Positions 1 to 63,320 of a stretch of 63,320 nucleotides of DNA are shown here, piece by piece. Below the pieces are notes generated by a model. That model worked only from the letters and a program-made list of their open reading frames with translations. It had not been told where the DNA came from and did not search any database. The DNA is taken from positions 1-63,320 of the IMG/VR virus record IMGVR_UViG_3300033153_011833. One strand, written 5' to 3'. A program made the translations under genes and the position numbers. The DNA is from a virus. How positions within the stretch are numbered: position 1 is the stretch's first letter; the number at the start of each line of letters is the position of its first letter.

Positions 1-114
1 CGGGTCATCGTGATTGTATTCCAAACCAAAACTTATTTCGCCCCAATGCTTCATTATATCTGCGGGAATATATTTATTCGTCGTGTCATAATACCAATCG
101 TAATCACCTAAATC
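1..114. repeat. Terminal direct repeat, left copy
   Basis: These 114 bases are identical to 63207..63320. The repeat lies inside an open reading frame that continues in frame from one end of the window to the other, so it marks an end overlap of a circular or circularly permuted molecule. It is not a packaged long terminal repeat in any way the sequence can prove; read-depth across it would decide. Confidence 0.95.
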
Positions 115-1470
115 GAAAAGAACCTTTTCAATTGCCGAACCATTTCGTCCCCAATACTTCGAGTATAAATAATCCCATTCAGATTGAGCAGGATTATACA
201 TTGGCCGGTAACCATTTAGGTCCCATGAACTGCTGTACCACTTTTCACCATAAGTTTTTCCTTCATCAGGTGTACCTTCCAATGATGCATCTACAACGTC
301 ACGGTGTTCTTCAAGCCAATTTGTTTTATACGTCGCATCGACTTTTTTCACCCACCCCATTCTTCGGGCGTACAATTCAATGAATGGCCAAAAACAGGAA
401 GTTCCAAATTTTGTTTCTACATCGGTTGAATAAGCATTACTGTCCGGCGGCAACCAGCCAATTTTATATGTCGAACCTCCCCAGTAAACAGATTGATAAT
501 TCGTATCATTCGCAACGGCTTCACCTGCGTCTAGATACACCAAAGAACCCTGAACGGCTAACATCTTATCCCAATCCGTTAGGTGTTCTTTGGCTATCTC
601 AACTTTGTGTCCTGCGATTTTATATTCACGTCGGCCTGTTTCGTCATAAAGGAATGGCGGAGTTTGTTCTTTTGGGTCTGTATGTATCGGTAAAAATTTC
701 CACGACGGTATGGCTGTTTGATATTCTACTTCATCCACGATTCTACTGTTACAAATCCAACGATGAGCATTCACGTCATAATGACAAAAAAATTCTGTCT
801 TGTAGCTTGGGGGATTGAATGTGTACCAATCGCCCCCAAAATCACATTCAACTGTCCCGCCTAGAGTATAACTGCCCCCGTAGCCGTAATTGGATAGTAA
901 TGTTAATTGATTCTCTCCGTGAAAATCATAAAGCTCTAATAAAATATAGCCAGCCTCTGTAGTCGTATCCGCACTCTTAATTCTCCAGTACCCCTTTGCT
1001 TCGGCAGGTGCGTTTTCGCCCGTAAGCGATAATGGACATCCAGCAAGCAGATTCCCAGCGACAGATTCTGTTCCTGTAACTGCGGCATCGGCAACCCAGA
1101 CATGACTTATTCCATCACCTTTGTGATTATTAGTCATTCCAACAATGTTATATGGTCCCCAAGATTCATCAAACCAAACCGAAAAATCACCTGCACCGGC
1201 ATATGGATTACTATTATCTAAACCCGTTGTACCGTAATCAGCAAAACAAACACCGGATGTTCTAAACGGTCCGTCCGCCCAATATCCCGCTTCACTTTCT
1301 TCTCCATATGTTCCGCTTGGTTCGGCGGCATTGTCAGCGGTCGGATTTCTGTTTATCAAACCAATCCATAATCGTTTACGCAGGTCTTCCGCGAATCGAT
1401 GACAGACCTCCTTAGCCGTCTCCAGCGGATAACGATATTCTTCCCACGCCGCTACACGTTCGTTACTCAT
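1..1470 (-). CDS. Large tail protein / adhesin, N-terminal 490 residues (continues at 63206)
   Basis: The gene starts at ATG 1470..1468, overlapping the previous stop in an ATGA, and stays open to base 1. The same frame continues from 63206 to the stop at 61455, giving one protein of about 1073 residues. The N-terminal part begins MSNERVAAWEEYRYPLET and is rich in Trp, Tyr, Gly and Asp, as in beta-rich virion proteins; no enzyme motif is visible. It follows the tape measure and two tail genes and precedes a fibre-like gene, so a tail-tip or receptor-binding role is likely. The start was chosen from the ATGA overlap. The product is certain as an open frame; the role is inferred from position. 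Confidence 0.8.
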   Translation of the reverse strand, partial: MSNERVAAWEEYRYPLETAKEVCHRFAEDLRKRLWIGLINRNPTADNAAEPSGTYGEESEAGYWADGPFRTSGVCFADYGTTGLDNSNPYAGAGDFSVWFDESWGPYNIVGMTNNHKGDGISHVWVADAAVTGTESVAGNLLAGCPLSLTGENAPAEAKGYWRIKSADTTTEAGYILLELYDFHGENQLTLLSNYGYGGSYTLGGTVECDFGGDWYTFNPPSYKTEFFCHYDVNAHRWICNSRIVDEVEYQTAIPSWKFLPIHTDPKEQTPPFLYDETGRREYKIAGHKVEIAKEHLTDWDKMLAVQGSLVYLDAGEAVANDTNYQSVYWGGSTYKIGWLPPDSNAYSTDVETKFGTSCFWPFIELYARRMGWVKKVDATYKTNWLEEHRDVVDASLEGTPDEGKTYGEKWYSSSWDLNGYRPMYNPAQSEWDYLYSKYWGRNGSAIEKVLFDLGDYDWYYDTTNKYIPADIMKHWGEISFGLEYNHDDP

Positions 1471-2009
1471 TTCCAAACCGCCATCGTTCTTTGGTAGGTT
1501 TCATCAATATCAATTGACCTATCAGCAGGTTTACCGATAAACACAAACGGCATATCAATAAACCATTTTAATTCTCCCGCTGTATCATCATAATGCTGTG
1601 AAATTGGTACTATTGCCCCTACACCAAACCATGGAGAGTAGTTCCGAATATCAGTTCCATCAGTTCCATGTCCTTCGTAACCTAGTGCTCTGCCGATAAT
1701 AATATCTGTCCCGTCTTTCGTTCCAGATTCGTCAATCTTTTGGACCGTGTATTCATCAATCTCATCGTGAGTTAGGGTCGCTGTCACTTCCGCAAAAAAC
1801 ACAGAACTACCTTTATTTTCATATCGAGGTATTCTAGCAGCAACCGCATCCATGTTTAACTGGATTGTAATTCCTTGCTCGGTCCTATTAGCCTTAATAA
1901 AAGAGTCCCCAATTAGTCGATTGGTATTGTTTACAACCTGTACAATTTCATTCATCTTAAAAACAAGTTCTCGATTTCCTGAAGTAAAATGTCTTAATGG
2001 CAATATCAT
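1467..2009 (-). CDS. Tail protein, unknown (180 aa)
   Basis: A 180-residue protein of unrecognised family. It lies between the 262-residue distal tail protein and the giant junction-spanning tail protein, and its stop overlaps the next start (ATGA), so it is translated within the tail-tip operon. It is mixed alpha/beta in appearance, with no signal peptide, membrane segment or catalytic motif. An AGGA-type ribosome site lies about ten bases before the ATG. A distal tail or hub-associated structural role is inferred only from gene order downstream of the tape measure. Confidence 0.7.
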   Translation of the reverse strand: MILPLRHFTSGNRELVFKMNEIVQVVNNTNRLIGDSFIKANRTEQGITIQLNMDAVAARIPRYENKGSSVFFAEVTATLTHDEIDEYTVQKIDESGTKDGTDIIIGRALGYEGHGTDGTDIRNYSPWFGVGAIVPISQHYDDTAGELKWFIDMPFVFIGKPADRSIDIDETYQRTMAVWK

Positions 2010-2032
2010 ATGTCTTTTATCCTATATCCAAT

Positions 2033-2821
2033 TTAAGAAGGAAATGAAAACAGTAAATTGAAATCTGCTTCAGCATATACGGCATACGTTTTTTGAGCGT
2101 TAGGATAGTTTTCTATATCTGCAGGAGGAAGACCATCAGCATTATCCTTAAAAATAACATCCACATCCCACGTTTCTTCTTTATATTGGAATGTATAAAC
2201 ATTGTCCCAATACCCACCACTCAAATCACTAACTCCGGTAATGCCAGTACAAAGCCAGGTATATGGTTCTCCTCCCCGCCAACGAACACTATTAACTTTG
2301 TTTTCATAAATAGCAGCGGGGACGGCAGGGTCAACTGATTCCCTTACTCTAAAAGACACAGTTCTTTCAGATTTCTGTATGGTAACCAATCCACTTTGTG
2401 TGACAGTTTTACCTGCCAAATTGGAATCAAAATGGTCATCTGGATATGTGTATTCTACAGACATAATAGACCCGTCCACCGCTTTGTTTGTTTCTACTTG
2501 ATTTAGAGTACTGCCCGAATCTATTTGCATATTTTGACGGGGATTTTCCCTATAGATGCATCGGATTTGAAATTTATCATTGTCAGAAGCCTGGCCACCC
2601 ATTGGACTACATTCTATGCTTCTAAGCCAAGCACCAGGAGCAAAATCACCTACGGACTCCCCGATGCGATGTCCTGTAAACATAATGGCATCATACATCC
2701 TTTGAGCAGCAGTGCCATTGGTAAATCCTTCGACATAATGAGTAATCACAAACTCCCAGCCTTCTGCAGTTAGTTTGGAACTCATACCGCCCTGAACAAT
2801 ATCTTGTAAGTATTTTGGCAT
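2033..2821 (-). CDS. Distal tail protein candidate (262 aa)
   Basis: A 262-residue protein directly downstream of the tape measure gene; its ATG overlaps the tape-measure stop by one base. The sequence is beta-rich with repeated short aromatic strands and no enzymatic motif. In siphoviruses this place is usually taken by a distal tail (Dit-like) or tail-tip protein, and this gene has a suitable size. I do not recognise a named domain, so the call rests on position, size and composition. Confidence 0.6.
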   Translation of the reverse strand: MPKYLQDIVQGGMSSKLTAEGWEFVITHYVEGFTNGTAAQRMYDAIMFTGHRIGESVGDFAPGAWLRSIECSPMGGQASDNDKFQIRCIYRENPRQNMQIDSGSTLNQVETNKAVDGSIMSVEYTYPDDHFDSNLAGKTVTQSGLVTIQKSERTVSFRVRESVDPAVPAAIYENKVNSVRWRGGEPYTWLCTGITGVSDLSGGYWDNVYTFQYKEETWDVDVIFKDNADGLPPADIENYPNAQKTYAVYAEADFNLLFSFPS

Positions 2822-4869
2822 TAGAATATCCCCGTTTCTTTTCGCAATATCCCAGATAATAATTGATTACTTATATGCCCTTGTTCTATCAATGAATTTA
2901 ATTGGGTGTCAAAATTTCCCACTTCCCGTAAACCACCCCCCAATCCCATTCCTTCACCTTCTTCCATAATACTATTTATTCCAACAGGTTGAGGAATCCC
3001 TCCCTGCCAACGACCTCTCAAAGCAGTATAGTTAATAAGTTCTGTTCCTACTTGGAATAAACCAGCCTTTGTTAATCTACCAATTTCCTTTATATCCTCT
3101 ATTACTTTATCTAAATTCGATACCATATTATCGGCTGCATCAGCCCCTTCCGTAAGCATATTAACAACAGGCTCACTTGTCTCACGTGCCAAATCTTTAA
3201 TTTTTAAGGCTTTAAGAGCTCGTGCAACAACCTTTTTCATATGAGGACTGCTTTCCGATATTTCTTCTAAAGCGTCGGTATAATATCCTTTGATGTTTTC
3301 TCCCATGCCACTAAAAACGTCCTCCATAACCTTCTTTTTTTGGATATCTCTAACAATAGCCGATACCCCAGCCGTAATTTCGTCGGTCTTATAAAACCGT
3401 CTGTAAGTACCTAAAATTTCGGTTCCTGTAGATGTTTTTGATGTCCAAAAGTTTTTTCTTTGTATCCTGCCTATTGTTTTCTCATATTGTCTTTCAGCCT
3501 GGTCCCAAATATCCCTTGAAGCACCTCCCGTAATACCCAATTGAATACCCAGCCAAATGCCTTTACCTGAGCGTATGGCTACTTCAACCATACTTCTTCC
3601 AGCAGCTTCAATCAATGCAACCATGCTGTTCATTAAAGTCTTTATGCCAGATGGAAAATCTCGTTGTAATTCTTGTAAAAGTCCAAAAACAACCTCACCA
3701 ACAAATACAAGTCTATCAGCAAAATAAACAGCCCAATTTCTAATAACCTTTTCATTACTAGAAAACCATTTACCAATTTTTACAAGGCTTGGGGCTAAAC
3801 GTTCACCAATTGCTATACCAATACTCTTTATATTCCCCCAAAGAATTTTCATTTGGGACGAAAAAGATTTTAGATTTTTTTCAGCCAACTCTTTTGCGGT
3901 CCCGTTCATTTGTGATAATTTCTTTTCAAATTCTTCTACGGTATCCCCCATGCCCAACAAAGGAAAAATCGCTTGTTGGGAACGAGCTTGAAATCCTAAC
4001 ATATCTAAAGTAGCTGCCCTTGTCATCACCCCCATACCACTTAATGCCTTTGTAAGGTCTCGACCTATATCAGAAAAGGACCTCATTTTATCATTAGCAT
4101 CTACTAAAGAAATACCAAGTTTATCCCATTCATCACGATGAGATAGCATGGCTTTAACTGATAATCGAATCATTCTTGAAAACAGTTCACCCCCAACAGC
4201 ACCCTTTTTGCCTTGTTTTGCATAGGCCGCTAAAGCAGATACACCCCCTTCTATAGATATTCCATATTGTCTCATAATGGGACCAGATATTTGTAAGGCC
4301 TCTGCAAATTCTTGAGTAGTTGCATTTGCTAAGGTATTAGCCCCAACCAATATATCTGTAACCTTAGTCATATTTTTTAGATGTTCCGCTACATTAGAGG
4401 ATTCCAAACCTAAAGCACTTTGAGCGTCCGCAACCAATTCTGTGGCAGTAGCCAAATCAAAACTGCCTGCTTCTGCAAATGTATTAACAATCCTCAAAGC
4501 TTTTATAGAAGTAGCAGCATCCAAACCAGCAGAAGCCAGATAAAAATAACCTTTTGCCAAATCTGTAGCCGAAGTCGTACTTTTCCGAGACATCTCCAAA
4601 GCGGTTTCTGTCATCTGTTTTCGCATATCTTCATTCATATCAGTAAAAAGAGCCAATGATTTTGTCATGGCATCATCAAAGGAAGAATATGCCTTTACAG
4701 AGGTTGCAGCCATTGCAGTTACCGCAATAGACCCTCTCAAAGCCATTCTTTTCATATAACGAGTAATCGAACCCATTCGACGTTGAACAGCCGTCATGCC
4801 TCTCATATAATGAGCGACATCTGCTCTTAAGTGAACGATTAATGTTCCTATATCCATTTTTGCCGACAT
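2821..4869 (-). CDS. Tail tape measure protein
   Basis: At 682 residues this is the longest gene in the tail module after the fibres. It has the composition of a TP901-type tape measure core: an amphipathic N-terminus, then Ala/Ser/Thr-rich helices with the typical stretch LAKGYFYLASAGLDAA near residue 105, and a hydrophobic segment around residues 380-400 (VYFADRLVFVGEVVFGLLQ). It follows the two overlapping tail-assembly chaperones, the standard place. The protein sets tail length; 682 residues suggests a short to medium siphovirus tail. No peptidase domain is visible in the C-terminus. Confidence 0.9.
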   Translation of the reverse strand: MSAKMDIGTLIVHLRADVAHYMRGMTAVQRRMGSITRYMKRMALRGSIAVTAMAATSVKAYSSFDDAMTKSLALFTDMNEDMRKQMTETALEMSRKSTTSATDLAKGYFYLASAGLDAATSIKALRIVNTFAEAGSFDLATATELVADAQSALGLESSNVAEHLKNMTKVTDILVGANTLANATTQEFAEALQISGPIMRQYGISIEGGVSALAAYAKQGKKGAVGGELFSRMIRLSVKAMLSHRDEWDKLGISLVDANDKMRSFSDIGRDLTKALSGMGVMTRAATLDMLGFQARSQQAIFPLLGMGDTVEEFEKKLSQMNGTAKELAEKNLKSFSSQMKILWGNIKSIGIAIGERLAPSLVKIGKWFSSNEKVIRNWAVYFADRLVFVGEVVFGLLQELQRDFPSGIKTLMNSMVALIEAAGRSMVEVAIRSGKGIWLGIQLGITGGASRDIWDQAERQYEKTIGRIQRKNFWTSKTSTGTEILGTYRRFYKTDEITAGVSAIVRDIQKKKVMEDVFSGMGENIKGYYTDALEEISESSPHMKKVVARALKALKIKDLARETSEPVVNMLTEGADAADNMVSNLDKVIEDIKEIGRLTKAGLFQVGTELINYTALRGRWQGGIPQPVGINSIMEEGEGMGLGGGLREVGNFDTQLNSLIEQGHISNQLLSGILRKETGIF

Positions 4870-4870
4870 A

Positions 4871-5200
4871 TTACTTCATCCTAAAAACAGATTTCCAAAA
4901 AGATTTATCTCGTTTGGTTTGTTCTTCTTTATTTAATTTCTTTTTGGAGCAGGTTTTATCTTCAAACTTTAACAAAAAATCTTTCAAACGAACCTTAGCA
5001 GGATGCTTTACTCCATTTCGTCGAATCTCTGCTGCTATTTGAGCATAATAAAAATGTTCGACTTTCGTTTTATGCATATCAAGTTCAAGATACTTCTTCC
5101 ACATTAAAAATTCAGTAGAAGTCGTTTCTTGCATCAACCTTTGTAGGGGAATACCTAATTTAACCGCTAATTCTAACCAAATTAAGGTTTCCCCTGTCAT
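4871..5200 (-). CDS. Tail assembly chaperone, downstream (gpT-like) frame
   Basis: A 109-residue basic protein resembling the T part of lambda-type G/GT chaperones (N-terminal WLELAVKLGIPLQRLMQETT, then YYAQIAAEIRR). Its ATG overlaps the stop of the upstream chaperone (ATGA at 5200..5197). The frame is exactly the -1 frame relative to the upstream gene and is entered by slippage at 5203..5209, so its main product is probably a G-T fusion rather than a free protein. The tape measure gene follows immediately, as expected for a chaperone that coats the tape measure during tail assembly. Confidence 0.85.
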   Translation of the reverse strand: MTGETLIWLELAVKLGIPLQRLMQETTSTEFLMWKKYLELDMHKTKVEHFYYAQIAAEIRRNGVKHPAKVRLKDFLLKFEDKTCSKKKLNKEEQTKRDKSFWKSVFRMK

Positions 5201-5553
5201 CCGTTTTTTACTTCTTCCTCACTTATCCTATCCAATCCGCTTAATTTTTGAGATTCTTCAAAAAGTTTTGAAACAACCGTCGCAGGGTACGATTGAACAA
5301 TATCTATTGGAACAAGATTATTCTTTTCATCATATAAAGATTTTGATACCAAACTGGCCTGCAATCCATTAAAATCTTTGATATCAATATCTTCCGAACT
5401 ATCATTTATATTTACCCTCTTGCTCATACCTGTTAAAAAATCGTCTCTTTGTTGTCCAGTCAATTCCTTTAATTTGTAAACAACTTCTTCCCCAGATTCC
5501 AACGTCATTCGTATAGGAATCTCTTTCAACTTAATAGTAAAACTCAATTCCAT
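5197..5553 (-). CDS. Tail assembly chaperone, upstream (gpG-like) frame
   Basis: A 118-residue protein between the tail tube and the gpT-like frame. It has a beta-rich N-terminus and a helical C-terminus ending in EEEVKNG. The last codons GTA AAA AAC GGA TGA contain the slippery heptamer A AAA AAC in the correct zero-frame register. Most ribosomes should stop at TGA and make the G-like form, while a fraction slips by -1 and makes the G-T fusion of about 228 residues. Position and frameshift signal make the identification firm even without sequence comparison. Confidence 0.9.
   Translation of the reverse strand: MELSFTIKLKEIPIRMTLESGEEVVYKLKELTGQQRDDFLTGMSKRVNINDSSEDIDIKDFNGLQASLVSKSLYDEKNNLVPIDIVQSYPATVVSKLFEESQKLSGLDRISEEEVKNG
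5203..5209 (-). promoter_or_regulatory. -1 ribosomal frameshift slippery site
   Basis: On the minus strand the bases read A AAA AAC, a canonical X XXY YYZ heptamer, with codons GTA AAA AAC in the zero frame, 4 bases before the upstream stop codon TGA. Slippage by -1 continues into CGG ATG ACA, the frame of the gpT-like gene. Programmed -1 frameshifting between these two chaperones is well established for lambda-like and many other siphoviruses. Confidence 0.88.
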
Positions 5554-5570
5554 AATCTTATCCTTTCCAA

Positions 5571-5588
5571 AATAAAGTTTACTTTATT
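5571..5588. other. Perfect 8-bp inverted repeat between tail tube and chaperone genes
   Basis: AATAAAGT-TT-ACTTTATT is a perfect dyad in the gap downstream of the tail tube gene. It is AT-rich, so a weak hairpin; it could lower read-through from the highly expressed tube gene into the chaperones, or be an operator. A function is not shown. Confidence 0.35.
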
Positions 5589-5606
5589 ATACTATCATCA
5601 TCGTTT

Positions 5607-6044
5607 TTATGCCGAGAAAGTCGGGCCACTAGTATCCTCATCGCCAGAACCATTCAGCATCGAAGGTTGAATTGTGCAATCAGCAAGACCCATCTCGCCT
5701 TCAGTTAGTCCTTGAGGAGTAAATTCATCTAACCAGCCATAAAATACCAAGGTTGAATCATCAGGAAAAGTTACAGTAATTTGTTGATTTACATTTATCA
5801 TAGCCACAATATCATCATAAACTGCCGGGTCATATCTGGCTACAAACGAAGCAGGCGAAAGAGTCTTCAACGATTTGGGAGAAAAGGTTCGCCAAGTCGT
5901 ATTATCCATAGTGGTGATATCTATCGCCCCTCCACCAGATACACCCGGAGGGGTTACCTCCGTTTCATGCATTAACAGCATTGCTCCACTACCTGCCGAA
6001 GCAAAAGAAATTTGCGTCGAGAACCCATCTTTTATGTCACTCAT
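5607..6044 (-). CDS. Major tail tube protein
   Basis: A 145-residue beta-rich protein with the profile of siphovirus tail tube subunits: N-terminal GFSTQISFASAGSG, a central PDDSTLVFYGWLDEF strand pair, and ADCTIQPS near the C-terminus followed by a short acidic tail. It lies between the tail terminator and the chaperone pair, the usual tube position. The strong AAAGG ribosome site before the ATG fits high expression. The size is at the small end for the family. Position and fold-like pattern support the call; no sequence search was possible. Confidence 0.8.
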   Translation of the reverse strand: MSDIKDGFSTQISFASAGSGAMLLMHETEVTPPGVSGGGAIDITTMDNTTWRTFSPKSLKTLSPASFVARYDPAVYDDIVAMINVNQQITVTFPDDSTLVFYGWLDEFTPQGLTEGEMGLADCTIQPSMLNGSGDEDTSGPTFSA

Positions 6045-6067
6045 TATTCTACCCTTTCAAAAAATAA

Positions 6068-6610
6068 TTAAACTACCTTCTGCAAAGCTAAAAGAAAATT
6101 AGCAACAAACAATCGCCTTCCTTGTGTACCCCGCTCTACTCCCAAAGAAACAGGCGGTCCACTTCTCATTACATTACATATTTTATATTCAACATCGCTT
6201 ACCGTAATAATCTCATTTCTAACAGTATCCAAAGCTTTTACAATCTCTTCAACTTTAGCCCATCCTTCATTATATTCACCACTTCTTATTCTTAATTGTA
6301 CTCCATGATATTCCACAACCTCCCCTTCCATCAAACGACCTTCTTTTATTCCAGAAGTATCATATAAAGTCCCACAATTAGTTTGAATGTTTTTACCGTC
6401 TGGCATATACGAAACATATAAGGGCCAAATAGCACCTAATGAACTATCAGGGTCATTCATATCCCCGACACCTTCTTGGATAATATACGATGCCAAAATA
6501 TAAGCAGGAGTAACTTCTAAAACTCCTCCGGCTGTCAGCACCCGAGAAAAATCAAAAACCCCTCCCGTTATTCCTGAAATTATTCCACCACCATGTAAGC
6601 TATAACTCAT
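6068..6610 (-). CDS. Tail terminator / minor tail protein
   Basis: A 180-residue protein. Its centre reads VQLRIRSGEYNEGWAKVEEIVKALD, followed by a strand-rich end, which matches the pattern of tail terminator proteins (also annotated as minor capsid proteins): a beta strand with RIR or RVR, a helix of repeated hydrophobics, then a C-terminal sheet. It precedes the tail tube gene as terminators normally do, although the fibre and deacetylase genes separate it from the other connector genes. It would cap the tube and join it to the head. Confidence 0.65.
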   Translation of the reverse strand: MSYSLHGGGIISGITGGVFDFSRVLTAGGVLEVTPAYILASYIIQEGVGDMNDPDSSLGAIWPLYVSYMPDGKNIQTNCGTLYDTSGIKEGRLMEGEVVEYHGVQLRIRSGEYNEGWAKVEEIVKALDTVRNEIITVSDVEYKICNVMRSGPPVSLGVERGTQGRRLFVANFLLALQKVV

Positions 6611-6621
6611 ATCTTCACTTC

Positions 6622-8520
6622 TTAAATTTTTACAGTTATATCTCGATAGTTTGAACCGGCATCTGGAGAATGGGTTAATGATTGTTCCAAGATAACAGTC
6701 GTTCCATCATCAGGGTCAAGTAATTCTTGTTTTGTTGTATCAGTTTCCTTTAATCTCCAATTGCCAGCTATCCATGCTGTGATTATTTTTACAACCTTAT
6801 CAAATTGCCATGTGCCCCCTTCTGTTATTCCAGTCATCTCTTTCATAGCATCTGTAATTTGACCAATATCATATCTGGCATCTTCTTCAAGTGTTCCCAA
6901 AAATCCATCAGTAGTTTCATCCTCGATGGTGAAATTGCCTGTTACTTTGATTGTTCCGCCAATACATGTTTCATCAATAACAAGTTTCCCCATACCCACA
7001 ATAGTAATTATATCCACCCCGTTCTGTCCTAAATTTTTTATTCTAATTCCCCCAAACCAACCTCTCAAAGCGACATGGGAATTTCCGACAGCGGCAAAAT
7101 CAATAATAGGCGGGGTTACGCCATTGGTATTATTATAACACTCCTCTAAAATATAATCGGTAGCCGCACCGAGCGTGAACGTCCCGAAAAGACCGCATCC
7201 TACCAAATGTGCTGTGCCTAAAGTTACATTCCCCACACGACAATTCCTCAAATGCACCTCAGCCGTTTCCGCAGGAGAAATACCCGATACCGTTGCTCCT
7301 TCAATATGGGCATCCGATGAATCTTCACCGGAAAAATCCAATGTCCAATCATGTCCCAAAAGAGTATAATTTGTTATCGCATTTGTAAGTTCAATGGACG
7401 AACCATTAAATATCGAGAATCTTCTCAATCCAAGAGAACTTGATATTGAAAGTGCATCCGCCCATGTATTCACAGGATTGTCAGCAGTTCCGTTAATGAA
7501 GGCCGTTGTACCAGCCTTTCCGTTTATGGTATCAACCCAAATAGAGCCATCCGAATATCCAACACTTCTATGCACAACCGCATACGAAAGGAAAAGTTGG
7601 TCCACATATAAGTTAGCATTCGATAAGTCCGTACCATAAAAACGAATCCGCACAGAACCCGAATCGTTACCGGTACCCACATGGCTTGTGAATAAATTAA
7701 ATACATGTTCACTATCTACAGATTGATTTATGCCTGAAAGAATCCCAACCTGGTCCCATCCGGGTGTCTCCCAATTATATGCCTGCACAGCTAGCGAATC
7801 ATTATTCCCGGTCAGCCTGCCAGTAAGTGTTACAGAAACAGGAACGGCATCAGAGGCAATTGTAAATCCATACTCTATATCCATATCAGAAGAATCATCT
7901 GCTATCTGATGATAAGTTTCATCAAGGGCCACCGTATTTGCCAACGTACCGGAGACAACCGTACCTTTGGTAGGTGGTGTCTGGAAACTGTCTGCTGAAA
8001 CATTTATCGCAGAACCTGTTGATACTATATTATTCACCCTGTATGCTATCATTTCTAATGAATCTGTAGCAGAACTAAAATCCGCCCCTCCATTATTATC
8101 CGCAAACTTTTTCAAATTATCCGCGATAGTCGCACCGCCACTATCTATATCAGCCGGAGTTCCTATTACTGCAAGTGTTTGATTTTCTTCAGAAAATACA
8201 GTACCATTCCAGTATCCCTTTACTGCTCCAACAACTAAATCGGCATATTCGGCTTCATCACCAGCTCGTTTACGAATCTGATAAATATAAAACCCATCAT
8301 CAACTTCAACGGGAAAACTGCCGCTCCATAAATAACCGGTGGGGGTTGCTGCGGATATATCACAATCATCTAATGATTCGCCATCTTCTGGGTGAGCAAT
8401 CCATGCTCCATTTATGATATCTCTAATTTGTCCAGCAGGGTTTCGTAGGCAACCATATAACACATCATTATCGTTATCGTGCTGATGTTGAACGACATTT
8501 GTAACGAAAGTATCGGCCAT
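6622..8520 (-). CDS. Tail fibre / beta-helix virion protein
   Basis: A 632-residue protein with an N-terminal domain (MADTFVTNVVQHQHDNDN...) that looks like an immunoglobulin-type virion attachment unit, a jelly-roll-like middle (about residues 190-310), and a C-terminal part (about 350-560) of short repeating hydrophobic strands with Gly and Asn turns typical of a right-handed beta-helix. No catalytic residues can be named. Its size and fold pattern suggest an appendage or depolymerase-type fibre. It lies beside a polysaccharide deacetylase-like gene, and the two may act together on the host capsule or LPS. Confidence 0.65.
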   Translation of the reverse strand: MADTFVTNVVQHQHDNDNDVLYGCLRNPAGQIRDIINGAWIAHPEDGESLDDCDISAATPTGYLWSGSFPVEVDDGFYIYQIRKRAGDEAEYADLVVGAVKGYWNGTVFSEENQTLAVIGTPADIDSGGATIADNLKKFADNNGGADFSSATDSLEMIAYRVNNIVSTGSAINVSADSFQTPPTKGTVVSGTLANTVALDETYHQIADDSSDMDIEYGFTIASDAVPVSVTLTGRLTGNNDSLAVQAYNWETPGWDQVGILSGINQSVDSEHVFNLFTSHVGTGNDSGSVRIRFYGTDLSNANLYVDQLFLSYAVVHRSVGYSDGSIWVDTINGKAGTTAFINGTADNPVNTWADALSISSSLGLRRFSIFNGSSIELTNAITNYTLLGHDWTLDFSGEDSSDAHIEGATVSGISPAETAEVHLRNCRVGNVTLGTAHLVGCGLFGTFTLGAATDYILEECYNNTNGVTPPIIDFAAVGNSHVALRGWFGGIRIKNLGQNGVDIITIVGMGKLVIDETCIGGTIKVTGNFTIEDETTDGFLGTLEEDARYDIGQITDAMKEMTGITEGGTWQFDKVVKIITAWIAGNWRLKETDTTKQELLDPDDGTTVILEQSLTHSPDAGSNYRDITVKI

Positions 8521-8532
8521 CTTATTCCCCTC

Positions 8533-9804
8533 TTATTCCCAATTTCCGCTTATAATATCTAAGGGAGTACGGGCAACTAATGTTCCAGCATCTATATAGT
8601 TACGAGCCGTATCGACAACACCCTTAAAATAATTATATGTTATATCTGAATCACCTTGACCATCACATTGATGAAAAATAAACATTGCTATACCACGGTC
8701 CTCTACTGCATTATCTATTACATCTTCATGGGTAGATACTCCTGGGCCAGCATTAAATGGTAAATGTTGCAAATCATAAAATGTAAGCGGAAATCCTGTT
8801 CCATTTGTATGTCCTGTAAGACAATCAAGCCACCCCCCTAATAACAATTGTCTATCATCTTGATTATAGCCACTGCCAGGAGTAGAAACAATTCGCATTC
8901 CGCTGGCGAATCCTAAATCACCAAAATACTTTTGAGAAACTATAAGAGCATCTTTCTTTTGTTGTAATGTTTTGTTCACCCAATATATGCCATCATGTGC
9001 TGGGTAACTTGCTATTAGATGTCCTGCTGATTTTAACTGATATAAATCGGCAAAGGTCATTTTGCCTTCTTGTTCCTGTGTTCCCTTACTTGTAAAAAAC
9101 GTTCCTACCATTCCATTTGCATTCAGATACATTGCCGCTCTTTTTTGCGTATCATACGTGCCATCAAACCCAAACACTACAATACCAGGTGTCGTAGGTT
9201 GTTCATAAAACATAAGACGACCAAAAGTAACAGCAGGTGTATTATCTTGAGAATCCCTATCTATTACGAGTGTAAAATAATCAATATCAGTCAAATCTAC
9301 TGAACCCTTGCCTGATTCTAGAGGAATACTAAAACTATTCCATCCGGCAATAATACCTCCATTACCTGCTCCACCACAACCAACCGCAAATTTATATGTA
9401 GCCGTTACAGAGTTAGAATCTTTTAACGTGATATACATATTCTCAATATGGATATATGAAGAAATACCTGTACCCTCATGAATATATACATCTATTACAA
9501 GGTGACAACCTGATACGTCTTTCCCTCCAACTCCCCCATAATACTTAAACATGCTACAATCAGTACCGCCACCAACAGTGCAAGTAAAAAGTGTGCCAGC
9601 TACGGTAGTGCCGTCCGTAGCCATATAATAATCGGTATCTGATTCTAATGTTGGGGAGGCTGCATTAGAATTCCAATGCGGATGTCCTGTAAATACAGTA
9701 TCCGAGAAATCTTCTATATGTCTTACCACACCGATACGACTTAATCGGGGAGATGGAATACATCCTCTAGTAGCTAATGAATCTGTTACTGGTACTGATA
9801 ACAT
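8533..9804 (-). CDS. Polysaccharide deacetylase-like (NodB fold) virion protein
   Basis: This 423-residue protein has two parts. Residues about 30-205 form a beta-sandwich resembling a carbohydrate-binding domain. Residues about 207-415 match the NodB polysaccharide deacetylase fold: VVFGFDGTYDT (motif 1, Asp 214), the elements TFFTSKG and LKSAGHLIASYPAHD (motif 2 region, His present), and a late MFIFHQCDG. The canonical TFDDG is changed to GFDG and the HxxxH pair is reduced, so activity is uncertain. Family members remove acetyl groups from cell-surface polysaccharides. Its place among the tail genes suggests a virion enzyme that modifies the capsule or O-antigen during adsorption. Confidence 0.75.
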   Translation of the reverse strand: MLSVPVTDSLATRGCIPSPRLSRIGVVRHIEDFSDTVFTGHPHWNSNAASPTLESDTDYYMATDGTTVAGTLFTCTVGGGTDCSMFKYYGGVGGKDVSGCHLVIDVYIHEGTGISSYIHIENMYITLKDSNSVTATYKFAVGCGGAGNGGIIAGWNSFSIPLESGKGSVDLTDIDYFTLVIDRDSQDNTPAVTFGRLMFYEQPTTPGIVVFGFDGTYDTQKRAAMYLNANGMVGTFFTSKGTQEQEGKMTFADLYQLKSAGHLIASYPAHDGIYWVNKTLQQKKDALIVSQKYFGDLGFASGMRIVSTPGSGYNQDDRQLLLGGWLDCLTGHTNGTGFPLTFYDLQHLPFNAGPGVSTHEDVIDNAVEDRGIAMFIFHQCDGQGDSDITYNYFKGVVDTARNYIDAGTLVARTPLDIISGNWE

Positions 9805-9819
9805 AATACACCCACTTAT

Positions 9820-10173
9820 TTATCCTTTTTTAACAATCTTGACAATTTCGTTCTTTTTCTCTCTCACAACGGACTCTAAATACTTCGCCCTTTTCCCTGA
9901 TTTGTGTCGAGCATTCAAATCCTCATGAACATAAACTGCATAATCAGCCACATACCCTACTATTACATCAGTATTAAATCCATATCCTTTATGCCGAGTA
10001 AAAGCTCCACCTTTAAGGTTACCCGTATCAATCGGAACAATTTCTTGACTTTCTCGCTGAATAAACAAACCACCCTTTTTTAATCCTCGCTCAACCTGGG
10101 AGGCGATGCGATTTTTAGACAATTTCAAATTACGAAGTACCTTCGGCATTCCAGTTATAGCCACCATTTTCAT
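9820..10173 (-). CDS. HK97 gp10-like tail completion protein
   Basis: The likely product starts MKMVAITGMPKVLRNL at ATG 10173, which overlaps the previous stop in an ATGA; a longer start at 10242 would overlap the upstream gene by 73 bases and is less likely. The 117 residues show the gp10-family pattern: a helix, then IVPIDTGNLKGG, then VGYVADYAVYVHEDLNARH. This family completes the head-proximal end of the tail. It directly follows the head-closure gene, in standard order. Confidence 0.88.
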   Translation of the reverse strand: MKMVAITGMPKVLRNLKLSKNRIASQVERGLKKGGLFIQRESQEIVPIDTGNLKGGAFTRHKGYGFNTDVIVGYVADYAVYVHEDLNARHKSGKRAKYLESVVREKKNEIVKIVKKG

Positions 10174-10514
10174 AAATAAGCTCTCCGCAAGAATTCGGTC
10201 GCCCGTAAATTCGGAGTTTTGGCAAACATTCGTACTTCCCACGCACCTTCATTTTCTTTTATATTAACAGCATCTGTTATATCGGACAATTCCCCTAACA
10301 TTAAAACACTTCCTTCTTCTATGTCCTCACCAACATAAACAACAGCTTTAGATACTTGCCGAACTCCTTCACTATCCAAAAATTCTTCTGTTACATCATC
10401 CCACCTAACCTTTATTTGCACAGGACTACTAAAAGTTTTTTTTCCAAACTGGTCAATAGAATCCAAAGCCCAATATACAGCATTCTGCCGTCGCATTCTT
10501 GTTATAAGACTCAT
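10170..10514 (-). CDS. Head closure (stopper) protein
   Basis: A 114-residue protein with the pattern of SPP1 gp16-like or HK97-type head-tail joining proteins: a short basic N-terminus (MSLITRMRRQNAVYW), the strand FSSPVQIKVRWDD, then AVVYVGEDIEEGSVLMLG and a C-terminal strand pair ending in LRRAYL. It sits between the connector gene and the gp10-like gene, the usual position of the stopper that closes the portal after packaging. The ATGA overlap with the next gene indicates coupled translation. Confidence 0.75.
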   Translation of the reverse strand: MSLITRMRRQNAVYWALDSIDQFGKKTFSSPVQIKVRWDDVTEEFLDSEGVRQVSKAVVYVGEDIEEGSVLMLGELSDITDAVNIKENEGAWEVRMFAKTPNLRATEFLRRAYL

Positions 10515-10515
10515 A

Positions 10516-10722
10516 TCAAGTCCCCATTAAAATCTTTGCCAGTCCTAATGCTAAACCACCACCAGCAAAACCACTTCCCACACACATGCCAGTCAAAAAC
10601 ATTTTACTCGCTAAAATAGTTTTTCCATGAGGACAGCTTGCTATATGCTCGACCAAAACTTCCTTAACAATTTCCCTTGCTATTTCTTTGCAACTTGCAA
10701 TATCCCCATCAGAAAGTGCCAT
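10516..10722 (-). CDS. Small membrane-associated protein, unknown (68 aa)
   Basis: The start ATG at 10722 is preferred because AGAGGA lies seven bases before it; an ATG at 10737 is also possible. The C-terminal half (LTGMCVGSGFAGGGLALGLAKIL) is a Gly-rich hydrophobic segment long enough to cross a membrane, after a helical, partly acidic N-terminus. It lies between connector genes. It may be a virion-associated membrane protein or a holin-like protein; neither can be confirmed. Confidence 0.6.
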   Translation of the reverse strand: MALSDGDIASCKEIAREIVKEVLVEHIASCPHGKTILASKMFLTGMCVGSGFAGGGLALGLAKILMGT

Positions 10723-10747
10723 ATTATTTCCTCTCATTTAACATATT

Positions 10748-11149
10748 TTACAACTCATCTTCTTCTTTCCCTAACCAAGAAAGACTTGGAACGCGCATCC
10801 CTTTCTTTATTCTTCTATTCAATCTCGCCAATCCTCCCTGATAATCCAAAAGCATTGCGTGTTGTCCATAATGGGAGGTAGCTAGTCCCAAATCAACTTT
10901 AGACTGCTTCTTTTCGGATACGGGTCCAGCCTTTTCGCTTTCCGCTCGCATATCTCGAACAGTATAAAAATGAGCAGCTAACCAAGTTTCTATTTCAACA
11001 AGATATGTATCTGTATATTCAGTGGTCAAGTTTGTACAGCACTGGGTAACCAAGGCATTGGCTACAGAAATGAAAGGGTCCAAAAGTGCACCGGAAGCCA
11101 AATCCACTTCTATAATCCCTTCTACCAAATCTGAATTGGTTCGAGCCAT
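10748..11149 (-). CDS. Head-tail connector (adaptor) protein
   Basis: A 133-residue, mostly helical protein with the pattern of gp6/gp15-type adaptors: LDPFISVANALVTQCC, then TDTYLVEIETWLAAHFYTVRD, then DLGLATSHYGQHAMLLDYQGGLARLNRR. The phrase with ETWLAAHFYT is typical of phage proteins that bind the portal and start the neck. The upstream accessory genes separate it from the capsid gene, but the connector, stopper and gp10-like genes follow in canonical order. Confidence 0.78.
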   Translation of the reverse strand: MARTNSDLVEGIIEVDLASGALLDPFISVANALVTQCCTNLTTEYTDTYLVEIETWLAAHFYTVRDMRAESEKAGPVSEKKQSKVDLGLATSHYGQHAMLLDYQGGLARLNRRIKKGMRVPSLSWLGKEEDEL

Positions 11150-11157
11150 AATATCCT

Positions 11158-11757
11158 CTACAAACTAAAGGTAACATAACCCAATTTATTCATCTTCCAC
11201 CATAACTTTATTGGTGACCAAATAATCCAATTCTTAAAAATACCCGCTGACCAACAAAATCCCTGAACCACGACGGAGCAAATATTCTTTTCGCCATGCT
11301 TCGGTTTTTTAATTGAACGAAACGGATTAAAAAAATTCAAAATCGTTCCTATATTATACCCTTTATTTTCTTTTACCTGTCTATGGGCCCAAGCAAGAGC
11401 ATTCCAATATGATGCGTCTTGTACTTTTATCTCCATAACATCCCAACGGTCTAGGTGCGTCAAAACATCGCGAGCTAATCTTATAACAGTTCCAGACATA
11501 CCTTGTCTCATTGTGCTTGTAAACATCCAACCCAACGCATTTCCATTTTCATCGAACCACGGTTCATCATCATTTTCTTTCCACCAAACTTCAACATGAC
11601 TGTACCGACGTTTGATGATTTGCCTTGCCATTTTGAATTGGAAAATGCATAACAACCCAACAGCATTCACCAATGTGGTATAAACTGAAATACCGTCATC
11701 AATAAATTTACCGTCACCTAATTTTGCCTTATAGAAACCTATACGAAAAATTTTCAT
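11158..11757 (-). CDS. YiiX-like permuted papain-fold (NlpC/P60-related) protein
   Basis: A 199-residue protein with the order of a circularly permuted papain-like fold: a His in YSHVEVW (His 54) first, then a Cys in NICSVVVQGFCWSAG (Cys 160) at the head of a helix. This His-before-Cys order is characteristic of the YiiX/LRAT-type branch of NlpC/P60 proteins, whose members act on amide or ester bonds in peptides or lipids. No signal peptide is obvious. Its start overlaps the lipoprotein-like gene upstream. It could be a cell-wall or lipid-active enzyme used for lysis or entry; the substrate is unknown. Confidence 0.65.
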   Translation of the reverse strand: MKIFRIGFYKAKLGDGKFIDDGISVYTTLVNAVGLLCIFQFKMARQIIKRRYSHVEVWWKENDDEPWFDENGNALGWMFTSTMRQGMSGTVIRLARDVLTHLDRWDVMEIKVQDASYWNALAWAHRQVKENKGYNIGTILNFFNPFRSIKKPKHGEKNICSVVVQGFCWSAGIFKNWIIWSPIKLWWKMNKLGYVTFSL

Positions 11758-12035
11758 TCTTCAGAATTTCCTATTTTTGCTTTAAGCTCTCCAAATTCTA
11801 CACCCAATTCAAATGGAGATTTTTGTTTTTCAAAACCAAACTTCCAACCGGACGGGGTTTTGAATGTAAGGTTCTCAATTTCTTGATGAAATAATCTATT
11901 GTATCCCACCTCAAAAAAGATTCCACTATTCGGGTCTGTTGCCTTTACATGGCTACATACACATCCACAAAAAAGAACAAGACTGGACAAAATCAAAACA
12001 AAACCTACAAACACCATATTATTTAATCTTATCAT
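11754..12035 (-). CDS. Lipoprotein-like or membrane-anchored small protein (93 aa)
   Basis: The N-terminus has a hydrophobic segment (VFVGFVLILSSLVLF) followed by CGCVCSH, which resembles a lipobox although Phe at -3 is not ideal. The remaining about 65 residues are soluble, beta-like and acidic. It overlaps both neighbours by a few bases and so is co-translated with the DUF115-like and YiiX-like genes. An outer-membrane lipoprotein role (superinfection exclusion or o-spanin) is possible but unproven. Confidence 0.6.
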   Translation of the reverse strand: MIRLNNMVFVGFVLILSSLVLFCGCVCSHVKATDPNSGIFFEVGYNRLFHQEIENLTFKTPSGWKFGFEKQKSPFELGVEFGELKAKIGNSEE

Positions 12036-12654
12036 TTTTTCTATCCTCCCAAAATTCTTTTACCCCTATTTTTGGAAACAAATCCAAAGAACTGTCATCT
12101 GTGATGTTTATTATCTCAACGCCTGGAAATTTTGGTTGTAAATCATCAGCCATCTTTTTGAACCCTATCAAAAATTTAGGGTAAATATTTTTATTTGGTT
12201 TATCTAATTTATTTGGATGCCAATTAGCTTTAGAATCTTTGGAAAGATGCATATCAAAACCAAGCAAAAAAATCCGTTTAACACCAAGAAGAAGAGCTAA
12301 ATTGATAGCTACCGCTCCTGTATTTCCATTCCATCCTAAAGCATTATGATGTAATCCCCTTGCCTGTCGTTGCATAACCCAAAGCCACGGAATAGAGGAA
12401 TTCTGTAGTTGGGTAGAATTCGTAAAAACGATTCCCTTATAACGAGCTAATTCCCGTTCAAAAGCCTTAAACCAATTGATATCCCCAAAAACGCAAATCT
12501 TGCAAATCTCTCTACCAAGCTTAAAAGCATCGTTACATCCTATTGTATTTTCGTTTCTAAGAACATCCCAATTAAAGGACTCCAACGAATTCCCACCGCC
12601 TATGATAAATGCATCTTGGCCTTCCCATACCTTTTCCGGAATCCATTTAGGCAT
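12019..12654 (-). CDS. DUF115 / sialyltransferase-like protein, copy 1
   Basis: The 211-residue protein has an N-terminal Rossmann-like loop DAFIIGGGNSLESFNW, then IGCNDAFKLG, and a later LLLGVKRIFLLGFDMHL strand, the pattern shared by DUF115 (MptE-like) proteins and CST-I-type sialyltransferases. The phage has a second copy at 59396..60043 with matching landmarks. It lies inside the head gene cluster beside a lipoprotein and a papain-fold gene, an unusual place for a sugar-related enzyme. The fold is well supported; donor and acceptor are unknown. Confidence 0.7.
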   Translation of the reverse strand: MPKWIPEKVWEGQDAFIIGGGNSLESFNWDVLRNENTIGCNDAFKLGREICKICVFGDINWFKAFERELARYKGIVFTNSTQLQNSSIPWLWVMQRQARGLHHNALGWNGNTGAVAINLALLLGVKRIFLLGFDMHLSKDSKANWHPNKLDKPNKNIYPKFLIGFKKMADDLQPKFPGVEIINITDDSSLDLFPKIGVKEFWEDRKNDKIK

Positions 12655-12657
12655 TGT

Positions 12658-13125
12658 CTATTCCTCATATACATCCTCTTCTTCGTCTATGTCTTCTTCC
12701 TCTTCTATATCTTCGTTACTCAAATACTGCTCAAGAAATGCCCCTACATCCTTCTCACGAAGTTTCTTCTCATTAAGAACCTCACCGTCTGTATTGTCCA
12801 CCACTGTATGCCATTTTGCCCTTTCAAAAATTGTTACATCCACATCTTTAGCAGTTGGAAAATTAGAGGTAACATCTTTTCCATAAGGAGAAGGAGGTAA
12901 AGGTTTTGTAACAGCCTTTACCGTCCTACTTTCATTTGTTGAGGTCGGTATGGCGGGCTTGGTACCGCTTATAGGCCCCCCAGTCGCCCCTTCTGCCTTA
13001 AAATCTCTCTCAAACTTTGCCTTACCAAAACGAGCAACAAGGTCTATAGAAGTATCTACCAAATCTCCTTTTTTATAAACCACACCACCTTTGTAATGTG
13101 TACCTCTTTTTACTTTGAATAACAT
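12658..13125 (-). CDS. Small virion-module protein with acidic tail (155 aa)
   Basis: The N-terminus (MLFKVKRGTHYKGGVVYKKGDLVDT) forms a short basic beta domain. A low-complexity Pro/Thr/Ser linker follows, and the last about 20 residues are almost all Glu and Asp. It directly follows the major capsid gene. Small proteins with this N-terminal pattern are common after capsid genes; a head-completion or assembly role is plausible. A homology search was not possible. Confidence 0.65.
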   Translation of the reverse strand: MLFKVKRGTHYKGGVVYKKGDLVDTSIDLVARFGKAKFERDFKAEGATGGPISGTKPAIPTSTNESRTVKAVTKPLPPSPYGKDVTSNFPTAKDVDVTIFERAKWHTVVDNTDGEVLNEKKLREKDVGAFLEQYLSNEDIEEEEDIDEEEDVYEE

Positions 13126-13170
13126 TTCATATCCTTTCCAAAATTAAATCCAATTAAAGCACCATTTTAA

Positions 13171-14241
13171 TTAGGAGCAAGAAGCATAACAAATACCGCT
13201 CTGGTCATCCATATCACAACGAAGCTGAGGAACAAGAATAGCCATTACTTTGAAATTCTTTTGAAGCCCACCATTGGAATCCCACTCCACAGTCGTTATA
13301 TCCATACCTATAACCTCACGAACAACATCCGATGTCATTTGAACCAAAACAATATCGTAATCGCTCAAATAGTCCAAAGTTCTAACATCAATAATGGAAC
13401 TAACTTCTTTTACTCGATTACGAAGTGTCTTATCTGAAGCAGCCTTAAAATCATCGTCTAGGTATTGGTCCCAAGAAGGAGCACAATATAACATATAGGG
13501 TCCATAATGGTGAGCATTATACAAAGCCACTATCATCGAAAGAATTTCACCCAAGAAAGTTTCCCCTGTCCAACCACTATTAGTTGGGCAAGTCAATGTT
13601 TCTGACGTTATAGCACACGGCAAATCAGTATAACCATATATGACACTGGCACTACCGCCGTACTTGAACTGATCGGCTTCTGTACTGACGCCCAACAACA
13701 ATTTCTCTGCTTCTTCTGCCACTCTTCGTGCTGCAAGCTCTGCCATAGTGGTGTCTAAAGGTGACCCGCCATTACGACTTGCCATTAGTTGACGAGCACT
13801 GAATTGGAAATCTTTGTGGATAATAGGCAGGGGCAAATTACCAAGCTCAAACACCGGCCTATCATTTGCATTCCTTCGCAGTCCGTCCATACTTACACTG
13901 GCCGGACCAATATCACTTACTGTTTCCGTTTCTAATACTGTCTTGCCCATTCCGTTTGGGATATTAAAGGTAAGACCAGCCGCTCGCAAATCACCAACAG
14001 CTTTCAAACGAGGCTTGGCAACTTTGACTATTGCATCATCCAATATCTTCCAATCGTCCTTACGCAATGTAGCAGTCGTATTTTGCACAGGAACCGCTTT
14101 TAGTGAACCGCCTCGATTCACGGTGATATACGACCTATTATCCTCACCAATGTAAGGGCGTAAAGCACGAGCATCAAAATTACATTGAAGTAGCTTTGAC
14201 GCTACATCCCCTGATGCTCTTCCATTCAAAATAAAATCCAT
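13171..14241 (-). CDS. Major capsid protein (HK97 fold)
   Basis: The product of about 356 residues starts MDFILNGRASGDVASKLL; the ATG at 14241 is preferred because AAAGGA lies eight bases before it, while an ATG at 14247 is too close. The layout fits an HK97-fold capsid protein of the encapsulin-like branch: an N-terminal arm, a long central helix (TTMAELAARRVAEEAEKLLLG), and a C-terminal beta domain with VLVQMTSDVVREVIGMDITTVEW. It follows the decoration and protease/scaffold genes. No delta-domain cleavage site can be read with certainty. Confidence 0.88.
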   Translation of the reverse strand: MDFILNGRASGDVASKLLQCNFDARALRPYIGEDNRSYITVNRGGSLKAVPVQNTTATLRKDDWKILDDAIVKVAKPRLKAVGDLRAAGLTFNIPNGMGKTVLETETVSDIGPASVSMDGLRRNANDRPVFELGNLPLPIIHKDFQFSARQLMASRNGGSPLDTTMAELAARRVAEEAEKLLLGVSTEADQFKYGGSASVIYGYTDLPCAITSETLTCPTNSGWTGETFLGEILSMIVALYNAHHYGPYMLYCAPSWDQYLDDDFKAASDKTLRNRVKEVSSIIDVRTLDYLSDYDIVLVQMTSDVVREVIGMDITTVEWDSNGGLQKNFKVMAILVPQLRCDMDDQSGICYASCS

Positions 14242-14297
14242 TTTCATATCCTTTCATTAAACCTATTTCAACTAATTTACACCCACTTCCCGTAATC

Positions 14298-14753
14298 TTA
14301 AACAATACGGATATCAACTAAAGCATTACCCGCACCACTCGCCAAATCTTTCGCCTCTTCAGCAACTCCAATAACATGCAATACTTCACTGGGGCTGTCT
14401 ATGTCATCCACAGACCTAATACAACCATTTCCAGCACTGCATACCTTTTCGCCAACAGTAAGAACTTCGTCCTCCGCAAGAAGCATTCGAACCACAGTAC
14501 CTCTTTGGGGAATAATAACGCTAACAATACTCTCATCAGCATACACAGTATCTACCGTATTTCCTTGCAAAGCATCTTCCTCGGCGATTAGCACTTCATC
14601 CCCCAAAGCACCTCCTTTATCATCATGCCTCCCCACTTCCCCATTGGCGTCCATCTTAAGGAGCATTCCTGGGTAAATGCCCGCTTCGTTCGCTACCATT
14701 TCTTCATGTGCGAAATCACCTTTCCTATGAATCCTATTTGGATATGTTGCCAT
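14298..14753 (-). CDS. Head decoration (capsid cement) protein
   Basis: A 151-residue protein of repeated short beta strands, with IPQRGTVVRMLLAEDEVLTVGEKV in the centre and an early GIYPGMLLKMDANGEV. This pattern (a GMLL start, then a barrel with VVRMLLA) is typical of small capsid-stabilising decoration proteins encoded just upstream of the capsid gene. It has a strong AAAGGA ribosome site. The assignment rests on pattern and position. Confidence 0.75.
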   Translation of the reverse strand: MATYPNRIHRKGDFAHEEMVANEAGIYPGMLLKMDANGEVGRHDDKGGALGDEVLIAEEDALQGNTVDTVYADESIVSVIIPQRGTVVRMLLAEDEVLTVGEKVCSAGNGCIRSVDDIDSPSEVLHVIGVAEEAKDLASGAGNALVDIRIV

Positions 14754-14815
14754 TTTTTATTCCTTTCATTAAACCTTATTTTAATCAAATTCAATTATAA
14801 ATTAACCCTTTTTCA

Positions 14816-16474
14816 TTAGCCCGTAAAATTCAATGTAGGAAGGTCCAACGGCTTCTCCGTCACATCGCCACAAATCGGGTCCCCTTGTCCCCCATAGTTG
14901 AGGGTTTCTATCCCATTCTCCCGCTCATCTGTGTTTACAGCAAGCGAAGCAATCGATTTTAACTCGTCTAACTTCTTGGAAGCCAGCTGTTCCTTAGTAA
15001 AAGTATTCTTCTCATTTGATACAATAACATCAATCAATCTATTTTTGGTTGCATTATGAGAAGCTAATCCGCTTCGGAATACGTCTTTTAGTTCGTCTGG
15101 AACTTTTTTACTGATATAATCCTCTGCCGACATGTTCTCCACAACCTCTTCCTTCTCTTCTTTTTCCTCCTTTGAGGGGACCACTGTCTCTTCTGTGCCT
15201 TTCTCGACAATCTCTTGAACTGCCGTTTTGCCCCCTTCGCCATCCTTATCATCTTCTTCATTTTCCACTGGAATGAATTTATCAAGGACATCCTCATCAA
15301 ATTCCATCAAGGCTTCCTTATCATCCTCAGTCCATTTTGTACTCTTATTCGCAATAAGAGCATCTACAACCTTTTCTTTTTCCATTTGCTTTAACCTTTC
15401 TAACTTAACCGGAATATAATTGGTATCCTTTACAACAACAACAGGAATTCCCTTAAGTACAAGAGAACCATTTACATCATCATAATTTTGTCGATATAAT
15501 TTACCCCCTCTTTCATAAACAAAATAGTCATCAAACACTTCTTCAATATAAACATAATCATCATCCTCAAACTTCTCATTCACAATAGATTGAAGTCTCC
15601 GTCGGGTATCATCAAAACTTATTTCATTGGAAACAACGGAGTTAAGATAACGGAGAAATTTCCCCGTAAATCTTTTATTATTGTTCAAAATATATTTTCG
15701 TGCTTTCTCGGTTACCTCATTCACCTCTAAAGTAAGACCACTTTTAACCTCGTTCAAACGCAAAAAACCAGCCCCATCTTCAATACTACAAGCCCCTACC
15801 AAGTCGGGCAAAAGAGCAAGGTGATCTGGTCTATAATTTCTTGCAATGGCAATATAATGTTCGCCATTCCATTCTCCCTCTACACCTTCATTATCAGTAA
15901 ACAGCCCTGTTGATAACTCCATCATTTCATTGTTTTCAACCGCATCAGCAATTCTCTTATCCACCTTATTTATTCTGTCAATATCAAGCCAAGCTTCTGC
16001 TTTTAATTTACCATCCTCAAAAGTGGTATTCATTATGATTCCCACTTTTCTATTGGTCAAAATATCAGGGTCACAAGCACTAATTCCCTTTCCATTTGCC
16101 TGTGGATGATAAACAACAATAGGTTTGGTATTCCATACGGCTGGAGTTTTTGAAAGCTCTTCGGCAGGATAATAAAGGGGGCCATTACTTCCTTCATGAA
16201 CACCCTCTACTATCATAATCATAGGGGCTACCAAATAATCTTTCCCTTCCATAGTGTCATTTCTAGTTACTCCTGTAAAATTAGTGGTAATCTTTTGCAA
16301 TACCATTTTATTTCTCCCTATATTCGCACCGTTGTGTTCTTGGTACCCAGATGCTTTAATAGCAACCCCTTGTTTTTCTGCCTTCGCTTTTGCCCCTCTG
16401 CCTGTGTAGCATTTACCACTTTTACCCCATCTCCATCCTAATTTACCATCTTTTACACATCTTTGAACCGGCAT
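14816..16474 (-). CDS. DUF2213-type head maturation protease / scaffold candidate
   Basis: This gene of about 552 residues starts at ATG 16474 (MPVQRCVKDGKLGWRWGKSG...), with AAAGGA ten bases upstream; a GTG at 16492 is a poorer start. After a short basic N-terminus, residues about 60-250 match the DUF2213 pattern (MIMIVEGVHEGSNGPLYYPAEEL, AVWNTKPIVVYHP, ELSTGLFTDNEG, HLALLPDLVGACS). These proteins lie before capsid genes and are thought to be head maturation proteases. The C-terminal half is acidic, helical and repetitive (EEKEEKEEVVEN), like a scaffold. A fused protease-scaffold is the best reading. Confidence 0.72.
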   Translation of the reverse strand: MPVQRCVKDGKLGWRWGKSGKCYTGRGAKAKAEKQGVAIKASGYQEHNGANIGRNKMVLQKITTNFTGVTRNDTMEGKDYLVAPMIMIVEGVHEGSNGPLYYPAEELSKTPAVWNTKPIVVYHPQANGKGISACDPDILTNRKVGIIMNTTFEDGKLKAEAWLDIDRINKVDKRIADAVENNEMMELSTGLFTDNEGVEGEWNGEHYIAIARNYRPDHLALLPDLVGACSIEDGAGFLRLNEVKSGLTLEVNEVTEKARKYILNNNKRFTGKFLRYLNSVVSNEISFDDTRRRLQSIVNEKFEDDDYVYIEEVFDDYFVYERGGKLYRQNYDDVNGSLVLKGIPVVVVKDTNYIPVKLERLKQMEKEKVVDALIANKSTKWTEDDKEALMEFDEDVLDKFIPVENEEDDKDGEGGKTAVQEIVEKGTEETVVPSKEEKEEKEEVVENMSAEDYISKKVPDELKDVFRSGLASHNATKNRLIDVIVSNEKNTFTKEQLASKKLDELKSIASLAVNTDERENGIETLNYGGQGDPICGDVTEKPLDLPTLNFTG

Positions 16475-16492
16475 TTCTTTTTTCCTTTTCAC

Positions 16493-16685
16493 AGATAATA
16501 TACGTGATAATTTTCAAAAACCAAAAAATTTTTTCAGATACGAATTAAAAGGAAGTAAAAAGAGTGTAAAAATGAATTTATATTGAAGTGAAGATAAAGT
16601 ATGAGGAAATAAAGGGTTACCTATTTTGAATATATGTAAAACAAGAGAAAAAAGAAATGAAAAAAAATTTGAATATAAATAAAAG
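16493..16685. other. AT-rich gap upstream of the protease/scaffold gene
   Basis: About 190 bases, very rich in A on the plus strand, between the minus-strand terminator-like hairpin and the protease/scaffold start. I see no gene and no promoter I would trust, though a minus-strand promoter for the capsid genes would be expected here. Confidence 0.4.
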
Positions 16686-16731
16686 GCCGGTGTTTTTGAA
16701 CGTCCGACCACCACCGGCTGGGTCGGTTTTT
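16677..16731. terminator. Overlapping bidirectional terminator-like hairpins
   Basis: On the minus strand GCCGGTG (16718..16712) pairs with CACCGGC (16692..16686) and is followed by CTTTTATTT, as in a Rho-independent terminator. On the plus strand CCGACC (16704..16709) pairs with GGTCGG (16721..16726) and is followed by TTTT. The two stems overlap and exclude each other. They would end transcription of the small minus-strand genes to the right. Confidence 0.6.
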
Positions 16732-16751
16732 GGAGCACACCATGTGTAATG

Positions 16752-16853
16752 TCAAATAAATAAAACCGGCGAATAAGAACGCTGCAGGCGTTTTTCAGAG
16801 ACTACTCCAGCTTCCGATAGCTCATACATATTACTCTCAAAAGTATTCACCAT
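16752..16853 (-). CDS. Candidate micro-protein inside a 10-bp inverted repeat (33 aa)
   Basis: An ATG follows the stop of the Cys-rich 57-residue gene by four bases and opens a 33-codon frame (MVNTFESNMYELSEAGVVSE...). The whole frame lies almost exactly between AAAACCGGCG (16762..16771) and CGCCGGTTTT (16862..16871), a perfect 10-bp inverted repeat. It may be a real small gene or a structured RNA; there is no strong ribosome site apart from GGCGG. Ribosome profiling would decide. Confidence 0.3.
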   Translation of the reverse strand: MVNTFESNMYELSEAGVVSEKRLQRSYSPVLFI

Positions 16854-16857
16854 GGTC

Positions 16858-17031
16858 TTACCGCCGGTTTTTATAAGTCTTTTTATTTTTCAAGTTTATA
16901 ACACCATCACAATGTAATCGCCAATGTAATGCACACACCCCACGTTGACGCCTGCTTTTGCTTGCAGAATAAACAAGGGAAGACACGGCTTCGCAATTTC
17001 TTACTTCACAGCATTCATCCGGCTTTCCCAT
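16858..17031 (-). CDS. Small Cys-rich basic protein (57 aa)
   Basis: The ATG at 17031 has AGGA eight bases upstream; the alternative at 17040 is too close to it. The protein has Cys pairs (ECCEVRNCEAVSS, later CALHWRLHC), which could bind zinc, and a strongly basic C-terminus (NKKTYKNRR). No family is recognised. It is flanked by long inverted repeats on both sides. Confidence 0.45.
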   Translation of the reverse strand: MGKPDECCEVRNCEAVSSLVYSASKSRRQRGVCALHWRLHCDGVINLKNKKTYKNRR

Positions 17032-17076
17032 TTTATTCATTCCTGTATAATTCTTTATCAGTTCCTTTGGTCCCCA

Positions 17077-17150
17077 AATTTATTTTTCAATAAACATGAC
17101 CCCGACCTATCACTGAGGTCATGTAGGAGGAGAGTGATGAAAAATAAATT
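17077..17150. terminator. Nested inverted repeat, minus-strand terminator candidate
   Basis: The outer arms AATTTATTTTTCA (17077..17089) and TGAAAAATAAATT (17138..17150) pair perfectly over 13 bp. Inside, CATGACC (17095..17101) pairs with GGTCATG (17117..17123). On the minus strand it follows the signal-peptide gene ending at 17166 and is U-rich on its 3' side, so it likely terminates or processes that transcript. Confidence 0.55.
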
Positions 17151-17165
17151 ATGCAACAAACTTAT

Positions 17166-17660
17166 TTATTCCTGCATACTGTTGCTATCAACAACAGGCA
17201 GGCTTGCTATATACTTATCCCAAACCTTTTCATTTTCAGTAACGGAAATATCTATTTCATACATATCGCATAATATTTTTATCCGTTTTATTCTATCCTC
17301 CAACAGTTTGATTTTTAACCGATAATTCCGTATGGTTGATAAAGTCTTATCTTCTGCTCTTTCCCTACGTGTCCTACCTTCAGATACGGGCATAACATAA
17401 GGACGTCCAAAAACATCATATTTCATTTGTAATTGAGTAGATGCCCGTCGTCCTGTTATGTTCCCTTTTTTTGAAACTTCTTCTTCCCCCGAACCGGGTT
17501 CTACAATTCTGCTTGTAGCTATCTGTCTTCTTGCTAATTCATTTTCTAGCTTCAATCGAGCCAAAGCCTCCTGATACATATTTTTAGAAGGAAGACCGGC
17601 CCACAAAACAGAGGCAACCAAAATAACGGCAACAATACTCATCCCAAAAATCTTTTTCAT
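17166..17660 (-). CDS. Secreted or membrane-anchored coiled-coil protein (164 aa)
   Basis: A clear signal sequence or membrane anchor (KKIFGMSIVAVILVASVLWAGLPS) is followed by a Lys/Glu-rich helical region, a basic linker with RRAST and GRTRRERAEDK, and a coiled coil (LKIKLLEDRIKRIKILCDMY). This layout is compatible with an inner-membrane spanin or a periplasmic structural protein. It lies between MuF and the protease/scaffold gene, where some phages carry lysis or accessory genes. No named family is recognised. Confidence 0.65.
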   Translation of the reverse strand: MKKIFGMSIVAVILVASVLWAGLPSKNMYQEALARLKLENELARRQIATSRIVEPGSGEEEVSKKGNITGRRASTQLQMKYDVFGRPYVMPVSEGRTRRERAEDKTLSTIRNYRLKIKLLEDRIKRIKILCDMYEIDISVTENEKVWDKYIASLPVVDSNSMQE

Positions 17661-17683
17661 TTTTACTTCCTTTCATTTATAAT

Positions 17684-17729
17684 GTGGCAGAGGAATTTAG
17701 GAGTATATTTCCATTTATCCCTCTGCCAC
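17684..17729. other. 10-bp perfect inverted repeat between MuF and the next gene
   Basis: GTGGCAGAGG (17684..17693) and CCTCTGCCAC (17720..17729) pair perfectly around a 26-base loop. On the minus strand it lies upstream of the signal-peptide gene and could be a processing hairpin or weak terminator; there is no U-run directly after it. The rest of the 17661..17811 gap shows no convincing gene. Confidence 0.45.
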
Positions 17730-17811
17730 CAGCACCATGTCATTTCAAAACCCCTACATTATATTATTGTCGTTTTAGGCAGAAATCTGCTCATAAAATA
17801 TTATTTTTCTT

Positions 17812-18750
17812 CTACAATTTAGATTTGGGCTTAGACCTAGGTTTCCTACTCACAGCTTTGGCCTTTTTACTCCATAATTGTCCTTTCTTCTTTTCTCCCA
17901 CATTTGCGGGTATCCATGTACATCTACAATTTGGATGAAGGGGAATCATTCCCCGTGCTTCCTCTATGGTCATAACAGAACCTTCCAAATCGGAACACTG
18001 TTCACAAACTCTTTCATCACCTGCTGTACTCCATTCTGCCATCACCCCTACTTCCTTTACCCCCAAAACCTCATAGGAATCTAACTGCCCTTCTGCATGA
18101 GCCCTTATTATCTCCGTCCTTGCTATTACATTAGCTCTTGTTTTATTTATTTTGGTAACTGTTTTTCTCAACTCATAGGCAATCTTTTTCGGCCCTCTTC
18201 CGTGTGCTAGTCCATCAGCCAAAACCCTACTCATTTGCTGACCCATAGCAGCCGTTACGCCTTTCAATTCATCAAAAGCCCTTTCATATAACAACTCTAT
18301 TTTGTGCAAGGCTTCCGGCTGACCAAATGCAGTCCTGATAAATTCCGCCTGTCCCCCCTCAAAAAGAGAAGGGTGATTAGCCAATTCTGCCGCTCTCAAA
18401 TCCGTATAAGCCCTTAACATTCCTTTTTTATAAGCAGATTCAATGTAGGGAGCAGTCCACGGTTTCCCGGCTACACCCCCTACAGGGGACAAAATACCTG
18501 CATCAACTTGTTGTTGCAACCATGCTCGAAATGCTTTTACCTTTTTGGCATCTGTCCTAAATCGCCACGCCTGTCTAGCTTGCAATATGGCAGGACCTTC
18601 CAAACCAAACACATCATCATCTACGACAAGAACCTGAATAGCTTTGCTCAGCTTCTTAAATCGTCTGGTCATATCTGCCATAAACTTCTTACGAAGCATG
18701 GTTGTACGAGTTGGGTCTCTTCTCAATATATTAGTCATCATATTCACCAT
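17812..18750 (-). CDS. MuF-like minor head protein
   Basis: The 312-residue protein has a long helical N-terminus and a C-terminal MuF (SPP1 gp7-like) domain: ARTEIIRAHAEGQLDSYEVLG, then EWSTAGDERVCEQCSDLEGSVM, and finally IPLHPNCRCTWIPA. The Cys pair and the HPNCRC end are the family's zinc-type landmarks. MuF proteins bind the portal and help head assembly or DNA ejection. It overlaps the upstream Cys-rich gene by seven bases; a start at one of the next internal ATGs (18738) would give better ribosome-site spacing. A basic tail (KSKPKSKL) follows the domain. Confidence 0.88.
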   Translation of the reverse strand: MVNMMTNILRRDPTRTTMLRKKFMADMTRRFKKLSKAIQVLVVDDDVFGLEGPAILQARQAWRFRTDAKKVKAFRAWLQQQVDAGILSPVGGVAGKPWTAPYIESAYKKGMLRAYTDLRAAELANHPSLFEGGQAEFIRTAFGQPEALHKIELLYERAFDELKGVTAAMGQQMSRVLADGLAHGRGPKKIAYELRKTVTKINKTRANVIARTEIIRAHAEGQLDSYEVLGVKEVGVMAEWSTAGDERVCEQCSDLEGSVMTIEEARGMIPLHPNCRCTWIPANVGEKKKGQLWSKKAKAVSRKPRSKPKSKL

Positions 18751-19052
18751 TTATCTATAGGACAATGAGCAGTTATCCACATCTTTTTAATTTTCATACA
18801 ACAACCACATTTGGTACATCTCGGTCCTAATAAATGACTAAAACAACTCCGACACGATACCTTTTCAGGAAGTTTACGAACATCACTGTAAAATTCACAT
18901 TTTTCACATATAGATATCACTTTTTCCTGCTCTTCTGCCGTTCTCGTCTTAAAGCCCATCCTTGCCCATCTCGCCGTTTCAGACGCAAGGCTTATCAACA
19001 TCATTGCCCGTCTTTTTAATGATTTAGGAACAACCTGTTTATTCTTCTTCAT
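18744..19052 (-). CDS. Zinc-ribbon protein between portal and MuF (102 aa)
   Basis: The 102 residues contain paired cysteines in the order CEKCEFYSD, CRSCFSH, CTKCGCCMK and a final HCPIDKW, fitting two zinc knuckles. The N-terminus is basic and helical. It overlaps the portal by 14 bases and MuF by seven, so it is part of the same translation unit. Small Cys-rich proteins at this locus occur in other phages with DUF1073-type portals; the role is not known. Confidence 0.7.
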   Translation of the reverse strand: MKKNKQVVPKSLKRRAMMLISLASETARWARMGFKTRTAEEQEKVISICEKCEFYSDVRKLPEKVSCRSCFSHLLGPRCTKCGCCMKIKKMWITAHCPIDKW

Positions 19053-20454
19053 TCTCTTCCACCTCTATTTCACCTTCCTCATCTTCATTGGTATAAGATA
19101 AAGCAGCGGCTTGAACAGACTCTGCTTCCTTCTGTGAAAAACCAAGAACCATAGTAAGAAATTCCAACGGAGGTATTAACGTATCTACCCCTGCCCCGAC
19201 ATATTTAGACATTGCTTCTGTTAACGTTCTTGCCACAACCGCTTTATCTTCATCCGTAGGAGCATTCAAATCCGGCCAAATTATATTATAATCCCTTTCG
19301 GGCAACACCCCAAATACAATCATTCTATCAACAAAAGGTCTAATGATATATGGGCTAACATAATTCTCCTGTCTTTGGGACAACCGTTTATTCCACGTCT
19401 TCACATCCTGGGTACTTGCTAGTTTTGCTTCTTCCGTACCCAAAAAGATACGATAAGGGATACCAAGACTAATAGCTATATTCCTCATGTTAATTTCTAC
19501 ATGGTCTTTAGGACTAGATACTTGGGGGGTCAACGATTTAACCGTTAAACCTTCCATAGCCAAATATCGTTGCATTCCTGCCAAGTATAATTCCATTTGG
19601 TCTTTGATGGTTTCTTTATCTTCTGTGGTCAATCTTTCTACATCTGGTTGGGTTTCAAAACTCAAACCAGGAAACCCACCTTTCCAAAACATCTCACCAC
19701 TACCACCTAGTATTTTTCTAATATCAAGCAAACGATTATAAACAGGCTCCATTCTCGGGCATCCGTAAATCTCACTTACTTCTCTGCTATCCGCCACGTG
19801 AAGAATTCTTGTCCAATGAACCGTTTTAACCGTTTTTGTGCTAGATGTATCCGAACCTTCAAAGTTAATAGTGTAAGATGTAGGGTAACCATATCGCGGA
19901 CTGGATATATTTGTTTCTTTCGTTTTGATTTTAACAGCCGTCTGGTCGAAAGGTTTTAGATAAATAAGTTTATACTCATTTTTACCTACCTTTTCACCTG
20001 TGATTTCATTTATGCCATCTACAGGTTCACTCAATTCCTTCCCGTCATCTATCCCTAACAACAATACCCCAAACTCTCCAATACCACTTATAATATCTAT
20101 CCTTTGTAAATAATGAAAAACATTTCGTTCTTTTTGAAGAGCATTCCATTCCTTTTCAAAATCCGTTTCAACAGCTCTTTCTGTTTCTACTATGGCAGGA
20201 AGTAATGCCCAGGTTTCCTCCGGCAATATCCTCACTACCCTCTTAGCCACTCCATTCCTTGTATATAACTTTTTATAATCCGTGACAGAAATAGTATCGG
20301 GATACCCACATTCAAAATTGATGTCCTTGCCTGGATTGAGCAATTTTGTCAACAGTTCACTTCGCAGCAAATGAGCATTAGTTACCACAGAATTTATAAT
20401 TTCTTTTTGAGTATGCTGATTCTCACTTATTGAGGGTTTTGTTCTTTTAGCCAT
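19039..20454 (-). CDS. Portal protein
   Basis: The start ATG 20454 (MAKRTKPSISENQ) is preferred because AAGGA lies eight bases before it, while the upstream ATG at 20469 has no ribosome site. The product of about 471 residues follows the DUF1073 portal pattern: VTDYKKLYTRNGVAKRVVRILPEETW early, LKPFDQTAVKIK in the middle, and the stem and crown region with YRIFLGTEEAKLASTQDVKTWNKRL. It ends in an acidic tail (EEGEIEVEENEEE). The portal ring is the DNA channel, and the gene sits between the terminase and MuF as expected. Confidence 0.88.
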   Translation of the reverse strand: MAKRTKPSISENQHTQKEIINSVVTNAHLLRSELLTKLLNPGKDINFECGYPDTISVTDYKKLYTRNGVAKRVVRILPEETWALLPAIVETERAVETDFEKEWNALQKERNVFHYLQRIDIISGIGEFGVLLLGIDDGKELSEPVDGINEITGEKVGKNEYKLIYLKPFDQTAVKIKTKETNISSPRYGYPTSYTINFEGSDTSSTKTVKTVHWTRILHVADSREVSEIYGCPRMEPVYNRLLDIRKILGGSGEMFWKGGFPGLSFETQPDVERLTTEDKETIKDQMELYLAGMQRYLAMEGLTVKSLTPQVSSPKDHVEINMRNIAISLGIPYRIFLGTEEAKLASTQDVKTWNKRLSQRQENYVSPYIIRPFVDRMIVFGVLPERDYNIIWPDLNAPTDEDKAVVARTLTEAMSKYVGAGVDTLIPPLEFLTMVLGFSQKEAESVQAAALSYTNEDEEGEIEVEENEEE

Positions 20455-20469
20455 TTTCATTCCTTTCAT

Positions 20470-20685
20470 TTATTTCATAAAAGCCGCCGAAGCCGGTATT
20501 GTTTTGTATTCCTCTTCTTTCATATTACGAATAGAAACATGAGCAAGCGAGCCTAAAGGAGCTTCCTTGAACAAATTTCTAAGCAATTTCAACAAGGCCT
20601 TTTCATATTCTTTATCCAACCTCAAAACATATTTCTCCCCTTTGAATGTTTCTATCAAAACAATCTTTATTTGTTTTTTATCCAT
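20470..20685 (-). CDS. Small protein between terminase and portal (71 aa)
   Basis: A 71-residue protein of mixed strand and helix (KIVLIETFKGEKYVLRLDKEYEKALLKLLRNLF). No family is recognised. It lies between the terminase large subunit and portal genes with no gaps, in the same operon. It might be an assembly or packaging accessory factor; nothing in the sequence shows this directly. Confidence 0.6.
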   Translation of the reverse strand: MDKKQIKIVLIETFKGEKYVLRLDKEYEKALLKLLRNLFKEAPLGSLAHVSIRNMKEEEYKTIPASAAFMK

Positions 20686-20688
20686 TCC

Positions 20689-22158
20689 TCAATCCTTCCT
20701 AAATAAACTACCAGCCCTTTTCTTTCTTGCAGTTAACATATTAAATGCACCGCTTGATGCATCTACTTGGTCTTTATATTTAGAGTACGGAAAGAAACTC
20801 AACTCACTCAAATAATTCGCATTCCAATCCCCCCTTCGCAATATCACATTTCCATTATTAACCTGAACGGAATACGGGTCAGCTCTTAACTCCTTAGACG
20901 AATTAGAACCACTTGGTTTATCTACACGAACTCTCCACCCAGCTAAATTCCTAACTGTATTTTCGGCACTTTCTTTTCCTCCGCTCCCTGGCTCCTGTTC
21001 AATTCCTATTATAACATCTTTACTGTCTGATATCGCGGTTTGTTTTATCAATTCTTCACGAGCAGAAGAATCCAATCGAACCCGTATAACATCCAAAACC
21101 CAAAATCTTTTATAACAATCCAATCCCATCAAAAGACCTACAGTAAATGCACCTGTACCCCCTTCCGTTCCCGCTTTATCCCAAAACCGAACTCTTTGAA
21201 CCCATGTCATCTTAACAGGAAAATCTTCTTCTATCTTGATTTTAACAGTCTTAAACATACCTCCTCCGAGCGGGACAGGCCATTGTAAAAACTGTCCTGC
21301 ATACCCATACTCCCCTAAAACCGCTCTGTTTTCGTTTAATACTGTTTTGGGCAATCGCACAGGGTCCATCAATCCATTTTTGTAATAGGTAGCTAATATC
21401 TTTGGTTTAACCCTTTTTGTTAGTTCCGCAGGAAGACAAATATGCTTTAATTTCAAAGGACCCCCGTCCATTTTTTGAGTGTTTTTGATTTGTTCTATCA
21501 TATTAGCGGTACAATCGTTCTGGTGGAGTCGCTGCATTATCAGTATGATAGGCACTACTGTTTTATTTATTTTTCGTGTGGGTAATGTTTCCGCCATCCA
21601 TCTATTAGCCGTAGCAAGTTCTGCTTCTGATATGGCTTTGTTTGGGTCAAGCGGGTCATCAATAATTAAAAAGTGTCCATGCAATCCCGTTACACTTCCC
21701 CCCACTCCTACTGCGTACCGACTTCCCCCTTTAGTATTCATGAAATAAGATTTGGTGTCTTGGTCATCCCTTAATTTGATTTCCGGAAAAACCTTTTGGT
21801 ACTTTTCGCTCTTAATTATATCCCGTCCTCTCCTCGATAAATCCATAGACAAGTTATGAGCATAACTTCCTCCTATTATTCTAGCAGTCGGCATTCGTGT
21901 CCATATCCAAGGGTGAAACATAATGGAGCAAATAGTTGACTTTGTACTACCGGGACTTATGTTTATGATTAAATCGTATTCTTTGGGTTTATTTGCAAAT
22001 ACCAGTTCAGCAATATACTGAAGTTCGTCGCATAAATACTTAATATGCCAATTTGGTATAAACTTTTCTGGAATAATTACTTCCCAAAATTCCTTCACAA
22101 ATTCATAAAAATCCTCCCTCACAATGCTCCCCAAAACATCATACTCATCAAACACCAT
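20689..22158 (-). CDS. terL: Terminase large subunit
   Basis: The 489-residue packaging motor and nuclease. Its ATPase domain has a phage-type P-loop ISPGSTKST at residues about 68-75, Walker B FLIIDDPLD at about 163-170, and the coupling motif QRLHQND at about 209-214. The nuclease domain begins with RVRFWDKAGTEGG (Asp 327), then IGIEQEPGSGGKES (Glu) and a late DPYSVQVNNGNV with Asp. It would cleave concatemers and pump DNA through the portal. It follows the small subunit with a 5-base gap. The terminally redundant window fits headful-type packaging, but that is not proved. Confidence 0.93.
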   Translation of the reverse strand: MVFDEYDVLGSIVREDFYEFVKEFWEVIIPEKFIPNWHIKYLCDELQYIAELVFANKPKEYDLIINISPGSTKSTICSIMFHPWIWTRMPTARIIGGSYAHNLSMDLSRRGRDIIKSEKYQKVFPEIKLRDDQDTKSYFMNTKGGSRYAVGVGGSVTGLHGHFLIIDDPLDPNKAISEAELATANRWMAETLPTRKINKTVVPIILIMQRLHQNDCTANMIEQIKNTQKMDGGPLKLKHICLPAELTKRVKPKILATYYKNGLMDPVRLPKTVLNENRAVLGEYGYAGQFLQWPVPLGGGMFKTVKIKIEEDFPVKMTWVQRVRFWDKAGTEGGTGAFTVGLLMGLDCYKRFWVLDVIRVRLDSSAREELIKQTAISDSKDVIIGIEQEPGSGGKESAENTVRNLAGWRVRVDKPSGSNSSKELRADPYSVQVNNGNVILRRGDWNANYLSELSFFPYSKYKDQVDASSGAFNMLTARKKRAGSLFRKD

Positions 22159-22163
22159 ATCTT

Positions 22164-22889
22164 CTAATTTGATTTGTTCTTTCGTATCGATTTTAGTATC
22201 TCCTTCCTTGTCTCCAGAGGAAGTTTCAGCATATCAACACTCATAACATTTTGTATCAATTCACCTGACATATTCATATCAATTTCTACTTTTTCATTAT
22301 ACCCCCTATCTCTATTATAAGTTTTGTTCACAAAAATTATAGCCGATGAATCTCCCCCTGCTACAAGTCTGGATAAAGCATCCTCAAAAAAGTTCTTTCG
22401 ATACCACGGTATTTGTTTAACCAATTTGGCAAACTCCGGGTCCTGCTTTTTCCAATTTTCAAGAGTTGTTCGACTAATGTTTACTTTCCGTAAAGCTTCA
22501 GAAATAGAAAAATTGCCAGATATCCATGCATGAAGAAATAGCTGCTGTCGGACCCGTTTGCCCTTTTTATCCAAAATTGCTTCTATTTTTTCCAAGCCCC
22601 CTTTTTGTTCATCCAACTTACAAATTCTATTCCAAACCAACCTCAACTCTCTTGGCAATCGCTTGTAAACATAATCCCCAAAACTAGCTGTTTTATTATT
22701 CCGTCCTCTATATTCTTTCCGACCTTTTTTTATAGCATCGGCAAAATCTTTTTTCTTCTTCTCCCACGAATGAAACGTAGCAAGAGAAATACCAAGAGCT
22801 TGGGCCATTTGTGATTCTTTCAATCCACTTTTGGCTAACGTATAAGCAGTAACATACATACTATCTTTCCATACGGTTCTTCTTGACAT
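22164..22889 (-). CDS. Terminase small subunit (DNA-binding)
   Basis: The 241-residue protein has two helix-turn-helix units: KSGLKESQMAQALGISLATFHSWEKKK near residue 18, and FSISEALRKVNISRTTLENWKKQ in the middle. The C-terminus (ELIQNVMSVDMLKLPLETRKEILKSI) is helical and could bind the large subunit. Two HTH units is unusual; most small subunits have one. Position upstream of terL supports the name. It is the first gene of the leftward virion operon. Confidence 0.8.
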   Translation of the reverse strand: MSRRTVWKDSMYVTAYTLAKSGLKESQMAQALGISLATFHSWEKKKKDFADAIKKGRKEYRGRNNKTASFGDYVYKRLPRELRLVWNRICKLDEQKGGLEKIEAILDKKGKRVRQQLFLHAWISGNFSISEALRKVNISRTTLENWKKQDPEFAKLVKQIPWYRKNFFEDALSRLVAGGDSSAIIFVNKTYNRDRGYNEKVEIDMNMSGELIQNVMSVDMLKLPLETRKEILKSIRKNKSN

Positions 22890-23139
22890 CTTTTCTCCTT
22901 TTTACAACTATCCAAAACCTCTCAAATAATCACCATTATGACAACCCTTCAAGTTCCATAAATATACATATAACATAATCTCCAATCCCAAACAAGTATT
23001 ACCCAATACCAATCAAAAATCCTTATCCAAAATCAACCAAAAATACATATATTCCACCCATTTTTTCCTCCCAAAAATGCCCATTTTTAGCCCAAAATTC
23101 ACGATTTCAAAAAAAATTGGAAAAAATTAAAGAAAATAC
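22890..23139. other. Divergent intergenic region
   Basis: About 250 bases between the leftward terminase operon and the rightward early promoter. It is AT-rich with C-rich patches on the plus strand. I find no gene and no repeat worth naming. A leftward late promoter must lie near here or be supplied by read-through, but no -35/-10 pair stands out. Confidence 0.5.
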
Positions 23140-23168
23140 TTGGCATTGTACGATGAATAGTATATACT
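23140..23168 (+). promoter_or_regulatory. Sigma70-type promoter for the rightward operon
   Basis: TTGGCA (23140..23145), a 17-base spacer and TATACT (23163..23168) form a good housekeeping promoter. Transcription would begin near 23175 and run into a 55-codon first gene whose ribosome site AAGGAG precedes its ATG. It is the clearest promoter in the window and probably drives early expression. Confidence 0.75.
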
Positions 23169-23224
23169 TTATTTAGGTAGAACTCAAAAAATTCATAAAG
23201 TAAAAAGAATTAAGGAGCCCAAAA

Positions 23225-23392
23225 ATGACAACAAAAGAAATCAAACAGGCAAAAAAAATCATCGAAACCAAAAGACCAGCAGAAGGATATAGTACAATAC
23301 TATACAGTGATGGCAATATAGGACTCGAATGCCGTTACACTGACATCACCAAAATCTTTTGGACCCTCGCAGATGTACTCCAATGGGTATAA
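23225..23392 (+). CDS. Small early protein, unknown (55 aa)
   Basis: The first gene after the strong promoter. AAGGAG stands nine bases before the ATG. The protein reads MTTKEIKQAKKIIETKRPAE and ends in TKIFWTLADVLQWV: an N-terminal basic helix, a short beta hairpin, then a hydrophobic end. No family is recognised. First genes of phage early operons often encode host takeover peptides, so this is a candidate; that is inference only. Confidence 0.6.
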   Translation: MTTKEIKQAKKIIETKRPAEGYSTILYSDGNIGLECRYTDITKIFWTLADVLQWV

Positions 23393-23423
23393 TATTTTAA
23401 CTTTTATTAAGGAGCAACGTAAA

Positions 23424-23765
23424 ATGGAAAACTACACAAAAGAAACAATACTGAAGATGACTAAACAGGAATTACATGAGGCAAGAAGAGAATTATTAAA
23501 AGGTGAAATCAATGATAATTGCTCGAACTGCTCATACTGCTCACGCTGCTCATACTGCTCATACTGCTCATACTGTTCGGACTGCTCATACTGCTCACAC
23601 TGCTCAGATTGTTCATACTGCTCAAACTGCTCGGACTGCTTAGAATGCTCAGACTGCTCAGACTGCTCGCACTCAGTTGGGCTTAAAAAGGGGCGATATT
23701 TGATTTGCAACGTGCAGTTAACAGAAGAAGAATACCAAACTAAAATTAAAGAATTGAATTTATAA
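23424..23765 (+). CDS. CSX tripeptide-repeat protein 1 (113 aa)
   Basis: The start ATG 23424 is preferred because AAGGAG lies nine bases before it. The N-terminus (MENYTKETILKMTKQELHEARREL) is helical. Residues about 36-88 are 17 consecutive tripeptides of the form X-Cys-Ser, where X is mostly Tyr, Asp, His or Asn; one unit ends in Leu. The C-terminus (SVGLKKGRYLICNVQLTEEEY...) is shared with a longer paralog at 47775..48278. Cys at every third residue could bind metal ions or form disulfides in a thin regular helix. I do not know this family. The DNA repeat is 9 bp and also leaves antisense frames open. Confidence 0.8.
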   Translation: MENYTKETILKMTKQELHEARRELLKGEINDNCSNCSYCSRCSYCSYCSYCSDCSYCSHCSDCSYCSNCSDCLECSDCSDCSHSVGLKKGRYLICNVQLTEEEYQTKIKELNL

Positions 23766-23799
23766 AGATTAAGTAAAACTTTTTGGAAAGGACAGAACC

Positions 23800-24660
23800 A
23801 TGTCAAAAAAAACAAAAAAATTAAGCGAAAAAGCAATGCTTACTCATCTGTCTTTCTCTGTCTGGACAGGAAGAACAAAAGACAGCTTTGTATCAGACGA
23901 AGTCACCAATGAAAAAAATGCTGAAAAGGATAGCGGTGCTTGGTGGACCTATCTTATCCCAAGAACATCCATGCGAAAAATCAACACCGCTTACACTCGT
24001 TGCAAAACTGCTCATAATAAATTCACTTTACCCTGGAAAGACGGGGGGACTCGCATTCTTCCCTCAGCAATGTTCTTAACATACACCAAAGCAATGCGAA
24101 AAGAAAAAGAATCGTTTAATGAAGCAGTAAATGATTTCCTAAGAGAATACCCAGAGATACGACAAAATGCTCGCAAACGATTAGGAAAACTACTGGACCA
24201 TAAGTCGCTTCCCACACTCAATGAAGTTAAGGGCAAATTCGGAATACGTCAAGAAATATACCCCTTGCCTGACGTTGCTGATTTTAGGGTAGAACTATCC
24301 GAAGAAGACAAAAAAGATGTCTGTAACCAAATGAAAACAAATATCAACCATATCATTGAAGAAGCCATGTCTAGTTTGTGGAATCAATTTGCAAAACTGA
24401 TTGAAAAAATACAAACCACATTGGGTAAACCCGAAAAGATTTTCAGGGATAGCTTAATAAACAACCTAAAAGATTTCTGCATCTTAATCCCAAAACTCAA
24501 CCTAACCAATGACGAACAACTCGAATCCATAAGAAAGCAAGTTCTCAAAACACTTGCAAACCTTAAAGCCGAGGACTTGCGTAAAAATAAAGCCGATAGG
24601 ACAAAAGCTGCAAAAACAGCTAAAGCCATTCTTAAAAAACTGGAAGGTTACAAAATCTGA
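23800..24660 (+). CDS. DUF3150-like phage protein, first of a MoxR trio (286 aa)
   Basis: A 286-residue mostly helical protein. The start (LTHLSFSVWTGRTKD) and middle (DVADFRVELSEEDK, then two long helices ending in KAILKKLEGYKI) match a phage family I know as DUF3150-like, which accompanies a MoxR-type ATPase and a VWA-like metalloprotein. All three genes are adjacent here. It is probably the substrate, adaptor or scaffold of the ATPase. The family name is from pattern recognition, so treat it as likely rather than certain. Confidence 0.65.
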   Translation: MSKKTKKLSEKAMLTHLSFSVWTGRTKDSFVSDEVTNEKNAEKDSGAWWTYLIPRTSMRKINTAYTRCKTAHNKFTLPWKDGGTRILPSAMFLTYTKAMRKEKESFNEAVNDFLREYPEIRQNARKRLGKLLDHKSLPTLNEVKGKFGIRQEIYPLPDVADFRVELSEEDKKDVCNQMKTNINHIIEEAMSSLWNQFAKLIEKIQTTLGKPEKIFRDSLINNLKDFCILIPKLNLTNDEQLESIRKQVLKTLANLKAEDLRKNKADRTKAAKTAKAILKKLEGYKI

Positions 24661-24666
24661 CAGTAA

Positions 24667-24742
24667 ACATGGGAGGGCCCTACAAGGACCCGACCATGTT
24701 CATTGTCAAAATAAAATGAAACTTTATTTTTAAGGAGAGCAC
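24667..24742. other. Two hairpins between the DUF3150-like and MoxR genes
   Basis: AACATGG (24667..) pairs with CCATGTT (..24701) around a loop holding GGGCCC. Directly after it AAAATAAA and TTTATTTT form an 8-bp hairpin that ends in U on the plus strand, followed by AAGGAG for the next gene. It may stabilise or separate the two messages; it is not a textbook terminator. Confidence 0.4.
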
Positions 24743-24743
24743 C

Positions 24744-25730
24744 ATGTCACCAAAAGAATTGAAAAAAGCATTATTAAAAACAACAGCAGCTGGTTTACCT
24801 GTCTTAATCAAAGGTGCACCTGGAATTGGAAAGAGCGATATTGTATCCCAAGTGGCCGAGGAGTTGGATATGGATTTAATCATAAGCCACCCAGTCGTAT
24901 CAGACCCAACGGACTTCAAGGGTTTGCCTGGAATAGTAAATGGCAAAGCCGAATTCCTACCTTTTGGAGATTTGCGAAAACTGATTGATGCTAAAAAAGC
25001 AACCATTGCTTTTTTAGATGACTTAGGACAAGCACCTGCGGTAGTCCAAGCAGCCTGTATGCAATTGATTCTGGCACGTCGAGTTAATGGCCACAAAATC
25101 AGCGATAAAATTGTATTTGTCGCAGCCACTAACAGAAGACAAGATAGAGCGGGGGTTACAGGTATTTTGGAACCGGTCAAAAGTAGATTTGCCACAATAC
25201 TAGAATTAACAACAAATGCCGACGATTGGATTGAATGGGCCTTCCAAAACGACGTACCGACGGAAGTTATAGGATTCATTCATTTTCGCCCCGCTCTGCT
25301 TAATACTGAAGAGACCACAGCCGATATTGTAAACCATCCCTGCCCAAGAACAATGGCAGCCGTAGGTGAATTGATTAAAGCAGGTCTAACTGATATCGAA
25401 ACGATAGCAGGAGCGGTAGGTGAAGGATGTGCAGCAGAACTCACAGGCTTCCTAAAAATTTATAAAGACCTACCAAGCATCGAAGCCATATTATTAGACC
25501 CAGAAGATGTTGTTGTCCCCACCGACCCAGCATCAGTATATGCAATAGTAGCAGCATTGACCGAAAAAGCCACAGAAAATAATGCTGACCGCATATTCAA
25601 GTATGCAAACAGGTTACCAATTGATTTTAATATATTGTTGGTACGGGACATGCTTCGCAAAGAACCTAAAATCCAAAATACAAGAAGTTTCATAAATTGG
25701 GCATCCAAACATCAAGATGCCTTACTGTAA
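24744..25730 (+). CDS. MoxR-type AAA+ ATPase
   Basis: The 328-residue AAA+ protein has Walker A GAPGIGKSD (about residues 24-32), a Walker B with DDLGQ (TIAFLDDLGQ, about 90-99), sensor 1 VFVAATNR (about 127-134) and an arginine-finger region (EPVKSRFATI). The C-terminal part is helical with an acidic insert. MoxR ATPases assemble or activate metal-protein or multiprotein complexes together with VWA proteins. The preceding DUF3150-like gene and the following metalloprotein-VWA gene make a complete trio. The biological target in phages is not known. Confidence 0.85.
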   Translation: MSPKELKKALLKTTAAGLPVLIKGAPGIGKSDIVSQVAEELDMDLIISHPVVSDPTDFKGLPGIVNGKAEFLPFGDLRKLIDAKKATIAFLDDLGQAPAVVQAACMQLILARRVNGHKISDKIVFVAATNRRQDRAGVTGILEPVKSRFATILELTTNADDWIEWAFQNDVPTEVIGFIHFRPALLNTEETTADIVNHPCPRTMAAVGELIKAGLTDIETIAGAVGEGCAAELTGFLKIYKDLPSIEAILLDPEDVVVPTDPASVYAIVAALTEKATENNADRIFKYANRLPIDFNILLVRDMLRKEPKIQNTRSFINWASKHQDALL

Positions 25731-25741
25731 AGGAGATTGCA

Positions 25742-26851
25742 ATGAATGCTGTAGATAAAATTTTAAGAGCCCGTTCGATACTCATTTTAGACCATCCTTT
25801 CTTCGGCAGCTTGGCACTTCGTTTGGATTTGGTCGAAGACAACTCGTTTGAAACGATGGCAACCGACGGACAAACACTGCAATATAACTCTAAATATGTT
25901 GACAAATTATCCATTAAGGAAATGTTGGGTGTGTTAGCCCACGAGGTTATGCATTCGGCATTGGGTCATATTTGGAGACAAGGTAATCGAGACCATCAAA
26001 AATGGAATATAGCAGCAGATTATGCCATCAACCATAGCTTGATTACCACAGGTTTTACCTTGCCTGATGGAGTATTAGTAAATAATGAATATGCAGATTT
26101 ATCTGCTGAAGAAATTTACAGTTTGCTGGAAGACCAAAATCAAGGCCAAAGCCAAAATCAAAATTCCTCAAATAAATCCGACCCTGGTAAATGCGGAGCA
26201 GTCCTACCCGCAGAAAATAAACAACAAGAAAAAGAAATAAAAGCGAAATGGCAAGCAGCAGTAAACCAAGCTGTCCAAATAAGCAAAGGCAGTTTGCCCG
26301 ACAACGTTAAAAGACAAATTCAAAAATTTCTAAATCCTGAAGTGCCCTGGCATATTTTGCTTAGGGATTTTGTAGAACATAATGCCAGGAATGATTATAA
26401 TTGGGCAAAGCCATCAAGAAGATATCTATATCGAGATTTGGTGCTGCCAAGTTTAATCAGTGAATCTCTCCCTAAAATAATCATTGCAATAGACACGTCG
26501 GGCAGTATTAACAATAAAGCATTGACAAAGTTTGCTACCGAAGCTTCCAATGTTTTAGAAAGCTACGACACCACTATCGAAGTGATATATTGTGATGCCA
26601 AAATCCAAAAGAAAGAAGTGTTTACGAGAACAGATATGCCACTGAAAATGAATCCCAAAGGCGGGGGAGGTACAGATTTCCGACCTGTATTTGACCATAT
26701 TGAAAAATATGAAGAGCCACCGTCGTGTTTGATTTATTTCACTGATATGTACGGTCAATTTCCAAATCAAACCCCCCCATATCCTACTATGTGGTTAGCT
26801 ACAGAAAAAAATAGAAAAGCACCGTTCGGCATAACCGTCAATTTCAAGTAA
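25742..26851 (+). CDS. DUF2201-like putative metallopeptidase with VWA-like domain
   Basis: The start ATG 25742 follows AAGGAG; an upstream in-frame ATG lies inside the ATPase gene. The 369 residues combine a zinc-type HEVMH (residues about 67-71) with a C-terminal VWA-like domain that has the MIDAS signature DTSGS (IIIAIDTSGSINNK) and a late YFTDMYG. In between is a Gln/Asn-rich linker. This is the two-domain architecture of DUF2201 proteins paired with MoxR ATPases. The HExxH could bind zinc; peptidase activity is not established. Confidence 0.8.
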   Translation: MNAVDKILRARSILILDHPFFGSLALRLDLVEDNSFETMATDGQTLQYNSKYVDKLSIKEMLGVLAHEVMHSALGHIWRQGNRDHQKWNIAADYAINHSLITTGFTLPDGVLVNNEYADLSAEEIYSLLEDQNQGQSQNQNSSNKSDPGKCGAVLPAENKQQEKEIKAKWQAAVNQAVQISKGSLPDNVKRQIQKFLNPEVPWHILLRDFVEHNARNDYNWAKPSRRYLYRDLVLPSLISESLPKIIIAIDTSGSINNKALTKFATEASNVLESYDTTIEVIYCDAKIQKKEVFTRTDMPLKMNPKGGGGTDFRPVFDHIEKYEEPPSCLIYFTDMYGQFPNQTPPYPTMWLATEKNRKAPFGITVNFK

Positions 26852-26875
26852 TTCTAAAAACAAAAGGAGAACAAC

Positions 26876-27637
26876 ATGTCATCGAAAAAAACAAAAAGAA
26901 GAAAGTTAATTTGGTATTCAGATGAAGAAAGAGCATCTAAACAACATTTATGGGACACTAATCCATTAGTAATTATGGCACGAGAGATTCAAAAACAGAG
27001 TTGGTTCAAAGGCGATATCCAATTAGGCATTGGGAATCAAATAAGGCACCCCAACACCCAAAAAAGCAACCCTATCGACCAAGCAAAAATCGTCTTTGAA
27101 AAAAACGGAGTCCTCAACACACAATTACAATTAACTGAAATATACAAAAATGTTAAAATACAAGTTCTTGTCACATGGTTATTCAAGGAATACCGATGCG
27201 GCATACATCTCTACAAACCCTCAACTCAAACGTATTATCCTCGAGGCCTTTACTGTACCGGGAAAAAAACAAAATCAAAATACGTTGATGGGGTACTTAA
27301 AAGGATTAAAGATGCATTTGATGAAGGATACCAAAAATCAGAAGCCATTTCCATCCAAGAGCAACAGCAAGCAGCCAAAAAAGCGGAAAGAGTAAAATTT
27401 CACGAGGACCTTTCTGATGCCCTCGGCGTTGAGCTAAAAACTATGCCTTTCAGAAAAAATAAATTTGAATATGGACAAAATAGGGCTTATGGATTAAGTT
27501 TTTCTCTCCTCAACGAACAGGAAGACTTTTTCGGAATTACATCAATCAAAGGCAAATTTAGTAGGGAAGAAATAAAACAATTCATCAAAATCATCGGAGG
27601 TAACCCAAGAGCAATCAGAAACCGCTTAATTCAGTGA
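26876..27637 (+). CDS. Unknown protein following the MoxR trio (253 aa)
   Basis: A 253-residue protein with a basic N-terminus, a middle strand-rich part (NVKIQVLVTWLFKEYRCGIHLYKP), a Gln/Ala/Lys-rich helix, and a C-terminal sheet (GLSFSLLNEQEDFFGITSIKG). No catalytic motif is visible. It has its own AGGAG ribosome site. It may belong to the trio or just follow it; I do not recognise a family. Confidence 0.65.
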   Translation: MSSKKTKRRKLIWYSDEERASKQHLWDTNPLVIMAREIQKQSWFKGDIQLGIGNQIRHPNTQKSNPIDQAKIVFEKNGVLNTQLQLTEIYKNVKIQVLVTWLFKEYRCGIHLYKPSTQTYYPRGLYCTGKKTKSKYVDGVLKRIKDAFDEGYQKSEAISIQEQQQAAKKAERVKFHEDLSDALGVELKTMPFRKNKFEYGQNRAYGLSFSLLNEQEDFFGITSIKGKFSREEIKQFIKIIGGNPRAIRNRLIQ

Positions 27638-27680
27638 AGTAAAAAATCAATCACTACAATATCATAGAAAGGATTCAAAA

Positions 27681-27827
27681 ATGAAAAACAAACGACCTAT
27701 AAGAAAATCACCGTTGACCCAAAAAGATATAATGCTTCATTGTATCGAAATAGTCAAAACCGATAATTCCATCAAAACCAAAACATTCCAAATGATGAGA
27801 AACCGATTTGTAAGAACCTTCAATTGA
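27681..27827 (+). CDS. Small basic protein (48 aa)
   Basis: AAAGGA lies before the ATG. The protein reads MKNKRPIRKSPLTQKDIML and ends in MRNRFVRTFN; it is basic with no Cys and no membrane segment. A DNA- or RNA-contacting role is possible. It precedes the XRE-family regulator gene by eleven bases. Confidence 0.5.
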   Translation: MKNKRPIRKSPLTQKDIMLHCIEIVKTDNSIKTKTFQMMRNRFVRTFN

Positions 27828-27838
27828 AAGGAGAAAAA

Positions 27839-28069
27839 ATGACAAACTCATATAATTTTAGAAATCAAATTAAAATACTTATGGAAAGGAGAAAAATAAG
27901 TATAGCCAAACTAGCCCGAAAAACCGATATTCATCAAGAAACCATTTATCGATATTTGCGGGGACAGTCCGAAATATCCGCAGCTAACCTCGAAAAAATT
28001 CTAAATTTCCTAAATTCAAATGAAAGGGAGGAAAATCATGGAAAACGCAATAACCAAAACCTATTATGA
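27839..28069 (+). CDS. XRE-family helix-turn-helix regulator (76 aa)
   Basis: The start ATG follows AAAGGAG. The protein has a classic HTH: IKILMERRKISIAKLARKTD, then IHQETIYRYLRGQSEISAANLEKIL. It would bind DNA as a dimer. Its end overlaps the sigma-like gene by 32 bases, so the two are translationally coupled. It is the only repressor-like gene seen, but with no integrase there is no evidence for lysogeny; it more likely times early transcription. Confidence 0.85.
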   Translation: MTNSYNFRNQIKILMERRKISIAKLARKTDIHQETIYRYLRGQSEISAANLEKILNFLNSNEREENHGKRNNQNLL

Positions 28070-28571
28070 TACGGAAAATTTAATAAACAAAATTGTCTGG
28101 AAATTTTACCAAAAGTACGGAGGAGATATCGAAGAATGGAAAGCCATAGCCAATTTATCATTTGTATCCACCTACAAAAAATACAATAAATCCAAAGCAT
28201 CCTTTCCTACATGGCTATACCATTGCATATGGTATAGCCTATTAGAAGAACTCCAAATTCAAAATAAACAAATTCCACAAAATATCTTAAGCATAGAAGA
28301 TAATCATACCATCAAGAAAATCATCATTGAAGACAAAAAAAACCATTCCTTTTCTGCTTTAGAATTTTTAGACGGGTTACATGAAGATGCAAAAACAATC
28401 ATTAAACTGATTTGGAATCCAACTGATAAACTAAAAAAAGCCAAAATAAAACCTGGACCGCACCCTTGCCATATGCGAAAAACCTTATTTGATTATTTAC
28501 AAACTATAGGATGGAGCAAATCACAAATAAAAAAAGCATTCGAAGAAATTACAAGAATAATAAATAATTGA
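28038..28571 (+). CDS. Sigma-70-like (region 2) protein
   Basis: The start ATG 28038 has GAGGG upstream. The 177-residue protein has a region 2-like stretch: DIEEWKAIANLSFVSTYKKYNKSKASFPTWLYHCIWYSLLEEL, which corresponds to the core-binding and -10 recognition helices of sigma factors. A C-terminal helix-rich part (WSKSQIKKAFEEITRIINN) could be a reduced region 4. It overlaps the XRE gene. A role as a late-gene sigma factor fits the lack of obvious late promoters in the virion operon; that link is inference. Confidence 0.65.
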   Translation: MENAITKTYYDTENLINKIVWKFYQKYGGDIEEWKAIANLSFVSTYKKYNKSKASFPTWLYHCIWYSLLEELQIQNKQIPQNILSIEDNHTIKKIIIEDKKNHSFSALEFLDGLHEDAKTIIKLIWNPTDKLKKAKIKPGPHPCHMRKTLFDYLQTIGWSKSQIKKAFEEITRIINN

Positions 28572-28590
28572 AAATTTATAAGGTTTCACA

Positions 28591-29961
28591 ATGGCTAAAC
28601 TCAAAAAACTACAATACCAAATAGAAGCCGTACGACTAATGGAACGATACAAAGGACGGGTTCTGCTAGCAGATGAAATGGGATTGGGAAAATCAATAGA
28701 ATCGTTGCTATGGGCAAAACGACACCCAAAACTTCGTCCCATAATAGTTATTTGCCCAGCAACTCTCAAATGGGTATGGAAATCTTTTGCAAACCAAATT
28801 TTGAATACGAGATGTGATGTATTAAACGGCACCTCCCCACCAAAATCAAATTGGGCATACAACCATTCTTTTCTAATCATCAATTATGATATTTTGCCGT
28901 ACTGGAAAGAACACCTTAAAAAATTAAAACCAAAGGTACTATTTGTAGATGAGTGCCATTATATTAAGAATCACAAAGCAAAGCGAACCAAAGCTGTCAA
29001 ATCCCTAGCAAAAGATATTCCATACATCATAGCTATCAGCGGGACACCTTTAACTAATAGACCTGCTGAACTATGGAACACCTTACGACTTGTAAGACCA
29101 GACCTCTTCAACGATAAACTAACATTCACAATTCGATACTGTAATCGTAAATGGACTCCTTGGGGATGGGATATAAGCGGGGCTTCGCATTTAGAGGAGC
29201 TTCATAAAAATCTCAAAGCAACTATGATGATACGTCGATTAAAAAAGGATGTATTAAAAGAATTACCAGATAAAATTAGAATCACTGTCCCATTTGAAAT
29301 TGAAAGAGCCGAATATGATGAAGCAGTGAATAATTTTTTAATGTGGTTATCAAAAAAATCAATTGCCAAAGCCAATCGAGCATCAAATGCTCAACAACTT
29401 GTCAAAATGGGGTACTTAAAAAGATTGGCTGCTCATCTTAAAATGAAATCTGTAATATCCTGGGTTGATAACTTCCTAAAAGAATCCGACGGAAAATTAG
29501 TATTGTTTGCAATTCACAAAAGTATAATAAAAACTCTTCATAATAAATACAAAAACATCAGTGTAATTATTGATGGCAAAACACCCAACATACATAGAAA
29601 AAAAATTGTTCGTAGTTTTCAAACCAATCCACACATAAGGATTTTTATAGGCAATATCAAAGCAGCCGGTGTGGGGATAACATTAACAGCAGCAGATTCA
29701 TTAGCTTTTGTTGAATTAGATTTTGTGCCCGGAAATCATACTCAAGCCGAAGACCGAATTCACAGAATAGGACAAAAAAAAGCAACCAACATATATTATC
29801 TAATAGCAAAAGATTCAATTGAGGAATCGCTGTGCAAAATCCTGCAAAAGAAACAAAAAATAATCAACTCCACTTTGGATGGAGACAAAAAGAAAAGCCA
29901 ATTAACCACATTTAACGAGTTAAAAAAAGTATTCATAACATCAAAAAGAAATAAAAAATAA
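28591..29961 (+). CDS. SNF2-family helicase 1
   Basis: A 456-residue superfamily 2 helicase. Motif I is LADEMGLGKSIES (residues about 26-38), motif II is FVDECHY, motif III is ISGTPLTNRPAELW, and the C-terminal lobe has GVGITLTAADSLAFVELDF and the SNF2 box QAEDRIHRIGQKK. It would use ATP to translocate on double-stranded DNA. Many phages encode such a helicase beside primase genes for fork remodelling or recombination. A second, divergent SNF2 gene lies at 42331..43665. Confidence 0.9.
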   Translation: MAKLKKLQYQIEAVRLMERYKGRVLLADEMGLGKSIESLLWAKRHPKLRPIIVICPATLKWVWKSFANQILNTRCDVLNGTSPPKSNWAYNHSFLIINYDILPYWKEHLKKLKPKVLFVDECHYIKNHKAKRTKAVKSLAKDIPYIIAISGTPLTNRPAELWNTLRLVRPDLFNDKLTFTIRYCNRKWTPWGWDISGASHLEELHKNLKATMMIRRLKKDVLKELPDKIRITVPFEIERAEYDEAVNNFLMWLSKKSIAKANRASNAQQLVKMGYLKRLAAHLKMKSVISWVDNFLKESDGKLVLFAIHKSIIKTLHNKYKNISVIIDGKTPNIHRKKIVRSFQTNPHIRIFIGNIKAAGVGITLTAADSLAFVELDFVPGNHTQAEDRIHRIGQKKATNIYYLIAKDSIEESLCKILQKKQKIINSTLDGDKKKSQLTTFNELKKVFITSKRNKK

Positions 29962-29962
29962 A

Positions 29963-30835
29963 ATGGACTTACTCAAAATCTTAACATCTTTTGATATACC
30001 ATATAAAACAGAAGGACATCACCACTGTCGTGAAGGATGGATAAATATTGATTGTCCTTTTTGTGGAAAAGATACTCACAAATGGCATATGGGATATTCA
30101 ATAGAAGGAAATTATTTCAATTGTTGGCGATGTGGTCATCATCGTCTAATTGATACCCTTATGGAAATAACTGGATTATCATATGCAAAGTGCAAATCCA
30201 TTCTCAAAAACACAGAACCCACCAAAAAGAAAAAGAAAAAACCAATTCACGGTCAATATAAACCACCATTAGGAATAGGCAAACTGCTAAAAGCCCATCG
30301 TAAGTATTTACACGATAGAAATTTTAACCCCCAAGAATTAGAATCCCTTTGGAAAATAAAAGGAATAGGAATAGCAAATAGATTATCATGGAGGATTTTC
30401 ATTCCCATCATATATCATAAACAGTTAGTCAGTTGGACTACTCGGACCATTTCAAAATCAAATAATACCACTAGATACATAAGTGCTTCCCCAAAAGAAG
30501 AATCTATACCCCATAAAAACATTCTATATGGAGAGGATTTTGTTAGAAAAACAATTATCATTACGGAAGGTCCTTTTGATGTTTGGAGAATAGGACCTGG
30601 GGCTGTTGCAACTTTGGGAACCAACTACTCCAACGAACAAATGTTTAGGATGACAAAATATCCCAAAAGAATTATATGCTTTGATAATGAACCCGTTGCT
30701 CAAAAACAGGCTGAAAGGCTTTGTGCAGACTTATCCGTCTTTCCAGGGGATACCTTCAATCTTCAATTAGAAGCAAAGGACGCAGCTTCAGCCAGTATAA
30801 AGGAAATTAAAAAAATAAAAAATCTTTTAGAATAA
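29963..30835 (+). CDS. DNA primase (CHC2 zinc finger plus Toprim)
   Basis: The 290-residue protein has an N-terminal CHC2-type zinc finger (CPFCGKDTHKWHMGYSI...CWRCGHH) and a C-terminal Toprim domain with ITEGPFDVWRIG (catalytic Glu) and IICFDNEP (Asp). It lacks a helicase domain, which is supplied separately by the DnaB-like gene. It would synthesise RNA primers at the fork. It starts one base after the SNF2 gene. Confidence 0.9.
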   Translation: MDLLKILTSFDIPYKTEGHHHCREGWINIDCPFCGKDTHKWHMGYSIEGNYFNCWRCGHHRLIDTLMEITGLSYAKCKSILKNTEPTKKKKKKPIHGQYKPPLGIGKLLKAHRKYLHDRNFNPQELESLWKIKGIGIANRLSWRIFIPIIYHKQLVSWTTRTISKSNNTTRYISASPKEESIPHKNILYGEDFVRKTIIITEGPFDVWRIGPGAVATLGTNYSNEQMFRMTKYPKRIICFDNEPVAQKQAERLCADLSVFPGDTFNLQLEAKDAASASIKEIKKIKNLLE

Positions 30836-30845
30836 TTTATTTTTC

Positions 30846-30874
30846 TTGCAATTAACAAAATCCATTATTACAAT
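30846..30874 (+). promoter_or_regulatory. Promoter before the initiator gene
   Basis: TTGCAA (30846..30851), a 17-base spacer and TACAAT (30869..30874) make a plausible sigma70 promoter. The RNA would begin near 30881, just before GGTGTACAAA, and so carry the attenuator-like leader described at 30883..30983. Confidence 0.6.
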
Positions 30875-30882
30875 ACTGGAAT

Positions 30883-30983
30883 GGTGTACAAACAAAACGA
30901 AACAACTCGACAAAATAGAACCTACTGGAGACACCTCCCGGACTCCCTAGTCCTTTTGTACACCTATCTCCAGTAGGTTTTTA
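30883..30983 (+). promoter_or_regulatory. Leader RNA with competing stems (attenuator-like)
   Basis: AACCTACTGGAGA (30919..30931) pairs perfectly with TCTCCAGTAGGTT (30967..30979) and is followed by TTT, a Rho-independent terminator. Its loop holds a small GGACT/AGTCC hairpin and TTTGTACACC (30955..30964), which is perfectly complementary to GGTGTACAAA (30883..30892) at the 5' end of the message. The two long stems cross, so they form either a pseudoknot or a switch. The initiator ATG is 14 bases beyond the U-run. Confidence 0.65.
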
Positions 30984-30996
30984 AGGGATATCAAAA

Positions 30997-31698
30997 ATGA
31001 AAAATGAAAAGTCTTATTATGCCGTTATACCTGCTCCTGTCAGATATTGTCAAAACCTGTCTCCAAATGCAAAATTACTATATGGCGAAATAACAGCACT
31101 ATGTAATAAGGAAGGATATTGCTGGGCGTCCAATAATTATTTCGCCAAATTGTATGGTGTTCATACTATAACAATCAGTAGATGGATTAAGAATTTGGAG
31201 GATAATCATTTTATAATTTGTAAAATGAAAAATAAGAATAAAAGAAGAATTTATATTCATGAACCCTTAGCAAAAATGCTAAGGGGGTTTAGCAAAAATG
31301 CTAAGGGGGTTAAGCAAAAATGCTTAGGGTATAATAATAATATAACTAATAAAACAAATATATCTGTTAAAATGATTGATAAAAGATTTGCCATGAAATT
31401 ATTTAAGTTAGTACGGGCTAAAAGAAAAATAAATATCAATCATCAAAAATGGTCCTGTCATTTTGCAAAATTAAGGGTCAAATCTGGAATAAAAAAACAA
31501 AGAATTGCCAAGGTATTAAATTGGTATGAAAATCATATTGGAGAAAGATTTGTGCCTGTATCATATTCAGCCGGAAGTTTTTGCAGTAAATTTCTTAGAA
31601 TAGAAGATGCCATGAACCGATACATTGAAAATATCGAATCTGGCGAAGCTCCTCTTGTGTATAAAAAACGTATTGTAAAACATACGATTGTCGATTAA
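30997..31698 (+). CDS. Replication initiator-like protein with iterons in its gene
   Basis: The 233-residue protein has an N-terminal winged-helix/HTH (LSPNAKLLYGEITALCNKEGYCWASNNYFAKLYGVHTITISRWIKNLEDNHFI) of the type found in phage and plasmid replication initiators. The middle (residues about 90-110) is LAKMLRGFSKNAKGVKQKCLG, translated from three iterons in the DNA. The C-terminal half is basic and helical. The DnaB-like helicase follows, so this gene is the likely origin-binding protein, like lambda O. Confidence 0.78.
   Translation: MKNEKSYYAVIPAPVRYCQNLSPNAKLLYGEITALCNKEGYCWASNNYFAKLYGVHTITISRWIKNLEDNHFIICKMKNKNKRRIYIHEPLAKMLRGFSKNAKGVKQKCLGYNNNITNKTNISVKMIDKRFAMKLFKLVRAKRKININHQKWSCHFAKLRVKSGIKKQRIAKVLNWYENHIGERFVPVSYSAGSFCSKFLRIEDAMNRYIENIESGEAPLVYKKRIVKHTIVD
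31267..31329 (+). repeat. Three 22-bp iterons (candidate replication origin)
   Basis: Three copies of a 22-bp unit, core AGCAAAAATGCT, lie at 31269..31280, 31291..31302 and 31313..31324, an exact 22-base spacing. Each has an internal dyad: TTAGCA/TGCTAA in the first two and TAAGCA/TGCTTA in the third. They sit inside the initiator gene and are followed at once by an AT-rich stretch (31330..31385), just as in lambda ori. Confidence 0.85.
31330..31385. other. AT-rich stretch beside the iterons (candidate unwinding element)
   Basis: This stretch is almost all A and T (TATAATAATAATATAACTAA and onward) and lies immediately right of the three iterons. In iteron-type origins the AT-rich element is melted by the bound initiator. 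It is coding as well. Role inferred from arrangement. Confidence 0.6.
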
Positions 31699-31719
31699 AT
31701 CAAATATAGGAGTAATGCA

Positions 31720-33120
31720 ATGCGAATAGAGAAAAAAAACAGCAACAAAGAACGACTCATTTTAATAGGAATGATTGTTGACATAAATGTTCTTGGACGC
31801 ATCAATTCTAAATGGCATCAAAACATGTTCAAAAGCAAATGGGCTAATATTGTAGCTAAATGGTGTATCTCTTTTTATCGAAAATATGAAGAAGTGCCTA
31901 TGAATCAGATTGAAAGTTTGTTTGAATCTTGGGCTTCTGAAACTAAGGATAAGCAAATCATATTATTGGTGGAACGTTTTCTTGATTCATTATCAAAAGA
32001 ATATGAAGAGCTTCAAACAGAATCAAACAGTGATTACATTATAGATATTGCAAGTGAATACTTTAATCAAGTAAGAATAGAACGGCTTATCGAATCCCTA
32101 CAAGGAGACCTAGATAATAATGAAATAACCAAAGCCATCAATCGTACGATATCTTTCAATCAAATTGAAATGGGGGTAGGTGAAGGTATAGATGTTCTTC
32201 AAGACAAGATAGCAATAAAAGAAGCCTTAAGAAACAAAAGAAAATCCATTATAGAATTTCCAGGTGCTTTGAATAGGTTTTTGCAACACTCATTTGAACG
32301 AGATTCTTTTATAGCATTTATGGGTTCTGAAGGCCGGGGCAAGAGTTTTATTCTTCAGGAAATAGCATGGCAGGCAATGTTGCAACGAAAGAAGGTGGTT
32401 CTATTTGAGGCGGGAGATATGAGCCAAAACCAAATAATGAGGCGGTTTTTAGTGCGAGCAGCAAGGCATCCGATATTTCCTAAAACAATTGAATACCCAA
32501 AAGCCATTTTTGTAGATGGTAATGGTGAAAAAGAAATAGAGTTTGAAACAAGAAGATTCAAGGAAAAATTAGATTTTAAGATAGCTATGAAAGCTTGTGA
32601 AAGGATTATGAAAAGGAAAATCAAAAGCAAGCATTCGTATCTTAAATTATCAACCCATCCTAATTCAACCCTATCCGTAAATTCTATTCGTAGTATTTTA
32701 GAAAATTGGGAGCAGGAAAATTGGGTGCCTGATGTAATTATAATAGATTATGCCGATATTTTAGATATGTCCTACCCCGGAATGGAAGGACGTGACCGTA
32801 TAAACGAAACATGGAAGCAGTTACGAGCTTTATCACAAATTTATCATTGCCTTTTGATAACAGCCACCCAAGCCGATGCCGCCTCTTATGACTCCAATTT
32901 AATACGAAGGAAGAATTTTTCTGAAGATAAACGAAAATATGCTCATGTGACTGGTATGATAGGGATAAATCAAACGGAGGAAGAAAAAAAGCTAGGAGTT
33001 ACCAGATTAAATTGGCTCAAATTGCGAGATGGGGCATATTTTGAAACCACTTGTGTTTATTTGGTCGGTTGTTTAGACATAGCGAACCCAATGATAAAAA
33101 GTGCTTGGAAAGGGGATTGA
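31720..33120 (+). CDS. DnaB-like replicative helicase
   Basis: The 466-residue protein has an N-terminal helical domain and a RecA-type ATPase core: Walker A GSEGRGKSF (residues about 202-210), Walker B VIIIDYADI (about 343-351), and a late TATQADAAS (sensor-like) with GMIGINQTEEEKKLG. It would be the hexameric fork helicase loaded at the iteron origin. It follows the initiator by 21 bases. Confidence 0.88.
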   Translation: MRIEKKNSNKERLILIGMIVDINVLGRINSKWHQNMFKSKWANIVAKWCISFYRKYEEVPMNQIESLFESWASETKDKQIILLVERFLDSLSKEYEELQTESNSDYIIDIASEYFNQVRIERLIESLQGDLDNNEITKAINRTISFNQIEMGVGEGIDVLQDKIAIKEALRNKRKSIIEFPGALNRFLQHSFERDSFIAFMGSEGRGKSFILQEIAWQAMLQRKKVVLFEAGDMSQNQIMRRFLVRAARHPIFPKTIEYPKAIFVDGNGEKEIEFETRRFKEKLDFKIAMKACERIMKRKIKSKHSYLKLSTHPNSTLSVNSIRSILENWEQENWVPDVIIIDYADILDMSYPGMEGRDRINETWKQLRALSQIYHCLLITATQADAASYDSNLIRRKNFSEDKRKYAHVTGMIGINQTEEEKKLGVTRLNWLKLRDGAYFETTCVYLVGCLDIANPMIKSAWKGD

Positions 33121-33121
33121 T

Positions 33122-33286
33122 ATGGAAGATAGAACTGTACGAGCATTTGTAGAGGAATCGTTACTCAATAGGAGAACGTCCCGCCAAATCTTAATAGTGA
33201 CAAAGAATACTAGGTGGGCATCGCATATTAAGGAAGTAAAAAAGGTGCTTAAGAGTTTTTCTGGAAAAATTAAAAAAAGATTTTAG
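33122..33286 (+). CDS. Small basic protein (54 aa)
   Basis: The ATG follows the DnaB-like stop by one base. The 54 residues (MEDRTVRAFVEESLLNRRTS...) are basic and mostly helical, ending in GKIKKRF. No family is seen. It may be an accessory of the helicase. Confidence 0.5.
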   Translation: MEDRTVRAFVEESLLNRRTSRQILIVTKNTRWASHIKEVKKVLKSFSGKIKKRF

Positions 33287-33351
33287 ATTTTTGATGGATA
33301 AGGCAATAATAGAATATAGGGGCAAAAAGGGATTTTGAAAAGGACGAAAAA

Positions 33352-33804
33352 ATGAAAGATGAAATCAAAAGAGAACTTAAAAAAATTAAAAAACAACACG
33401 GTGGATTGTTAAGAGCTCGTGATGTCGTTAACTATGCAAGGGATAGTAAAACAGCTTTACACAATTGTTTTGAATGGGACGACAAAATAGCTGGTGAAGC
33501 ATATCGCATTCACCAGGCGAGAAGGATAATAAATGTACATGTCGAAATGATGCCAAATGCAACAGAGCCTATGAAAGTTTTTGTTAGCCTAAAAAAAGAC
33601 AGGTGCAAACCTGGAGGGGGTTATCGAGAGATGAAACGTATTATAAAGGTAAAGCCCTGGAGAGAGGCTTTGTTTGAACAGGCGTTAGATGAGTTAATAT
33701 CAATAAAAAAACGATACAAACAAATAAGAGAAATTGTAATTGCTGTAGAACCTGCTATCGATGCAATTATTAAAGCCAAAAAACAAGAAAGGAAAGTTGG
33801 GTAA
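33352..33804 (+). CDS. Conserved phage protein, unknown (150 aa)
   Basis: A 150-residue helical protein with LLRARDVVNYARDSKTALHNCFEWDDKIAGEAYRIHQARRII, a pattern I have seen in many phages next to recombination genes and often to the gene that follows here. There is no catalytic motif. Its stop lies at the beginning of a G-rich pentamer array. Function unknown. Confidence 0.7.
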   Translation: MKDEIKRELKKIKKQHGGLLRARDVVNYARDSKTALHNCFEWDDKIAGEAYRIHQARRIINVHVEMMPNATEPMKVFVSLKKDRCKPGGGYREMKRIIKVKPWREALFEQALDELISIKKRYKQIREIVIAVEPAIDAIIKAKKQERKVG

Positions 33805-33918
33805 GGCAGGTGTGGTACGGTAAGGTTGGGTGGGGTCTGGTCCGGTACGGTGTGGTCAGGTAAGGCAGGTATGGTGCGGTGAGGTCGGGTCTGGTGGGGT
33901 GGGGTGGGGTAAGGCAGG
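33802..33918. repeat. TNNGG pentamer array 1
   Basis: The 117 bases are made only of TNNGG pentamers and three TAAGGCAGG spacers: spacer at 33802..33810, ten pentamers to 33860, spacer at 33861..33869, eight pentamers to 33909, and spacer at 33910..33918. The NN varies (GT, AC, AA, TG, GG, CT, CC, CA, AT, GC, GA, CG). GG every five bases allows two-quartet G-quadruplexes. It begins at the stop of the upstream gene and ends before the next ribosome site. Confidence 0.9.
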
Positions 33919-33949
33919 TAAATTCTAACATTTTGGAAAGAACAGGAAA

Positions 33950-34612
33950 ATGGCAAAGACAAAAAAGAAAAAAGCAGAAAAGGTTGATGGGGTTCATCTT
34001 ACAATAGCTCCCCCAAATATGGAAACGGGACGATTTCTTATTAGGGGGACATCGCCTTTGGTTATGAATAAATTCTCACACAAAGCAAAAGTGGAGATGA
34101 TGGAAACACAAAAGGCAGGAAGCACAGCAAAAAAAGGAAAGAAAAGGGCCCCAAAAGATTTTAAGACTATGTGTGAAGCAGCAAAACATATATCTACTCA
34201 AGGATGGTGCGGTATTCCTGCTCCGGCTTTCCGCAATGCAATGGTTTCCGCTTGTAAGATTGTGGGGTTTGCTATGACCCGTGCAAAATTATCTGTGTTT
34301 ATAGAAGCAGATGGTTTTGATAAAGATGATGGCACTCCCCTTGTAAAAATCACAAAAGGCAAATCCAAACGATTGGACCTTCCTGTACGAATAGCAATGG
34401 GGTCAACCGATATTCATTCTCGTCCAATGTGGGAACCTGGTTGGGAAGCTCTTGTTCGTATAAGATATGATGCTGACCAATTCACATTGGAGGATATTTC
34501 AAATCTCCTTGTTCGTGTGGGTATGCAAACAGGAATACTTGAAGGACGTCCTGACAGCAAATCCTCTTGTGGGATGGGTTGGGGTTTGTTCGATGTTTGC
34601 GGAACCAAATAA
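33950..34612 (+). CDS. Conserved phage protein flanked by two G-rich arrays (220 aa)
   Basis: The 220-residue protein has a Lys-rich start and then an ordered alpha/beta domain: IRGTSPLVMNKFSHKAKVEMME, GIPAPAFRNAMVSACKIVGFAMTRAKL, EADGFDKDDGTPLVKITKG, ISNLLVRVGMQTGILEGRPDSKSSCGMGWG. I recognise this as a widespread phage family of unknown function. The Gly-rich end is reminiscent of RAMP-type RNA-binding folds, but that is only a resemblance. GGAAAG precedes the ATG. TNNGG arrays lie on both sides. Confidence 0.75.
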   Translation: MAKTKKKKAEKVDGVHLTIAPPNMETGRFLIRGTSPLVMNKFSHKAKVEMMETQKAGSTAKKGKKRAPKDFKTMCEAAKHISTQGWCGIPAPAFRNAMVSACKIVGFAMTRAKLSVFIEADGFDKDDGTPLVKITKGKSKRLDLPVRIAMGSTDIHSRPMWEPGWEALVRIRYDADQFTLEDISNLLVRVGMQTGILEGRPDSKSSCGMGWGLFDVCGTK

Positions 34613-34616
34613 TATG

Positions 34617-34675
34617 GCAGGTGAGATTAGGTATGGTAAGGTCGGGTAGGGTCGGGTAAGGCAAGGCAAGGCAGG
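34617..34675. repeat. TNNGG pentamer array 2
   Basis: After GGCAGG come TGAGA, TTAGG, TATGG, TAAGG, TCGGG, TAGGG, TCGGG, TAAGG, then CAAGG twice and CAGG. It ends in the same AAGGCAGGTAAA as array 1. It begins two bases after the stop of the flanked gene. The match in unit, ending and position shows the two arrays are related. The rest of the gap to 34776 holds only AT-rich sequence and the next ribosome site. Confidence 0.88.
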
Positions 34676-34776
34676 TAAAGCTATTTTCAAAAAAGATTTC
34701 AGATTTTTGGTAAAAATCACAATAATAAATAGGAGAATAATCCCCACAACAAAATTTTATATGGAAAGGGCAAAAC

Positions 34777-35388
34777 ATGAAATTAACCGTTAAAAAAGAA
34801 ACTGTTATAGAACTATTTGAAACAATAGGTTTCAAAACAGTTAGAACCAAAGATGACGAATGGCTTTTGAAAAAGGCAAAAGAACTTCCTGAAATTGTCA
34901 ATGCTGCCAATGTTAAAAACCCCAAAATGAAAAGACTTTTGAAATCATTAGCAAATGCTTCCGAAATTGCTTTCAAAGACGGAAAGAAAAAGGTTTCAAA
35001 AAAAGAAGATAAAACACCGAAACCAACGAAGGCAACGAGGACAAAAAAGAAAATCAAACAAACTGAAAAAAAGACAGAACCAAAAAAGAAGAAAACCAAG
35101 CAAACTAAAAGAAAAGCTGTGAGTAAAACCAACGGAGGGAAGAAGAAAAAGACAACAAAGAAAACAAAAGCCAAGAAGACAGAATCTACTGGAAAAGATA
35201 TCTTTGGCACTCGTCTAAGTAGTAAGATGTCAAAAGTTAATAAATGCTTGAATGAAAACCCAAAAAGCATGAAAGAGCTTATGAAGCAATCTGGGATAGA
35301 AACATCTTTTTACAATCATCTTAATGGACTCGTTAAAAAAGGTCTGGTCCAAAGGGATGATAACAAAAAGTATTTTTTGAAAAAGTAA
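34777..35388 (+). CDS. Two-domain protein with Lys-rich linker and C-terminal winged helix (203 aa)
   Basis: An N-terminal helical domain (residues 1-65, MKLTVKKETVIELFETIGFKTV...) is joined by about 75 residues of Lys/Thr-rich low complexity to a C-terminal winged-helix-like unit (SKVNKCLNENPKSMKELMKQSGIETSFYNHLNGLVKKGLV). The first domain belongs to a common phage family of unknown function; the last looks DNA-binding. A chromatin-like or nucleic-acid-tethering role is plausible. Confidence 0.65.
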   Translation: MKLTVKKETVIELFETIGFKTVRTKDDEWLLKKAKELPEIVNAANVKNPKMKRLLKSLANASEIAFKDGKKKVSKKEDKTPKPTKATRTKKKIKQTEKKTEPKKKKTKQTKRKAVSKTNGGKKKKTTKKTKAKKTESTGKDIFGTRLSSKMSKVNKCLNENPKSMKELMKQSGIETSFYNHLNGLVKKGLVQRDDNKKYFLKK

Positions 35389-35406
35389 TACACAAAAAGG
35401 AATTTT

Positions 35407-35461
35407 GGCAGTAGGAGTGTTTCTGACACAGACTGAAACGTGGGTTAAAGCCCCACCTGCC
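35407..35461 (+). ncRNA. Three-way-junction structured RNA candidate (55 nt)
   Basis: GGCAG (35407..35411) pairs with CTGCC (35457..35461). GTTTC (35419..35423) pairs with GAAAC (35435..35439). GTGGG (35440..35444) pairs with CCCAC (35452..35456) around a seven-base loop TTAAAGC. Helices two and three abut, as do three and one, which is tRNA-like without a D arm. TTTT follows. It stands just before the methyltransferase gene, whose ATG lacks a good ribosome site. It may be a regulatory leader, a terminator or a tRNA mimic. Confidence 0.45.
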
Positions 35462-35471
35462 TTTTACTATT

Positions 35472-36095
35472 ATGAAAAACCATAAAATAGATATATTTGG
35501 AAATGTGGTAAGTAAAAATCCTTTACTAAGGGATGTTTTTATTATGCCCCCATTTTCTGTCATGGACGCTCGGGAAGGGAATTGGCAAAAACGGAAAAGA
35601 CAGTGGATTGAAATAGGAATTCAAAGTGAGTTGGGAAGAGGGGAAGACATTCTTTTTGATAATGGCCGTGTGCGTGATTTAGACTACTATAGGAAAAGAA
35701 ACAAAGCATGTCCAGGAGGTTCCCCACGACTGGCCTGTGATTATTCTAATAGGGAAAAAGGGGATGGTAGAGGAAGACCCCTTGTCCATTCAAAAAAACT
35801 TACAAAGAAAAAAGTGAATGGATTAACATTTAGCAGCACCGGTTTCATGGCAGATATTATAAATAAAAGGGGAGGTGGGACTTCTATCTTTGACCCTGTG
35901 CTATGTGAGCTTATGTATAAATGGTTTTGTCCTGCTAACGGAAAAATATTTGACCCATTTGCAGGAGGTAGCGTTAGGGGTATTGTTGCAAATTATTTGG
36001 GTTACCACTACACAGGAATTGATTTAAGTAAAAACCAAATCGAGTCTAATAGACAACAAGCTCGAAAGATTCTAAAAGGTAACGAGCCCAAATGA
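35472..36095 (+). CDS. DNA methyltransferase, N-terminal part (stopped by in-frame TGA)
   Basis: 207 residues. The first part is a basic target-facing region, and residues about 155-190 hold the SAM-binding motif I KIFDPFAGGSVRGIVANYLG followed by YTGIDLSKNQIESN. The frame ends at TGA 36093..36095, after GNEPK. In the same frame the next codons give IIGDGRDCLSLAKGKYDFVFSCPPYGD, the rest of the enzyme. In homologues I recall, the junction reads PKW-I-GD, so TGA replaces a Trp TGG. The order I then IV is of the gamma type. Alone, this piece lacks the catalytic SCPPY motif. Confidence 0.8.
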   Translation: MKNHKIDIFGNVVSKNPLLRDVFIMPPFSVMDAREGNWQKRKRQWIEIGIQSELGRGEDILFDNGRVRDLDYYRKRNKACPGGSPRLACDYSNREKGDGRGRPLVHSKKLTKKKVNGLTFSSTGFMADIINKRGGGTSIFDPVLCELMYKWFCPANGKIFDPFAGGSVRGIVANYLGYHYTGIDLSKNQIESNRQQARKILKGNEPK

Positions 36096-36119
36096 ATTAT
36101 AGGGGATGGAAGGGATTGT

Positions 36120-36581
36120 TTGTCATTGGCAAAAGGAAAATATGATTTTGTTTTTAGTTGTCCCCCATACGGGGACTTGGAAGTATATAGTGATGATAAA
36201 AGAGATTTATCTACATTAGATTATCCTAATTTTCTAAAGGGGCACTCTAAAATAATAAAAAGAAGTGTTATGATGCTAAAACAAAATAGATTCGCTTGTT
36301 TTGTTGTGGCCAATATACGAAACAAAAAAACGGGTTTTTATAACACGCTTGTGTCTGATACAATCAAAATTTTTCAGAAGGCGGAGGCTTTTTTCTACAA
36401 TGATATTATTTTAGTTACAGCCATAGGAAGCCTGCCTGTTCGAGTCAGTAAACAATTCAAAAGTGGTCGTAAAACAGGGAAAACACATCAGAATGTTCTC
36501 ATTTTTTACAAAGGGGACACTAGAAAAATAAAAGAGAATTTCAGGGAAATTGAAAAAGTCAGATTGGAAAAGGGGGATTGA
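36120..36581 (+). CDS. DNA methyltransferase, C-terminal part (catalytic SCPPY)
   Basis: The same frame as the preceding gene, after the TGA. A TTG at 36120 (LSLAKGKYDF...) could start translation, but it has no ribosome site, so read-through is as likely. The 153 residues carry the catalytic motif IV SCPPYGDLEVYSDD, and later FACFVVANIRNKKTGFY, LVTAIGSLPVRVSKQF and KTHQNVLIFYKGD, typical of phage N4/N6 methyltransferases. The piece lacks the SAM-binding motif I, so by itself it cannot be active. It may be a recently broken gene, a read-through product or two interacting halves. Confidence 0.75.
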   Translation: MSLAKGKYDFVFSCPPYGDLEVYSDDKRDLSTLDYPNFLKGHSKIIKRSVMMLKQNRFACFVVANIRNKKTGFYNTLVSDTIKIFQKAEAFFYNDIILVTAIGSLPVRVSKQFKSGRKTGKTHQNVLIFYKGDTRKIKENFREIEKVRLEKGD

Positions 36582-36658
36582 TGAATTCACTCCTACCAAA
36601 TAAAGAATTACAAAAAAATTAAACAAGAAATCATTTTTTGATTAAGAAAGGAAAAGAA

Positions 36659-37672
36659 ATGAAGATAAATAGAGAAAAACTTTTAGGTCAACTGGAATCT
36701 ATTCTACCAGGTTTATCCACAAGAGAAATAATAGAACAATCATCCTGTTTTGTTTTTCAGAACAAAGTGGTGATGACTTATAATGATGAGGTGGCCTGCA
36801 CCCAAGAATCATGCCTCCCTGTTACAGGAGCCATACCAGCTACGCCCCTTATATCCATTCTTCGCAAATTGAAGGAAGAAGAATTGGAAATAACAATCGA
36901 TAAAAAAGAATTGTTGATTAAAGGTAATCGAAAAAAAGCAGGCATCAGAATGGACGCTGATATTTTACTTCCAATCAATTTGGTGGAAAAACCTAAAAAA
37001 TGGAAAGACCTGCCCGACGATTTTGCAAATGCTATAACTATTGTCAAACAGTGTGCAGGAAAAGATGAAACCAAGTTTTCACTGACCTGTGTACGACTCA
37101 CGCCCAAATGGATAGAAGCTTGTGATGGTTACCAAGCAGCCAGATATACAATAAAAATGGAAGTAGAAAAACCCACTCTTGTAAGAAAAGAATCTATAAA
37201 ATACATAGAAGAATTGGGCGTGTCAGAATTTAGTGAAACAAAGAATTGGATTCATTTTAGAAATTCTTCCGGACTTATTTTGAGTTGTCGTCGATGGGTT
37301 GAGGATTTTCCAAAATTATCAAAGCTATTACAAATCACAGGAACCCCCACCAAGTTTCCAAAAGGATTAACAGAAGCAGTAGAAAAAGCCGAGATTTTCT
37401 CAGCAGAAAATGTAGAAGATAACCAAATAGAAATAAACATCAAACCCAACAAGCTTCAAATTATTGGTAGAGGCGTTTCTGGATATTATCAAGAAATAAA
37501 GGACATAAAATACAAAGGAAAGCCTTTGTCATTTAGAGTTGCTGCCTGCCTATTTGCCAACTTAATCCGTCACCACAACACCTGTGAAGTAACCAAAGAT
37601 AGATTAAAAATAGCCGTTGGGAAATACACCTACGTTACTGTTCTTCAAGCAATTATCCCAGGAGAAAAATAA
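36659..37672 (+). CDS. Sliding clamp-like (DnaN/beta-type) protein
   Basis: The ATG at 36659 follows AAGGAAAAG. The 337 residues show the three-domain repeated beta-alpha pattern of bacterial beta clamps (about 110 residues each): LLISILRKLKEEELEITIDKKELLIKG in domain one, AITIVKQCAGKDETKFSLTCVRLTPK in domain two, and IEINIKPNKLQIIGRGVSGYYQEIKDI in domain three, ending VTVLQAIIPG. Sequence is diverged, so the call rests on repeated pattern and on the UDG-polymerase and clamp-loader genes nearby. It would tether the polymerase. Confidence 0.7.
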   Translation: MKINREKLLGQLESILPGLSTREIIEQSSCFVFQNKVVMTYNDEVACTQESCLPVTGAIPATPLISILRKLKEEELEITIDKKELLIKGNRKKAGIRMDADILLPINLVEKPKKWKDLPDDFANAITIVKQCAGKDETKFSLTCVRLTPKWIEACDGYQAARYTIKMEVEKPTLVRKESIKYIEELGVSEFSETKNWIHFRNSSGLILSCRRWVEDFPKLSKLLQITGTPTKFPKGLTEAVEKAEIFSAENVEDNQIEINIKPNKLQIIGRGVSGYYQEIKDIKYKGKPLSFRVAACLFANLIRHHNTCEVTKDRLKIAVGKYTYVTVLQAIIPGEK

Positions 37673-38871
37673 TGAAAAAGGGGTTCTTCTCATCATCCAG
37701 TTTTCAAACCAAGGAAAAGATTCTCACAACCACTCGATGCGGTTTATGTGGACGTTATAAAAATTGTAAATCCCCTAAAATGCCCCCTACAGGCAAAGGC
37801 AGAAAAAAGATATTATTTATAGCTGAAGCTCCGGGTGCAGAAGAAGATAGGAAAAATATGCAGTTGGTTGGTCCATCCGGTCAATTTCTAAGGAAACACC
37901 TAAAAAAAATGGAGGTTGATTTGGATAAGGATTGTTGGAAAACAAATGCCGTTATATGCTTTAAGAAAAATAACGAAACTCCTAATAAAAAGGTAATAGA
38001 AGCTTGTCGGCCAAATCTAATGAGAACGATAAAACAGTATCAACCAAATGTAATTGTGCTCCTTGGTAAAATAGCAATAAGTTCTTTGATATCTGCTTTG
38101 TGGAAAACAGATGAAGGAGTTGTAAACAAATGGGCGGGATACTCTATACCTTGTCAAAGTTTGAATGCTTGGATTATTTGTACCTACCATCCTGCTTATT
38201 TACTAAGAAAAAATGATAAGGTCCTAAATAGATTTTTTGAAAATCATTTAAGGACTGCCCTACATAAATCTAAATCCAAACCTTGGAAAAAAATTCCTAA
38301 TTATAACAATCAAATTGATATTATAATGAACCCATTGCAAGCTGTAAAAGAAATTGAGAAAATAAAAGATGGTCCAATTGCTTTTGATTATGAAACTAAT
38401 TGTTTGAAACCTGAAGGAAAAGGCACCAAATTGGTTTCTTGTTCGATATGCTGGAAAGGGAAAAAGACAATAGCTTTTCCAATGGAAAAAGGAGTTGTTA
38501 CAGCGGTAAGCCGGTTGCTAAAATCGCCTATTCCTAAAATAGCAAGTAATATGAAGTTTGAAGATAGATGGACAAGAACGAAACTGGGACACCCTGTTAG
38601 AAATTGGTTGTGGGACACAATGATAGCCGCTCATGTTATAGACAACTCTCCTGGTGTAACAAGTATTAAATTTCAATCTTTTGTTTTTCTAGGAGTAGAA
38701 TCTTATAATGACGTTGTCAAACCTTTTTTTGAATCAGGCAAAGACAGATTCAATCGAATACACGAAATAGATTTGAATGATTTGTTATTATACAACGGAT
38801 TGGATAGTCTATTGGAATATAAGGTGGCAATGAAACAAATGCATGTTATGAAAGGATTAAAAAATGAGTAA
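37672..38871 (+). CDS. Uracil-DNA glycosylase fused to 3'-5' exonuclease
   Basis: The 399-residue protein is a fusion. Residues about 20-200 are a family 4-type uracil-DNA glycosylase: a CxxC start (C23, C26, C32) of iron-sulphur type, IAEAPGAEED (50-58), VGPSGQFLRK, and CTYHPAYLLRK (170-180). Residues about 225-395 are a DnaQ-like exonuclease: FDYETN (ExoI, 238-243), ASNMKFEDRW (ExoII) and YNGLDSLLEYK (ExoIII). It corresponds to the N-terminus of phage UDG-PolA fusions, but here the polymerase is a separate gene at 40013 after three other genes. It would proofread and remove uracil at the fork. Confidence 0.88.
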   Translation: MKKGFFSSSSFQTKEKILTTTRCGLCGRYKNCKSPKMPPTGKGRKKILFIAEAPGAEEDRKNMQLVGPSGQFLRKHLKKMEVDLDKDCWKTNAVICFKKNNETPNKKVIEACRPNLMRTIKQYQPNVIVLLGKIAISSLISALWKTDEGVVNKWAGYSIPCQSLNAWIICTYHPAYLLRKNDKVLNRFFENHLRTALHKSKSKPWKKIPNYNNQIDIIMNPLQAVKEIEKIKDGPIAFDYETNCLKPEGKGTKLVSCSICWKGKKTIAFPMEKGVVTAVSRLLKSPIPKIASNMKFEDRWTRTKLGHPVRNWLWDTMIAAHVIDNSPGVTSIKFQSFVFLGVESYNDVVKPFFESGKDRFNRIHEIDLNDLLLYNGLDSLLEYKVAMKQMHVMKGLKNE

Positions 38872-39412
38872 AGAAAGAGTAATAAAAGAGGTGAAAAAAA
38901 ATATCACTGTTATAGATAAAAAAATTGCAAGGGCCTTGTTTTTAACTAAAGCAAAAAAGGACGGGCGGTATGATTTATCTAGTGTTTATTTCAATAATGA
39001 AACCAAAGAGATTGTAGCTACAGATGCTAAAAGTATGCTTATTGTGGCAATTAAATCTACAGGACTTCTTGTTGAGTATGATAAATTGGAGACGGGTTTA
39101 TACAATATTTTTGGGGACGTCCTTGTTAGAAAAGATAATCAAGATAGTTCTTTTCCAAAATATCAAGATGTAATACCAAAATCATCAAAGGAAATATGTT
39201 CTGATAATATCCTTGATGGTCTTATTGATTGTATGATTAAAAATAAAACATACATAAACATATGGGAGTACGTATCGGTTTTGAAAATTCTTGATAGAAT
39301 GCCTTTCAATAAATGGGTTTTTATTAACGAATCCCCCAAATGTCCTGTGCTGATAGAATCTGAAAATGCTTTTTATAAAATTAAATATATCCTAATGCCT
39401 TTAAATAAATGA
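38864..39412 (+). CDS. Unknown protein between exonuclease and polymerase genes, clamp-like pattern (182 aa)
   Basis: The 182-residue protein begins MSKERVIKEVKKNITVIDKKIARALFLTKAKKDGRYDLSSVYFN, then IVATDAKSMLIVAI. The pattern FNNETKEIVATDAKSMLIV is like a strand-turn in clamp proteins, so a one-domain clamp relative is possible, but no named family can be given. It overlaps the UDG-exonuclease gene by eight bases. Confidence 0.5.
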   Translation: MSKERVIKEVKKNITVIDKKIARALFLTKAKKDGRYDLSSVYFNNETKEIVATDAKSMLIVAIKSTGLLVEYDKLETGLYNIFGDVLVRKDNQDSSFPKYQDVIPKSSKEICSDNILDGLIDCMIKNKTYINIWEYVSVLKILDRMPFNKWVFINESPKCPVLIESENAFYKIKYILMPLNK

Positions 39413-39449
39413 TAATAAAACAAATGAAACTTTTTGAAAGGAAAACAAG

Positions 39450-39869
39450 ATGAATTCTACAGAGTATATGAAAAACGTAAAACGAAGTGAATCCTCTAAT
39501 TTTCAAAATATAAACAGATGCATACTTCATGGTGCGATAGGAGTGTGTACGGAGGCAGGCGAATTGATGGACGTAATTAAAAAAACCTTATTTTATAACC
39601 GACTGTTGGACATAAAAAACCTAAAAGAAGAAATTGGAGATATATTTTGGTACTTAGGATTGATATGTAATGAGATTGGTATAACATTTGAAGAATTGAT
39701 GGATATGAACATTAGAAAGCTCAAAGTACGGTATCCAAATCAATTCAAAGAAAAAGACGAACAAACAAGAAACTATCAAAAAGAAAGGGAAGCAGCAGAA
39801 AAAGGAATGGAAGAAAATTATGACGATTCAAACCTGGAAGATAAGTTTAATGGAATAAATAATGGCTGA
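39450..39869 (+). CDS. MazG-like nucleotide pyrophosphohydrolase
   Basis: A 139-residue all-helical protein with the MazG-type metal motif: GVCTEAGELMDVIKKTLFY (EAGE, residues about 33-36) and LKEEIGDIFWYLGLICNE (EEIGD). Such enzymes hydrolyse nucleoside triphosphates and are common in phage replication operons, where they may clean the nucleotide pool or lower ppGpp. Residues after about 110 are basic and Glu-rich. It follows AAAGGA. Confidence 0.85.
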   Translation: MNSTEYMKNVKRSESSNFQNINRCILHGAIGVCTEAGELMDVIKKTLFYNRLLDIKNLKEEIGDIFWYLGLICNEIGITFEELMDMNIRKLKVRYPNQFKEKDEQTRNYQKEREAAEKGMEENYDDSNLEDKFNGINNG

Positions 39870-40029
39870 TTTAGAAAAAGAAAAGTTTGAAGAATATAAG
39901 AAAATGGCTGAGGAACACGCAAATTTTTTATGTGAAAAAATTTTCAAGCCTGCTTTTATTATGGCATTTGTTCATGGAGCAAAACATATGTATGATGAAT
40001 TAAAGGATAAAGATGAAACCAATAACTAA
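39862..40029 (+). CDS. Small helical protein (55 aa)
   Basis: The ATG overlaps the end of the MazG-like gene, and the last codons overlap the polymerase start at 40013. The 55 residues (MADLEKEKFEEYKKMAEEHA...) form a helix and a short hydrophobic stretch (AFIMAFVHGAKHMY). No family is known. Overlaps on both sides support translation. Confidence 0.55.
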   Translation: MADLEKEKFEEYKKMAEEHANFLCEKIFKPAFIMAFVHGAKHMYDELKDKDETNN

Positions 40030-41392
40030 CAAAGGTTATCAATTATTACATAATGGAACAATAGCTCTGTCCCAAGTAGAAGCTAACGGCATCAGGGTAG
40101 ATACTAATTATCTTAATCGAGCAATCAATCATACCAAACAACAAATTGAAAAAATAACAATCAAAATGAAACAAGACAGGATGTTCAAATTATGGCAAAA
40201 AAAGTATGGAACCAAAACTAATATGGGCTCAAGAAACCAATTGGGCACTATACTTTTTTCGATAATGAAATATCCATGCGAAGCTCATACAGATTCTGGA
40301 AGACCTAAAACAGATGAAACTGCTTTGGGTAAAGTTAATTTGCCGTTTGTTAGAAATTTCCTTAAATTGGAACGGCTCAAAAAAACGAATTCTACGTATT
40401 TACAAGGAATTCTTCGTGAAACGACAAATGGTTTTTTACACCCTTTTTTCAATCTTAATTTTGCCCGTACCTATCGGAGTAGCAGTGACCATCCTAATTT
40501 TCAAAACATGCCCATACGGAATCCCCAAACGGCAAAATTAGTTAGAAGAGCTTTTATTTCCAGACCTGGCCATCAAATTGTGGAAACTGATTACAATGGG
40601 GCAGAGATTCGTTGTGCAGTTTGTTATCATAAAGACCCAAGAATGATTTCTTATATTAAGGATGGAAAAAAAGATTTACATAGAGATATGGCGGGGCAGT
40701 GTTTTTATTTGCCTAAGAATCAAATAACAAAAGATGTTCGATTTTGTGGAAAAAATATGTTTGTATTTCCCCAATTTTATGGAGATTACTATCTTCGTTG
40801 TGCCGAGAATTTATGGAAAGCTATCGGTCAAATGAAACTCAAAAGAAAAGATGGAATTGATTTATATCAGCATCTGAAAAACAAAGGAATTTATAAATTA
40901 GGGAAATGTAACCCAAAAGAATCCCCAGTTGCAGGAACATTTGAACACCATTTACAAAAAGTAGAAGATATGTTTTGGAATGATTGGTTTAAGGTATATC
41001 AGCAATGGAAAGAAAAATGGTACACTGATTATGTCAATCGAGGTTATTTTGATACCTTAACAGGGTTTAGAATTGAAGGGTTTTATAATCGAAAAGAAGT
41101 AATCAATTATCCTGTGCAGGGTTCAGCTTTTCATTGGCTACTGTGGTCCTTGATTCGGATTCAAAAATTACTAAAAAAGTATAAAATGAAAACCTTAATA
41201 ATCGGGCAGATTCACGATAGTATTGTGGCTGATGTATTCAAAAAGGAATTGAAAACCTATTTAGAAATAGTGAATCAAGTAATGACCATTGATATAAGAA
41301 AACATTGGAAATGGATAATTGTTCCGCTATCAATAGAGAACGAAGCATCGCCCGTAAATGGAAACTGGTATGAGAAAAAATTAGTAAATTAA
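40013..41392 (+). CDS. Family A DNA polymerase (polymerase domain only)
   Basis: The 459-residue protein has the polymerase motifs in order: a start like the PolA thumb, the segment ARTYRSSSDHPNFQNMP (residues 151-167), motif A VETDYNGAEIR (190-200, Asp 193), motif B KDVRFCGKNMFVFPQFYG (240-257) and motif C IGQIHDSIVA (398-407). There is no exonuclease domain; that is in the UDG fusion at 37672. It is thus a two-gene split of a polymerase usually made as one chain. The start overlaps the small helical gene. Confidence 0.9.
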   Translation: MKPITNKGYQLLHNGTIALSQVEANGIRVDTNYLNRAINHTKQQIEKITIKMKQDRMFKLWQKKYGTKTNMGSRNQLGTILFSIMKYPCEAHTDSGRPKTDETALGKVNLPFVRNFLKLERLKKTNSTYLQGILRETTNGFLHPFFNLNFARTYRSSSDHPNFQNMPIRNPQTAKLVRRAFISRPGHQIVETDYNGAEIRCAVCYHKDPRMISYIKDGKKDLHRDMAGQCFYLPKNQITKDVRFCGKNMFVFPQFYGDYYLRCAENLWKAIGQMKLKRKDGIDLYQHLKNKGIYKLGKCNPKESPVAGTFEHHLQKVEDMFWNDWFKVYQQWKEKWYTDYVNRGYFDTLTGFRIEGFYNRKEVINYPVQGSAFHWLLWSLIRIQKLLKKYKMKTLIIGQIHDSIVADVFKKELKTYLEIVNQVMTIDIRKHWKWIIVPLSIENEASPVNGNWYEKKLVN

Positions 41393-41404
41393 AGGAATTT
41401 TCTT

Positions 41405-42331
41405 ATGGAGATGTACAAAAAATATCGTCCTAAAACATTCAAAGAAATCATAGGGCAAACTAATTCCGTTAAAATCTTGCGGTCTAAACTTAAAAGTAAG
41501 ACATTGCCTCATGCCATTCTTTTTAGTGGTCCTTCTGGATGTGGCAAAACCACTCTTGCAAGAATAGTAAGAAAGGCTCTTCAATGCGGAATGCATGATT
41601 TCACCGAATTGGATTGTGCTGATTTTCGTGGTATAGATATGGTGCGAAATATTCGTACCCATTTATACCAAGCTCCTATTAGTGGTAAGTGTAGAATATG
41701 GTTAATAGATGAATGCCATAAAATGACAGGAGATGCCCAGAATGCTTTTCTCAAAATGCTGGAAGATACCCCAAACCATGTTTATTTTATGTTGGCTACA
41801 ACGGACCCCCAAAAATTAAAAACCACCATAAGAACCCGCTGTACTGAAATCGTTGTAAAACCTTTGAATTCCAAACATATGAACCAACTTCTTAATTCTG
41901 TTTGTTCGCAGGAAAATTTAAGAATCCCTTCTGAAGTACTAGAAAAAATAATAGACAACAGTAATGGTTCTGCTCGAAAAGCTCTTGTTCTTCTTGACCA
42001 AATAATAGAATTAAAAGATGCAGACGACATGTTAAACGCAATTAAAACAACTTCTGTGGAGGAACAAGCTATTTCTATTGCACGGGCTTTACACAATCCA
42101 AATACCCGTTGGAATGAATTGGCAAGGGTATTAAAAAGAATTCAAAATGAAGACCCAGAACCAATCCGTTGGATGATTTTAGGTTATGCCAAAGCTGTTT
42201 TGTTATCGGGAGGAAATCGTTCGGATAGAGCTTACTTAATTATAGAAGCTTTTCGAGACCATTTTTATGATTCAAAATGGGCAGGATTAGTTGCATCTTG
42301 TTATGAGGTAATAATAGGAGCAAAGGAGTAA
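41405..42331 (+). CDS. DnaX-like clamp loader ATPase
   Basis: The 308-residue AAA+ protein has YRPKTFKEIIGQ at the start, Walker A GPSGCGKTT (residues about 42-50), Walker B WLIDECHKM (about 96-104), sensor 1 LATTDPQKL and the SRC-like arginine motif RTRCTEI, then lid and collar helices. This order is that of the RFC/DnaX family, which loads sliding clamps. It stands with the polymerase and clamp-like genes. Confidence 0.88.
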   Translation: MEMYKKYRPKTFKEIIGQTNSVKILRSKLKSKTLPHAILFSGPSGCGKTTLARIVRKALQCGMHDFTELDCADFRGIDMVRNIRTHLYQAPISGKCRIWLIDECHKMTGDAQNAFLKMLEDTPNHVYFMLATTDPQKLKTTIRTRCTEIVVKPLNSKHMNQLLNSVCSQENLRIPSEVLEKIIDNSNGSARKALVLLDQIIELKDADDMLNAIKTTSVEEQAISIARALHNPNTRWNELARVLKRIQNEDPEPIRWMILGYAKAVLLSGGNRSDRAYLIIEAFRDHFYDSKWAGLVASCYEVIIGAKE

Positions 42332-43665
42332 TGAAATACAAAAACTTCTTAGAATCAAAAGGGATTAAAAATAAAGAAGAAGGATTCAAACCAATATGGG
42401 TGCCTGATTTTTTATATGATTTCCAAAGAGAGCTTGTTGATTGGTCGTTACGAAAAGGTAAAGCGGCATTATTTGAAGATTGCGGATTAGGAAAAACACC
42501 ACAACAACTTGTATGGTCCCAAAATATAATTATGAAAACTAATGGTAATGTTTTAATTGTAACTCCCTTAGCAGTATCTTATCAAACAATCAAAGAGGCA
42601 GAAAAATTTGGGATAGAAGTAAACCGAATTCAAGATGGTGTTATTTCTAAAGGAATCAATATAACTAATTATGAAAGATTGAAAAATTTTAATCCCAATG
42701 ATTTTGATGGGATAGTATGTGATGAATCTTCCATTTTGAAAAATTTTAATGGCAAAATACGAAAACATGTCACTGATTTTATGAACAAAATTAAATACAG
42801 GCTATTATGTACGGCTACTCCTGCTCCTAATGATTTTATAGAATTAGGAACATCATCAGAAGCTTTGGGAAATATGACAAGAAATCAAATGTCAGGAATG
42901 TTTTTTACTCATAATAGTAAAAATTCTTTACGATGGGTATTAAAAGGACATGCAAAAAAAAGATTTTGGCAATGGGTCTCTACATGGGCAAGAGCTATAA
43001 GAAAACCATCTGATTTAGGATATAAAGACAACAAATTTATTTTACCCCACTTAAACTTTTATAAACATATAGTAAAATCCAATCACAAAGAAAACACTTT
43101 AATACCATTACCTGCTGTGGGATTAAATGAGCAACGAATAGAAAAAAGAAGAACCTTATCTATAAGATGTGAAAAGGTAGCATCGATAATTCCTAAAAAT
43201 AAACCTTGTTTAATTTGGTGTCATTTGAATGATGAAGGAAATTTGTTAGAAAAAATAATCCCAGAATCGGTCCAAGTAAGTGGGAAAGATAATGATGACG
43301 ACAAGGAAAGTAAACTAATTGACTTTACAAATGGGGGCATAAGAATTTTAATTACCAAACCAAAAATAGGCGGCTTTGGTATGAATTGGCAACATTGCTC
43401 GGAAATGATGTTTTTTCCTTCCCATTCACATGAGCAATTTTATCAAGCATCAAGAAGATGCTGGCGATTTGGACAAAAAAATGAAGTCAATTGTCATTTA
43501 ATTGCAAGCGACAGAGAATCAATAATTTTACATAATATGCTGAAAAAAGAACAGCAATCAATTGAAATGTATAATGGCATTATTCGAGAAATGTCAGAAT
43601 TTCAGTTAGGGAAAAAAGAATTTGAAATAAAAACAGAAAAAATAAGGATTCCAAAATGGCTGTAA
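42331..43665 (+). CDS. SNF2-family helicase 2 (divergent)
   Basis: The 444-residue protein has motif I FEDCGLGKTPQQL (residues about 47-59), motif II IVCDESSILKN, motif III CTATPAPNDFIELGTSSEALG, and late helicase motifs GGFGMNWQHCSEMMFFP and QASRRCWRFGQKNEVN. The DESS motif II is a variant of DEAH. It differs clearly from SNF2 helicase 1. It overlaps the clamp loader stop and the methyltransferase start, so the three are coupled. A role beside a methyltransferase suggests restriction-type or fork-remodelling activity; unproven. Confidence 0.85.
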   Translation: MKYKNFLESKGIKNKEEGFKPIWVPDFLYDFQRELVDWSLRKGKAALFEDCGLGKTPQQLVWSQNIIMKTNGNVLIVTPLAVSYQTIKEAEKFGIEVNRIQDGVISKGINITNYERLKNFNPNDFDGIVCDESSILKNFNGKIRKHVTDFMNKIKYRLLCTATPAPNDFIELGTSSEALGNMTRNQMSGMFFTHNSKNSLRWVLKGHAKKRFWQWVSTWARAIRKPSDLGYKDNKFILPHLNFYKHIVKSNHKENTLIPLPAVGLNEQRIEKRRTLSIRCEKVASIIPKNKPCLIWCHLNDEGNLLEKIIPESVQVSGKDNDDDKESKLIDFTNGGIRILITKPKIGGFGMNWQHCSEMMFFPSHSHEQFYQASRRCWRFGQKNEVNCHLIASDRESIILHNMLKKEQQSIEMYNGIIREMSEFQLGKKEFEIKTEKIRIPKWL

Positions 43666-44609
43666 AATTTCAAAAAATAACTGATAGGTATGCTCTTTAT
43701 AACGGCGATTGTTGTGAAGTATTAAAATCCATTCCTGATAATAAAATAGGATTTTCGATTTTTTCACCCCCATTTTGTAATTTATATTCCTATTCTGATT
43801 CTAAAAAAGATATGGGAAACTCAAAAACATATAAAGAATTTTTTGAGCATTTTAGATTTTTAGTAAAAGAATTAAATCGAGTAATAATGCCAGGAAGAAT
43901 AATAGCGGTGCATTGTATGGATTTGCCAATACAAAAAAATGTTTCTGGATTCATCGGATTACGAGATTTTCCTGGAATGATAATAAAATTATTTCAAAAA
44001 GAAAAGTTTATTTATCATTCTAGACATTGTATATGGAAAGACCCATTACTTGCTGCGGTAAGAACGCACTCAATTGGTTTGGCACACAAACAAATAATAA
44101 AAGATTCGAGCATGTGTACAACTGGCATTCCTGATTATATTTTATCTTTTAGAAAAAGAGGTGAAAACCCAAAACCAATAAGAAATAAAAATGGACTAAC
44201 AACCTATTATGGCTCTCGAAGCATACCAAAAGAATTGGATAAATTTATTGGGCATAAGGAACAAAAAACAAATAAACGCTCCCATTGGATATGGCAACAA
44301 TATGCATCACCCGTTTGGTTTGATATAAGGCAAACAAGAGTATTGCCATATAGAAAGGGAAAAGGGGTAGATGATGAAAAGCATATATGTCCTTTACAAC
44401 TAGATACAATTGAAAGATGCATGACTTTGTGGTCAACAAAAAACGATATTGTATTAAGTCCCTTTATGGGAATAGGCTCAGAAATATATGTAGCTGTAAA
44501 AAATGAAAGAAAAGGAATAGGTATCGAATTAAAAACATCTTATTATAAACAAGCTGTTAGGACCATATCAAATTTGAAAACACAAAAAAATCGTTCATTG
44601 CTCCTATAA
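43656..44609 (+). CDS. DNA methyltransferase (beta type, SPPF)
   Basis: The 317-residue methyltransferase has the catalytic motif IV as SPPFCNLYSYSD (residues about 34-45) first and the SAM motif I as SPFMGIGSEIYVAVKNERKGIGIEL near the end, the beta order. In the middle is a recognition domain ending QYASPVWFDIRQTRVLPY. It may protect phage DNA from host restriction. This one is intact, unlike the interrupted methyltransferase at 35472. It overlaps SNF2 helicase 2 by ten bases. Confidence 0.88.
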   Translation: MAVKFQKITDRYALYNGDCCEVLKSIPDNKIGFSIFSPPFCNLYSYSDSKKDMGNSKTYKEFFEHFRFLVKELNRVIMPGRIIAVHCMDLPIQKNVSGFIGLRDFPGMIIKLFQKEKFIYHSRHCIWKDPLLAAVRTHSIGLAHKQIIKDSSMCTTGIPDYILSFRKRGENPKPIRNKNGLTTYYGSRSIPKELDKFIGHKEQKTNKRSHWIWQQYASPVWFDIRQTRVLPYRKGKGVDDEKHICPLQLDTIERCMTLWSTKNDIVLSPFMGIGSEIYVAVKNERKGIGIELKTSYYKQAVRTISNLKTQKNRSLLL

Positions 44610-44629
44610 ATTTTAATTTTTATTGCATA

Positions 44630-44657
44630 TTATTGCCGAAAATAACAATAATATAAT
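44630..44657 (+). promoter_or_regulatory. Possible internal promoter
   Basis: A perfect TATAAT at 44652..44657 has only a weak TTATTG box (44630..44635) 16 bases before it. It lies in the gap before the SSB-associated gene cluster and could give a fresh start to SSB and recombinase expression. Confidence 0.35.
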
Positions 44658-44677
44658 ATACAGAAAGGAAAACAACC

Positions 44678-45172
44678 ATGCCAAAAAAAGATAAAGATTT
44701 AGAATTTGATTTTTTTGATATTGACATAAATAGATTAGACGAAGAATGGATAGGTCAGCCAAAAATCTTTTTCAAGTACGCTTCTGAACTAGCAGATGCC
44801 AAAAGAAGATTGGAAGAAGCCAAAGCAGAGTTGGATGTGGTAAAAGCAATTTGTGATAATAATGTTAGAAACAACCCACCAAAAGATACCAAACTAACAG
44901 AGACGTTGATAACAAATATTATTATACAAATCCCTAAATACAAGAAGGCCCAAAAAATATTAAGGATAAAAAAACATAGGGTTGACATTTTACAAGCAGC
45001 TGTAAATGCTTTGGACCATCGGAAGAGTGCCCTTGAGCGATTAGTTAGTTTACATGGTCAAAATTACTTTGCTGTTCCCAAATCTGATATACATTCAAAA
45101 GAAATGGTAGATGATATTGAAAAAGGGAATGCAAGATTAGCTGGCAAAAGAAGGAAGAGAAAGAAAAAATAA
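44678..45172 (+). CDS. Conserved phage protein upstream of SSB (164 aa)
   Basis: A 164-residue protein of long helices: ASELADAKRRLEEAKAELDVVKAICDNNV, then KHRVDILQAAVNALDHRKSALERLVSLHGQNYFAVP and a basic end (GKRRKRKKK). I recognise a frequent phage family found beside single-strand-binding and recombinase genes. By context it may be a recombination mediator that helps load the recombinase; there is no catalytic motif. Confidence 0.7.
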   Translation: MPKKDKDLEFDFFDIDINRLDEEWIGQPKIFFKYASELADAKRRLEEAKAELDVVKAICDNNVRNNPPKDTKLTETLITNIIIQIPKYKKAQKILRIKKHRVDILQAAVNALDHRKSALERLVSLHGQNYFAVPKSDIHSKEMVDDIEKGNARLAGKRRKRKKK

Positions 45173-45173
45173 A

Positions 45174-45344
45174 ATGAAAACAAATCTGATAATTATTTTG
45201 ATATGTATCTGTGGATTTCCTTTTCTTATTTATGCTTGCGGAATTTTTATTTATATATGCGTCAAATTTGGAACGGTTGCTTATTACAAAGCAAAAGAAT
45301 TTATTGAAAAAGAAAAGAAGAATAGTTTTTATGAAGGAGACTGA
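45174..45344 (+). CDS. Small membrane protein (56 aa)
   Basis: The 56 residues begin with a hydrophobic segment (NLIIILICICGFPFLIYACGIFIYICV) that could cross the membrane once or twice, followed by a Lys/Glu-rich tail. Its stop lies one base before the SSB start. It may be a holin-like or host-membrane effector; no family is known. Confidence 0.6.
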   Translation: MKTNLIIILICICGFPFLIYACGIFIYICVKFGTVAYYKAKEFIEKEKKNSFYEGD

Positions 45345-45345
45345 A

Positions 45346-46524
45346 ATGTCAAAAAGAAACAAGAGGAAGGAAAGAAAGAAGCGAAAGACAATTAACACCG
45401 CTCGGAGAAGGGCGGAGCAACATGGAACTGGGTTTGAAAGAACCACGTTGGCTTTGCCAGAAGGGGCCAGTCTTTTTAAGTTGAAGAATGATAAGACTGT
45501 GCGGCTTGATATCATTCCGTATGTCGTGGGAAAGGGCAACCCTTGGGCAGATGAAGGGGAACTCCATTATGAAAGAACTTATTTTGTTCACCGGGGAATA
45601 GGAGCGGAACAAAATTCGTATTCTTGTCTCCGAAAAACATTAAAAAAGAAATGTCCTGTTTGTGAATATCGAGCAAAATTGATGAATAGTCCAGACCCAG
45701 ATGAAGACCTTATTAGAAGCTTAGCTCCGAAAGAACGACAACTTTTTAATGTTATAGATACCAGTGATAGGGAAAAGGGCATTCAAATATGGGATATTGC
45801 TTGGTGGTTGTTTGGGAAAGCATTAGATGCCAAAATTCGCAATGCTGATGAAGATGATGATTATGATACTTTTGATTCGATAGATAACGGATATACATTA
45901 AAGTTAGGTATCGAAGAGAATCATTTTGAAGGACGTGCTTTCTATAGCATAACAGACATTGATTTCAAACATAGGAAAGAAAATTATGATGAAAGTATTC
46001 TAGATGAAGCCTATGTTTTGGATGACATTATCAAAATCACTCCTTATGATGAATTGAAGAAGATACTACTTCAAAATGAAGATGACGAGGACAATGATGA
46101 TGCAGCCATTAAACCAAAATCCAAAAAGTCAATGAACAAAAAGAAGCATAAGAAAGATGAAGAAGAATTTGACGAGGATTTTGAAGACGAAGAACTATTT
46201 GACGAAGACGAAAACGACGATGAACAAGAAGAGGAATTTGACGAAGACTTCGAGGACGAGGACGACGAGGACGGTGAAGAATTCGATGAGGATGAAGACG
46301 ATATAGAATTTGACGAAGATTTTGAAGATGAAGACGATGAAGAGCAAGACGATTTCGACGAAGACTTTGAAGACGACGAGGGGCAAGAAGAAGATTTCGA
46401 TGAGGATTTTGAAGACGAACAAGAAGAAGACAAACCGAAAAAGAAAAAGAAAGCTAGCAGAAAGAAAAAGAAAACTAGTAAAAAGAAAAAGAAAACCAGT
46501 AAAAAGAAAAAGTCAAGAAAGTAA
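45346..46524 (+). CDS. Single-stranded DNA-binding protein with long acidic and Lys-rich tail
   Basis: The ATG at 45346 follows GAAGGAGA. Residues about 1-225 form a gp32-like OB-fold protein with a Cys-type metal site (SCLRKTLKKKCPVCEYRAKL) and the strand RLDIIPYVVG. After about residue 245 comes an acidic low-complexity tail with repeated EEFDEDFEDE units, and then a Lys-rich end with repeated KKKKT-S. The acidic tail of SSBs is usually short; here it is over a hundred residues and is followed by a basic stretch. SSB coats and protects DNA at the fork and recruits the recombinase next door. Confidence 0.83.
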   Translation: MSKRNKRKERKKRKTINTARRRAEQHGTGFERTTLALPEGASLFKLKNDKTVRLDIIPYVVGKGNPWADEGELHYERTYFVHRGIGAEQNSYSCLRKTLKKKCPVCEYRAKLMNSPDPDEDLIRSLAPKERQLFNVIDTSDREKGIQIWDIAWWLFGKALDAKIRNADEDDDYDTFDSIDNGYTLKLGIEENHFEGRAFYSITDIDFKHRKENYDESILDEAYVLDDIIKITPYDELKKILLQNEDDEDNDDAAIKPKSKKSMNKKKHKKDEEEFDEDFEDEELFDEDENDDEQEEEFDEDFEDEDDEDGEEFDEDEDDIEFDEDFEDEDDEEQDDFDEDFEDDEGQEEDFDEDFEDEQEEDKPKKKKKASRKKKKTSKKKKKTSKKKKSRK

Positions 46525-46559
46525 GTTGTTAAGAGGTGAGAAGTTTTAACATGAACATA

Positions 46560-46598
46560 GGAATGATTGTAACGGAGTATAATCATTCCTTTTATTTT
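46560..46598 (+). terminator. Rho-independent terminator after SSB
   Basis: GGAATGATT (46560..46568) pairs with AATCATTCC (46581..46589) over nine bases and is followed by TTTTATTTT. It ends the SSB message before the recombinase gene. Partial read-through would let the downstream operon be made at a lower level. Confidence 0.85.
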
Positions 46599-46617
46599 AC
46601 TAATTTGAAAAATCAAA

Positions 46618-47694
46618 ATGAAAACAAACGATATTAAAAAAGCATTGATGAAAAAGAAAAGAGTAAAAAAATTGTCCTTCCTCAGCACTGGAAGCACCCT
46701 TTTGAATCTTGCTTGTACTGGTAATCCTTATTATGGTTTTGCTAAAGGTCATTTTTATTTTATAGTAGGTGATTCAATTAGTGGCAAAACTTTTTTAGCT
46801 CTTACTTGTTTAGCAGAAGCCAGCATCAATCCTGAATTTGATGACTATAGATTTATTTATGATGATGGCGAGGGTGGAGCCCTAATGAACATCGAACGAT
46901 TCTTTGGTTCAAAGGTTTGTGCGAGAATAGAAGCTCCTAGTTATTCCGGGACTAATCGAAAGGAGCCTGTTTATTCTACAACTATTGAAGAATTCTATTA
47001 CCATGTCGATGATGCATTACAAAAAGAAAAACCATTTATCTATATTTTAGATAGTATGGATAGTTTAAGTTCCGAAGCAGAAAAGAAAAAATTTGACGAA
47101 ACCAAAGCAGCATATAGAAAAGGGAAAAGAGAATCCGGTTCTTTTGGAGACGGCAAAGCAAAAAAGAATTCGGCTAATCTACGCCAGCTTTTAACCCCCC
47201 TACTAAAAAAACGGTCTATTCTTATTGTTATAAATCAAACTAGAGATAATCTCGGTTTTGGATTTATGAAGAAAACACGTTCAGGGGGGAGGGCTTTACG
47301 ATTTTATGCTACAATAGAATTATGGTCCTCCTCAAAAAGAAAGATATCAAAAATTGTCAAAGGCAAAACAAGACAATTAGGGGTGGAGTGTTGTATTCAA
47401 ATTAAAAAAAATAGAATCACAGGAAAAGAAAGAACATTAACCATTCCAATCTATCATTCATTTGGAATTGATGATATTGGTTCTTGTGTGGATTATTTGA
47501 TAGATGAAGGACATTGGAAAACACAGGGAAAAAAAATAAAAGCTTCTGAATTCAAATTCAAAGGTACAAGAACAAATCTTATCAGGTATATAGAAATCGA
47601 AGGAATAGAAAAAGAATTACGAAGCATTGTAGCTAATGTTTGGAATGAAATTGAAGAAGCTTGTACAATAAGCAGAAAAAAAAGGTACAAATAA
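46618..47694 (+). CDS. RecA/UvsX-like recombinase
   Basis: The 358-residue protein has Walker A VGDSISGKTFLALT (residues about 50-63), a Walker B-like FIYILDSMDSLSSEAEK, and INQTRDNLGFGFMKKTRSGGRALRFYA, which match the RecA-type ATPase core and L2 loop. The N-terminus FLSTGSTLLNLACTG resembles the phage RecA start. It would form filaments on single-stranded DNA for strand exchange. It lies just after SSB. Confidence 0.87.
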   Translation: MKTNDIKKALMKKKRVKKLSFLSTGSTLLNLACTGNPYYGFAKGHFYFIVGDSISGKTFLALTCLAEASINPEFDDYRFIYDDGEGGALMNIERFFGSKVCARIEAPSYSGTNRKEPVYSTTIEEFYYHVDDALQKEKPFIYILDSMDSLSSEAEKKKFDETKAAYRKGKRESGSFGDGKAKKNSANLRQLLTPLLKKRSILIVINQTRDNLGFGFMKKTRSGGRALRFYATIELWSSSKRKISKIVKGKTRQLGVECCIQIKKNRITGKERTLTIPIYHSFGIDDIGSCVDYLIDEGHWKTQGKKIKASEFKFKGTRTNLIRYIEIEGIEKELRSIVANVWNEIEEACTISRKKRYK

Positions 47695-47774
47695 AAAGAA
47701 TTCTAAAAAATGATTTAGTTAAAGACATAAATGAAAGATGGCATGGATAAATCAAAAAGAAGAAAGATAGACAA

Positions 47775-48278
47775 ATGAAAAAATACACGAAAGAAGCAAT
47801 ACTAAAGATGACTAATCGGGAATTACATAAAGTAAGAGGAATGTTATTAAAAGGTAGAGCCAATGCTGACTGCTCACACTGCTCATACTGCTCATACTGC
47901 TTGAATTGTTCACACTGTTCAGAATGCTTGGGCTGCTCGGATTGCTCAGATTGCTTGGACTGCTCGGATTGCTTGGGCTGCTCATATTGCTCAGATTGCT
48001 TGGACTGCTCGAATTGCTCAGATTGCTCACACTGCTCAGATTGTTCAAACTGCTCATACTGCTCACACTGCTCAGATTGTTCATACTGCTCATACTGCTC
48101 ACACTGCTCAGATTGTTCATACTGCTCATACTGTTCGGACTGTTTGGACTGTTTGGATTGCTCAAACTCAGTTGGGCTTAAAAAGAGGCAATATATGATT
48201 TGCAACGTGCAGTTAACAAAAGAAGAATATGAAACTAAAATTAAAGAATTGAGTTTAGAAGCGATAAACAATGAATAA
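47775..48278 (+). CDS. CSX tripeptide-repeat protein 2 (167 aa)
   Basis: This longer paralog of 23424..23765 has the same helical start (MKKYTKEAILKMTNRELHKVRGML), then 33 X-Cys-Ser (or X-Cys-Leu) tripeptides over residues about 36-134, and the same end (SVGLKKRQYMICNVQLTKEEYETKIKEL). The ends are much alike, but repeat number nearly doubles, so the repeat tract expands and shrinks. X is mostly Asp, Tyr, His or Asn. Cys density would allow a long metal- or disulfide-rich rod. It lies downstream of the recombinase. Confidence 0.8.
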   Translation: MKKYTKEAILKMTNRELHKVRGMLLKGRANADCSHCSYCSYCLNCSHCSECLGCSDCSDCLDCSDCLGCSYCSDCLDCSNCSDCSHCSDCSNCSYCSHCSDCSYCSYCSHCSDCSYCSYCSDCLDCLDCSNSVGLKKRQYMICNVQLTKEEYETKIKELSLEAINNE

Positions 48279-48393
48279 GAAAATAACAACTGAAGACATC
48301 TTAAGTAAAAAGCCTAATAAAGAGCGACTTACGAGGCGGTTTATTGGACGGCTGACAGGGCAGCTGCTCGCCGTAAACAAATCCGCAAGCTAA
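48271..48393 (+). CDS. Small protein, possibly frameshifted (40 aa)
   Basis: The ATG overlaps the end of the Cys-repeat gene. The 40 residues (MNKKITTEDILSKKPNKERL...) may be a real product. A different frame from about 48324 onward (EAVYWTADRAAARRKQIRKLME...) has the look of a real protein end but no start and two early stops, so the gene may be broken. Confidence 0.4.
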   Translation: MNKKITTEDILSKKPNKERLTRRFIGRLTGQLLAVNKSAS

Positions 48394-48408
48394 TGGAGAT
48401 AGTGAATA

Positions 48409-49284
48409 ATGGGAAATTGTAGGCTTATTTTAGATTGCAATTACCTTTGTCATAGAGCAAAGTATTCTACCGGTGGATTGAGCCATGAAAACACGCCTAC
48501 CGGAGTTATATATGGATTCCTAAAAACCATCTCTCATTTCCAAGAGTTTTTTAACACCCCCCATGTAATATTTTGTTGGGATTCTAAATACTCCAAACGC
48601 AAAAAGATATTTCCAAAATACAAAGTCAATCGAAAAAACAAATACAAAGACATGGACGAAGAAGCCGTTAGATTTGAAAAAGAATTTAGATGGCAAATGA
48701 CAATGCTTCGTAAAAAATATCTGCCGGAAATAGGGTATAAAAATGTTTTTGTCCAAAAAGGATATGAAGCAGACGACCTTATAGCTTCTATTTGTATGAA
48801 TCTTCCTATGTTGGATAAGGCAATTATAATATCTTCGGACCAGGATTTATATCAGCTTATCAATTCCCAAACTTCTTTTTACAATCCTGCCAAAATGAAG
48901 ATATTGACTATGCAAAGGTTCAAAAAGAAATACGGGATAGAGCCTTATTTATGGCGGGAAGTTAAAATCATAGCCGGTTGTTCTACTGATGGAATTCCTG
49001 GGGTGGAAGGAGTTGGTGAAAAAACTGCTATTAAATATTTAAGAAAAGAATTGAAAGAGACAACTAAGGCTTATCAAAAAATAACTTCAAAAATAGGGTC
49101 TAACTTGTACAAAAGAAATGATAGGTTAATAGGACTACCTTTTAAGGGAACAAAAATATTCAAACTTCGAGAAGATAAAATTTCACAAGAAGGATGGAAT
49201 AGGGTTATGAAGCTGTTGGGAATGAAAAGTTTGCGGGGTAAGGCCCCTATATTCAAAAGACAGAAAAAAACAAAAAGGCGATAA
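48409..49284 (+). CDS. 5'-3' exonuclease (flap endonuclease, RNase H type)
   Basis: The 291-residue nuclease has LILDCNYLCHRA (metal Asp) at the start, FCWDSKYSKRKKIFPKYKVNR, GYEADDLIASIC (Asp pair, residues about 119-130), SSDQDLYQLI, and the helix-hairpin-helix GIPGVEGVGEKTAIKYL. This matches T5/T4-type flap nucleases, which remove RNA primers and process 5' ends. It stands next to the recombination genes. Confidence 0.9.
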   Translation: MGNCRLILDCNYLCHRAKYSTGGLSHENTPTGVIYGFLKTISHFQEFFNTPHVIFCWDSKYSKRKKIFPKYKVNRKNKYKDMDEEAVRFEKEFRWQMTMLRKKYLPEIGYKNVFVQKGYEADDLIASICMNLPMLDKAIIISSDQDLYQLINSQTSFYNPAKMKILTMQRFKKKYGIEPYLWREVKIIAGCSTDGIPGVEGVGEKTAIKYLRKELKETTKAYQKITSKIGSNLYKRNDRLIGLPFKGTKIFKLREDKISQEGWNRVMKLLGMKSLRGKAPIFKRQKKTKRR

Positions 49285-49287
49285 ATA

Positions 49288-49755
49288 ATGAAAATAAAAG
49301 AGATTATTGAATTGATTGAAGAAGAAATGGTCCATGCTAATGCTTGTCCGGCATTTTATAAACAAAACCAAACCTTTTGCAATTGTTATAAAGCTAACGT
49401 TATTAAAACACTTAAACAACTCCAAACCGAGCTTGTCTCTATGACTAAGCGGGTGGAGAAAGCAGAGACCGGGAATGCGCGGCTGCGGGTTCTTTTGCAG
49501 GAAGCCGTAAATATATTGATGATGTTAGAATTAGAGGGGCAAGACTTGAAAGATTTACAGAGTTTTAAGCAAGCCCTGAAAGGCGGGGGAAGTATGTCTA
49601 AAGACGAAGCTATTGTTGAGGTAGGAAAACTCCAAGCCAAGAACGAACGGTTGAGGAAGTTACTCAGTGACACATTGCCGCATATTGAATGTGTTAATAA
49701 TTCTCAATCGAGCCTAATAACCGAAATAGGCGAAGCCCTGAAAGGCGGTGAATGA
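49288..49755 (+). CDS. Coiled-coil protein with Cys cluster (155 aa)
   Basis: The N-terminus has NACPAFYKQNQTFCNCYKAN, a possible metal site, followed by two long coiled coils (LKQLQTELVSMTKRVEKAETGNARLRVLLQ and AIVEVGKLQAKNERLRKLL). No family is known. The next gene has the same plan, so the two may be relatives or pair as coiled coils. Confidence 0.6.
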   Translation: MKIKEIIELIEEEMVHANACPAFYKQNQTFCNCYKANVIKTLKQLQTELVSMTKRVEKAETGNARLRVLLQEAVNILMMLELEGQDLKDLQSFKQALKGGGSMSKDEAIVEVGKLQAKNERLRKLLSDTLPHIECVNNSQSSLITEIGEALKGGE

Positions 49756-49756
49756 T

Positions 49757-50044
49757 ATGAAAGAAATGACATGCTGTAATTGTGGGGAAAAATATACACC
49801 CTTGACGGTACTTGGAAAGCATAACTGCAATCCGACTTATGCTCAACTCCAAGCAGAGATTACCACCATGACAGAGCGGGCGAAGAAAGCGGAGACAGAG
49901 CTTGACCGGTATAAGGAAGTCATTGACGAAATATATGACAAAACAACAGAGGGATACATTATAGAAATGATTGACGTTCTGCGTGGAAATGCTTTTTGGG
50001 ACGAACACGATGGGGCTGAATATCCAAAAAAAGGTGGCGAATAA
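49757..50044 (+). CDS. CxxC and coiled-coil protein (95 aa)
   Basis: The ATG at 49757 follows GGCGGTG; a GTG at 49748 is also possible. An N-terminal CCNCGEKYTPLTVLGKHNC can bind zinc, and a helix follows (TYAQLQAEITTMTERAKKAETELDRY). It resembles its upstream neighbour in plan. Function unknown. Confidence 0.6.
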   Translation: MKEMTCCNCGEKYTPLTVLGKHNCNPTYAQLQAEITTMTERAKKAETELDRYKEVIDEIYDKTTEGYIIEMIDVLRGNAFWDEHDGAEYPKKGGE

Positions 50045-50217
50045 TGGAGAAAGACGATTTTGACACTAATGTACTAGTTGCACATATTGATGCGTTTGGT
50101 AAGGGACTAAATGATTGGGAAGTTAAATTCATTGCTGATTTAATAGACAACCCGCAAGAAAGTTATTCGGAAAAACAGATAGAGATAATACACAGAATTT
50201 ATGATGAAAAATGTTGA
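50044..50217 (+). CDS. Small acidic protein (57 aa)
   Basis: The ATG overlaps the previous stop by one base. The 57 residues (MEDKDD-like start, ending in IHRIYDEKC) are acidic and helical with no known family. Tight spacing supports expression. Confidence 0.55.
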   Translation: MEKDDFDTNVLVAHIDAFGKGLNDWEVKFIADLIDNPQESYSEKQIEIIHRIYDEKC

Positions 50218-50229
50218 AAAGGAAAAACA

Positions 50230-50619
50230 ATGTCCCCCACTCAAAGAACTTTACGCGAATTAAGGAACAATGGACGAATTTGTGCTATTGTTGAAAAATG
50301 GAATCCTCATGTCGGTCCGCACGGCATTCGTCAAGATTTATTTGGTATCATTGATGTTCTAGCTTTAGACCCAGAACGAGGTGTAGTGGGAATACAATGC
50401 TGCGGAGGAGATTTTGCCAGCCATGTAAAAAAGATAACCGAAGAAAGATTTCAAGAAACTTTGGATTGGCTGCAAACACCCGGAACATCATTAGAAATTT
50501 GGGGTTGGCGAAAATTAAAGAAAAAAAGGGGAGGGAAAGCTATGGTGTGGAGGCCGAGAATCCAAGAGATAACATTAAAAGATTTAGGAATAAAAAATGA
50601 TATCTCCAAACGAAATTAA
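50230..50619 (+). CDS. PD-(D/E)XK nuclease-like protein, resolvase-type candidate
   Basis: The 129 residues fit a small PD-(D/E)XK fold: RELRNNGRICAIVEKW, then LFGIIDVLALDPERGVVGIQCCGG with the conserved Asp and the following strand, and HVKKITEERFQETLDWLQ. The usual ExK is replaced by IQC in the second strand, as in a phage subfamily related to VRR-NUC/Holliday junction resolvases. It may resolve recombination intermediates before packaging. The replaced residue leaves activity open. Confidence 0.65.
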   Translation: MSPTQRTLRELRNNGRICAIVEKWNPHVGPHGIRQDLFGIIDVLALDPERGVVGIQCCGGDFASHVKKITEERFQETLDWLQTPGTSLEIWGWRKLKKKRGGKAMVWRPRIQEITLKDLGIKNDISKRN

Positions 50620-50875
50620 AAAATCTCAAGCAAAGCATATTATAAAATTAGTAGAAGAAATGACAAGGGCGGAAGTTATGGCTCGTCTTGGCCCTTGTGG
50701 ATTTCCTGATTATGCTGATTATTATATGATTTCTCTCAAAAAGAAAGATGAATTGTTAGAATATATTTTTGGAACTTCTTCTTTGGTAGCATTAGGCCAT
50801 AGATGGAAAATGCTTAAAAGAAATGGAAAGGGGAAATGTGGGAAATTTAAGAAGAATAAAAAAGCATCTAATTAG
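50597..50875 (+). CDS. Unknown helical protein (92 aa)
   Basis: It overlaps the nuclease-like gene. The 92 residues contain two helices and a basic C-terminus (KRNGKGKCGKFKKNKKASN). The middle (MARLGPCGFPDYADYYMISLKKKDEL) has no recognised motif. Confidence 0.55.
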   Translation: MISPNEIKKSQAKHIIKLVEEMTRAEVMARLGPCGFPDYADYYMISLKKKDELLEYIFGTSSLVALGHRWKMLKRNGKGKCGKFKKNKKASN

Positions 50876-50882
50876 GAAAACA

Positions 50883-51023
50883 ATGGACAGTAAAACTCTA
50901 AAACATCGTTTGGGCAAAATGCCTTTGTCCAAAATAAAATTAACCGTTATGGGGACCCCCAAAAAGAAAAGGAGAAAAAAGATGGCGAAGAAAAATAACA
51001 GGAAGGCAGGGGTGCAGATATAA
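50883..51023 (+). CDS. Small very basic protein (46 aa)
   Basis: The ATG at 50883 follows AGGAAAAC. The 46 residues (MDSKTLKHRLGKMPLSKIKL, then KKKRRKKMAKKNNRK) are strongly basic, as in nucleic-acid-binding tails. No family is known. The next gene starts at its last base. Confidence 0.45.
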   Translation: MDSKTLKHRLGKMPLSKIKLTVMGTPKKKRRKKMAKKNNRKAGVQI

Positions 51024-51274
51024 TGAGAAATGTCATTATTTGCTTGTCCGCGATATTGGTAGCAATGACTATCGTAACCGTCGTGGCCACACAGAAACAA
51101 ATAGAAATTGTTTATATACAGTATTGGCCAAGTATAAAGGAAATGCAAGAATGGAGTGGAGCTCCCGTAGATGGCATTTGGGGAGATTTAACAGAGGACG
51201 CCTATGTCCCAAAACAAAAAGAATGGTATTGTAACTATATGTACCAACAATCAATGAAAGGTTTTGTAAAATGA
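51023..51274 (+). CDS. Membrane-anchored protein with peptidoglycan-binding-like end (83 aa)
   Basis: The N-terminus is a signal anchor (IICLSAILVAMTIVTVVA). The C-terminal part holds EWSGAPVDGIWGDLTEDAYVPKQ, which matches the core of peptidoglycan-binding repeat 1 (PVDGIWGxxT). It is a candidate for a lysis or cell-wall contact protein; the domain is short, so the match is limited. It precedes another membrane protein. Confidence 0.6.
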   Translation: MRNVIICLSAILVAMTIVTVVATQKQIEIVYIQYWPSIKEMQEWSGAPVDGIWGDLTEDAYVPKQKEWYCNYMYQQSMKGFVK

Positions 51275-51450
51275 TATATTTATGGATTTGGGTAAATTGT
51301 GGTTTGGTTTGTTTTATTTTCGGGGAATTAAGCGATTGGTTTCTATTCAAACAGAAACCACAAAAAATCACATTGATAATTTCATTATTTTTAGGGCCAA
51401 TTTCTTTTTATTTTCTTATCAAATCTATTTATCGTGGATTGAAGAAATGA
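51271..51450 (+). CDS. Small membrane protein with two hydrophobic segments (59 aa)
   Basis: The ATG overlaps the previous stop. IYLWIWVNCGLVCFIFGEL and ITLIISLFLGPISFYFLIKS are two membrane-length segments with a short linker, and the end is basic (IYRGLKK). This is the size and plan of a small holin, and the cell-wall-binding-like gene is directly upstream. The idea is plausible but not proven. Confidence 0.6.
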   Translation: MIYLWIWVNCGLVCFIFGELSDWFLFKQKPQKITLIISLFLGPISFYFLIKSIYRGLKK

Positions 51451-52472
51451 TTGAAAAAATCCAAATAAGAAATTTTGGCACTCATAAAAAATTAAATGTT
51501 GAATTTAGTCCCCTAGTTAATTCTATAATTGGGCGTAATGCATCTGGAAAGAGTACGATTATTAGAGCTATTAAATGGGCAGGGCAAAATAGACCTGTTG
51601 GTAATTCAATGATTAGATGGGAAGAGGATAGAGCATCTGTGCGTCTTGTTGTTGACGGTCATAAAATAACTCGTATCAAAAATAAAAATACCAATATCTA
51701 TAAACTTGATAGTAAATCTTCATACAAAGCCTTTAGAAATGACGTGCCAAAAGACATAAAGGAAATAGTAAATTTTTCAGATATCAATTTCCAAGGACAA
51801 CATGAGGCCCCTTTTTGGTTTTGTAAGACAGCAGGAGAAGTTTCTCGCCAACTCAACGCTATCATCAATTTAGAAATAATAGACCGCTCCTTGTCCAATA
51901 TAGATTCTGCTATGCGAGAATCCCAAGTCGTTGCCAAAGTTATAGCAAAAAGATTAGAAGATGCTGAATTACGACAAAATTCATATGCCTATGTTAATAA
52001 AATGGATTCAGATTTGCAAATAGTCGAATCAGCACAAAATCTATACCAAAAAAAAGCCGTAGAATCGGCGAGATTGCGAGATTTTATAAAATTAGTGCAA
52101 ACATATAGGTCCGAACGAAAAAACAGCTCAAAATTAGTTTCTCGCGGTAATTTGGTACTATCTAAAGGGCGAGTATATCAAAAATTAGGGGAACAAACAA
52201 AAAAACTAGCAAAAACGATTAAATTAGGAGAATCCTTTCTAATAAGTATAAATAAAAACCCTCTTTCGTTTAATCGTTTAGAAGTCCTCAAAAAGAAACA
52301 AGAATCGATTTCTAATCAGTGCGACCTGTTTGAGAGTTTGATAAGTAAAGTGGAAACATGTAGGAAAATAAAATGTCAAACAGAAAAAGATTTGAAAAAA
52401 TGCAAACAGGAATTAGACAAAGTCGCAGGCGAACGATGTCCTTTATGCGGAAAGAAAATGAAAAAGTTATAG
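51447..52472 (+). CDS. Rad50/SbcC-like protein, N-terminal half ending in zinc hook
   Basis: The ATG at 51447 is in frame with IEKIQIRNFGTHKKLNVEF and the Walker A IIGRNASGKSTIIRA (residues about 28-42). After the ATPase lobe comes a coiled coil and at the very end the zinc-hook GERCPLCGKKMKKL. The C-terminal ATPase lobe of Rad50 is missing here and is encoded at 53947..54516. The Mre11-like nuclease gene overlaps its end. The pair would process DNA ends. Confidence 0.83.
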   Translation: MIEKIQIRNFGTHKKLNVEFSPLVNSIIGRNASGKSTIIRAIKWAGQNRPVGNSMIRWEEDRASVRLVVDGHKITRIKNKNTNIYKLDSKSSYKAFRNDVPKDIKEIVNFSDINFQGQHEAPFWFCKTAGEVSRQLNAIINLEIIDRSLSNIDSAMRESQVVAKVIAKRLEDAELRQNSYAYVNKMDSDLQIVESAQNLYQKKAVESARLRDFIKLVQTYRSERKNSSKLVSRGNLVLSKGRVYQKLGEQTKKLAKTIKLGESFLISINKNPLSFNRLEVLKKKQESISNQCDLFESLISKVETCRKIKCQTEKDLKKCKQELDKVAGERCPLCGKKMKKL

Positions 52473-53377
52473 CTATTTTTTGTGCCGATATTCATTTATC
52501 TTTTAAGGCTCCCGTTTGGCGGTCGGCTGAACCAGATTGGTTTCTAGCAATGGCAAGACCATTACTAGAATTGTCCACTCTCCAGCAGAAATATGAATGC
52601 CCTGTTATTTGTGCTGGAGATATACTTGATAGATGGAATAGTCCGCCCGAATTGATAAACTTTGCTATTGAACATTTACCTAATGATATGTATGCCGTTC
52701 CGGGACAACATGATTTACCTCTCCATAAATATGAAGATATCAAAAGAAGTGCTTATTGGACTCTAGTGGAAGCTGGAAAAATAAAGCATATTCCTCCGGG
52801 GAATCTATTAAATATAGCAGGTTCAGAATTGACATTGTATGGGTATCCATACGGTAAAAAAATAAATGCTATTACCACTCAAAGCGAATTTTTCCAAATA
52901 GCAGTTGTCCATGAATATCGTTGTATTAAAGGTAAAAGTTTTTCTCAAGCTCCTAGCGAATCTTACCTTTATAAAAATGAAAAAAATCTAATAGGATATG
53001 ATATAATTGTTTATGGAGATAACCACAAAGGATTCTTAACTAAAGTAAACAACAATTCTACAATTTTCAATTGTGGTACTTTGATGAGAAGAAAATCTGA
53101 TGAAATAAATTACAAACCACAAATTGGTTTATTATTTGAATCTAGAAAAGTAGAACCTTATTATTTGAATATCTCCGAAGATAAACATTTGGACATTCAA
53201 AACTCATTAGAGAAAAAAGATTCCTTAGATATAAAAACATTCATTAAGGAACTTGAAAAATTAGACGCTTCCGATTTGGATTTCCGCGAAACTGTAATAA
53301 GATACTTACTAAAAAAGAAGATAAATAAACCTGTTTGTGAAGTAATCTATAAGGCAATGGGGATACAAAATGAGTGA
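52436..53377 (+). CDS. Mre11/SbcD-like nuclease
   Basis: A start at 52436 or 52445 is likely (MSFMRKENEKVIAIFCADIHLS); the reading frame is open further upstream. Phosphoesterase motifs appear in order: ADIHL (DxH), AGDILDRW (GDxxD), PGQHDLP (GNHD type), VVHEYR (His) and YGDNHKGF (GHxH type). About 314 residues. It forms the nuclease of the Mre11-Rad50 complex, and its gene lies between the two Rad50 halves. Confidence 0.85.
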   Translation: MSFMRKENEKVIAIFCADIHLSFKAPVWRSAEPDWFLAMARPLLELSTLQQKYECPVICAGDILDRWNSPPELINFAIEHLPNDMYAVPGQHDLPLHKYEDIKRSAYWTLVEAGKIKHIPPGNLLNIAGSELTLYGYPYGKKINAITTQSEFFQIAVVHEYRCIKGKSFSQAPSESYLYKNEKNLIGYDIIVYGDNHKGFLTKVNNNSTIFNCGTLMRRKSDEINYKPQIGLLFESRKVEPYYLNISEDKHLDIQNSLEKKDSLDIKTFIKELEKLDASDLDFRETVIRYLLKKKINKPVCEVIYKAMGIQNE

Positions 53378-53615
53378 CAAACTGCTAAAAAAGTATATGG
53401 GATTGAAAAAGAAAGTAGAACGAGCTCAACAAGAAGCGGATAAAGCAGAAGGGGCTTTGGAGCAAGTTATGAAACAACTCAAGAAAGAATTCGGTTGCTC
53501 CACTCTGGAAGAAGCCAAAAAAAAATTAAAGGTTTTGGAAAAACAAAAACAAAAAGCTGAAAAAGATTTTGAAATTGCCGTAGAAGAATTTGAGGAAGAA
53601 TGGGATGGGAATTGA
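53370..53615 (+). CDS. Coiled-coil protein between Rad50 halves (81 aa)
   Basis: The 81 residues are one long coiled coil (KKVERAQQEADKAEGALEQVMKQLKKEFG, then LEKQKQKAEKDFEIAVEEFEEEW). It could pair with the coiled coil of the Rad50 half or stand in for part of a missing arm. It overlaps the Mre11 end by eight bases. Confidence 0.6.
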   Translation: MSDKLLKKYMGLKKKVERAQQEADKAEGALEQVMKQLKKEFGCSTLEEAKKKLKVLEKQKQKAEKDFEIAVEEFEEEWDGN

Positions 53616-53757
53616 TTATAGAAAAGTCCCCTCGGTTTGTTCCATTTGCAAAAAAAGATTAGTGGTTTATAAAAAAGTAAAACATTGCAAGGAATGTCAC
53701 TCAAACTACAATAAAAAGAATTATAGAAAACATCATAAAAGGAGTTTGAGATGTTAG
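53605..53757 (+). CDS. Small zinc-finger protein (50 aa)
   Basis: The 50 residues have two CxxC pairs (SVCSICKKRL and HCKECHSN) with a basic helix after them (YNKKNYRKHHKRS). It overlaps both the preceding coiled-coil gene and the csrA start. It is a likely nucleic-acid-binding zinc finger. Confidence 0.6.
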   Translation: MGIDYRKVPSVCSICKKRLVVYKKVKHCKECHSNYNKKNYRKHHKRSLRC

Positions 53758-53960
53758 TATTAGGTAGAAAAGAAGGAGAATCTATACTAATTGATTTTGA
53801 AAAAGAATCTGTTCCTTCCATAGTAGAAATAATCATACTTGACCTTCAAAAAAGAAAAGGTCGAGTTTGCATTGGAATCAAAGCAGATACTTCCATACCC
53901 ATTTATAGAAAAGAAATCTGCGGGGCCCTTAAAAAAGAAAAGAATAATGAACCTGCTTAA
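53751..53960 (+). CDS. csrA: CsrA/RsmA-like RNA-binding regulator
   Basis: The 69 residues match CsrA: MLVLGRKEGESILID at the start, and GRVCIGIKADTSIPIYRKEICGAL at the end, with the beta-strand order of the family. CsrA dimers bind GGA motifs in mRNA leaders and change translation and stability. A phage-encoded copy could redirect host metabolism, motility or biofilm genes, or its own transcripts. ATG starts inside the zinc-finger gene, and its end overlaps the Rad50 C-terminal half. Confidence 0.88.
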   Translation: MLVLGRKEGESILIDFEKESVPSIVEIIILDLQKRKGRVCIGIKADTSIPIYRKEICGALKKEKNNEPA

Positions 53961-54516
53961 GACCCGAAAAAAAGTAAATAAATTGCTCGGAGAATTTGCC
54001 TCCGCCAAAAGACAGTGCCGAGAAGAGAAAAGAAATCTTAAACGGGCAAAGCAAGAATTAGAACACATTAAGGAAGCCCAATGTATTCTCCAACAAGTAT
54101 CGCAAATGGTCCAACAACAAGCCCACAAAAAAATAGAAGGAGTAGTGAACAAGTGCTTGGAAGCGGTGTTCGGTAGTGAGTACGGTTTCAAAATCCGTTT
54201 TGAGCGAAAAAGGGGTAGAACAGAAGCTGTTTTATTATTGTTGAAACATGGCCATGAAATAGAAGACCCGATGAATGCTGATAGCGGCGGTGTGATTGAC
54301 GTGGCTGCTTTGGCTTTACGATTGTCAAGCATAGTCCTTACAAAACCACAATTAAGAAAAGTTCTTTTTATGGACGAACCCTTTAGAAATTTAGATTTAC
54401 AAAACAGAGAAAATATAAGAATACTTCTAGAAACATTATCAAAAGAATTCAAAATTCAATTTATTATCGTAACGCATGAGATTGCTTTTCAAATAGGAAA
54501 GGTAATTGAATTATGA
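53947..54516 (+). CDS. Rad50/SbcC-like protein, C-terminal half
   Basis: The ATG at 53947 overlaps the csrA end. The first about 70 residues are a coiled coil (LLGEFASAKRQCREEKRNLKRAKQELEHIKEAQ), and the rest is the C-terminal ATPase lobe: DSGGVIDVAALALRLSSIV (signature-like) and VLFMDEPFRNLD (Walker B), then IQFIIVTHEIAF. Together with the half at 51447 it makes a full Rad50. The split lies at the zinc hook. Confidence 0.8.
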   Translation: MNLLKTRKKVNKLLGEFASAKRQCREEKRNLKRAKQELEHIKEAQCILQQVSQMVQQQAHKKIEGVVNKCLEAVFGSEYGFKIRFERKRGRTEAVLLLLKHGHEIEDPMNADSGGVIDVAALALRLSSIVLTKPQLRKVLFMDEPFRNLDLQNRENIRILLETLSKEFKIQFIIVTHEIAFQIGKVIEL

Positions 54517-54788
54517 ATGAAAATAAAATAGAAGAAAAACGGCAAGAATGGTGTAAACGTATTCCTCAAATGTATCAAAAAAATTATCAAAAGGCTATGA
54601 AAGGCAGAAGTTTGAAATCCGCTGTTAAAGCTAAATGTTTGGAGTGTGCTAATTGGCAAAAAGAAGGGATAAAAAAATGTCTTATTCCAACTTGTCCATT
54701 ATTCCCGTATAGGCCTTACCAAAAAGACCCGTGGAAGGCTCACAAAGGAATCAAGACCAAGACAAGTTATGCAAAGAAACTACAATAA
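54513..54788 (+). CDS. Conserved Cys-rich phage protein (91 aa)
   Basis: The 91 residues include KAKCLECANWQKEGIKKCLIPTCPLFPYRPY, a four-Cys pattern found in many phage proteins near the end of replication operons. It may bind zinc. Its ATG overlaps the Rad50 half. A terminator follows. Confidence 0.7.
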   Translation: MNENKIEEKRQEWCKRIPQMYQKNYQKAMKGRSLKSAVKAKCLECANWQKEGIKKCLIPTCPLFPYRPYQKDPWKAHKGIKTKTSYAKKLQ

Positions 54789-54790
54789 AA

Positions 54791-54815
54791 GTGTGGCGTG
54801 TACGCCATAGTTTTT
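54791..54815 (+). terminator. Rho-independent terminator 1 of the early operon
   Basis: TGGCGT and ACGCCA pair around GT and are followed by AGTTTTTA. It ends the long plus-strand operon. Terminator 2, 50 bases on, has the same GGCGTGTACG core. Confidence 0.8.
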
Positions 54816-54864
54816 AATAAGGCATATCATATTAGTCATTTTGTACTTACAAAGGAGTTATAAT

Positions 54865-54894
54865 AAAAAGTACGGCGTGTACGTCGTACTTTTT
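54865..54894. terminator. Bidirectional terminator 2
   Basis: AAAAAGTACGGCGT pairs with ACGTCGTACTTTTT over 14 bp (one G-U) with a two-base loop. The A-run and U-run make it work in both directions. It lies between the early operon and the last plus-strand gene. A perfect TATAAT just before it lacks a -35 box. Confidence 0.85.
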
Positions 54895-54933
54895 AACAAA
54901 AGAATAAAATCTCAATAGAAAGGCAATTGAATT

Positions 54934-55152
54934 ATGAATGCAAAAAATATTCACAAATTAGAACAAGCTGCACAGGACCTAAAAGTGCATCTAGCACCTA
55001 CCCTTAGAACTTTTTTTGAAGGGTGTCTAGAAAATGGTTTTACAAGAGAGGAATCTTTTACACTTACTAGAGATTTATTCGATATCGCCGTTACAACTGC
55101 ATTACCATATATAAATATAGATTCCAATCTTGATGATATGTCGAATGACTAA
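54934..55152 (+). CDS. Unknown protein after the terminators (72 aa)
   Basis: A 72-residue helical protein (MNAKNIHKLEQAAQDLKVHLAPTLRTFFEGCLENGFTREESFTLTRD). AAAGGCA precedes the ATG. No family is recognised. It stands alone beyond two terminators, so it must have its own promoter or rely on read-through. Confidence 0.6.
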   Translation: MNAKNIHKLEQAAQDLKVHLAPTLRTFFEGCLENGFTREESFTLTRDLFDIAVTTALPYINIDSNLDDMSND

Positions 55153-55159
55153 AATTAAG

Positions 55160-55225
55160 GGAACCGTTCCTCAGTGTTTGGAATCGCTGGGAGCGATTTT
55201 GGAAAGGACCTGAGGTAACGGTTCC
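55160..55225. other. Nested inverted repeat at the convergent gene junction
   Basis: GGAACCGTT and CCTCAG (55160..55174) pair with CTGAGG and AACGGTTCC (55210..55225) over 15 bp with one bulged T. Inside, AATCGCT (55182..55188) pairs perfectly with AGCGATT (55192..55198). It overlaps the last codons of the leftward glycosyltransferase gene and has no U-run. Confidence 0.7.
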
Positions 55226-55821
55226 TGTAATGTGCTCTTCAAAATCTTTCCTTTATTTTTCCTTACTTTTCTACTTGCCTGATAATGAACTATAACAAGA
55301 TTTTTATTAACTCCATATCTTGCACCGTGAATTTTACAATAATTTTCCGGTAAATGATAAAAGTTATCGCCTAATACCTGTTCCAAAGATTTTTGGTCCC
55401 ACTGTGCAGGTTTCCTTTTGCATTGTGTCTCCCACCTTTCTATTAAACTATAGGTTTCTTCATTGTTCCTTAAAAAAATAGTTCCACTAAGAACTTCAAA
55501 TCCTTTGTATCTCTTATTAAAATGACTTTGGTCAAAAAGATGAACCGCTATATTGTCTTTTATTTCTTTGAATAATTTTGGATACCCAAAAAATACAGCG
55601 TCACAATCAACGTACACTATATTTATCTTAGGAAACTTATTCATCATTCTTTTGATAAACGTGGGTTTATAATTAACATTCTTATACCAATCTCCCAAAC
55701 TTTCAATGCTTTCAACATAATAAAATAAGTTATACTGATTCAAAGAATCTACAAGAGTTTTGGCATGTTCTTCATAAAAAGTATTCTTCGTAAAATAAGA
55801 TACAACAATAAAAGAATTCAT
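55171..55821 (-). CDS. Glycosyltransferase (GT-A type, DXD)
   Basis: The 216 residues match a nucleotide-diphospho-sugar transferase: NSFIVVSYFTKNTFYEEHAKTLVDSL, then INIVYVDCDAVFFGYPKLF with DCD as the metal-binding DXD, and EVLSGTIFLRNNEETY and WDQKSLEQVLG. It would transfer a sugar to an acceptor glycan. It is the last gene of the leftward glycan cassette, and its end lies in the nested inverted repeat. Confidence 0.78.
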   Translation of the reverse strand: MNSFIVVSYFTKNTFYEEHAKTLVDSLNQYNLFYYVESIESLGDWYKNVNYKPTFIKRMMNKFPKINIVYVDCDAVFFGYPKLFKEIKDNIAVHLFDQSHFNKRYKGFEVLSGTIFLRNNEETYSLIERWETQCKRKPAQWDQKSLEQVLGDNFYHLPENYCKIHGARYGVNKNLVIVHYQASRKVRKNKGKILKSTLQEPLPQVLSKIAPSDSKH

Positions 55822-55845
55822 TCGTGGTCCCCTTTGATATCTATT

Positions 55846-56466
55846 TTATCTTGCATAACAGATTGGCAAATTATTTTGTATCCCTAATAAATTTTTGAAT
55901 AGATTAGTAATACCTATTTGTTGCCCCAAAGGCAAATTCAAATAAGATGAGCTTCTGGGTCTCCAAGGAAACTTATTTCTTCTTTTTGTAACCCCAAAAA
56001 AATCTAATACCTTTTGATACGTTTCAGGTTTCTCTAATCCTTCATATTTTAGCATCATAATTTCGCGGTCAACTGGGGCTTTCAACCATATCATAAAATG
56101 TTCTTCCAGTTTAAGTGGGTCATACATGTCTTTTAAGACCTGCGTTATAGATAGCTTTGGATGTTTTCTAATGTAGTCACAATCCCCACTTATATTTCTA
56201 CAATGATTGAATAAGAAATTATCATAACGACCTCTATTAAGATATGAAATCAACAAATTTCTTGGGTCGGAATATAAAAACAAAGTTTTTCTTTTACAGT
56301 TTGGAGGATTTTTTACGTGCCTATTTTTAGTGACACTCCTATCCCTCATACCTGTTGCTTGTAAACATTTTTTCATTTGGTCAGAACCACTACACCCCGG
56401 AGAATAGATAGTAAAAGAATTTATAAATTTCTCCACCATAAATTTCGTCCATAATTGACTTATCAA
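55846..56466 (-). CDS. Sulfotransferase-like protein
   Basis: The 206 residues show the two PAPS-binding landmarks of sulfotransferases: an N-terminal loop TIYSPGCSGSDQMKKCL and the strand-helix LFLYSDPRNLLISYLNRGRYDN, like the 3'-phosphate-binding RDPRDVxxSxY. It continues with HFMIWLKAPVDREIMMLKYEGL and RKVLDFFGV-like text. It would sulfate a carbohydrate. Sulfation in a phage cassette is unusual. The 5' loop is a variant, so activity is uncertain. Confidence 0.68.
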   Translation of the reverse strand: MISQLWTKFMVEKFINSFTIYSPGCSGSDQMKKCLQATGMRDRSVTKNRHVKNPPNCKRKTLFLYSDPRNLLISYLNRGRYDNFLFNHCRNISGDCDYIRKHPKLSITQVLKDMYDPLKLEEHFMIWLKAPVDREIMMLKYEGLEKPETYQKVLDFFGVTKRRNKFPWRPRSSSYLNLPLGQQIGITNLFKNLLGIQNNLPICYAR

Positions 56467-56475
56467 ATTTTTTAC

Positions 56476-57183
56476 TTATAAAAATTTCCAATCTTCTTTT
56501 AGTATAGGGGATAATAAAGGAGAACCGTGATTCCATAATTTAACATATCTTCTTCCTACACATAAATCTAATTGATTAACAAAATTTAATATACAACTAT
56601 CTACACAATAAATTTCTTTTGCCCCTTTCAAAATAGAGTACCAATCAAAAATAGTAAAACCTTTTATCGGCTTAACCTCTATCCCCTCTATTCCAAGTTC
56701 TCGATGTCCTCGACTTCCTGTTTGATGCACTATTTTATAAGAAGTATTTTTTTCAATTCCTAAATACTTTTTGAGTTCTTCTTCCTTTGTTTTGTTTCTA
56801 TTAAAAATCAATTTGTACTTTTCATTTATATCAATCCCTGCTTTATTATATTTCCATTCATCAAAATGAACGTTTCCTCTAAAAAAATCTTCTGTTTCTT
56901 TATGGTGAGCGAAACCTATTCCTAAATCGAGTATATTCTCTTGATTGGGACAAACTGTAGATAAGATATTATAAGCTTCTTGTATGTTCTGGTGCAGGTC
57001 CTTTTTTAGCAGCACAGGAATTACATAATCCACGTAATCTAACAATCCAGCATATTGATTGTTGATGTACCATTTAATTTTATATCCTCTATCCACATAT
57101 TTTTTAGCTATGGGCAAGCAAATGATAACATCACCGATTCTTCCAGGTTGTATCAAATGTAAAATTTTATCTTGGGTTTGCAC
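56476..57183 (-). CDS. GT9 (heptosyltransferase)-like protein
   Basis: The 235 residues start ILHLIQPGRIGDVIICLPIAKKY, the usual GT9 N-terminal helix with GD, and later have YKIVHQTGSRGHRELGIEGIEV and YSILKGAKEIYCVDSCILNFVNQL, which resembles the ADP-heptose site with a VDS-like loop. It is short for the family (usually over 300 residues). It overlaps its neighbours, so it is part of one operon. Confidence 0.7.
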   Translation of the reverse strand: MQTQDKILHLIQPGRIGDVIICLPIAKKYVDRGYKIKWYINNQYAGLLDYVDYVIPVLLKKDLHQNIQEAYNILSTVCPNQENILDLGIGFAHHKETEDFFRGNVHFDEWKYNKAGIDINEKYKLIFNRNKTKEEELKKYLGIEKNTSYKIVHQTGSRGHRELGIEGIEVKPIKGFTIFDWYSILKGAKEIYCVDSCILNFVNQLDLCVGRRYVKLWNHGSPLLSPILKEDWKFL

Positions 57184-57994
57184 TATACATCTCCTTTACA
57201 ATATTAGGATGAACCCCTTCAAACTTCTTGGTTTTGGAATTTTTCTTTAATATCCAAACAGGGTATTTCTTTTCTAATAATCTTCTATTAGAAGGGTTCC
57301 ATTTTATAAATAAATTTTCATACCATTCATCTGGATGGATAGAATTGAAAAATTTATCCTTATGTATTTTGAGTTTAGCTCTGACCTGTGAATCATAAAG
57401 ATACCCATAATGATAAAGAAGAATATTTTTGGGAGTCCATACTTTGCCAATCTTCCATAAATTAGGTTTAAGTTTTAGATTCGCTTTGGGAGGTCGATGA
57501 GAACGAAGTCGAATTCCAGGAAAGCACTTAAATATTCTTCTAACCAACCATACCTTTTTCAGCAGGGTTGGATGAAACATATAATAATCCAATCCCTTGA
57601 AAAAATGAACAGCCTTAAACCATACTTGGTCTATACTAGGATTTTCTGTGAGAATCTTAAAAACTCTTCTAATATCATTTTGTTTATAAAATTCATCTAC
57701 ATCCACAAACCAAACATAAGAGCCGGTTACCTGTTTAAGTCCTTCATTTTGCATTTGCACCTTGGAATGCCATTTGCCTTGAATGAGTTTTATTTTGTTT
57801 TCAGGGTCTGGGTATTTTTTTATTGCTCTAATTGTACCGTCTTTTGAACTGCCATCATGATTGGCAAAATCTTCAAAAGATGGAATAGACCCTTCCACAA
57901 TAATTATTTCTTTGGCAAAAGGATAGATGCTTTTTAGATTATAATCTATAAACGGTTTGCCATTTAATACTATAATAAGATAGCTCATTTCCAT
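57167..57994 (-). CDS. Glycosyltransferase family 2-like
   Basis: The 275 residues have an N-terminal strand-loop SYLIIVLNGKPFIDYNLKSIYPFAKEIIIVEGS, DGSSKDGT, and VWFVDVDEFYKQNDIRR, where DVDE is the DXD motif. A C-terminal part (RSHRPPKANLKLKPNLWKI) is basic. It is a GT2 enzyme that would add sugar to a phage or host glycan. Confidence 0.82.
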   Translation of the reverse strand: MEMSYLIIVLNGKPFIDYNLKSIYPFAKEIIIVEGSIPSFEDFANHDGSSKDGTIRAIKKYPDPENKIKLIQGKWHSKVQMQNEGLKQVTGSYVWFVDVDEFYKQNDIRRVFKILTENPSIDQVWFKAVHFFKGLDYYMFHPTLLKKVWLVRRIFKCFPGIRLRSHRPPKANLKLKPNLWKIGKVWTPKNILLYHYGYLYDSQVRAKLKIHKDKFFNSIHPDEWYENLFIKWNPSNRRLLEKKYPVWILKKNSKTKKFEGVHPNIVKEMYSANPR

Positions 57995-58704
57995 AGGATA
58001 TTTTGAGTAGGTTTGAAGTAAAGAACTCCAAACCCAAACCTTTCCTTACTTTCACAAACAATTTCAAAACGATTATCTTTTCTAGCCATTTCAAAATCAT
58101 CATAATGTTTGATATGATAAATATCATCAAGGGCTATATGACAAGGTTGTTCCAGCAAACTTATTAAATACTGAAATTCTATATTTCCAACATGGCCAGC
58201 ACTATCCAGCAGAACAAAATCAGGATTCCCCTCTTTAATCAACTTACCCAAACAATCTTCTTCAACATCTGGGAAATTAGTTTCTTTATAATACAAATCA
58301 ACTCTTCGACCTCTTTCGTGGTCAACAAAAATATGTCTTCTATCCTTTACTGTTTTTTGTTTAATTGATTCTTTAGTTGGTAAATAAGAACGAGGAATGC
58401 TCAATCCATTGACTAGTATAATATTGCCCCATAACTTTTTTACATTTTTTTTCGCTTGTCGATAGTATTCGGGATTGACTTCTATAGAATAAAAAACAGA
58501 ATTTGTAATATTGTTAGTTTCCAAAGCCATACTAATTATACGTGTAGAACCTTTTCCTACATAAGTTCCAGTTTCAATTATTCTTTTGGGTTGTATTTTC
58601 TCAAATAAAGAAATTAGGATTTCTTGCGTTTCGTTGAATTTAGAATTTGCTGAATGGGATTTAATTGTTTTCCCATCTGATACATAGTTATGGGCTATTT
58701 TCAT
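57985..58704 (-). CDS. SAM-dependent methyltransferase (CmcI-like)
   Basis: The 239 residues have a SAM motif RIIETGTYVGKGSTRIISMAL, then FYSIEVNPEYYRQAKKNVKKLWG, PDFVLLDSAGHVGNIEFQYLISLL and HIALDDIYHIKHYDD. This matches CmcI-like sugar O-methyltransferases. It would methylate a sugar in the cassette product. It overlaps both neighbouring glycosyltransferase genes. Confidence 0.78.
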   Translation of the reverse strand: MKIAHNYVSDGKTIKSHSANSKFNETQEILISLFEKIQPKRIIETGTYVGKGSTRIISMALETNNITNSVFYSIEVNPEYYRQAKKNVKKLWGNIILVNGLSIPRSYLPTKESIKQKTVKDRRHIFVDHERGRRVDLYYKETNFPDVEEDCLGKLIKEGNPDFVLLDSAGHVGNIEFQYLISLLEQPCHIALDDIYHIKHYDDFEMARKDNRFEIVCESKERFGFGVLYFKPTQNILWK

Positions 58705-59399
58705 AATATATCCTTTACATTTTTAACCATTCTAATTTTTCTCTTTCTCTTGGCGTATAATGGAATGTCTCCTTTAGCCATCTTCAAATTACGGGCATAT
58801 AATATATCTCGATTCTTACCTGCTCCTTTCCATTCATGTTCTACAATTCTCCTTGGAATATGAACAACCTTCTTGATTTTATATACCACATCTCTAAATT
58901 CATTATCACAACCAAAACTTTTATAGATAGGATTATAAATATAACCAAACCAATCATACAACTTCTTCCCCATTATAGAAAGATAGATACATCGAGAATA
59001 GCCTTTTTCATCTGCGTTAGGCCCACCTACGTCATAATGTAATGCCCCGTCTAAATCGGGAAAATGTTCTTTCATATCTTCTGATATAATTAAGTCAAAG
59101 CCTGATGTTTGCGGAATCATATCATCTGAAACAAGAAAAAGGATATCAAACTCTTCGCCTTCCATATCAGCATTTACAGCCTCTATTTTTGTTTTGTGGT
59201 TTCCATATTTATAAACCAAATTAGGAAAACCATCCATAAACAATCTCATTTTGCTATTGTTCATTGTTTTGTCATCTTCATTTAAGGTAATTAAAAAATG
59301 ACATTGGTTTTCCTCACTTAACATAGCATAATATCTCTGTAAGGTTTCCATAAACCAATCAGGTCTGTCTCTTGACGGATATTTGAAAAGTATTTTCAT
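58701..59399 (-). CDS. Glycosyltransferase-like (GT-A) protein
   Basis: The 232 residues begin MKILFKYPSRDRPDWFMETLQRY and have FDILFLVSDDMIPQTSGFD (a DXD-like SDDM) and ALHYDVGGPNADEKGYSRCIYLSIMGKKLYDWFGYI. They match GT-A transferases lacking other domains. It overlaps the next gene by four bases. Confidence 0.75.
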   Translation of the reverse strand: MKILFKYPSRDRPDWFMETLQRYYAMLSEENQCHFLITLNEDDKTMNNSKMRLFMDGFPNLVYKYGNHKTKIEAVNADMEGEEFDILFLVSDDMIPQTSGFDLIISEDMKEHFPDLDGALHYDVGGPNADEKGYSRCIYLSIMGKKLYDWFGYIYNPIYKSFGCDNEFRDVVYKIKKVVHIPRRIVEHEWKGAGKNRDILYARNLKMAKGDIPLYAKRKRKIRMVKNVKDIL

Positions 59400-60043
59400 A
59401 TTTCTTCAAATGGAATATAAGGAATATGTTGATTTAACCGACTATTTTTAGAACAAGAAAAGATTTCTATATCTGTTTCTTTTTTAAGAATTCCAAAAGC
59501 TAATTTGAAATTCTCATAGTAACGATTCAAATTTTTATTACTAATTTTTCTGCCTTTATACCTTTTATGATAATGATATTCTTTGGGATTCAAATTCAAA
59601 TCAAATCCTAATAAATATATTTTTTGGTATCCTAAAAGTACTGCTAATTGAAAAGCACAAAATCCACTATTAAAACCAGTTCTAAAATCATTAAAAGAAA
59701 AACCTATTCCATCAGCTTTTGTATAATTTATCAGTACATGAGCACAAAGAGGATTGTAAGCAAAATTAGAATTAACCCGTTGTAATCTGCCATCCCGAAA
59801 TTTTATGGCAGTGCTAATGACTACGACCCAAGTGGTGTTTATATTTCTAAAAACACCTTGCTGCACCTTACGAAAAATACGTGAATCAGCAGTAAGACAA
59901 TAGGTAGGATTAGGAACATCTAAAGCCGCCATGTTTACAGCAATAGTAGTTTTATCTTTTAGTTGAGAAAAAGGAAAGCCTTTTAGACCAGAACCCCCGC
60001 CTATGATAAATATATCATTATGTTTTCTTCTCCTGTTGTTCAC
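59396..60043 (-). CDS. DUF115 / sialyltransferase-like protein, copy 2
   Basis: The start is a GTG at 60043, eight bases after AAAGGA. The 215 residues carry DIFIIGGGSGLKGFPF, TIAVNMAALDVPNPTYCLTADSR and LLGYQKIYLLGFDLNL, which match copy 1 at 12019..12654. It leads the glycan cassette. Two diverged copies of one family in a single phage point to separate acceptor molecules. Confidence 0.7.
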   Translation of the reverse strand: MNNRRRKHNDIFIIGGGSGLKGFPFSQLKDKTTIAVNMAALDVPNPTYCLTADSRIFRKVQQGVFRNINTTWVVVISTAIKFRDGRLQRVNSNFAYNPLCAHVLINYTKADGIGFSFNDFRTGFNSGFCAFQLAVLLGYQKIYLLGFDLNLNPKEYHYHKRYKGRKISNKNLNRYYENFKLAFGILKKETDIEIFSCSKNSRLNQHIPYIPFEEI

Positions 60044-60170
60044 AATTTATATCCTTTCCAAAACTTTGCAAAAGTTCCCTTATTTTTAATTGCAAAAGCT
60101 CTATCTCCTCCTTAAGTTCTTGGTTCTCTTCTTTTAATTTTTCGTTTTCTTTTTGAACCACACACTTCAT
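60018..60170 (-). CDS. Leucine-zipper-like peptide (50 aa)
   Basis: The ATG at 60170 follows AGAAGG after the fibre gene stop. The first about 40 residues (MKCVVQKENEKLKEENQELK, then EEIELLQLKIRELLQSFG) form a strong coiled coil. It overlaps the GTG start of the DUF115-like gene and supplies its ribosome site. It may cap or trimerise the preceding fibre. Confidence 0.6.
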   Translation of the reverse strand: MKCVVQKENEKLKEENQELKEEIELLQLKIRELLQSFGKDINCEQQEKKT

Positions 60171-60177
60171 AAGCCTT

Positions 60178-61437
60178 CTACACCGTTGATAATTTATAAT
60201 CTACCTCATCTCCGCCTGTAATGCTTTCAACAGGATTCGTAAACGTAATGTGAGCTTTGTTATATTTAATAGTGCCCCCAGAACTTAGTTTAGGATTAGT
60301 AACCGTCCGGGATGTTTTTGATTTGGTAAAATCTACTATCGAATTACCACTGACATTCAAATTTGTAATTGTACCCGATGAATTAGAAGTTACCACTCCA
60401 CCCGAAACATTCAAAGTAGATATAGCTCCGTCCCCCTCAATTCGTAGAGTTCCTGCTGATATTTCATTTAACGTAGAACCGCATCGCTGCACTATATCCC
60501 CACCGTTACTAGATACTGCAGATACTGTAACCCCTTCTCCTATAAATACATCAGAATCTGAAGCAACATTAGATACATAACCAACCAAAACATTATTTAT
60601 GGTGCTTGTTTCTCCAGCTTCAAAAGCCAATCCAACTTTACCTTTTTTAACTTCGAGATTTGAAGCTTCTGCACTGCCACCACTATTTGTAAGAAGTCTT
60701 ACGGCAGGTTTTCCTGTATCCGACCCAGACCCAGAATTATGAATTACAATATCACAAGCATCCGTTCCCGTATCAATTTTGATACGCCCAGAACCTTGTG
60801 CCGTCCCAGGTCCATTTTGATATCCAATCTCAAGTTTGGCAGTTCTGATTTGTAAATAATCCCCAGCTTTTCCAGCAATTCCATTAGAACCTATCTTTCC
60901 TGTCATCGTTTGTGAAATTTTGAAAGCTGCCAAAACATGAGCCGCACCGGATTGGTCTAAACCGTATAATATATCACCAGAAAAATCTTCAATATAAACG
61001 GTTTCATCCGCTACTTCTCCCGGAACCTCCCCTGCACTCCAATTTGCTGCTGTATCATAATGTTTTGGGCCAGAAGATGGAGTAACCTCAGCTAAAGTTA
61101 TGTCTTGGGTGTCATTGGAAGAACCATTCGTCGTTGATTTTGATAAAATAAAATCTTCTCCTGCCACATCTGCCGTCAATGTTACATGAGTTGTATCATC
61201 CGTTGCTGTCACAGCAGATATAAGGGATTGGGTTGAGGAATTCCACACATCAGTTAATCCAGCGGTCACATTTGCAACAGTAGCAGCAGTCGCAGTATAA
61301 CTAATAGATTGCGATTCTCCACTCGGAGCCGTAATCGTTAACGTAAAAATATCACCAATTTCGACATTGCTTGGGGTAGCCGTTCGTACGCAAGCAACTG
61401 CGGGAGCGGTTCCCATCCATCTATTATCTCTTGCCAT
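60178..61437 (-). CDS. Tail fibre / virion protein with beta-helix
   Basis: The 419-residue protein starts with an immunoglobulin-like beta-sandwich (VEIGDIFTLTITAPSGESQSISYTATAATVANVTAGL, residues about 25-130), then WSAGEVPGEVADETVYIEDFSGDILYG and repeating short strands to residue about 400 (KLEIGYQ..., ASNLEVKKGKVG, VSSNGGDIVQRC, TLRIEGDGAISTLNVSGG), typical of a parallel beta-helix. It follows the giant tail protein, so it is probably an appendage or adhesin. No enzyme motif is visible. Confidence 0.75.
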   Translation of the reverse strand: MARDNRWMGTAPAVACVRTATPSNVEIGDIFTLTITAPSGESQSISYTATAATVANVTAGLTDVWNSSTQSLISAVTATDDTTHVTLTADVAGEDFILSKSTTNGSSNDTQDITLAEVTPSSGPKHYDTAANWSAGEVPGEVADETVYIEDFSGDILYGLDQSGAAHVLAAFKISQTMTGKIGSNGIAGKAGDYLQIRTAKLEIGYQNGPGTAQGSGRIKIDTGTDACDIVIHNSGSGSDTGKPAVRLLTNSGGSAEASNLEVKKGKVGLAFEAGETSTINNVLVGYVSNVASDSDVFIGEGVTVSAVSSNGGDIVQRCGSTLNEISAGTLRIEGDGAISTLNVSGGVVTSNSSGTITNLNVSGNSIVDFTKSKTSRTVTNPKLSSGGTIKYNKAHITFTNPVESITGGDEVDYKLSTV

Positions 61438-61454
61438 TTTATTTCCCCTTTTAA

Positions 61455-63320
61455 TTAACTCACAAGAATTTCTTCGCTATTCAACTGAGTGATTTCTCCA
61501 GCTTTTGTGCGGGCATATGCTACATACGTTTTGCCAAATCCCGGACCAATACCGGTATGAGTTGCCGAATTTGAATCTTGCCAGCCTGTATCCCACGAAT
61601 CATCAGTTGTTTTGAATCTGTATTCCACTTCACGGTCATTTTCAGGACCGAAAGCCTCACGAGCAGTCATCTCTACGTTGTTGCCAACTGCATGAGGTTC
61701 TATTTCCCATAAACCATATGGAGGAACAATACAGCCAGTATCAGCTACAACTTCATTCCAATCACTTGGCGAGGTAAAATTATCTGTTTGCCCTACCCCC
61801 GCTGCCGATGCATTATCTCTAACCGTAACGCGATAATTCCAATCAACCAAATCCTTGTCGAGTGCATCTTCCAAATCATCGGCATCGCCAGCATCGCCGC
61901 CGACACCCATGTCGAGCACAAAATCATATTCACGGGATTCCTGATAACCGCTATCAAAATCTTCGCCACCATCTTGACCTTCAAAAAGATACCATTCACC
62001 ATTCCCCTCCAAATCTTCCATCAAGAAAGATTCCATTTTGATATGCCACTCGGCAACATAATCTGGATTGTTATAAGTAACATCAGGACCATATCCAGCT
62101 TTTCTGTTTGTGTCATAAACAATAGGCTTTCTGAACAGGCTCGTCGGTTCATACACTGGAGGCGAATCATCTTCAGATGGGTCCAATAACTTTTTCTTCA
62201 CATACGTATCATCACGTTGAAAAATTTCATTCGCAAAGCCGTTCCAATCCCAGTGCATTATCGCATTGAAAGTACTCGAAACTATTGTTAGAGTTGCAAG
62301 AGTATCTGCATGCCATTGGCCACTACTGGCAGGGGATTCAATCAACGCCATCAAATGATTTGCAATTTTGATTCGCCAATATTTTACACTTCCAGTCGCT
62401 ACATAATTAGCATCGCATCCAAGCCATACATAAATATTCAAGTCTTCATCTTGTGTAATTGTTCCAAACGGACCATTTATTATTGTTGCTACTTGATATG
62501 AATAAGCGTTTGAATTTGGCGATATACGAAGACGAAAATAAAAGTTACCATAAGCATCGCAATCCGGGAAATCCGTAAATTTTATTCCAACTTGAGTTTC
62601 AGTTCCTTGATGATACCATTCACCTGGAGACCCATCTACCACCCAATTAGTATTTGATAAATTCTGATGTGAATCCCCACTAGTACTCCAAGCAGTATCG
62701 TTCATAAAAGGTTCGAATTGAGCAAGTATCCTATTTACAACTCCCGCATAAGCTTCGTCTCTTGACGAACCGTAAATATAAGCATATTCCGAACCAAAAC
62801 CACTAACAAGACTAACAGTTGGAATATCTAAGGCCAGATACGGTTCCATCGCATCCATCACGTCCCGCATCAATTTCAATATGAGAAATGCCCTTTCCCA
62901 ATAATCTACAGAATCATGCGTATGAATTGGCCCGTGCCTGTCTTTTAGATTTGTATCATAATCGCCAAACTCTTCTTCCGCCGGTTCCGAATAAGAATAA
63001 ATACTTGCAAAATGCCAGTGGTCAGAACAACCACCCGCTCCGCCGTGTTGTTTATCACGGAATTCGACACCGGTGGGGGTACCGCTTTCTTTATCACGCA
63101 TTTTTGATAAGCTAACATAGCCCATCGTGTACTTTGGAATCACTCTCCAGGTTCCATGGGGCCGAGGCAATTCCCAGTCGGCGGCAGCATCGCTACCAGT
63201 TGCAGGCGGGTCATCGTGATTGTATTCCAAACCAAAACTTATTTCGCCCCAATGCTTCATTATATCTGCGGGAATATATTTATTCGTCGTGTCATAATAC
63301 CAATCGTAATCACCTAAATC
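61455..63320 (-). CDS. Large tail protein / adhesin, C-terminal part (continues at base 1470)
   Basis: The frame from 63320 (open from the window end) runs to a stop at 61455 and joins the N-terminal part at 1..1470 across the redundant ends. An internal ATG at 63260 is not the true start. The C-terminal about 600 residues include a laminin-like beta-sandwich region (residues about 700-800 of the whole) and end in a fibronectin type III-like domain (WEIEPHAVGNNVEMTAREAFGPENDREVEYRF... AYARTKAGEITQL). Such ends often bind polysaccharide or other virion proteins. It is the biggest virion protein after joining. Confidence 0.8.
   Translation of the reverse strand, partial: DLGDYDWYYDTTNKYIPADIMKHWGEISFGLEYNHDDPPATGSDAAADWELPRPHGTWRVIPKYTMGYVSLSKMRDKESGTPTGVEFRDKQHGGAGGCSDHWHFASIYSYSEPAEEEFGDYDTNLKDRHGPIHTHDSVDYWERAFLILKLMRDVMDAMEPYLALDIPTVSLVSGFGSEYAYIYGSSRDEAYAGVVNRILAQFEPFMNDTAWSTSGDSHQNLSNTNWVVDGSPGEWYHQGTETQVGIKFTDFPDCDAYGNFYFRLRISPNSNAYSYQVATIINGPFGTITQDEDLNIYVWLGCDANYVATGSVKYWRIKIANHLMALIESPASSGQWHADTLATLTIVSSTFNAIMHWDWNGFANEIFQRDDTYVKKKLLDPSEDDSPPVYEPTSLFRKPIVYDTNRKAGYGPDVTYNNPDYVAEWHIKMESFLMEDLEGNGEWYLFEGQDGGEDFDSGYQESREYDFVLDMGVGGDAGDADDLEDALDKDLVDWNYRVTVRDNASAAGVGQTDNFTSPSDWNEVVADTGCIVPPYGLWEIEPHAVGNNVEMTAREAFGPENDREVEYRFKTTDDSWDTGWQDSNSATHTGIGPGFGKTYVAYARTKAGEITQLNSEEILVS
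63207..63320. repeat. Terminal direct repeat, right copy
   Basis: These bases repeat 1..114 exactly. Removing one copy gives a closed molecule of about 63,206 bp and one uninterrupted 1073-codon gene. Confidence 0.95.

What the first reader, a model, noticed from the sequence alone, without database searches (positions are those of the whole stretch)
23424..23765. CSX tripeptide-repeat protein: 17 cysteines in register
A tract of X-Cys-Ser with X chosen mainly from Tyr, Asp, His and Asn, flanked by conserved helical ends, is not a fold I know. Cys at every third residue would line one face of an extended three-residue helix and could form a metal-thiolate wire or a disulfide rod. It is the second gene after the strong early promoter, so it may act early against the host.
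Basis: partly seen in the sequence, partly recalled or inferred. Interest (0 to 1): 0.85.

Follow-up and report, generated by a model that had tools for sequence, protein, structure and literature searches.

The report
Phage protein with cysteine-cored beta-helix repeats
This phage gene makes a small protein in which every third amino acid is cysteine 17 times in a row; it belongs to a large undescribed family found in many viruses, and its relatives in bacteria with very small genomes indicate that the cysteines line the inside of a narrow coiled protein rod, like the antifreeze protein of mealworm beetles.

Summary
Window 23424-23765 (+) encodes a 113-residue protein with 17 consecutive Cys-(Ser/Leu)-X tripeptides (residues 33-83) between conserved ends. 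A longer paralogue with 33 tripeptides lies at 47775-48278. It is not an orphan. IMG/VR holds at least 100 relatives with C-x-x tracts of about 9 to 56 units joined to several different end domains, and one is in a cultured Campylobacter coli phage. The C-terminal cap (GLxxxxYxIxNVQLTxEEY) is shared with Cys-rich proteins present in dozens of copies per Patescibacteria genome. Those relatives keep the period-3 register but mix Cys with Ser, Leu, Ala and Ile. Their sequence autocorrelation peaks at 12 residues, and AlphaFold2 models the closest one as a beta-solenoid with 12-residue coils (pLDDT about 72-75). The best reading is therefore a right-handed beta-helix of the beetle-antifreeze (1EZG) kind, four tripeptides per coil, with every inward position Cys. 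This is homology plus one medium-confidence model; the window's own tract was not predicted confidently (pLDDT 31-45). Whether the core is thiol, disulfide or metal-bound is untested. Function is inferred only: an accessory, length-variable binding rod used in phage-host interaction.

The parts
23140..23168 (+). sigma-70-like promoter site TTGGCA-17-TATACT ahead of the rightward operon
   Evidence: consensus match only
23225..23392 (+). first gene of the operon, 55 aa, no family match
23409..23414 (+). ribosome-binding site AAGGAG of the Cys-tripeptide gene
   Evidence: sequence
23424..23765 (+). Cys-tripeptide protein P1, 113 aa
23424..23519 (+). N-terminal cap: two predicted helices (residues 6-26), motif TKExILKMTxxEL
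   Evidence: AlphaFold2 pLDDT about 76; conserved in relatives
23520..23672 (+). tract of 17 Cys-Ser/Leu-X tripeptides; inferred beta-solenoid of about 4.25 twelve-residue coils
   Evidence: TRF period 9 and 27
23673..23762 (+). C-terminal cap SVGLKKGRYLICNVQLTEEEYQTKIKELNL (strand-strand-helix), shared with Patescibacteria solenoid proteins
47775..48278 (+). paralogue P2, 167 aa, 33 tripeptides, same caps, between a RecA-like gene and a 5'-3' exonuclease gene
47871..48167 (+). tract of 33 tripeptides in P2; best tandem period 36 bp (= 12 residues)

Best explanation
P1 and P2 are small beta-solenoid proteins. Each Cys-Ser-X tripeptide is one short side of a narrow right-handed coil; four tripeptides (12 residues) make one turn, with Cys pointing inward at every side and Ser-X pointing outward, as in beetle antifreeze protein but with Cys at all four inward positions. 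An N-terminal pair of helices and a C-terminal strand-strand-helix cap close the ends. P1 would have about 4 coils and P2 about 8. Shown here: the repeat, the paralogue, the family, homology of the C-cap to Patescibacteria solenoid proteins, and 12-residue periodicity in those relatives. Inferred: that the window's tract takes the same fold. Inferred more weakly: that the rod is a length-variable binding scaffold whose exposed faces (Tyr, Asp, His, Asn, Arg) contact a host or phage molecule, as an accessory phage-host interaction protein (about 30% for that role). The state of the core (free thiol ladder, disulfides, or bound metal) is open.
For: The C-cap GLxxxxYxIxNxQ[LY]TxEEY is shared with Patescibacteria proteins: BLASTP of P1 against one of them gives E 7e-8 with separate matches at both of its caps, and the alignment shows the same spacing. 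A profile of phage members finds 65 and 26 places in two Patescibacteria genomes, against 3 places, all on one phage-like contig, in a 2.4-Mb Phycisphaerae genome. In 11 Patescibacteria/Micrarchaeota solenoid segments, residue similarity peaks at every multiple of 3 and is highest at lag 12 (-0.07 against about -0.4 at other multiples of 3); the register positions are Cys, Ser, Leu, Ala, Ile. AlphaFold2 of L144:3440-4285, which has near-pure C-x-x units and the window's cap, gives solenoid pLDDT 72-75 with the strand pattern repeating every 12 residues over seven rows, then a helix. In cap phase, window row SDC LEC SDC SDC matches model row YFC ADC SGC SNC. Foldseek matches are mostly right-handed beta-helices, including 1EZG (weak, E 0.76, highest probability of those listed, 0.35). 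In the beetle protein the inward residues are 2, 5, 8 and 11 of a 12-residue coil, the same period 3 (PMC8038014). In phage tracts, lag 4 in tripeptides is the strongest similarity (z 3.97, 0 of 500 shuffles), and in P2 the top tandem period is 36 bp. The last in-register residues before the cap turn hydrophobic (S-L-G-L, S-L-A-V, A-L-A), as expected for an inward column.
Against: AlphaFold2 on the window protein itself left the tract undetermined (pLDDT 31-45). The L144 model is only medium confidence (mean 53) and shares just the register and the cap with the window. Foldseek against PDB has no match at E below 0.001. The lag-4 signal in phage tracts falls to z 1.75 once runs of duplicated units are discounted. 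Unit counts are not multiples of four (mod 4 spread 3/4/4/4). Aromatic X residues show no phase relative to the cap (p 0.20). No functional partner is conserved beside the gene.
Confidence: 0.62

Rival explanations
1. Metal-thiolate protein: the Cys tract binds Zn, Cu(I) or Fe-S clusters, either wrapped round clusters like a metallothionein or as a string of metal ions inside the solenoid; it buffers metal or redox in the infected cell.
For: 17 to 33 Cys in a small protein with no signal peptide (sequence), so probably in a reducing cytosol. Cys is kept at 99.6% of 3329 register positions while position 2 varies. In P1 and P2 together the Cys codon changes only synonymously (40 TGC, 10 TGT, no other) while Ser changes to Leu 8 times in 50. 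Four inward Cys per coil could ring a metal.
Against: The tracts were found by searching for Cys, so the 99.6% is inflated. Patescibacteria relatives with the same cap put Ser, Leu, Ala or Ile in the same positions, so the fold does not need a full set of thiols. No metal-handling gene lies beside it.
Confidence: 0.25
2. Disulfide-bonded rod: the inward Cys pair across each coil as in beetle antifreeze protein, giving a hyper-rigid secreted or virion-attached rod.
For: Beetle protein of the same coil length closes its core by C2-C8 disulfides (PMC8038014). Some relatives lie after structural genes.
Against: No signal peptide in P1 or P2 (sequence); both lie among early and replication genes; the bacterial cytosol is reducing.
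Confidence: 0.12
3. Extended three-residue helix (3-10 or polyproline-II) with a Cys stripe on one face.
For: Strict period 3.
Against: Register neighbours in relatives behave as a buried core with 12-residue periodicity; no Pro or Gly as in polyproline-II bundles or collagen.
Confidence: 0.05
4. Substrate of a peptide-modifying enzyme, like the His-Xaa-Ser repeat proteins or a Cys/Ser-modified RiPP precursor.
For: NCBIfam HxsA4 matches below its cut-off (24.6 of 55 bits).
Against: No radical SAM gene in the window, while the same search rings in 14 of 14 control genomes; no recurring modifying enzyme seen next to relatives.
Confidence: 0.03
5. A DNA minisatellite with no protein function, kept by slippage.
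For: 9-bp tandem array; tract length differs (19 against 35 units) between two phages with 100% identical 400-bp flanks.
Against: Both ends are conserved as protein across phyla; length differences keep the register; Cys codons vary only synonymously; RBS and operon position.
Confidence: 0.03

Closest known systems
PHROG 15341 (phage family of unknown function)
   Same: C-x-x tripeptide tract; P1 E 2.4e-7, P2 E 7.4e-12
   Different: Its model carries another N-terminal domain (W..D.NxNxW type); no structure or function is given; the window's caps are not part of it
Cys-rich solenoid proteins of Patescibacteria (a viral model with the same fold bears the name 'Caib/baif family protein')
   Same: Same C-cap motif and spacing, same period-3 register; viral model H6SUK4 matches the L144 fold
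   Different: About 550-600 aa, two solenoids, treble-clef zinc ends, mixed Cys/Ser/Leu/Ala core; the phage protein is one bare solenoid with all-Cys core
Beetle antifreeze protein TmAFP (1EZG)
   Same: 12-residue right-handed coil with every third residue inward (PMC8038014); weak Foldseek and profile matches
   Different: Only 2 of 4 inward positions are Cys; T-C-T ice face; secreted; no caps of this kind; no evidence of common descent
XLL17427.1, Campylobacter phage CC_R7
   Same: C-x-x tripeptide protein in a cultured phage
   Different: Other N-cap; position 2 is often Glu/Ile/Lys rather than Ser; ends without the window's C-cap
Pentapeptide-repeat proteins
   Same: Small phage/bacterial beta-solenoids without enzymes
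   Different: Five-residue sides, A(D/N)Lxx motif, absent here

Membership tests
Beetle-type (TmAFP) beta-helix | Inward residue every third position | tested here: met
   17 of 17 and 33 of 33 Cys in register; relatives keep a core-like register. That the position points inward is inferred from the L144 model.
Beetle-type (TmAFP) beta-helix | 12-residue coil | tested here: inconclusive
   Met in the relatives; in phage tracts lag 4 is strongest but weakens after discounting duplications; window tract not modelled
Beetle-type (TmAFP) beta-helix | T-C-T ice-binding face | tested here: not met
   No Thr in the tract
Beetle-type (TmAFP) beta-helix | C2-C8 disulfides | not testable with these tools
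   needs protein
Patescibacteria Cys-rich solenoid family | C-cap motif CxxCxxxxxLxxxxYxxxNVQLTxEEY | tested here: met
Patescibacteria Cys-rich solenoid family | Treble-clef zinc ends and second solenoid | tested here: not met
   P1 is 113 aa with neither; Pfam finds none
PHROG 15341 | Profile match over the tripeptide tract | tested here: met
   E 2.4e-7 and 7.4e-12
PHROG 15341 | N-terminal W..D.NxN domain | tested here: not met
   match starts at profile position 35-38
His-Xaa-Ser (HxsA4) repeat protein | Score above NCBIfam cut-off and radical SAM partners | tested here: not met
   24.6 of 55 bits; no radical SAM
Metallothionein-like metal protein | Stoichiometric thiolate-bound metal | not testable with these tools
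   needs purified protein
Collagen-like tripeptide repeat | Gly at every third residue | tested here: not met
   no Gly in the P1 tract

The most novel reading that the evidence does not exclude
The all-Cys core holds a line of metal ions or Fe-S units along the axis of a narrow beta-helix, one ring of four thiolates per coil: a genetically encoded, length-adjustable metal wire used by phages.
Probability: 0.1. Interest if true: 0.92.

Novelty: new variant of a known kind. Interest (0 to 1): 0.6.

Why it matters
An apparently undescribed family of phage proteins (unknown function in PHROGs, absent from Pfam, no paper found) is tied to a fold and to a family that is amplified to dozens of copies in reduced Patescibacteria genomes. 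A beta-helix whose whole core is cysteine has no solved example that I know of. It would test how such a core is stabilised in a reducing cell (thiol ladder, disulfide or metal). The minisatellite nature gives a natural series of rods from about 9 to over 50 units for such tests.

Tried and rejected
tblastn against phages and plasmids with P1, P2 or the C-cap gave nothing, probably because the low-complexity filter removes the tract. Papers on Cys tripeptide repeats in phages: none relevant. The Csep1P paper turned up by a word search is an alpha-solenoid and unrelated. Annotation as 'caspase recruitment domain protein' was a memory lead with no support. Whole-coil quantisation of tract length: not seen. 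Phase-specific aromatic X residues: not significant. Many C-x-x hits of the pattern scan are wrong-frame readings of other repeats (collagen-like G-P-x, poly-trinucleotide) and were set aside by composition and by eye. Antisense ORFs over both tracts (E-Q-Y/S repeats) are a by-product of the codons and were not followed further. Radical SAM partner: absent.

Full report
What is there. The window is a 63,320-base virus record. At 23424-23765 (+) an ORF of 113 codons with a good ribosome-binding site encodes MENYTKETILKMTKQELHEARRELLKGEINDN-(C-S/L-X)17-SVGLKKGRYLICNVQLTEEEYQTKIKELNL. Cys is encoded by TGC or TGT 17 times in register; position 2 is Ser except one Leu; X is Tyr, Asp, Asn, His, Arg or Glu, most of them NAY codons. 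The gene is the second of a rightward operon that starts behind TTGGCA-17-TATACT, divergent from the terminase genes.

It is a family. The same window has a longer paralogue at 47775-48278 with 33 tripeptides and both ends conserved, between a RecA-like gene and a 5'-3' exonuclease gene. About 130 distinct tracts of 8 to 56 units were read. Third positions are Asp, Gly, Arg, Asn, Tyr, Ser and His in over 90% of units, residues tolerated at turns; second positions are mostly Ser but vary widely. The tract is joined to at least four kinds of N-terminal domain and several C-terminal ones. The window's kind, with ends like its own, is found in L001, L143, L148, L149, L151-L153, L157, L159, L203 and L213. 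L143 is a phage-like contig binned with a Phycisphaerae genome. A cultured Campylobacter coli phage, CC_R7, has a C-x-x protein annotated as hypothetical. Tract length changes fast: L004 and L006 have identical 400-base flanks and 19 against 35 units. Cys codons of P1 and P2 vary only synonymously, Ser codons also to Leu.

Link to a fold. A genome scan with the type-A alignment, driven by the C-cap pattern, found Patescibacteria and Micrarchaeota proteins. Their Cys-rich segments end in motifs such as CFGCVNLRNKSYCWENVQLTKEEYF, aligned without gaps to the window's cap. One Patescibacteria genome has 65 matching places and another 26. In these proteins the register continues in threes for about 100 residues, but the register residue is Cys, Ser, Leu, Ala or Ile, as in a buried core. 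Their self-similarity is highest at a lag of 12. AlphaFold2 on the bridging protein L144:3440-4285 gives a solenoid with strand signs repeating every 12 residues (pLDDT 72-75) followed by a helix at the cap. Foldseek lists mostly right-handed beta-helices in PDB, none significant, with the beetle antifreeze protein 1EZG the most probable of those shown. Among viral models it finds a 'Caib/baif family protein' of a Campylobacter phage and other proteins at probability 1.0. In the beetle protein the coil is 12 residues and side chains point in at 2, 5, 8 and 11 (PMC8038014), the same period. Laid in cap phase, the window's last full coil SDC LEC SDC SDC matches the model's YFC ADC SGC SNC.

Limits. 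The window's own tract was not resolved (pLDDT 31-45). In phage tracts the lag of four tripeptides is the strongest (z 3.97) but falls to 1.75 once duplicated neighbours are discounted. Tract lengths are not whole coils and X residues show no clear phase. So the 12-residue coil is well supported for the relatives and inferred for the phage protein. The Cys conservation figure is inflated because tracts were found by Cys.

How it may work. I take it as a rigid rod built on a Cys core, with exposed Ser-X faces free to vary and length free to change, used as a binding scaffold in phage-host contact. The placement in the window (early operon, replication region) fits this. Elsewhere the gene lies beside small-terminase, capsid or tail genes, which marks an accessory gene rather than a fixed early function. 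L151 carries next to its full-length gene a copy with both ends and no tract (L151:4662-4913), so the ends can be kept without the rod. Whether the thiols are free, paired or metal-bound cannot be told from sequence.

Novelty. The repeat is known to PHROGs as a family without function and absent from Pfam; no paper found describes it in the library searched. The fold kind is known; an all-Cys core and the bridge from phage tripeptide proteins to the Patescibacteria family are new to my knowledge. I rate it a new variant of a known kind.

Noticed in passing
L151:4662-4913 (+): A gene next to the full-length Cys-tripeptide gene that keeps N-cap and C-cap but has no tract at all.
   Followed up: partly
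L144, L147 (genomes G002, G003): Cys-rich two-solenoid proteins with zinc-finger ends in very many copies per small Patescibacteria genome (65 and 26 matching places); no known function.
   Followed up: partly
L150:4306-4728 (+): Gene right after the Cys-tripeptide gene encodes a pentapeptide-like repeat (NINARNIDAVDINAEDI), another likely solenoid.
   Followed up: no
L001:524-694, L149:3418-3576, L150:3714-3896: Small proteins of one kind (RIxxxDYxxLRRxxPxxKxET) next to the Cys-tripeptide gene in three phages.
   Followed up: no
window 31267-31329: Three nearly perfect 22-bp repeats, each holding the near-palindrome TTAGCAAAAATGCTAA, inside a helix-turn-helix gene (30997-31698).
   Followed up: no
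window 37672-38871: One ORF with a uracil-DNA glycosylase domain followed by a 3'-5' exonuclease domain.
   Followed up: no
window 24744-26851: AAA ATPase (PHROG 1297) and DUF2201 metallopeptidase/VWA pair downstream in the same operon.
   Followed up: no
window 45211-46524: Protein with a long acidic repeat followed by a poly-lysine repeat tail.
   Followed up: no

Follow-up and report, generated by a model that had tools for sequence, protein, structure and literature searches.

The gene at positions 30997–31698 of this phage genome contains a short tandem array of repeats followed by an AT-rich tract, which raises the question of whether a replication origin lies within the coding sequence of the very protein that would act on it. 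The initial annotation had answered in the affirmative, placing an origin on the plan of lambda O/ori inside the initiator gene. The window, i.e., the whole stretch of DNA analyzed, is a viral record of 63,320 bases. Both of its ends share an exact 114-base repeat, which indicates that the genome is complete, and the terminase is nearest to that of Croceibacter phage P2559Y (39% identity). The features of the locus are as follows:

29963–30835, + strand: primase-like protein (Toprim, zinc ribbon) adjoining the putative origin upstream; PF13155, E = 1e-4; phrog_47 DNA primase, E = 1e-38
30836–30996, no strand assigned: intergenic region marking the sign change of third-codon GC skew among same-strand genes, with the skew minimum (31078) just downstream
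30997–31698, + strand: initiator gene (233 aa) with an N-terminal winged-helix domain of the HTH_36 type, a disordered linker specified by the putative origin, and a helical C-terminal part
31165–31203, + strand: recognition-helix codons (residues 57–69; I58, S61, R62), from the structural model and the top mutual information with iteron bases
31267–31288, + strand: iteron 1; dyad TTAGCAAAAATGCTAA at 31267–31282, extending to CCCTTAGCA/TGCTAAGGG
31289–31310, + strand: iteron 2; dyad at 31289–31304
31311–31332, + strand: iteron 3; dyad TAAGCAAAAATGCTTA at 31311–31326, with a compensating change in both arms
31330–31385, no strand assigned: AT-rich tract of the TAATAATAATA type, presumed unwinding element, from the sequence and the tract in relatives
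31720–33120, + strand: DnaB-like replicative helicase, presumably a client of the initiator; PF03796 (DnaB_C), E = 1.4e-7; phrog_19, E = 6e-37

The 233-aa protein showed a match to HTH_36 (PF13730) at E = 5e-15 over residues 20–72, with 55.4 bits against a curated cut-off of 25, and matched PHROG 19658, 270, and 428, annotated as ‘replication initiation protein’, with E values from 1e-26 to 2e-17. The HTH_36 match substantiates the earlier claim that the gene hosting the iterons encodes an initiator-type HTH, and the DnaB_C and phrog_19 matches do the same for the DnaB-like helicase claimed downstream. In the AlphaFold model, pLDDT was 90–98 for residues about 11–90, which form a confident winged helix with the recognition helix at residues 57–69 and the wing at 73–87. 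It fell below 50 for residues 105–126, a stretch disordered in the model and coded by iteron 3 together with most of the AT tract. Searches of the PDB by sequence (phmmer and profile) retrieved no initiator, and fold comparison alone gave one. The best structural matches were the RepA_N initiators (pSK41, pTZ2162) and PLE RepA: the four RepA_N plasmid initiator entries 4PQL (Z 10.2), 4PT7 (Z 10.0), 5KBJ (Z 9.3; a Rep–DNA complex), and 4PTA (Z 8.8) aligned over 94–100 residues, as against Z 8–9.5 for unrelated winged helices. The list of folds was also rich in MarR/Fur/CRP types and generic winged helices, and with Z of 8–10 the RepA_N initiators appear to top other winged-helix proteins only moderately.

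The helicase gene begins 21 bases 3′ of the initiator gene, and further 3′ are a sliding-clamp-like protein, a split family A polymerase, and a clamp loader. The polymerase is distributed over two genes (37672–38871 and 40013–41392), the first of which fuses a uracil-DNA-glycosylase-superfamily domain with a 3′–5′ exonuclease.

The iteron unit is 22 nt long, with starts at 31267, 31289, and 31311 (spacing 22 + 22). Iterons 1 and 2 are identical over all 22 nt, and iteron 3 shows 82% identity. Each carries a 16-bp A-centred dyad, TTAGCA-AAAA-TGCTAA in two copies and TAAGCA-AAAA-TGCTTA in one, the third dyad being preserved by compensation (TTAGCA/TGCTAA to TAAGCA/TGCTTA). The 63,320-base window holds three exact copies of a 14-mer core, all within the array at 31267–31332; elsewhere in the window, the search for this core gave only matches with 2 mismatches, at about chance level. 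This is in agreement with the initial annotation, which had described three 22-bp iterons with inner dyads and a core repeated three times at exact 22-base steps. In order-1 random genes of the same composition, any 12-mer was present three times in 16 of 2000 trials. The starts of the iterons fall at codon offsets 0, 1, and 2. As 22 is not a multiple of three and the copies lie at three codon offsets, selection is on the DNA and not on the peptide; the iterons are not a protein repeat.

The AT-rich tract that the initial annotation placed after the iterons is present, with about 88% A+T, and its limits were refined to 31330–31385. In the relatives described below, an AATAATACA tract likewise lies behind the iterons at a fixed distance from the last one: among the 113 genes with a match, 61 have AATAATAC or a close variant starting at a distance of 12 nt from the last axis. 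The ratio of the Asn codons AAT:AAC was 587:26 in the tract of relatives vs. 1456:656 over the remainder of these genes. This synonymous bias shows that selection acts on the tract as DNA, as expected of an unwinding element. The reading frame of the AATAATAC motif is near-perfect (110 of 113), which leaves room for a possible peptide-level role as well. The three-base pattern of the motif presumably recalls the DnaA-trio.

The cumulative GC-skew minimum of the whole record was found at 31078. The skew at third codon positions was evaluated over 31 plus-strand genes between 23.8 and 54.5 kb; as all the tested genes are on the + strand, gene direction is not the cause of the change. The change point fell exactly between the genes 29963–30835 and 30997–31698 (LLR 27.5), and none of 1000 gene-order shuffles matched it. 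The GC-skew check proposed in the initial annotation thus located the origin-like switch at the initiator gene and not elsewhere. Near 55 kb the strand skew switches again, at a point where gene direction also changes; if the genome is circular or circularised, this would be a possible candidate for its replication terminus.

A tblastn search found 106 phage records, and several hundred loci were obtained from alignment-based scans of viral and genome contigs. The search for related loci with a single protein query gave no match, and an alignment query was required. Direct-repeat pairs (at least 14 of 20 positions identical) were present just behind the HTH domain in 120 of 126 non-redundant genes, nearly all of them at a spacing of 21–24 nt. 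These first 126 genes contained 217 A-centred dyads against 71.6 expected from synonymous-codon shuffles (n = 200, largest 90), and 14 were found in an equally long C-terminal control stretch. In the extended set, iterons occupied the same place in 154 of 173 non-redundant relatives, with axis steps mainly of 22, 23, and 24 nt. The dyad scan, which had no register freedom, missed sites in 22 of the 126 genes, and the later finder failed in 19 of the 173.

The two arms of a dyad matched better when both came from one phage than when they were paired across phages (3.87 vs. 3.18 of 6, sd 0.07), a test free of dyad-selection bias since the sites were chosen on direct repeats. At arm positions d4–d8 of the extended-set sites, Watson–Crick pairs numbered 105–122 of 154 vs. 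44–74 expected, counts biased upward by a site selection that favours dyads, and G–T pairs were depleted (2–6 vs. 10–16 expected). The excess of Watson–Crick pairs along with the depletion of G–T pairs is characteristic of a protein site in double-stranded DNA and not of a hairpin. Members of the initiator family were also observed in contigs titled Bacteroidota, spirochaetes, Planctomycetes, Borrarchaeum MAG, and Saccharibacteria, some of the MAG contigs being possibly misbinned. Judged by these matches, the family is far wider than Firmicutes phages.

Mutual information was calculated for all combinations of an HTH-domain column with an arm base. In the extended set, coupling was strongest for 62–d4 (z = 16.6), 58–d6 (z = 14.8), 61–d8 (z = 10.3), and 59–d4 (z = 10.3). 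These four residues all fall within roughly one turn of the predicted recognition helix, and the largest z outside helix 55–66 was 5.8. In 70 sequences outside the discovery set, which do not overlap with the first set yet are phylogenetically not independent of it, 62–d4 (z = 6.1) and 58–d6 (z = 5.1) persisted, and 61–d8 was absent from the top columns. The influence of shared ancestry was reduced by comparing nearest neighbours outside the helix (median 68% identity). Neighbour pairs sharing residue 62 had an equal d4 in 33 of 43 cases, as against 20 of 83 for pairs differing in residue 62 (odds ratio 10.4, p = 1.5e-8), and the control columns 38 and 10 were not significant in this test.

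With respect to individual residues, R62 was accompanied by C at d4 in 59 of 77 sequences and K62 by A in 22 of 26. At d6, G was found with E58 (20/22) and R58 (19/20), A with V58 (15/21) and I58 (8/11), and T with T58 (10/18), and S61 went with T at d8 (101/125). R62, I58, and S61 of the window protein match the C, A, and T of its own arm, as in most relatives with these residues. An Arg facing the G of a C–G pair and a Val or Ile near the thymine methyl are chemically sensible contacts. Leave-one-out prediction was correct for d4 in 112 of 149 cases vs. a baseline of 64, and for d6 in 87 vs. 65; a hand check of five plasmid loci gave agreement at d4 in three. It is probable, from these sequence comparisons, that HTH_36 phage initiators obey a readable code, statistical in nature, by which residue 62 specifies d4 (R for C; K, N, T, or S for A), residue 58 specifies d6 (E or R for G, V or I for A, T for T), and residue 61 specifies d8 (S for T). 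If so, the protein sequence would allow partial prediction of the letters of an origin dyad, and origin and protein would change in step, as both share one gene. The covariation of helix and iteron is the strongest computational evidence that the initiator binds the repeats in its own gene. A full-text literature search, with most subscription journals outside its scope, found no report of such a recognition code, which is provisionally regarded as the new part of this analysis.

The arrangement itself is not unique to this phage and is standard for HTH_36 phage initiators and RepA_N plasmids. The HTH_36 initiators of Lactobacillus phages c5 and PL-1/J-1, Staphylococcus phages 77 and SpT252, Cellulophaga phage phi39:1, and the Rep of plasmid pPR9 have the same N-terminal domain and share intragenic A-centred dyad iterons (21–24 bp) followed by the AT-rich AATAATACA tract, and at several of these loci a helicase or a helicase loader adjoins. 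In the staphylococcal plasmid pPR9, the module drives autonomous replication (PMC5703833). The present phage differs from these relatives in its arm TTAGCA/TGCTAA, which is peculiar to it in the non-redundant set among those listed, in the C-terminal part of its initiator, and in having its own DnaB-like helicase, primase, polymerase, clamp, and clamp loader. In RepA_N plasmids, the Rep boxes are central in rep, and semi-palindromic iterons converge on a poly-A tract (PMC5703833, PMC7145576); in pSK41, the boxes in rep are the target of the N-terminal domain, and the origin sequence encodes a linker (PMC5703833). This plan of boxes in rep, with inverted repeats on a poly-A tract, is common to the window, which differs in being a phage replication module. 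RepA_N (PF06970) was not among the Pfam matches of the window protein at E ≤ 1.

The lambda origin shares A-tract-centred dyad iterons of 20–24 bp in the initiator gene just behind the DNA-binding domain, an AT-rich tract on the same side, and a helicase-recruiting function next door. However, lambda has four iterons and the window three, and the lambda neighbour P is a loader delivering host DnaB, whereas the neighbour in the window is a DnaB-like helicase itself. Phage_rep_O (PF04492), for which lambda O scores 5.7e-36, gave no match to the window protein at E ≤ 1, and hhalign of the window protein with lambda O gave a probability of 0.1, i.e., no match; a remote link is present only via shared matches to PHROG 678 and 391. 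By its sequence, the window initiator is not a member of the lambda O family, and the earlier remark that the two are unrelated in sequence is right as far as Pfam and profile comparison go, the two PHROG matches being remotely shared. In lambda, the O protein protects the iterons and unwinding needs the AT-rich tract, and two iterons beside this tract suffice in vitro (PMC7466680). ORF13 of TP901-1 and Rep2009 of Tuc2009 are replisome organizers that bind origin repeats in their own genes (PMC8965321). The match of TP901-1 Rep to HTH_36 is sub-threshold, the scan used detected no A-centred dyads in the TP901-1 and Tuc2009 Rep genes, and both differ from the window in their repeats and C-terminal domains.

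It is very likely that 31267–31385 is the theta origin of this phage, bound by a dimeric winged-helix initiator encoded around it. The skew change point, the arrangement in 154 of 173 relatives with its DNA-level conservation, and the covariation of helix residues with iteron bases support this reading, and equally the lambda O/ori plan proposed initially. On the precedents of lambda (PMC7466680) and pSK41 (PMC5703833), we infer that every 16-bp dyad would be bound by the N-terminal winged helix, most likely in dimeric form, with each arm receiving one recognition helix and the A-tract in between being bent. On successive sites two helical turns apart, three such dimers could assemble along the same face of the DNA into a nucleoprotein complex, which would open the adjoining AT-rich tract. 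The C-terminal part of the initiator may bring the neighbouring DnaB-like helicase onto the single strands, and forks would depart bidirectionally. The origin DNA would encode a disordered linker and hence be free to evolve as DNA.

The skew switch could also be a recombination boundary rather than a replication signature, leaving the origin to be argued from anatomy alone. Phages are mosaic and their modules may differ in history, and AT3 skew drops near the 31-kb switch too, less sharply. The skew minimum nevertheless falls at an initiator/iteron gene identified on independent grounds, and the opposite sign persists on either side in most of the 31 genes; such a boundary is considered unlikely. 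That the iterons are an operator, through which the initiator represses or road-blocks its own transcription with replication starting elsewhere, is improbable. Sites 270–330 bp inside the gene, with no extra copy near the putative promoter, are at odds with an operator, as are the conserved AT tract accompanying the arrays, the location of the skew switch at the initiator gene, and the precedents of lambda, TP901-1, Tuc2009, and pSK41/pPR9, which are origins. On the other hand, dyad-binding winged-helix proteins are often repressors, in keeping with the MarR/Fur/CRP types in the fold list, and autoregulation could coexist with origin function.

The single-stranded DNA folded into good hairpins at all three dyads (z −6.3 vs. 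shuffles), as would suit an attenuator or sites of primosome assembly or priming acting as RNA or single-stranded DNA. G–T pairs between the arms are nevertheless below chance and Watson–Crick pairs far above it, the arm bases covary with helix residues, and no U-run follows the dyad hairpins. A hairpin function is therefore very improbable, and its RNA form was rejected on the depletion of G–T pairs. A search of Rfam gave no known RNA family overlapping the iterons. That the array is a repeat in the protein, or a tandem duplication that is neutral and has no function, is hardly credible, even though tandem repeats arise readily and Tandem Repeats Finder reported 15 rows in the window: the place and step of the repeats are kept in 154 of 173 distant relatives, the arm change is compensating, the modelled linker is disordered, and the covariation contradicts it. 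The protein-repeat form was rejected on the three codon frames.

Intragenic origins are already known from lambda, TP901-1, Tuc2009, and RepA_N plasmids, and origin function of an HTH_36 module from pPR9. What the origin reading adds is scale, together with a mechanism that can be read off the sequence. Since a single architecture is shared by phages and prophages of Firmicutes, Bacteroidota, spirochaetes, and others, many uncultured phages could be assigned an origin at base resolution. The covariation would amount to a partial protein-to-DNA code for the joint change in specificity of initiator and origin within one gene, a long-standing question posed by lambdoid type specificity and by plasmid incompatibility.

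The leader of the initiator gene (30846–30990) contains a promoter-like TTGCAA-17-TACAAT; the promoter scan gave 18 matches vs. 15.7 expected, which is not above chance. It also harbors the elements GGTGTACAAA (30883–30892), AACCTACTGGAGA (30919–30931), TTTGTACACC (30955–30964), and TCTCCAGTAGGTT (30967–30979), after which a T-run adjoins the ribosome site. The a-b-a′-b′ order of these elements allows a possible pseudoknot or attenuator, comparable to the antisense-controlled leaders of plasmid rep genes; the folding z of the leader was −2.2. On the minus strand, a promoter-like CTGACA-16-CATAAT (31043–31016) directed from the initiator gene into the leader could yield a counter-transcript, such matches being at about chance level.

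Other repeats were observed in the window. A 9-nt unit (ACTGCTCAG type) forms two distinct arrays, at 23520–23668 and 47868–48151, the former encoding Cys-rich NCSYCSDCS repeats. The gene-free spacers 33804–33950 and 34612–34750 show long Pro/Thr-rich spurious frames on the opposite strand, and the first of them contains the tandem repeat GGTATGGTGCGGTGAGGTCG at 33868–33911.

What the first reader, a model, noticed from the sequence alone, without database searches (positions are those of the whole stretch)
33802..33918. TNNGG pentamer array punctuated by three TAAGGCAGG units
Eighteen pentamers, each T-N-N-G-G with free NN, lie between three identical nine-base spacers in the order spacer, ten, spacer, eight, spacer. 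It is not coding in register, not a known repeat class and very G-skewed. GG every five bases could fold into two-layer G-quadruplexes or act as a protein-binding ladder, a packaging signal, or a crossover site (chi-like).
Basis: seen in the sequence. Interest (0 to 1): 0.82.

Follow-up and report, generated by a model that had tools for sequence, protein, structure and literature searches.

The report
Phage VIPR guide-RNA array with Vipr gene
The odd five-base ladder is very probably a string of guide RNAs from a VIPR system, a recently described RNA-guided weapon that phages use against rival DNA and that is related to the Cas7 proteins of CRISPR.

Summary
The array is real and far beyond chance. 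They flank gene 33950-34612, whose 220-aa product has a predicted Cas7/Csm3 (RAMP) fold. A neighbour gene (33352-33804) has a homologue beside it in 89 of 90 relatives. The RAMP gene occurs in 30 of 45 virus records with degenerate GGTNN arrays, against 1 of 46 control records. Of 81 loci found through the gene, 66 have a sense-strand GGY/NN array within 1.2 kb, against 2 antisense. Its HMM also finds the Vipr of phage phiSUSP1. This matches VIPR (PMC13142463, 2026 preprint), in which GGY/NN vrRNAs guide Vipr to double-stranded DNA through the NN pairs. It is a new member of a known kind, with GGCA-bracketed, apparently tail-less guide blocks. Named phages carry it unannotated (Cheoctovirus mycobacteriophages, Gordonia phages, cyanophage Cy-LDV1). 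No target was found for the window's guides. G-quadruplex, packaging and chi readings are not supported.

The parts
33352..33804 (+). Candidate VIPR accessory gene (vap-like), 150 aa, phrog_15946 family
   Evidence: phrog_15946 E 6.8e-19. A homologue lies beside the Vipr homologue in 89 of 90 loci. AlphaFold model pLDDT 87 but pTM 0.44, no PDB fold match. No sequence similarity to ORFs at the SUSP1 locus, best E 0.5.
33802..33808 (+). TAA stop of the upstream ORF plus the first GGCA mark (33805-33808)
33809..33863 (+). Guide block vr1, (GGTNN)11, NN = GT AC AA TG GG CT CC AC GT CA AA
33864..33867 (+). GGCA mark between vr1 and vr2
33868..33912 (+). Guide block vr2, (GGTNN)9, NN = AT GC GA CG CT GG GG GG AA
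33913..33916 (+). GGCA mark closing vr2
33950..34612 (+). vipr: 220-aa stand-alone RAMP/Cas7-fold protein, phrog_4652 family
   Evidence: phrog_4652 E 1.7e-11. Model pLDDT 84.9, pTM 0.79. Best structure matches are CRISPR RAMP subunits: Cmr1 Foldseek E 6e-6, Csm3 Z 12.6. The family HMM finds the SUSP1 Vipr, E 6.6e-11.
34616..34619 (+). GGCA mark opening vr3
34620..34669 (+). Guide block vr3, 10 units (one GATTA, two GGCAA), NN = GA TA AT AA CG AG CG AA AA AA
34670..34673 (+). GGCA mark closing vr3

Best explanation
This is a VIPR (Viral Interference Programmable Repeat) locus of a phage. The array is transcribed, in the direction of the neighbouring genes, into guide RNAs (vrRNAs). Vipr (33950-34612), a small RAMP protein, coats the RNA, probably one protomer per GGYNN pentamer. 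The GGY triplets are held by the protein and the NN dinucleotides face outwards. Together the NN pairs select a double-stranded DNA target read as NNxNNxNNx, and binding represses a gene of a competing phage or satellite. Three guides are encoded (11, 9 and 10 units), bracketed by GGCA. Shown here: the array, its orientation and its linkage to the gene; the predicted Cas7 fold; homology to the SUSP1 Vipr; the constant accessory neighbour. Taken from the preprint, not shown here: guide transcription, RNP formation, the one-base skip, repression. Inferred: one protomer per pentamer, GGCA as the guide boundary, and that the target is a competing element.
For: Degenerate GGTNN arrays co-occur with the vipr HMM in 30 of 45 virus records against 1 of 46 control records with other GGTNN repeats (Fisher p 8e-12). 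The test in the other direction holds too: 66 of 81 loci found through Vipr have a sense-strand window of at least 26/30 GGY matches within 1.2 kb, against 2 antisense and 0 shuffled. The 50 listed fold matches are all chains of CRISPR effector complexes or their RAMP subunits, mostly Csm3/Cas7. The HMM hits an ORF of phiSUSP1 (KT454805.2) flanked on the same strand by GGYNN arrays, one on one side and a cluster on the other, as the preprint describes for SUSP1. Blocks between GGCA marks number mostly 8-12 units, mode 10, in 176 blocks, close to the preprint's 9-16. An accessory gene is adjacent in 89 of 90 loci. The same architecture with GGCNN units occurs in Cheoctovirus mycobacteriophages, Gordonia phages and Cy-LDV1.
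Against: No target was found: vr1 (20 or 22 fixed bases) has no exact match in IMG/VR, and its 20-base form none in GTDB genomes. The two vr2 hits are at chance level. A local test of 149 guides did not prefer the one-base skip over 0 or 2, and guides from two relatives found nothing. There is no long structured 3' tail like that of SUSP1 vrRNA, and vr1-vr2 do not fold better than shuffles. Five close Vipr homologues (L123, L126, L127, L129, L133) have no array in the vipr-vap gap, although L123 has blocks further downstream. Only 66, not all, of the 81 Vipr loci pass the array threshold.
Confidence: 0.9

Rival explanations
1. The array RNA binds Vipr but is not a guide: the protein-RNA filament acts as a decoy or scaffold, or controls expression of the vipr operon itself, because the arrays lie in its untranslated regions.
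For: vr1 and vr2 lie directly upstream of vipr and vr3 directly downstream, all in sense. No target was found for any of the guides tested.
Against: The NN pairs vary freely within and between arrays while GGY is kept, which decoys or autoregulation would not need. The homologous SUSP1 system is programmable by NN alone (PMC13142463).
Confidence: 0.06
2. A double-stranded DNA element: a protein-binding ladder, packaging signal, chi-like site or G-quadruplex.
For: The runs are G-rich with a 5-base period on one strand.
Against: Strict sense orientation to one gene family, linkage to a Cas7-fold protein, and 4-base GGCA marks that break the period. Relatives have GGCNN/GACNN versions that keep the period but not the G-run pattern.
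Confidence: 0.02
3. Neutral pentamer expansion (slippage) without function.
For: Some records hold perfect GGTCG or GGTCA runs, and block duplications are visible in L008.
Against: NN is nearly free while GGY is fixed across unrelated phages with the same punctuation. Arrays track one gene family and one strand.
Confidence: 0.01

Closest known systems
VIPR systems (Vipr + vrRNA; PMC13142463, doi 10.64898/2026.04.26.720920)
   Same: Small phage-encoded RAMP protein homologous to the SUSP1 Vipr, flanking intergenic arrays of YNNGG repeats with fixed GGY and hypervariable NN in blocks of about 9-16, minimal two-gene locus with an accessory protein.
   Different: Guide blocks are bracketed by a 4-base GGCA and lack the structured tail of SUSP1. 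The accessory protein (phrog_15946) is unlike SUSP1 ORFs by sequence. Whether this is one of the preprint's seven types (perhaps its 'staggered arrays with overlapping vrRNAs') could not be checked, as its supplement was not readable here.
Class 1 CRISPR Cas7 family (Csm3, Cmr4, type VII Cas7)
   Same: Predicted fold: Csm3 Z 12.6 over 152 residues, rmsd 3.2; C-terminal glycine-rich segment GMGWG.
   Different: About 10% identity, stand-alone in a phage, no CRISPR array or other cas genes found beside it; guide period 5 instead of 6 (the latter from general knowledge).
TRAP (trp RNA-binding attenuation protein) sites, (G/U)AG-NN repeats
   Same: About 11 triplets spaced by two or three free bases, bound as RNA by a protein oligomer (general knowledge).
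   Different: Different triplet and different protein fold; no TRAP homologue was searched for specifically.

Membership tests
VIPR | RAMP-fold Vipr protein (single RRM core, G-loop, thumb), homologous to characterised Viprs | tested here: met
   Cas7/Csm3 fold Z 12.6, Foldseek E 6e-6 to Cmr1. The family HMM hits the phiSUSP1 ORF at E 6.6e-11 in a genome search and 8.9e-14 by hmmsearch on the local ORFs. Thumb and G-loop were not examined residue by residue.
VIPR | vrRNA sequence of 9-16 YNNGG repeats with fixed GGY and variable NN beside vipr | tested here: met
   Blocks of 11, 9 and 10 units flanking the gene; arrays at 66 of 81 relatives.
VIPR | Minimal locus with vipr plus an accessory (vap) gene | tested here: met
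   phrog_15946-like gene at 89 of 90 loci. Identity with one of vap1-6 is not known.
VIPR | Conserved 3' tail after the repeat tract (structured in the SUSP1 clade) | tested here: inconclusive
   Only the short shared end GGCAGGTAAA follows the two arrays. vr1-vr2 do not fold better than shuffles, z +1.55; vr3 z -2.5.
VIPR | Transcribed small RNA that copurifies with Vipr | not testable with these tools
   Needs sRNA sequencing and pull-down.
VIPR | DNA targets readable with the one-base skip rule | tested here: inconclusive
   No target for vr1; vr2 hits at chance level; no preference for skip 1 in a small local set.
Class 1 CRISPR-Cas | CRISPR array of identical repeats with cas operon | tested here: not met
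   No such array in the tandem-repeat list of the window; the vipr and 33352 proteins have no PADLOC match.

The most novel reading that the evidence does not exclude
The GGCA-bracketed, tail-less guide arrays with the phrog_15946 accessory protein form a VIPR type not yet described, in which GGCA both closes one guide and opens the next, and which works with an accessory protein whose fold has no match in the PDB.
Probability: 0.2. Interest if true: 0.6.

Novelty: new member of a known kind. Interest (0 to 1): 0.5.

Why it matters
VIPR was described only in 2026 and is proposed as the ancestor of CRISPR RAMPs. This locus shows an independent, sequence-only route to the same system and links it to two phage protein families of unknown function (phrog_4652 and phrog_15946). 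It also points to cultivated, named carriers, Mycobacterium phages such as Saal and Brocalys and Gordonia phages such as UmaThurman and ODay, where guide use can be tested directly.

Tried and rejected
A TRAP-like RNA-binding site was my first idea from the triplet plus two-base pattern; I dropped it once the neighbour gene proved to be Cas7-fold and the VIPR preprint was found. Coding sequence: minus-strand ORFs run through the arrays, but I take them as a by-product of the ACCNN repeat. Rfam: no match in the window or in 9 array loci, so no hammerhead ribozyme was recognised there. A first literature search with repeat terms found nothing relevant. The Vipr alignment A1 was too diverse for a pattern search, so the closer set A3 was used. 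Target searches: no vr1 match in viral or genome collections, no self-target in the window, none for a Saal guide in IMG/VR, none in 233 genomes of the family of L174 (a Rhodanobacteraceae genome) for a guide of its VIPR locus. A structure search for the accessory protein gave nothing. phrog_4652 and phrog_15946 carry no function in PHROGs; Pfam and PADLOC had no match for either protein.

Full report
OBSERVATION. The array exists exactly where described. Runs of five GGTNN with up to two mismatches match 22 times in the window against 0.04 expected, all on the + strand in two clusters. The more telling parse is GGCA-(GGTNN)11-GGCA-(GGTNN)9-GGCA, and a third GGCA-bracketed block of ten lies at 34616-34673. 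So arrays sit on both sides of one gene, 33950-34612, and the first TAA is the stop codon of the gene before it.

RELATIVES. I sorted the hits by eye into about 45 records with long degenerate arrays and a remainder of perfect, short-period or probably coding repeats. Many degenerate arrays show the same GGCA mark. Relatives of the 33950 protein were fetched independently. In some of them the gap between this gene and the homologue of 33352 holds GGCNN/GACNN pentamers with GGCA marks; in five the gap is only about 40-60 bases and holds no array.

LINKAGE. An HMM of the 33950 family finds a member in 30 of 45 records with degenerate arrays and in 1 of 46 control records (p 8e-12). A few of those records also seeded the HMM, so I ran the test in the other direction as well. 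Among 81 loci fetched by the protein, 66 have a sense-strand ten-pentamer window scoring at least 26 of 30 within 1.2 kb, 2 on the antisense strand, and 0 after shuffling. The shuffle kept only base composition. A homologue of the neighbour 33352 is present in 89 of 90 loci, downstream of the gene in 83 and upstream, as here, in 6.

THE PROTEIN. The AlphaFold model (pLDDT 84.9, pTM 0.79) matches CRISPR RAMP proteins throughout: Cmr1 Foldseek E 6e-6, Csm3 Z 12.6 over 152 residues, at about 10% identity. The accessory protein has no PDB match.

IDENTIFICATION. A literature search with Cas7-like, phage-encoded, tandem repeat and array found PMC13142463, a 2026 preprint describing VIPR. There, a phage RAMP protein (Vipr) binds vrRNAs of 9-16 YNNGG repeats; GGY is fixed, NN is hypervariable, and the NN pairs recognise double-stranded DNA with one skipped base per repeat. 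The authors report transcription, copurification, programmable repression and phage control with SUSP1 VIPR. Our family HMM finds an ORF of phiSUSP1 (KT454805.2) flanked by GGYNN arrays on the same strand. I take this ORF to be the tested Vipr; the preprint's own coordinates were not readable here.

NAMED PHAGES. The same element, in GGCNN form, stands upstream of gp51 of Mycobacterium phage Saal and of its homologue in 13 further Cheoctovirus phages, next to gp19 of Gordonia phage ODay, over the annotated gp40 of UmaThurman, and in cyanophage Cy-LDV1. Between Cheoctovirus phages whose two neighbouring genes are 97-100% identical, arrays gain, lose or exchange whole GGCA-bracketed blocks. Gorge was compared without gaps there, so its low identity reflects a frame shift of the comparison.

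TARGETS. With the one-base skip, vr1 and vr2 read as plausible codon pairs, but no exact match to vr1 exists in IMG/VR, and none to its 20-base form in GTDB genomes. The two vr2 hits are expected by chance (I estimate one or two expected). The window has no self-target. A local comparison of skip lengths was uninformative. The skip rule therefore remains unconfirmed for this clade.

CONCLUSION. This is a VIPR locus, a new member of a known kind. What is added here is the GGCA-bracketed arrangement, the link to phrog_4652 and phrog_15946, and cultivated carriers. Whether the GGCA arrangement is one of the seven types already described could not be decided.

Noticed in passing
window 47868-48151 (+, ORF 47775-48278) and 23520-23668 (+ frame): Two paralogous proteins made of long Cys-Ser-X tripeptide repeats (CSYCSDCSN...), sharing the stretch SVGLKK after the repeats; no Pfam match for the first.
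   Followed up: partly
window 34777-35388: Gene after vr3: lysine-rich stretch plus C-terminal winged helix-turn-helix (TrmB E 1.9e-6). Whether it belongs to the locus is unknown.
   Followed up: partly
L143 4625-4948 (Gordonia phage UmaThurman gp40); L146 4611-4880 (Pipp gp43): Annotated hypothetical proteins lie over GGYNN guide arrays and are probably spurious ORFs.
   Followed up: partly
L014 2247-3361; L008 4600-5047; L121 6114-6498: Arrays with other punctuation: a repeated AAGGAATGGTTTAATGAATTTAAT between blocks in L014, GGCTAATG in L008 and L121. These may be other VIPR types with tails.
   Followed up: no
window 31267-31329: Three 22-bp tandem repeats (TTAGCAAAAATGCTAAGGGGGT) inside the replication-initiator-like ORF, possibly origin iterons.
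   Followed up: no
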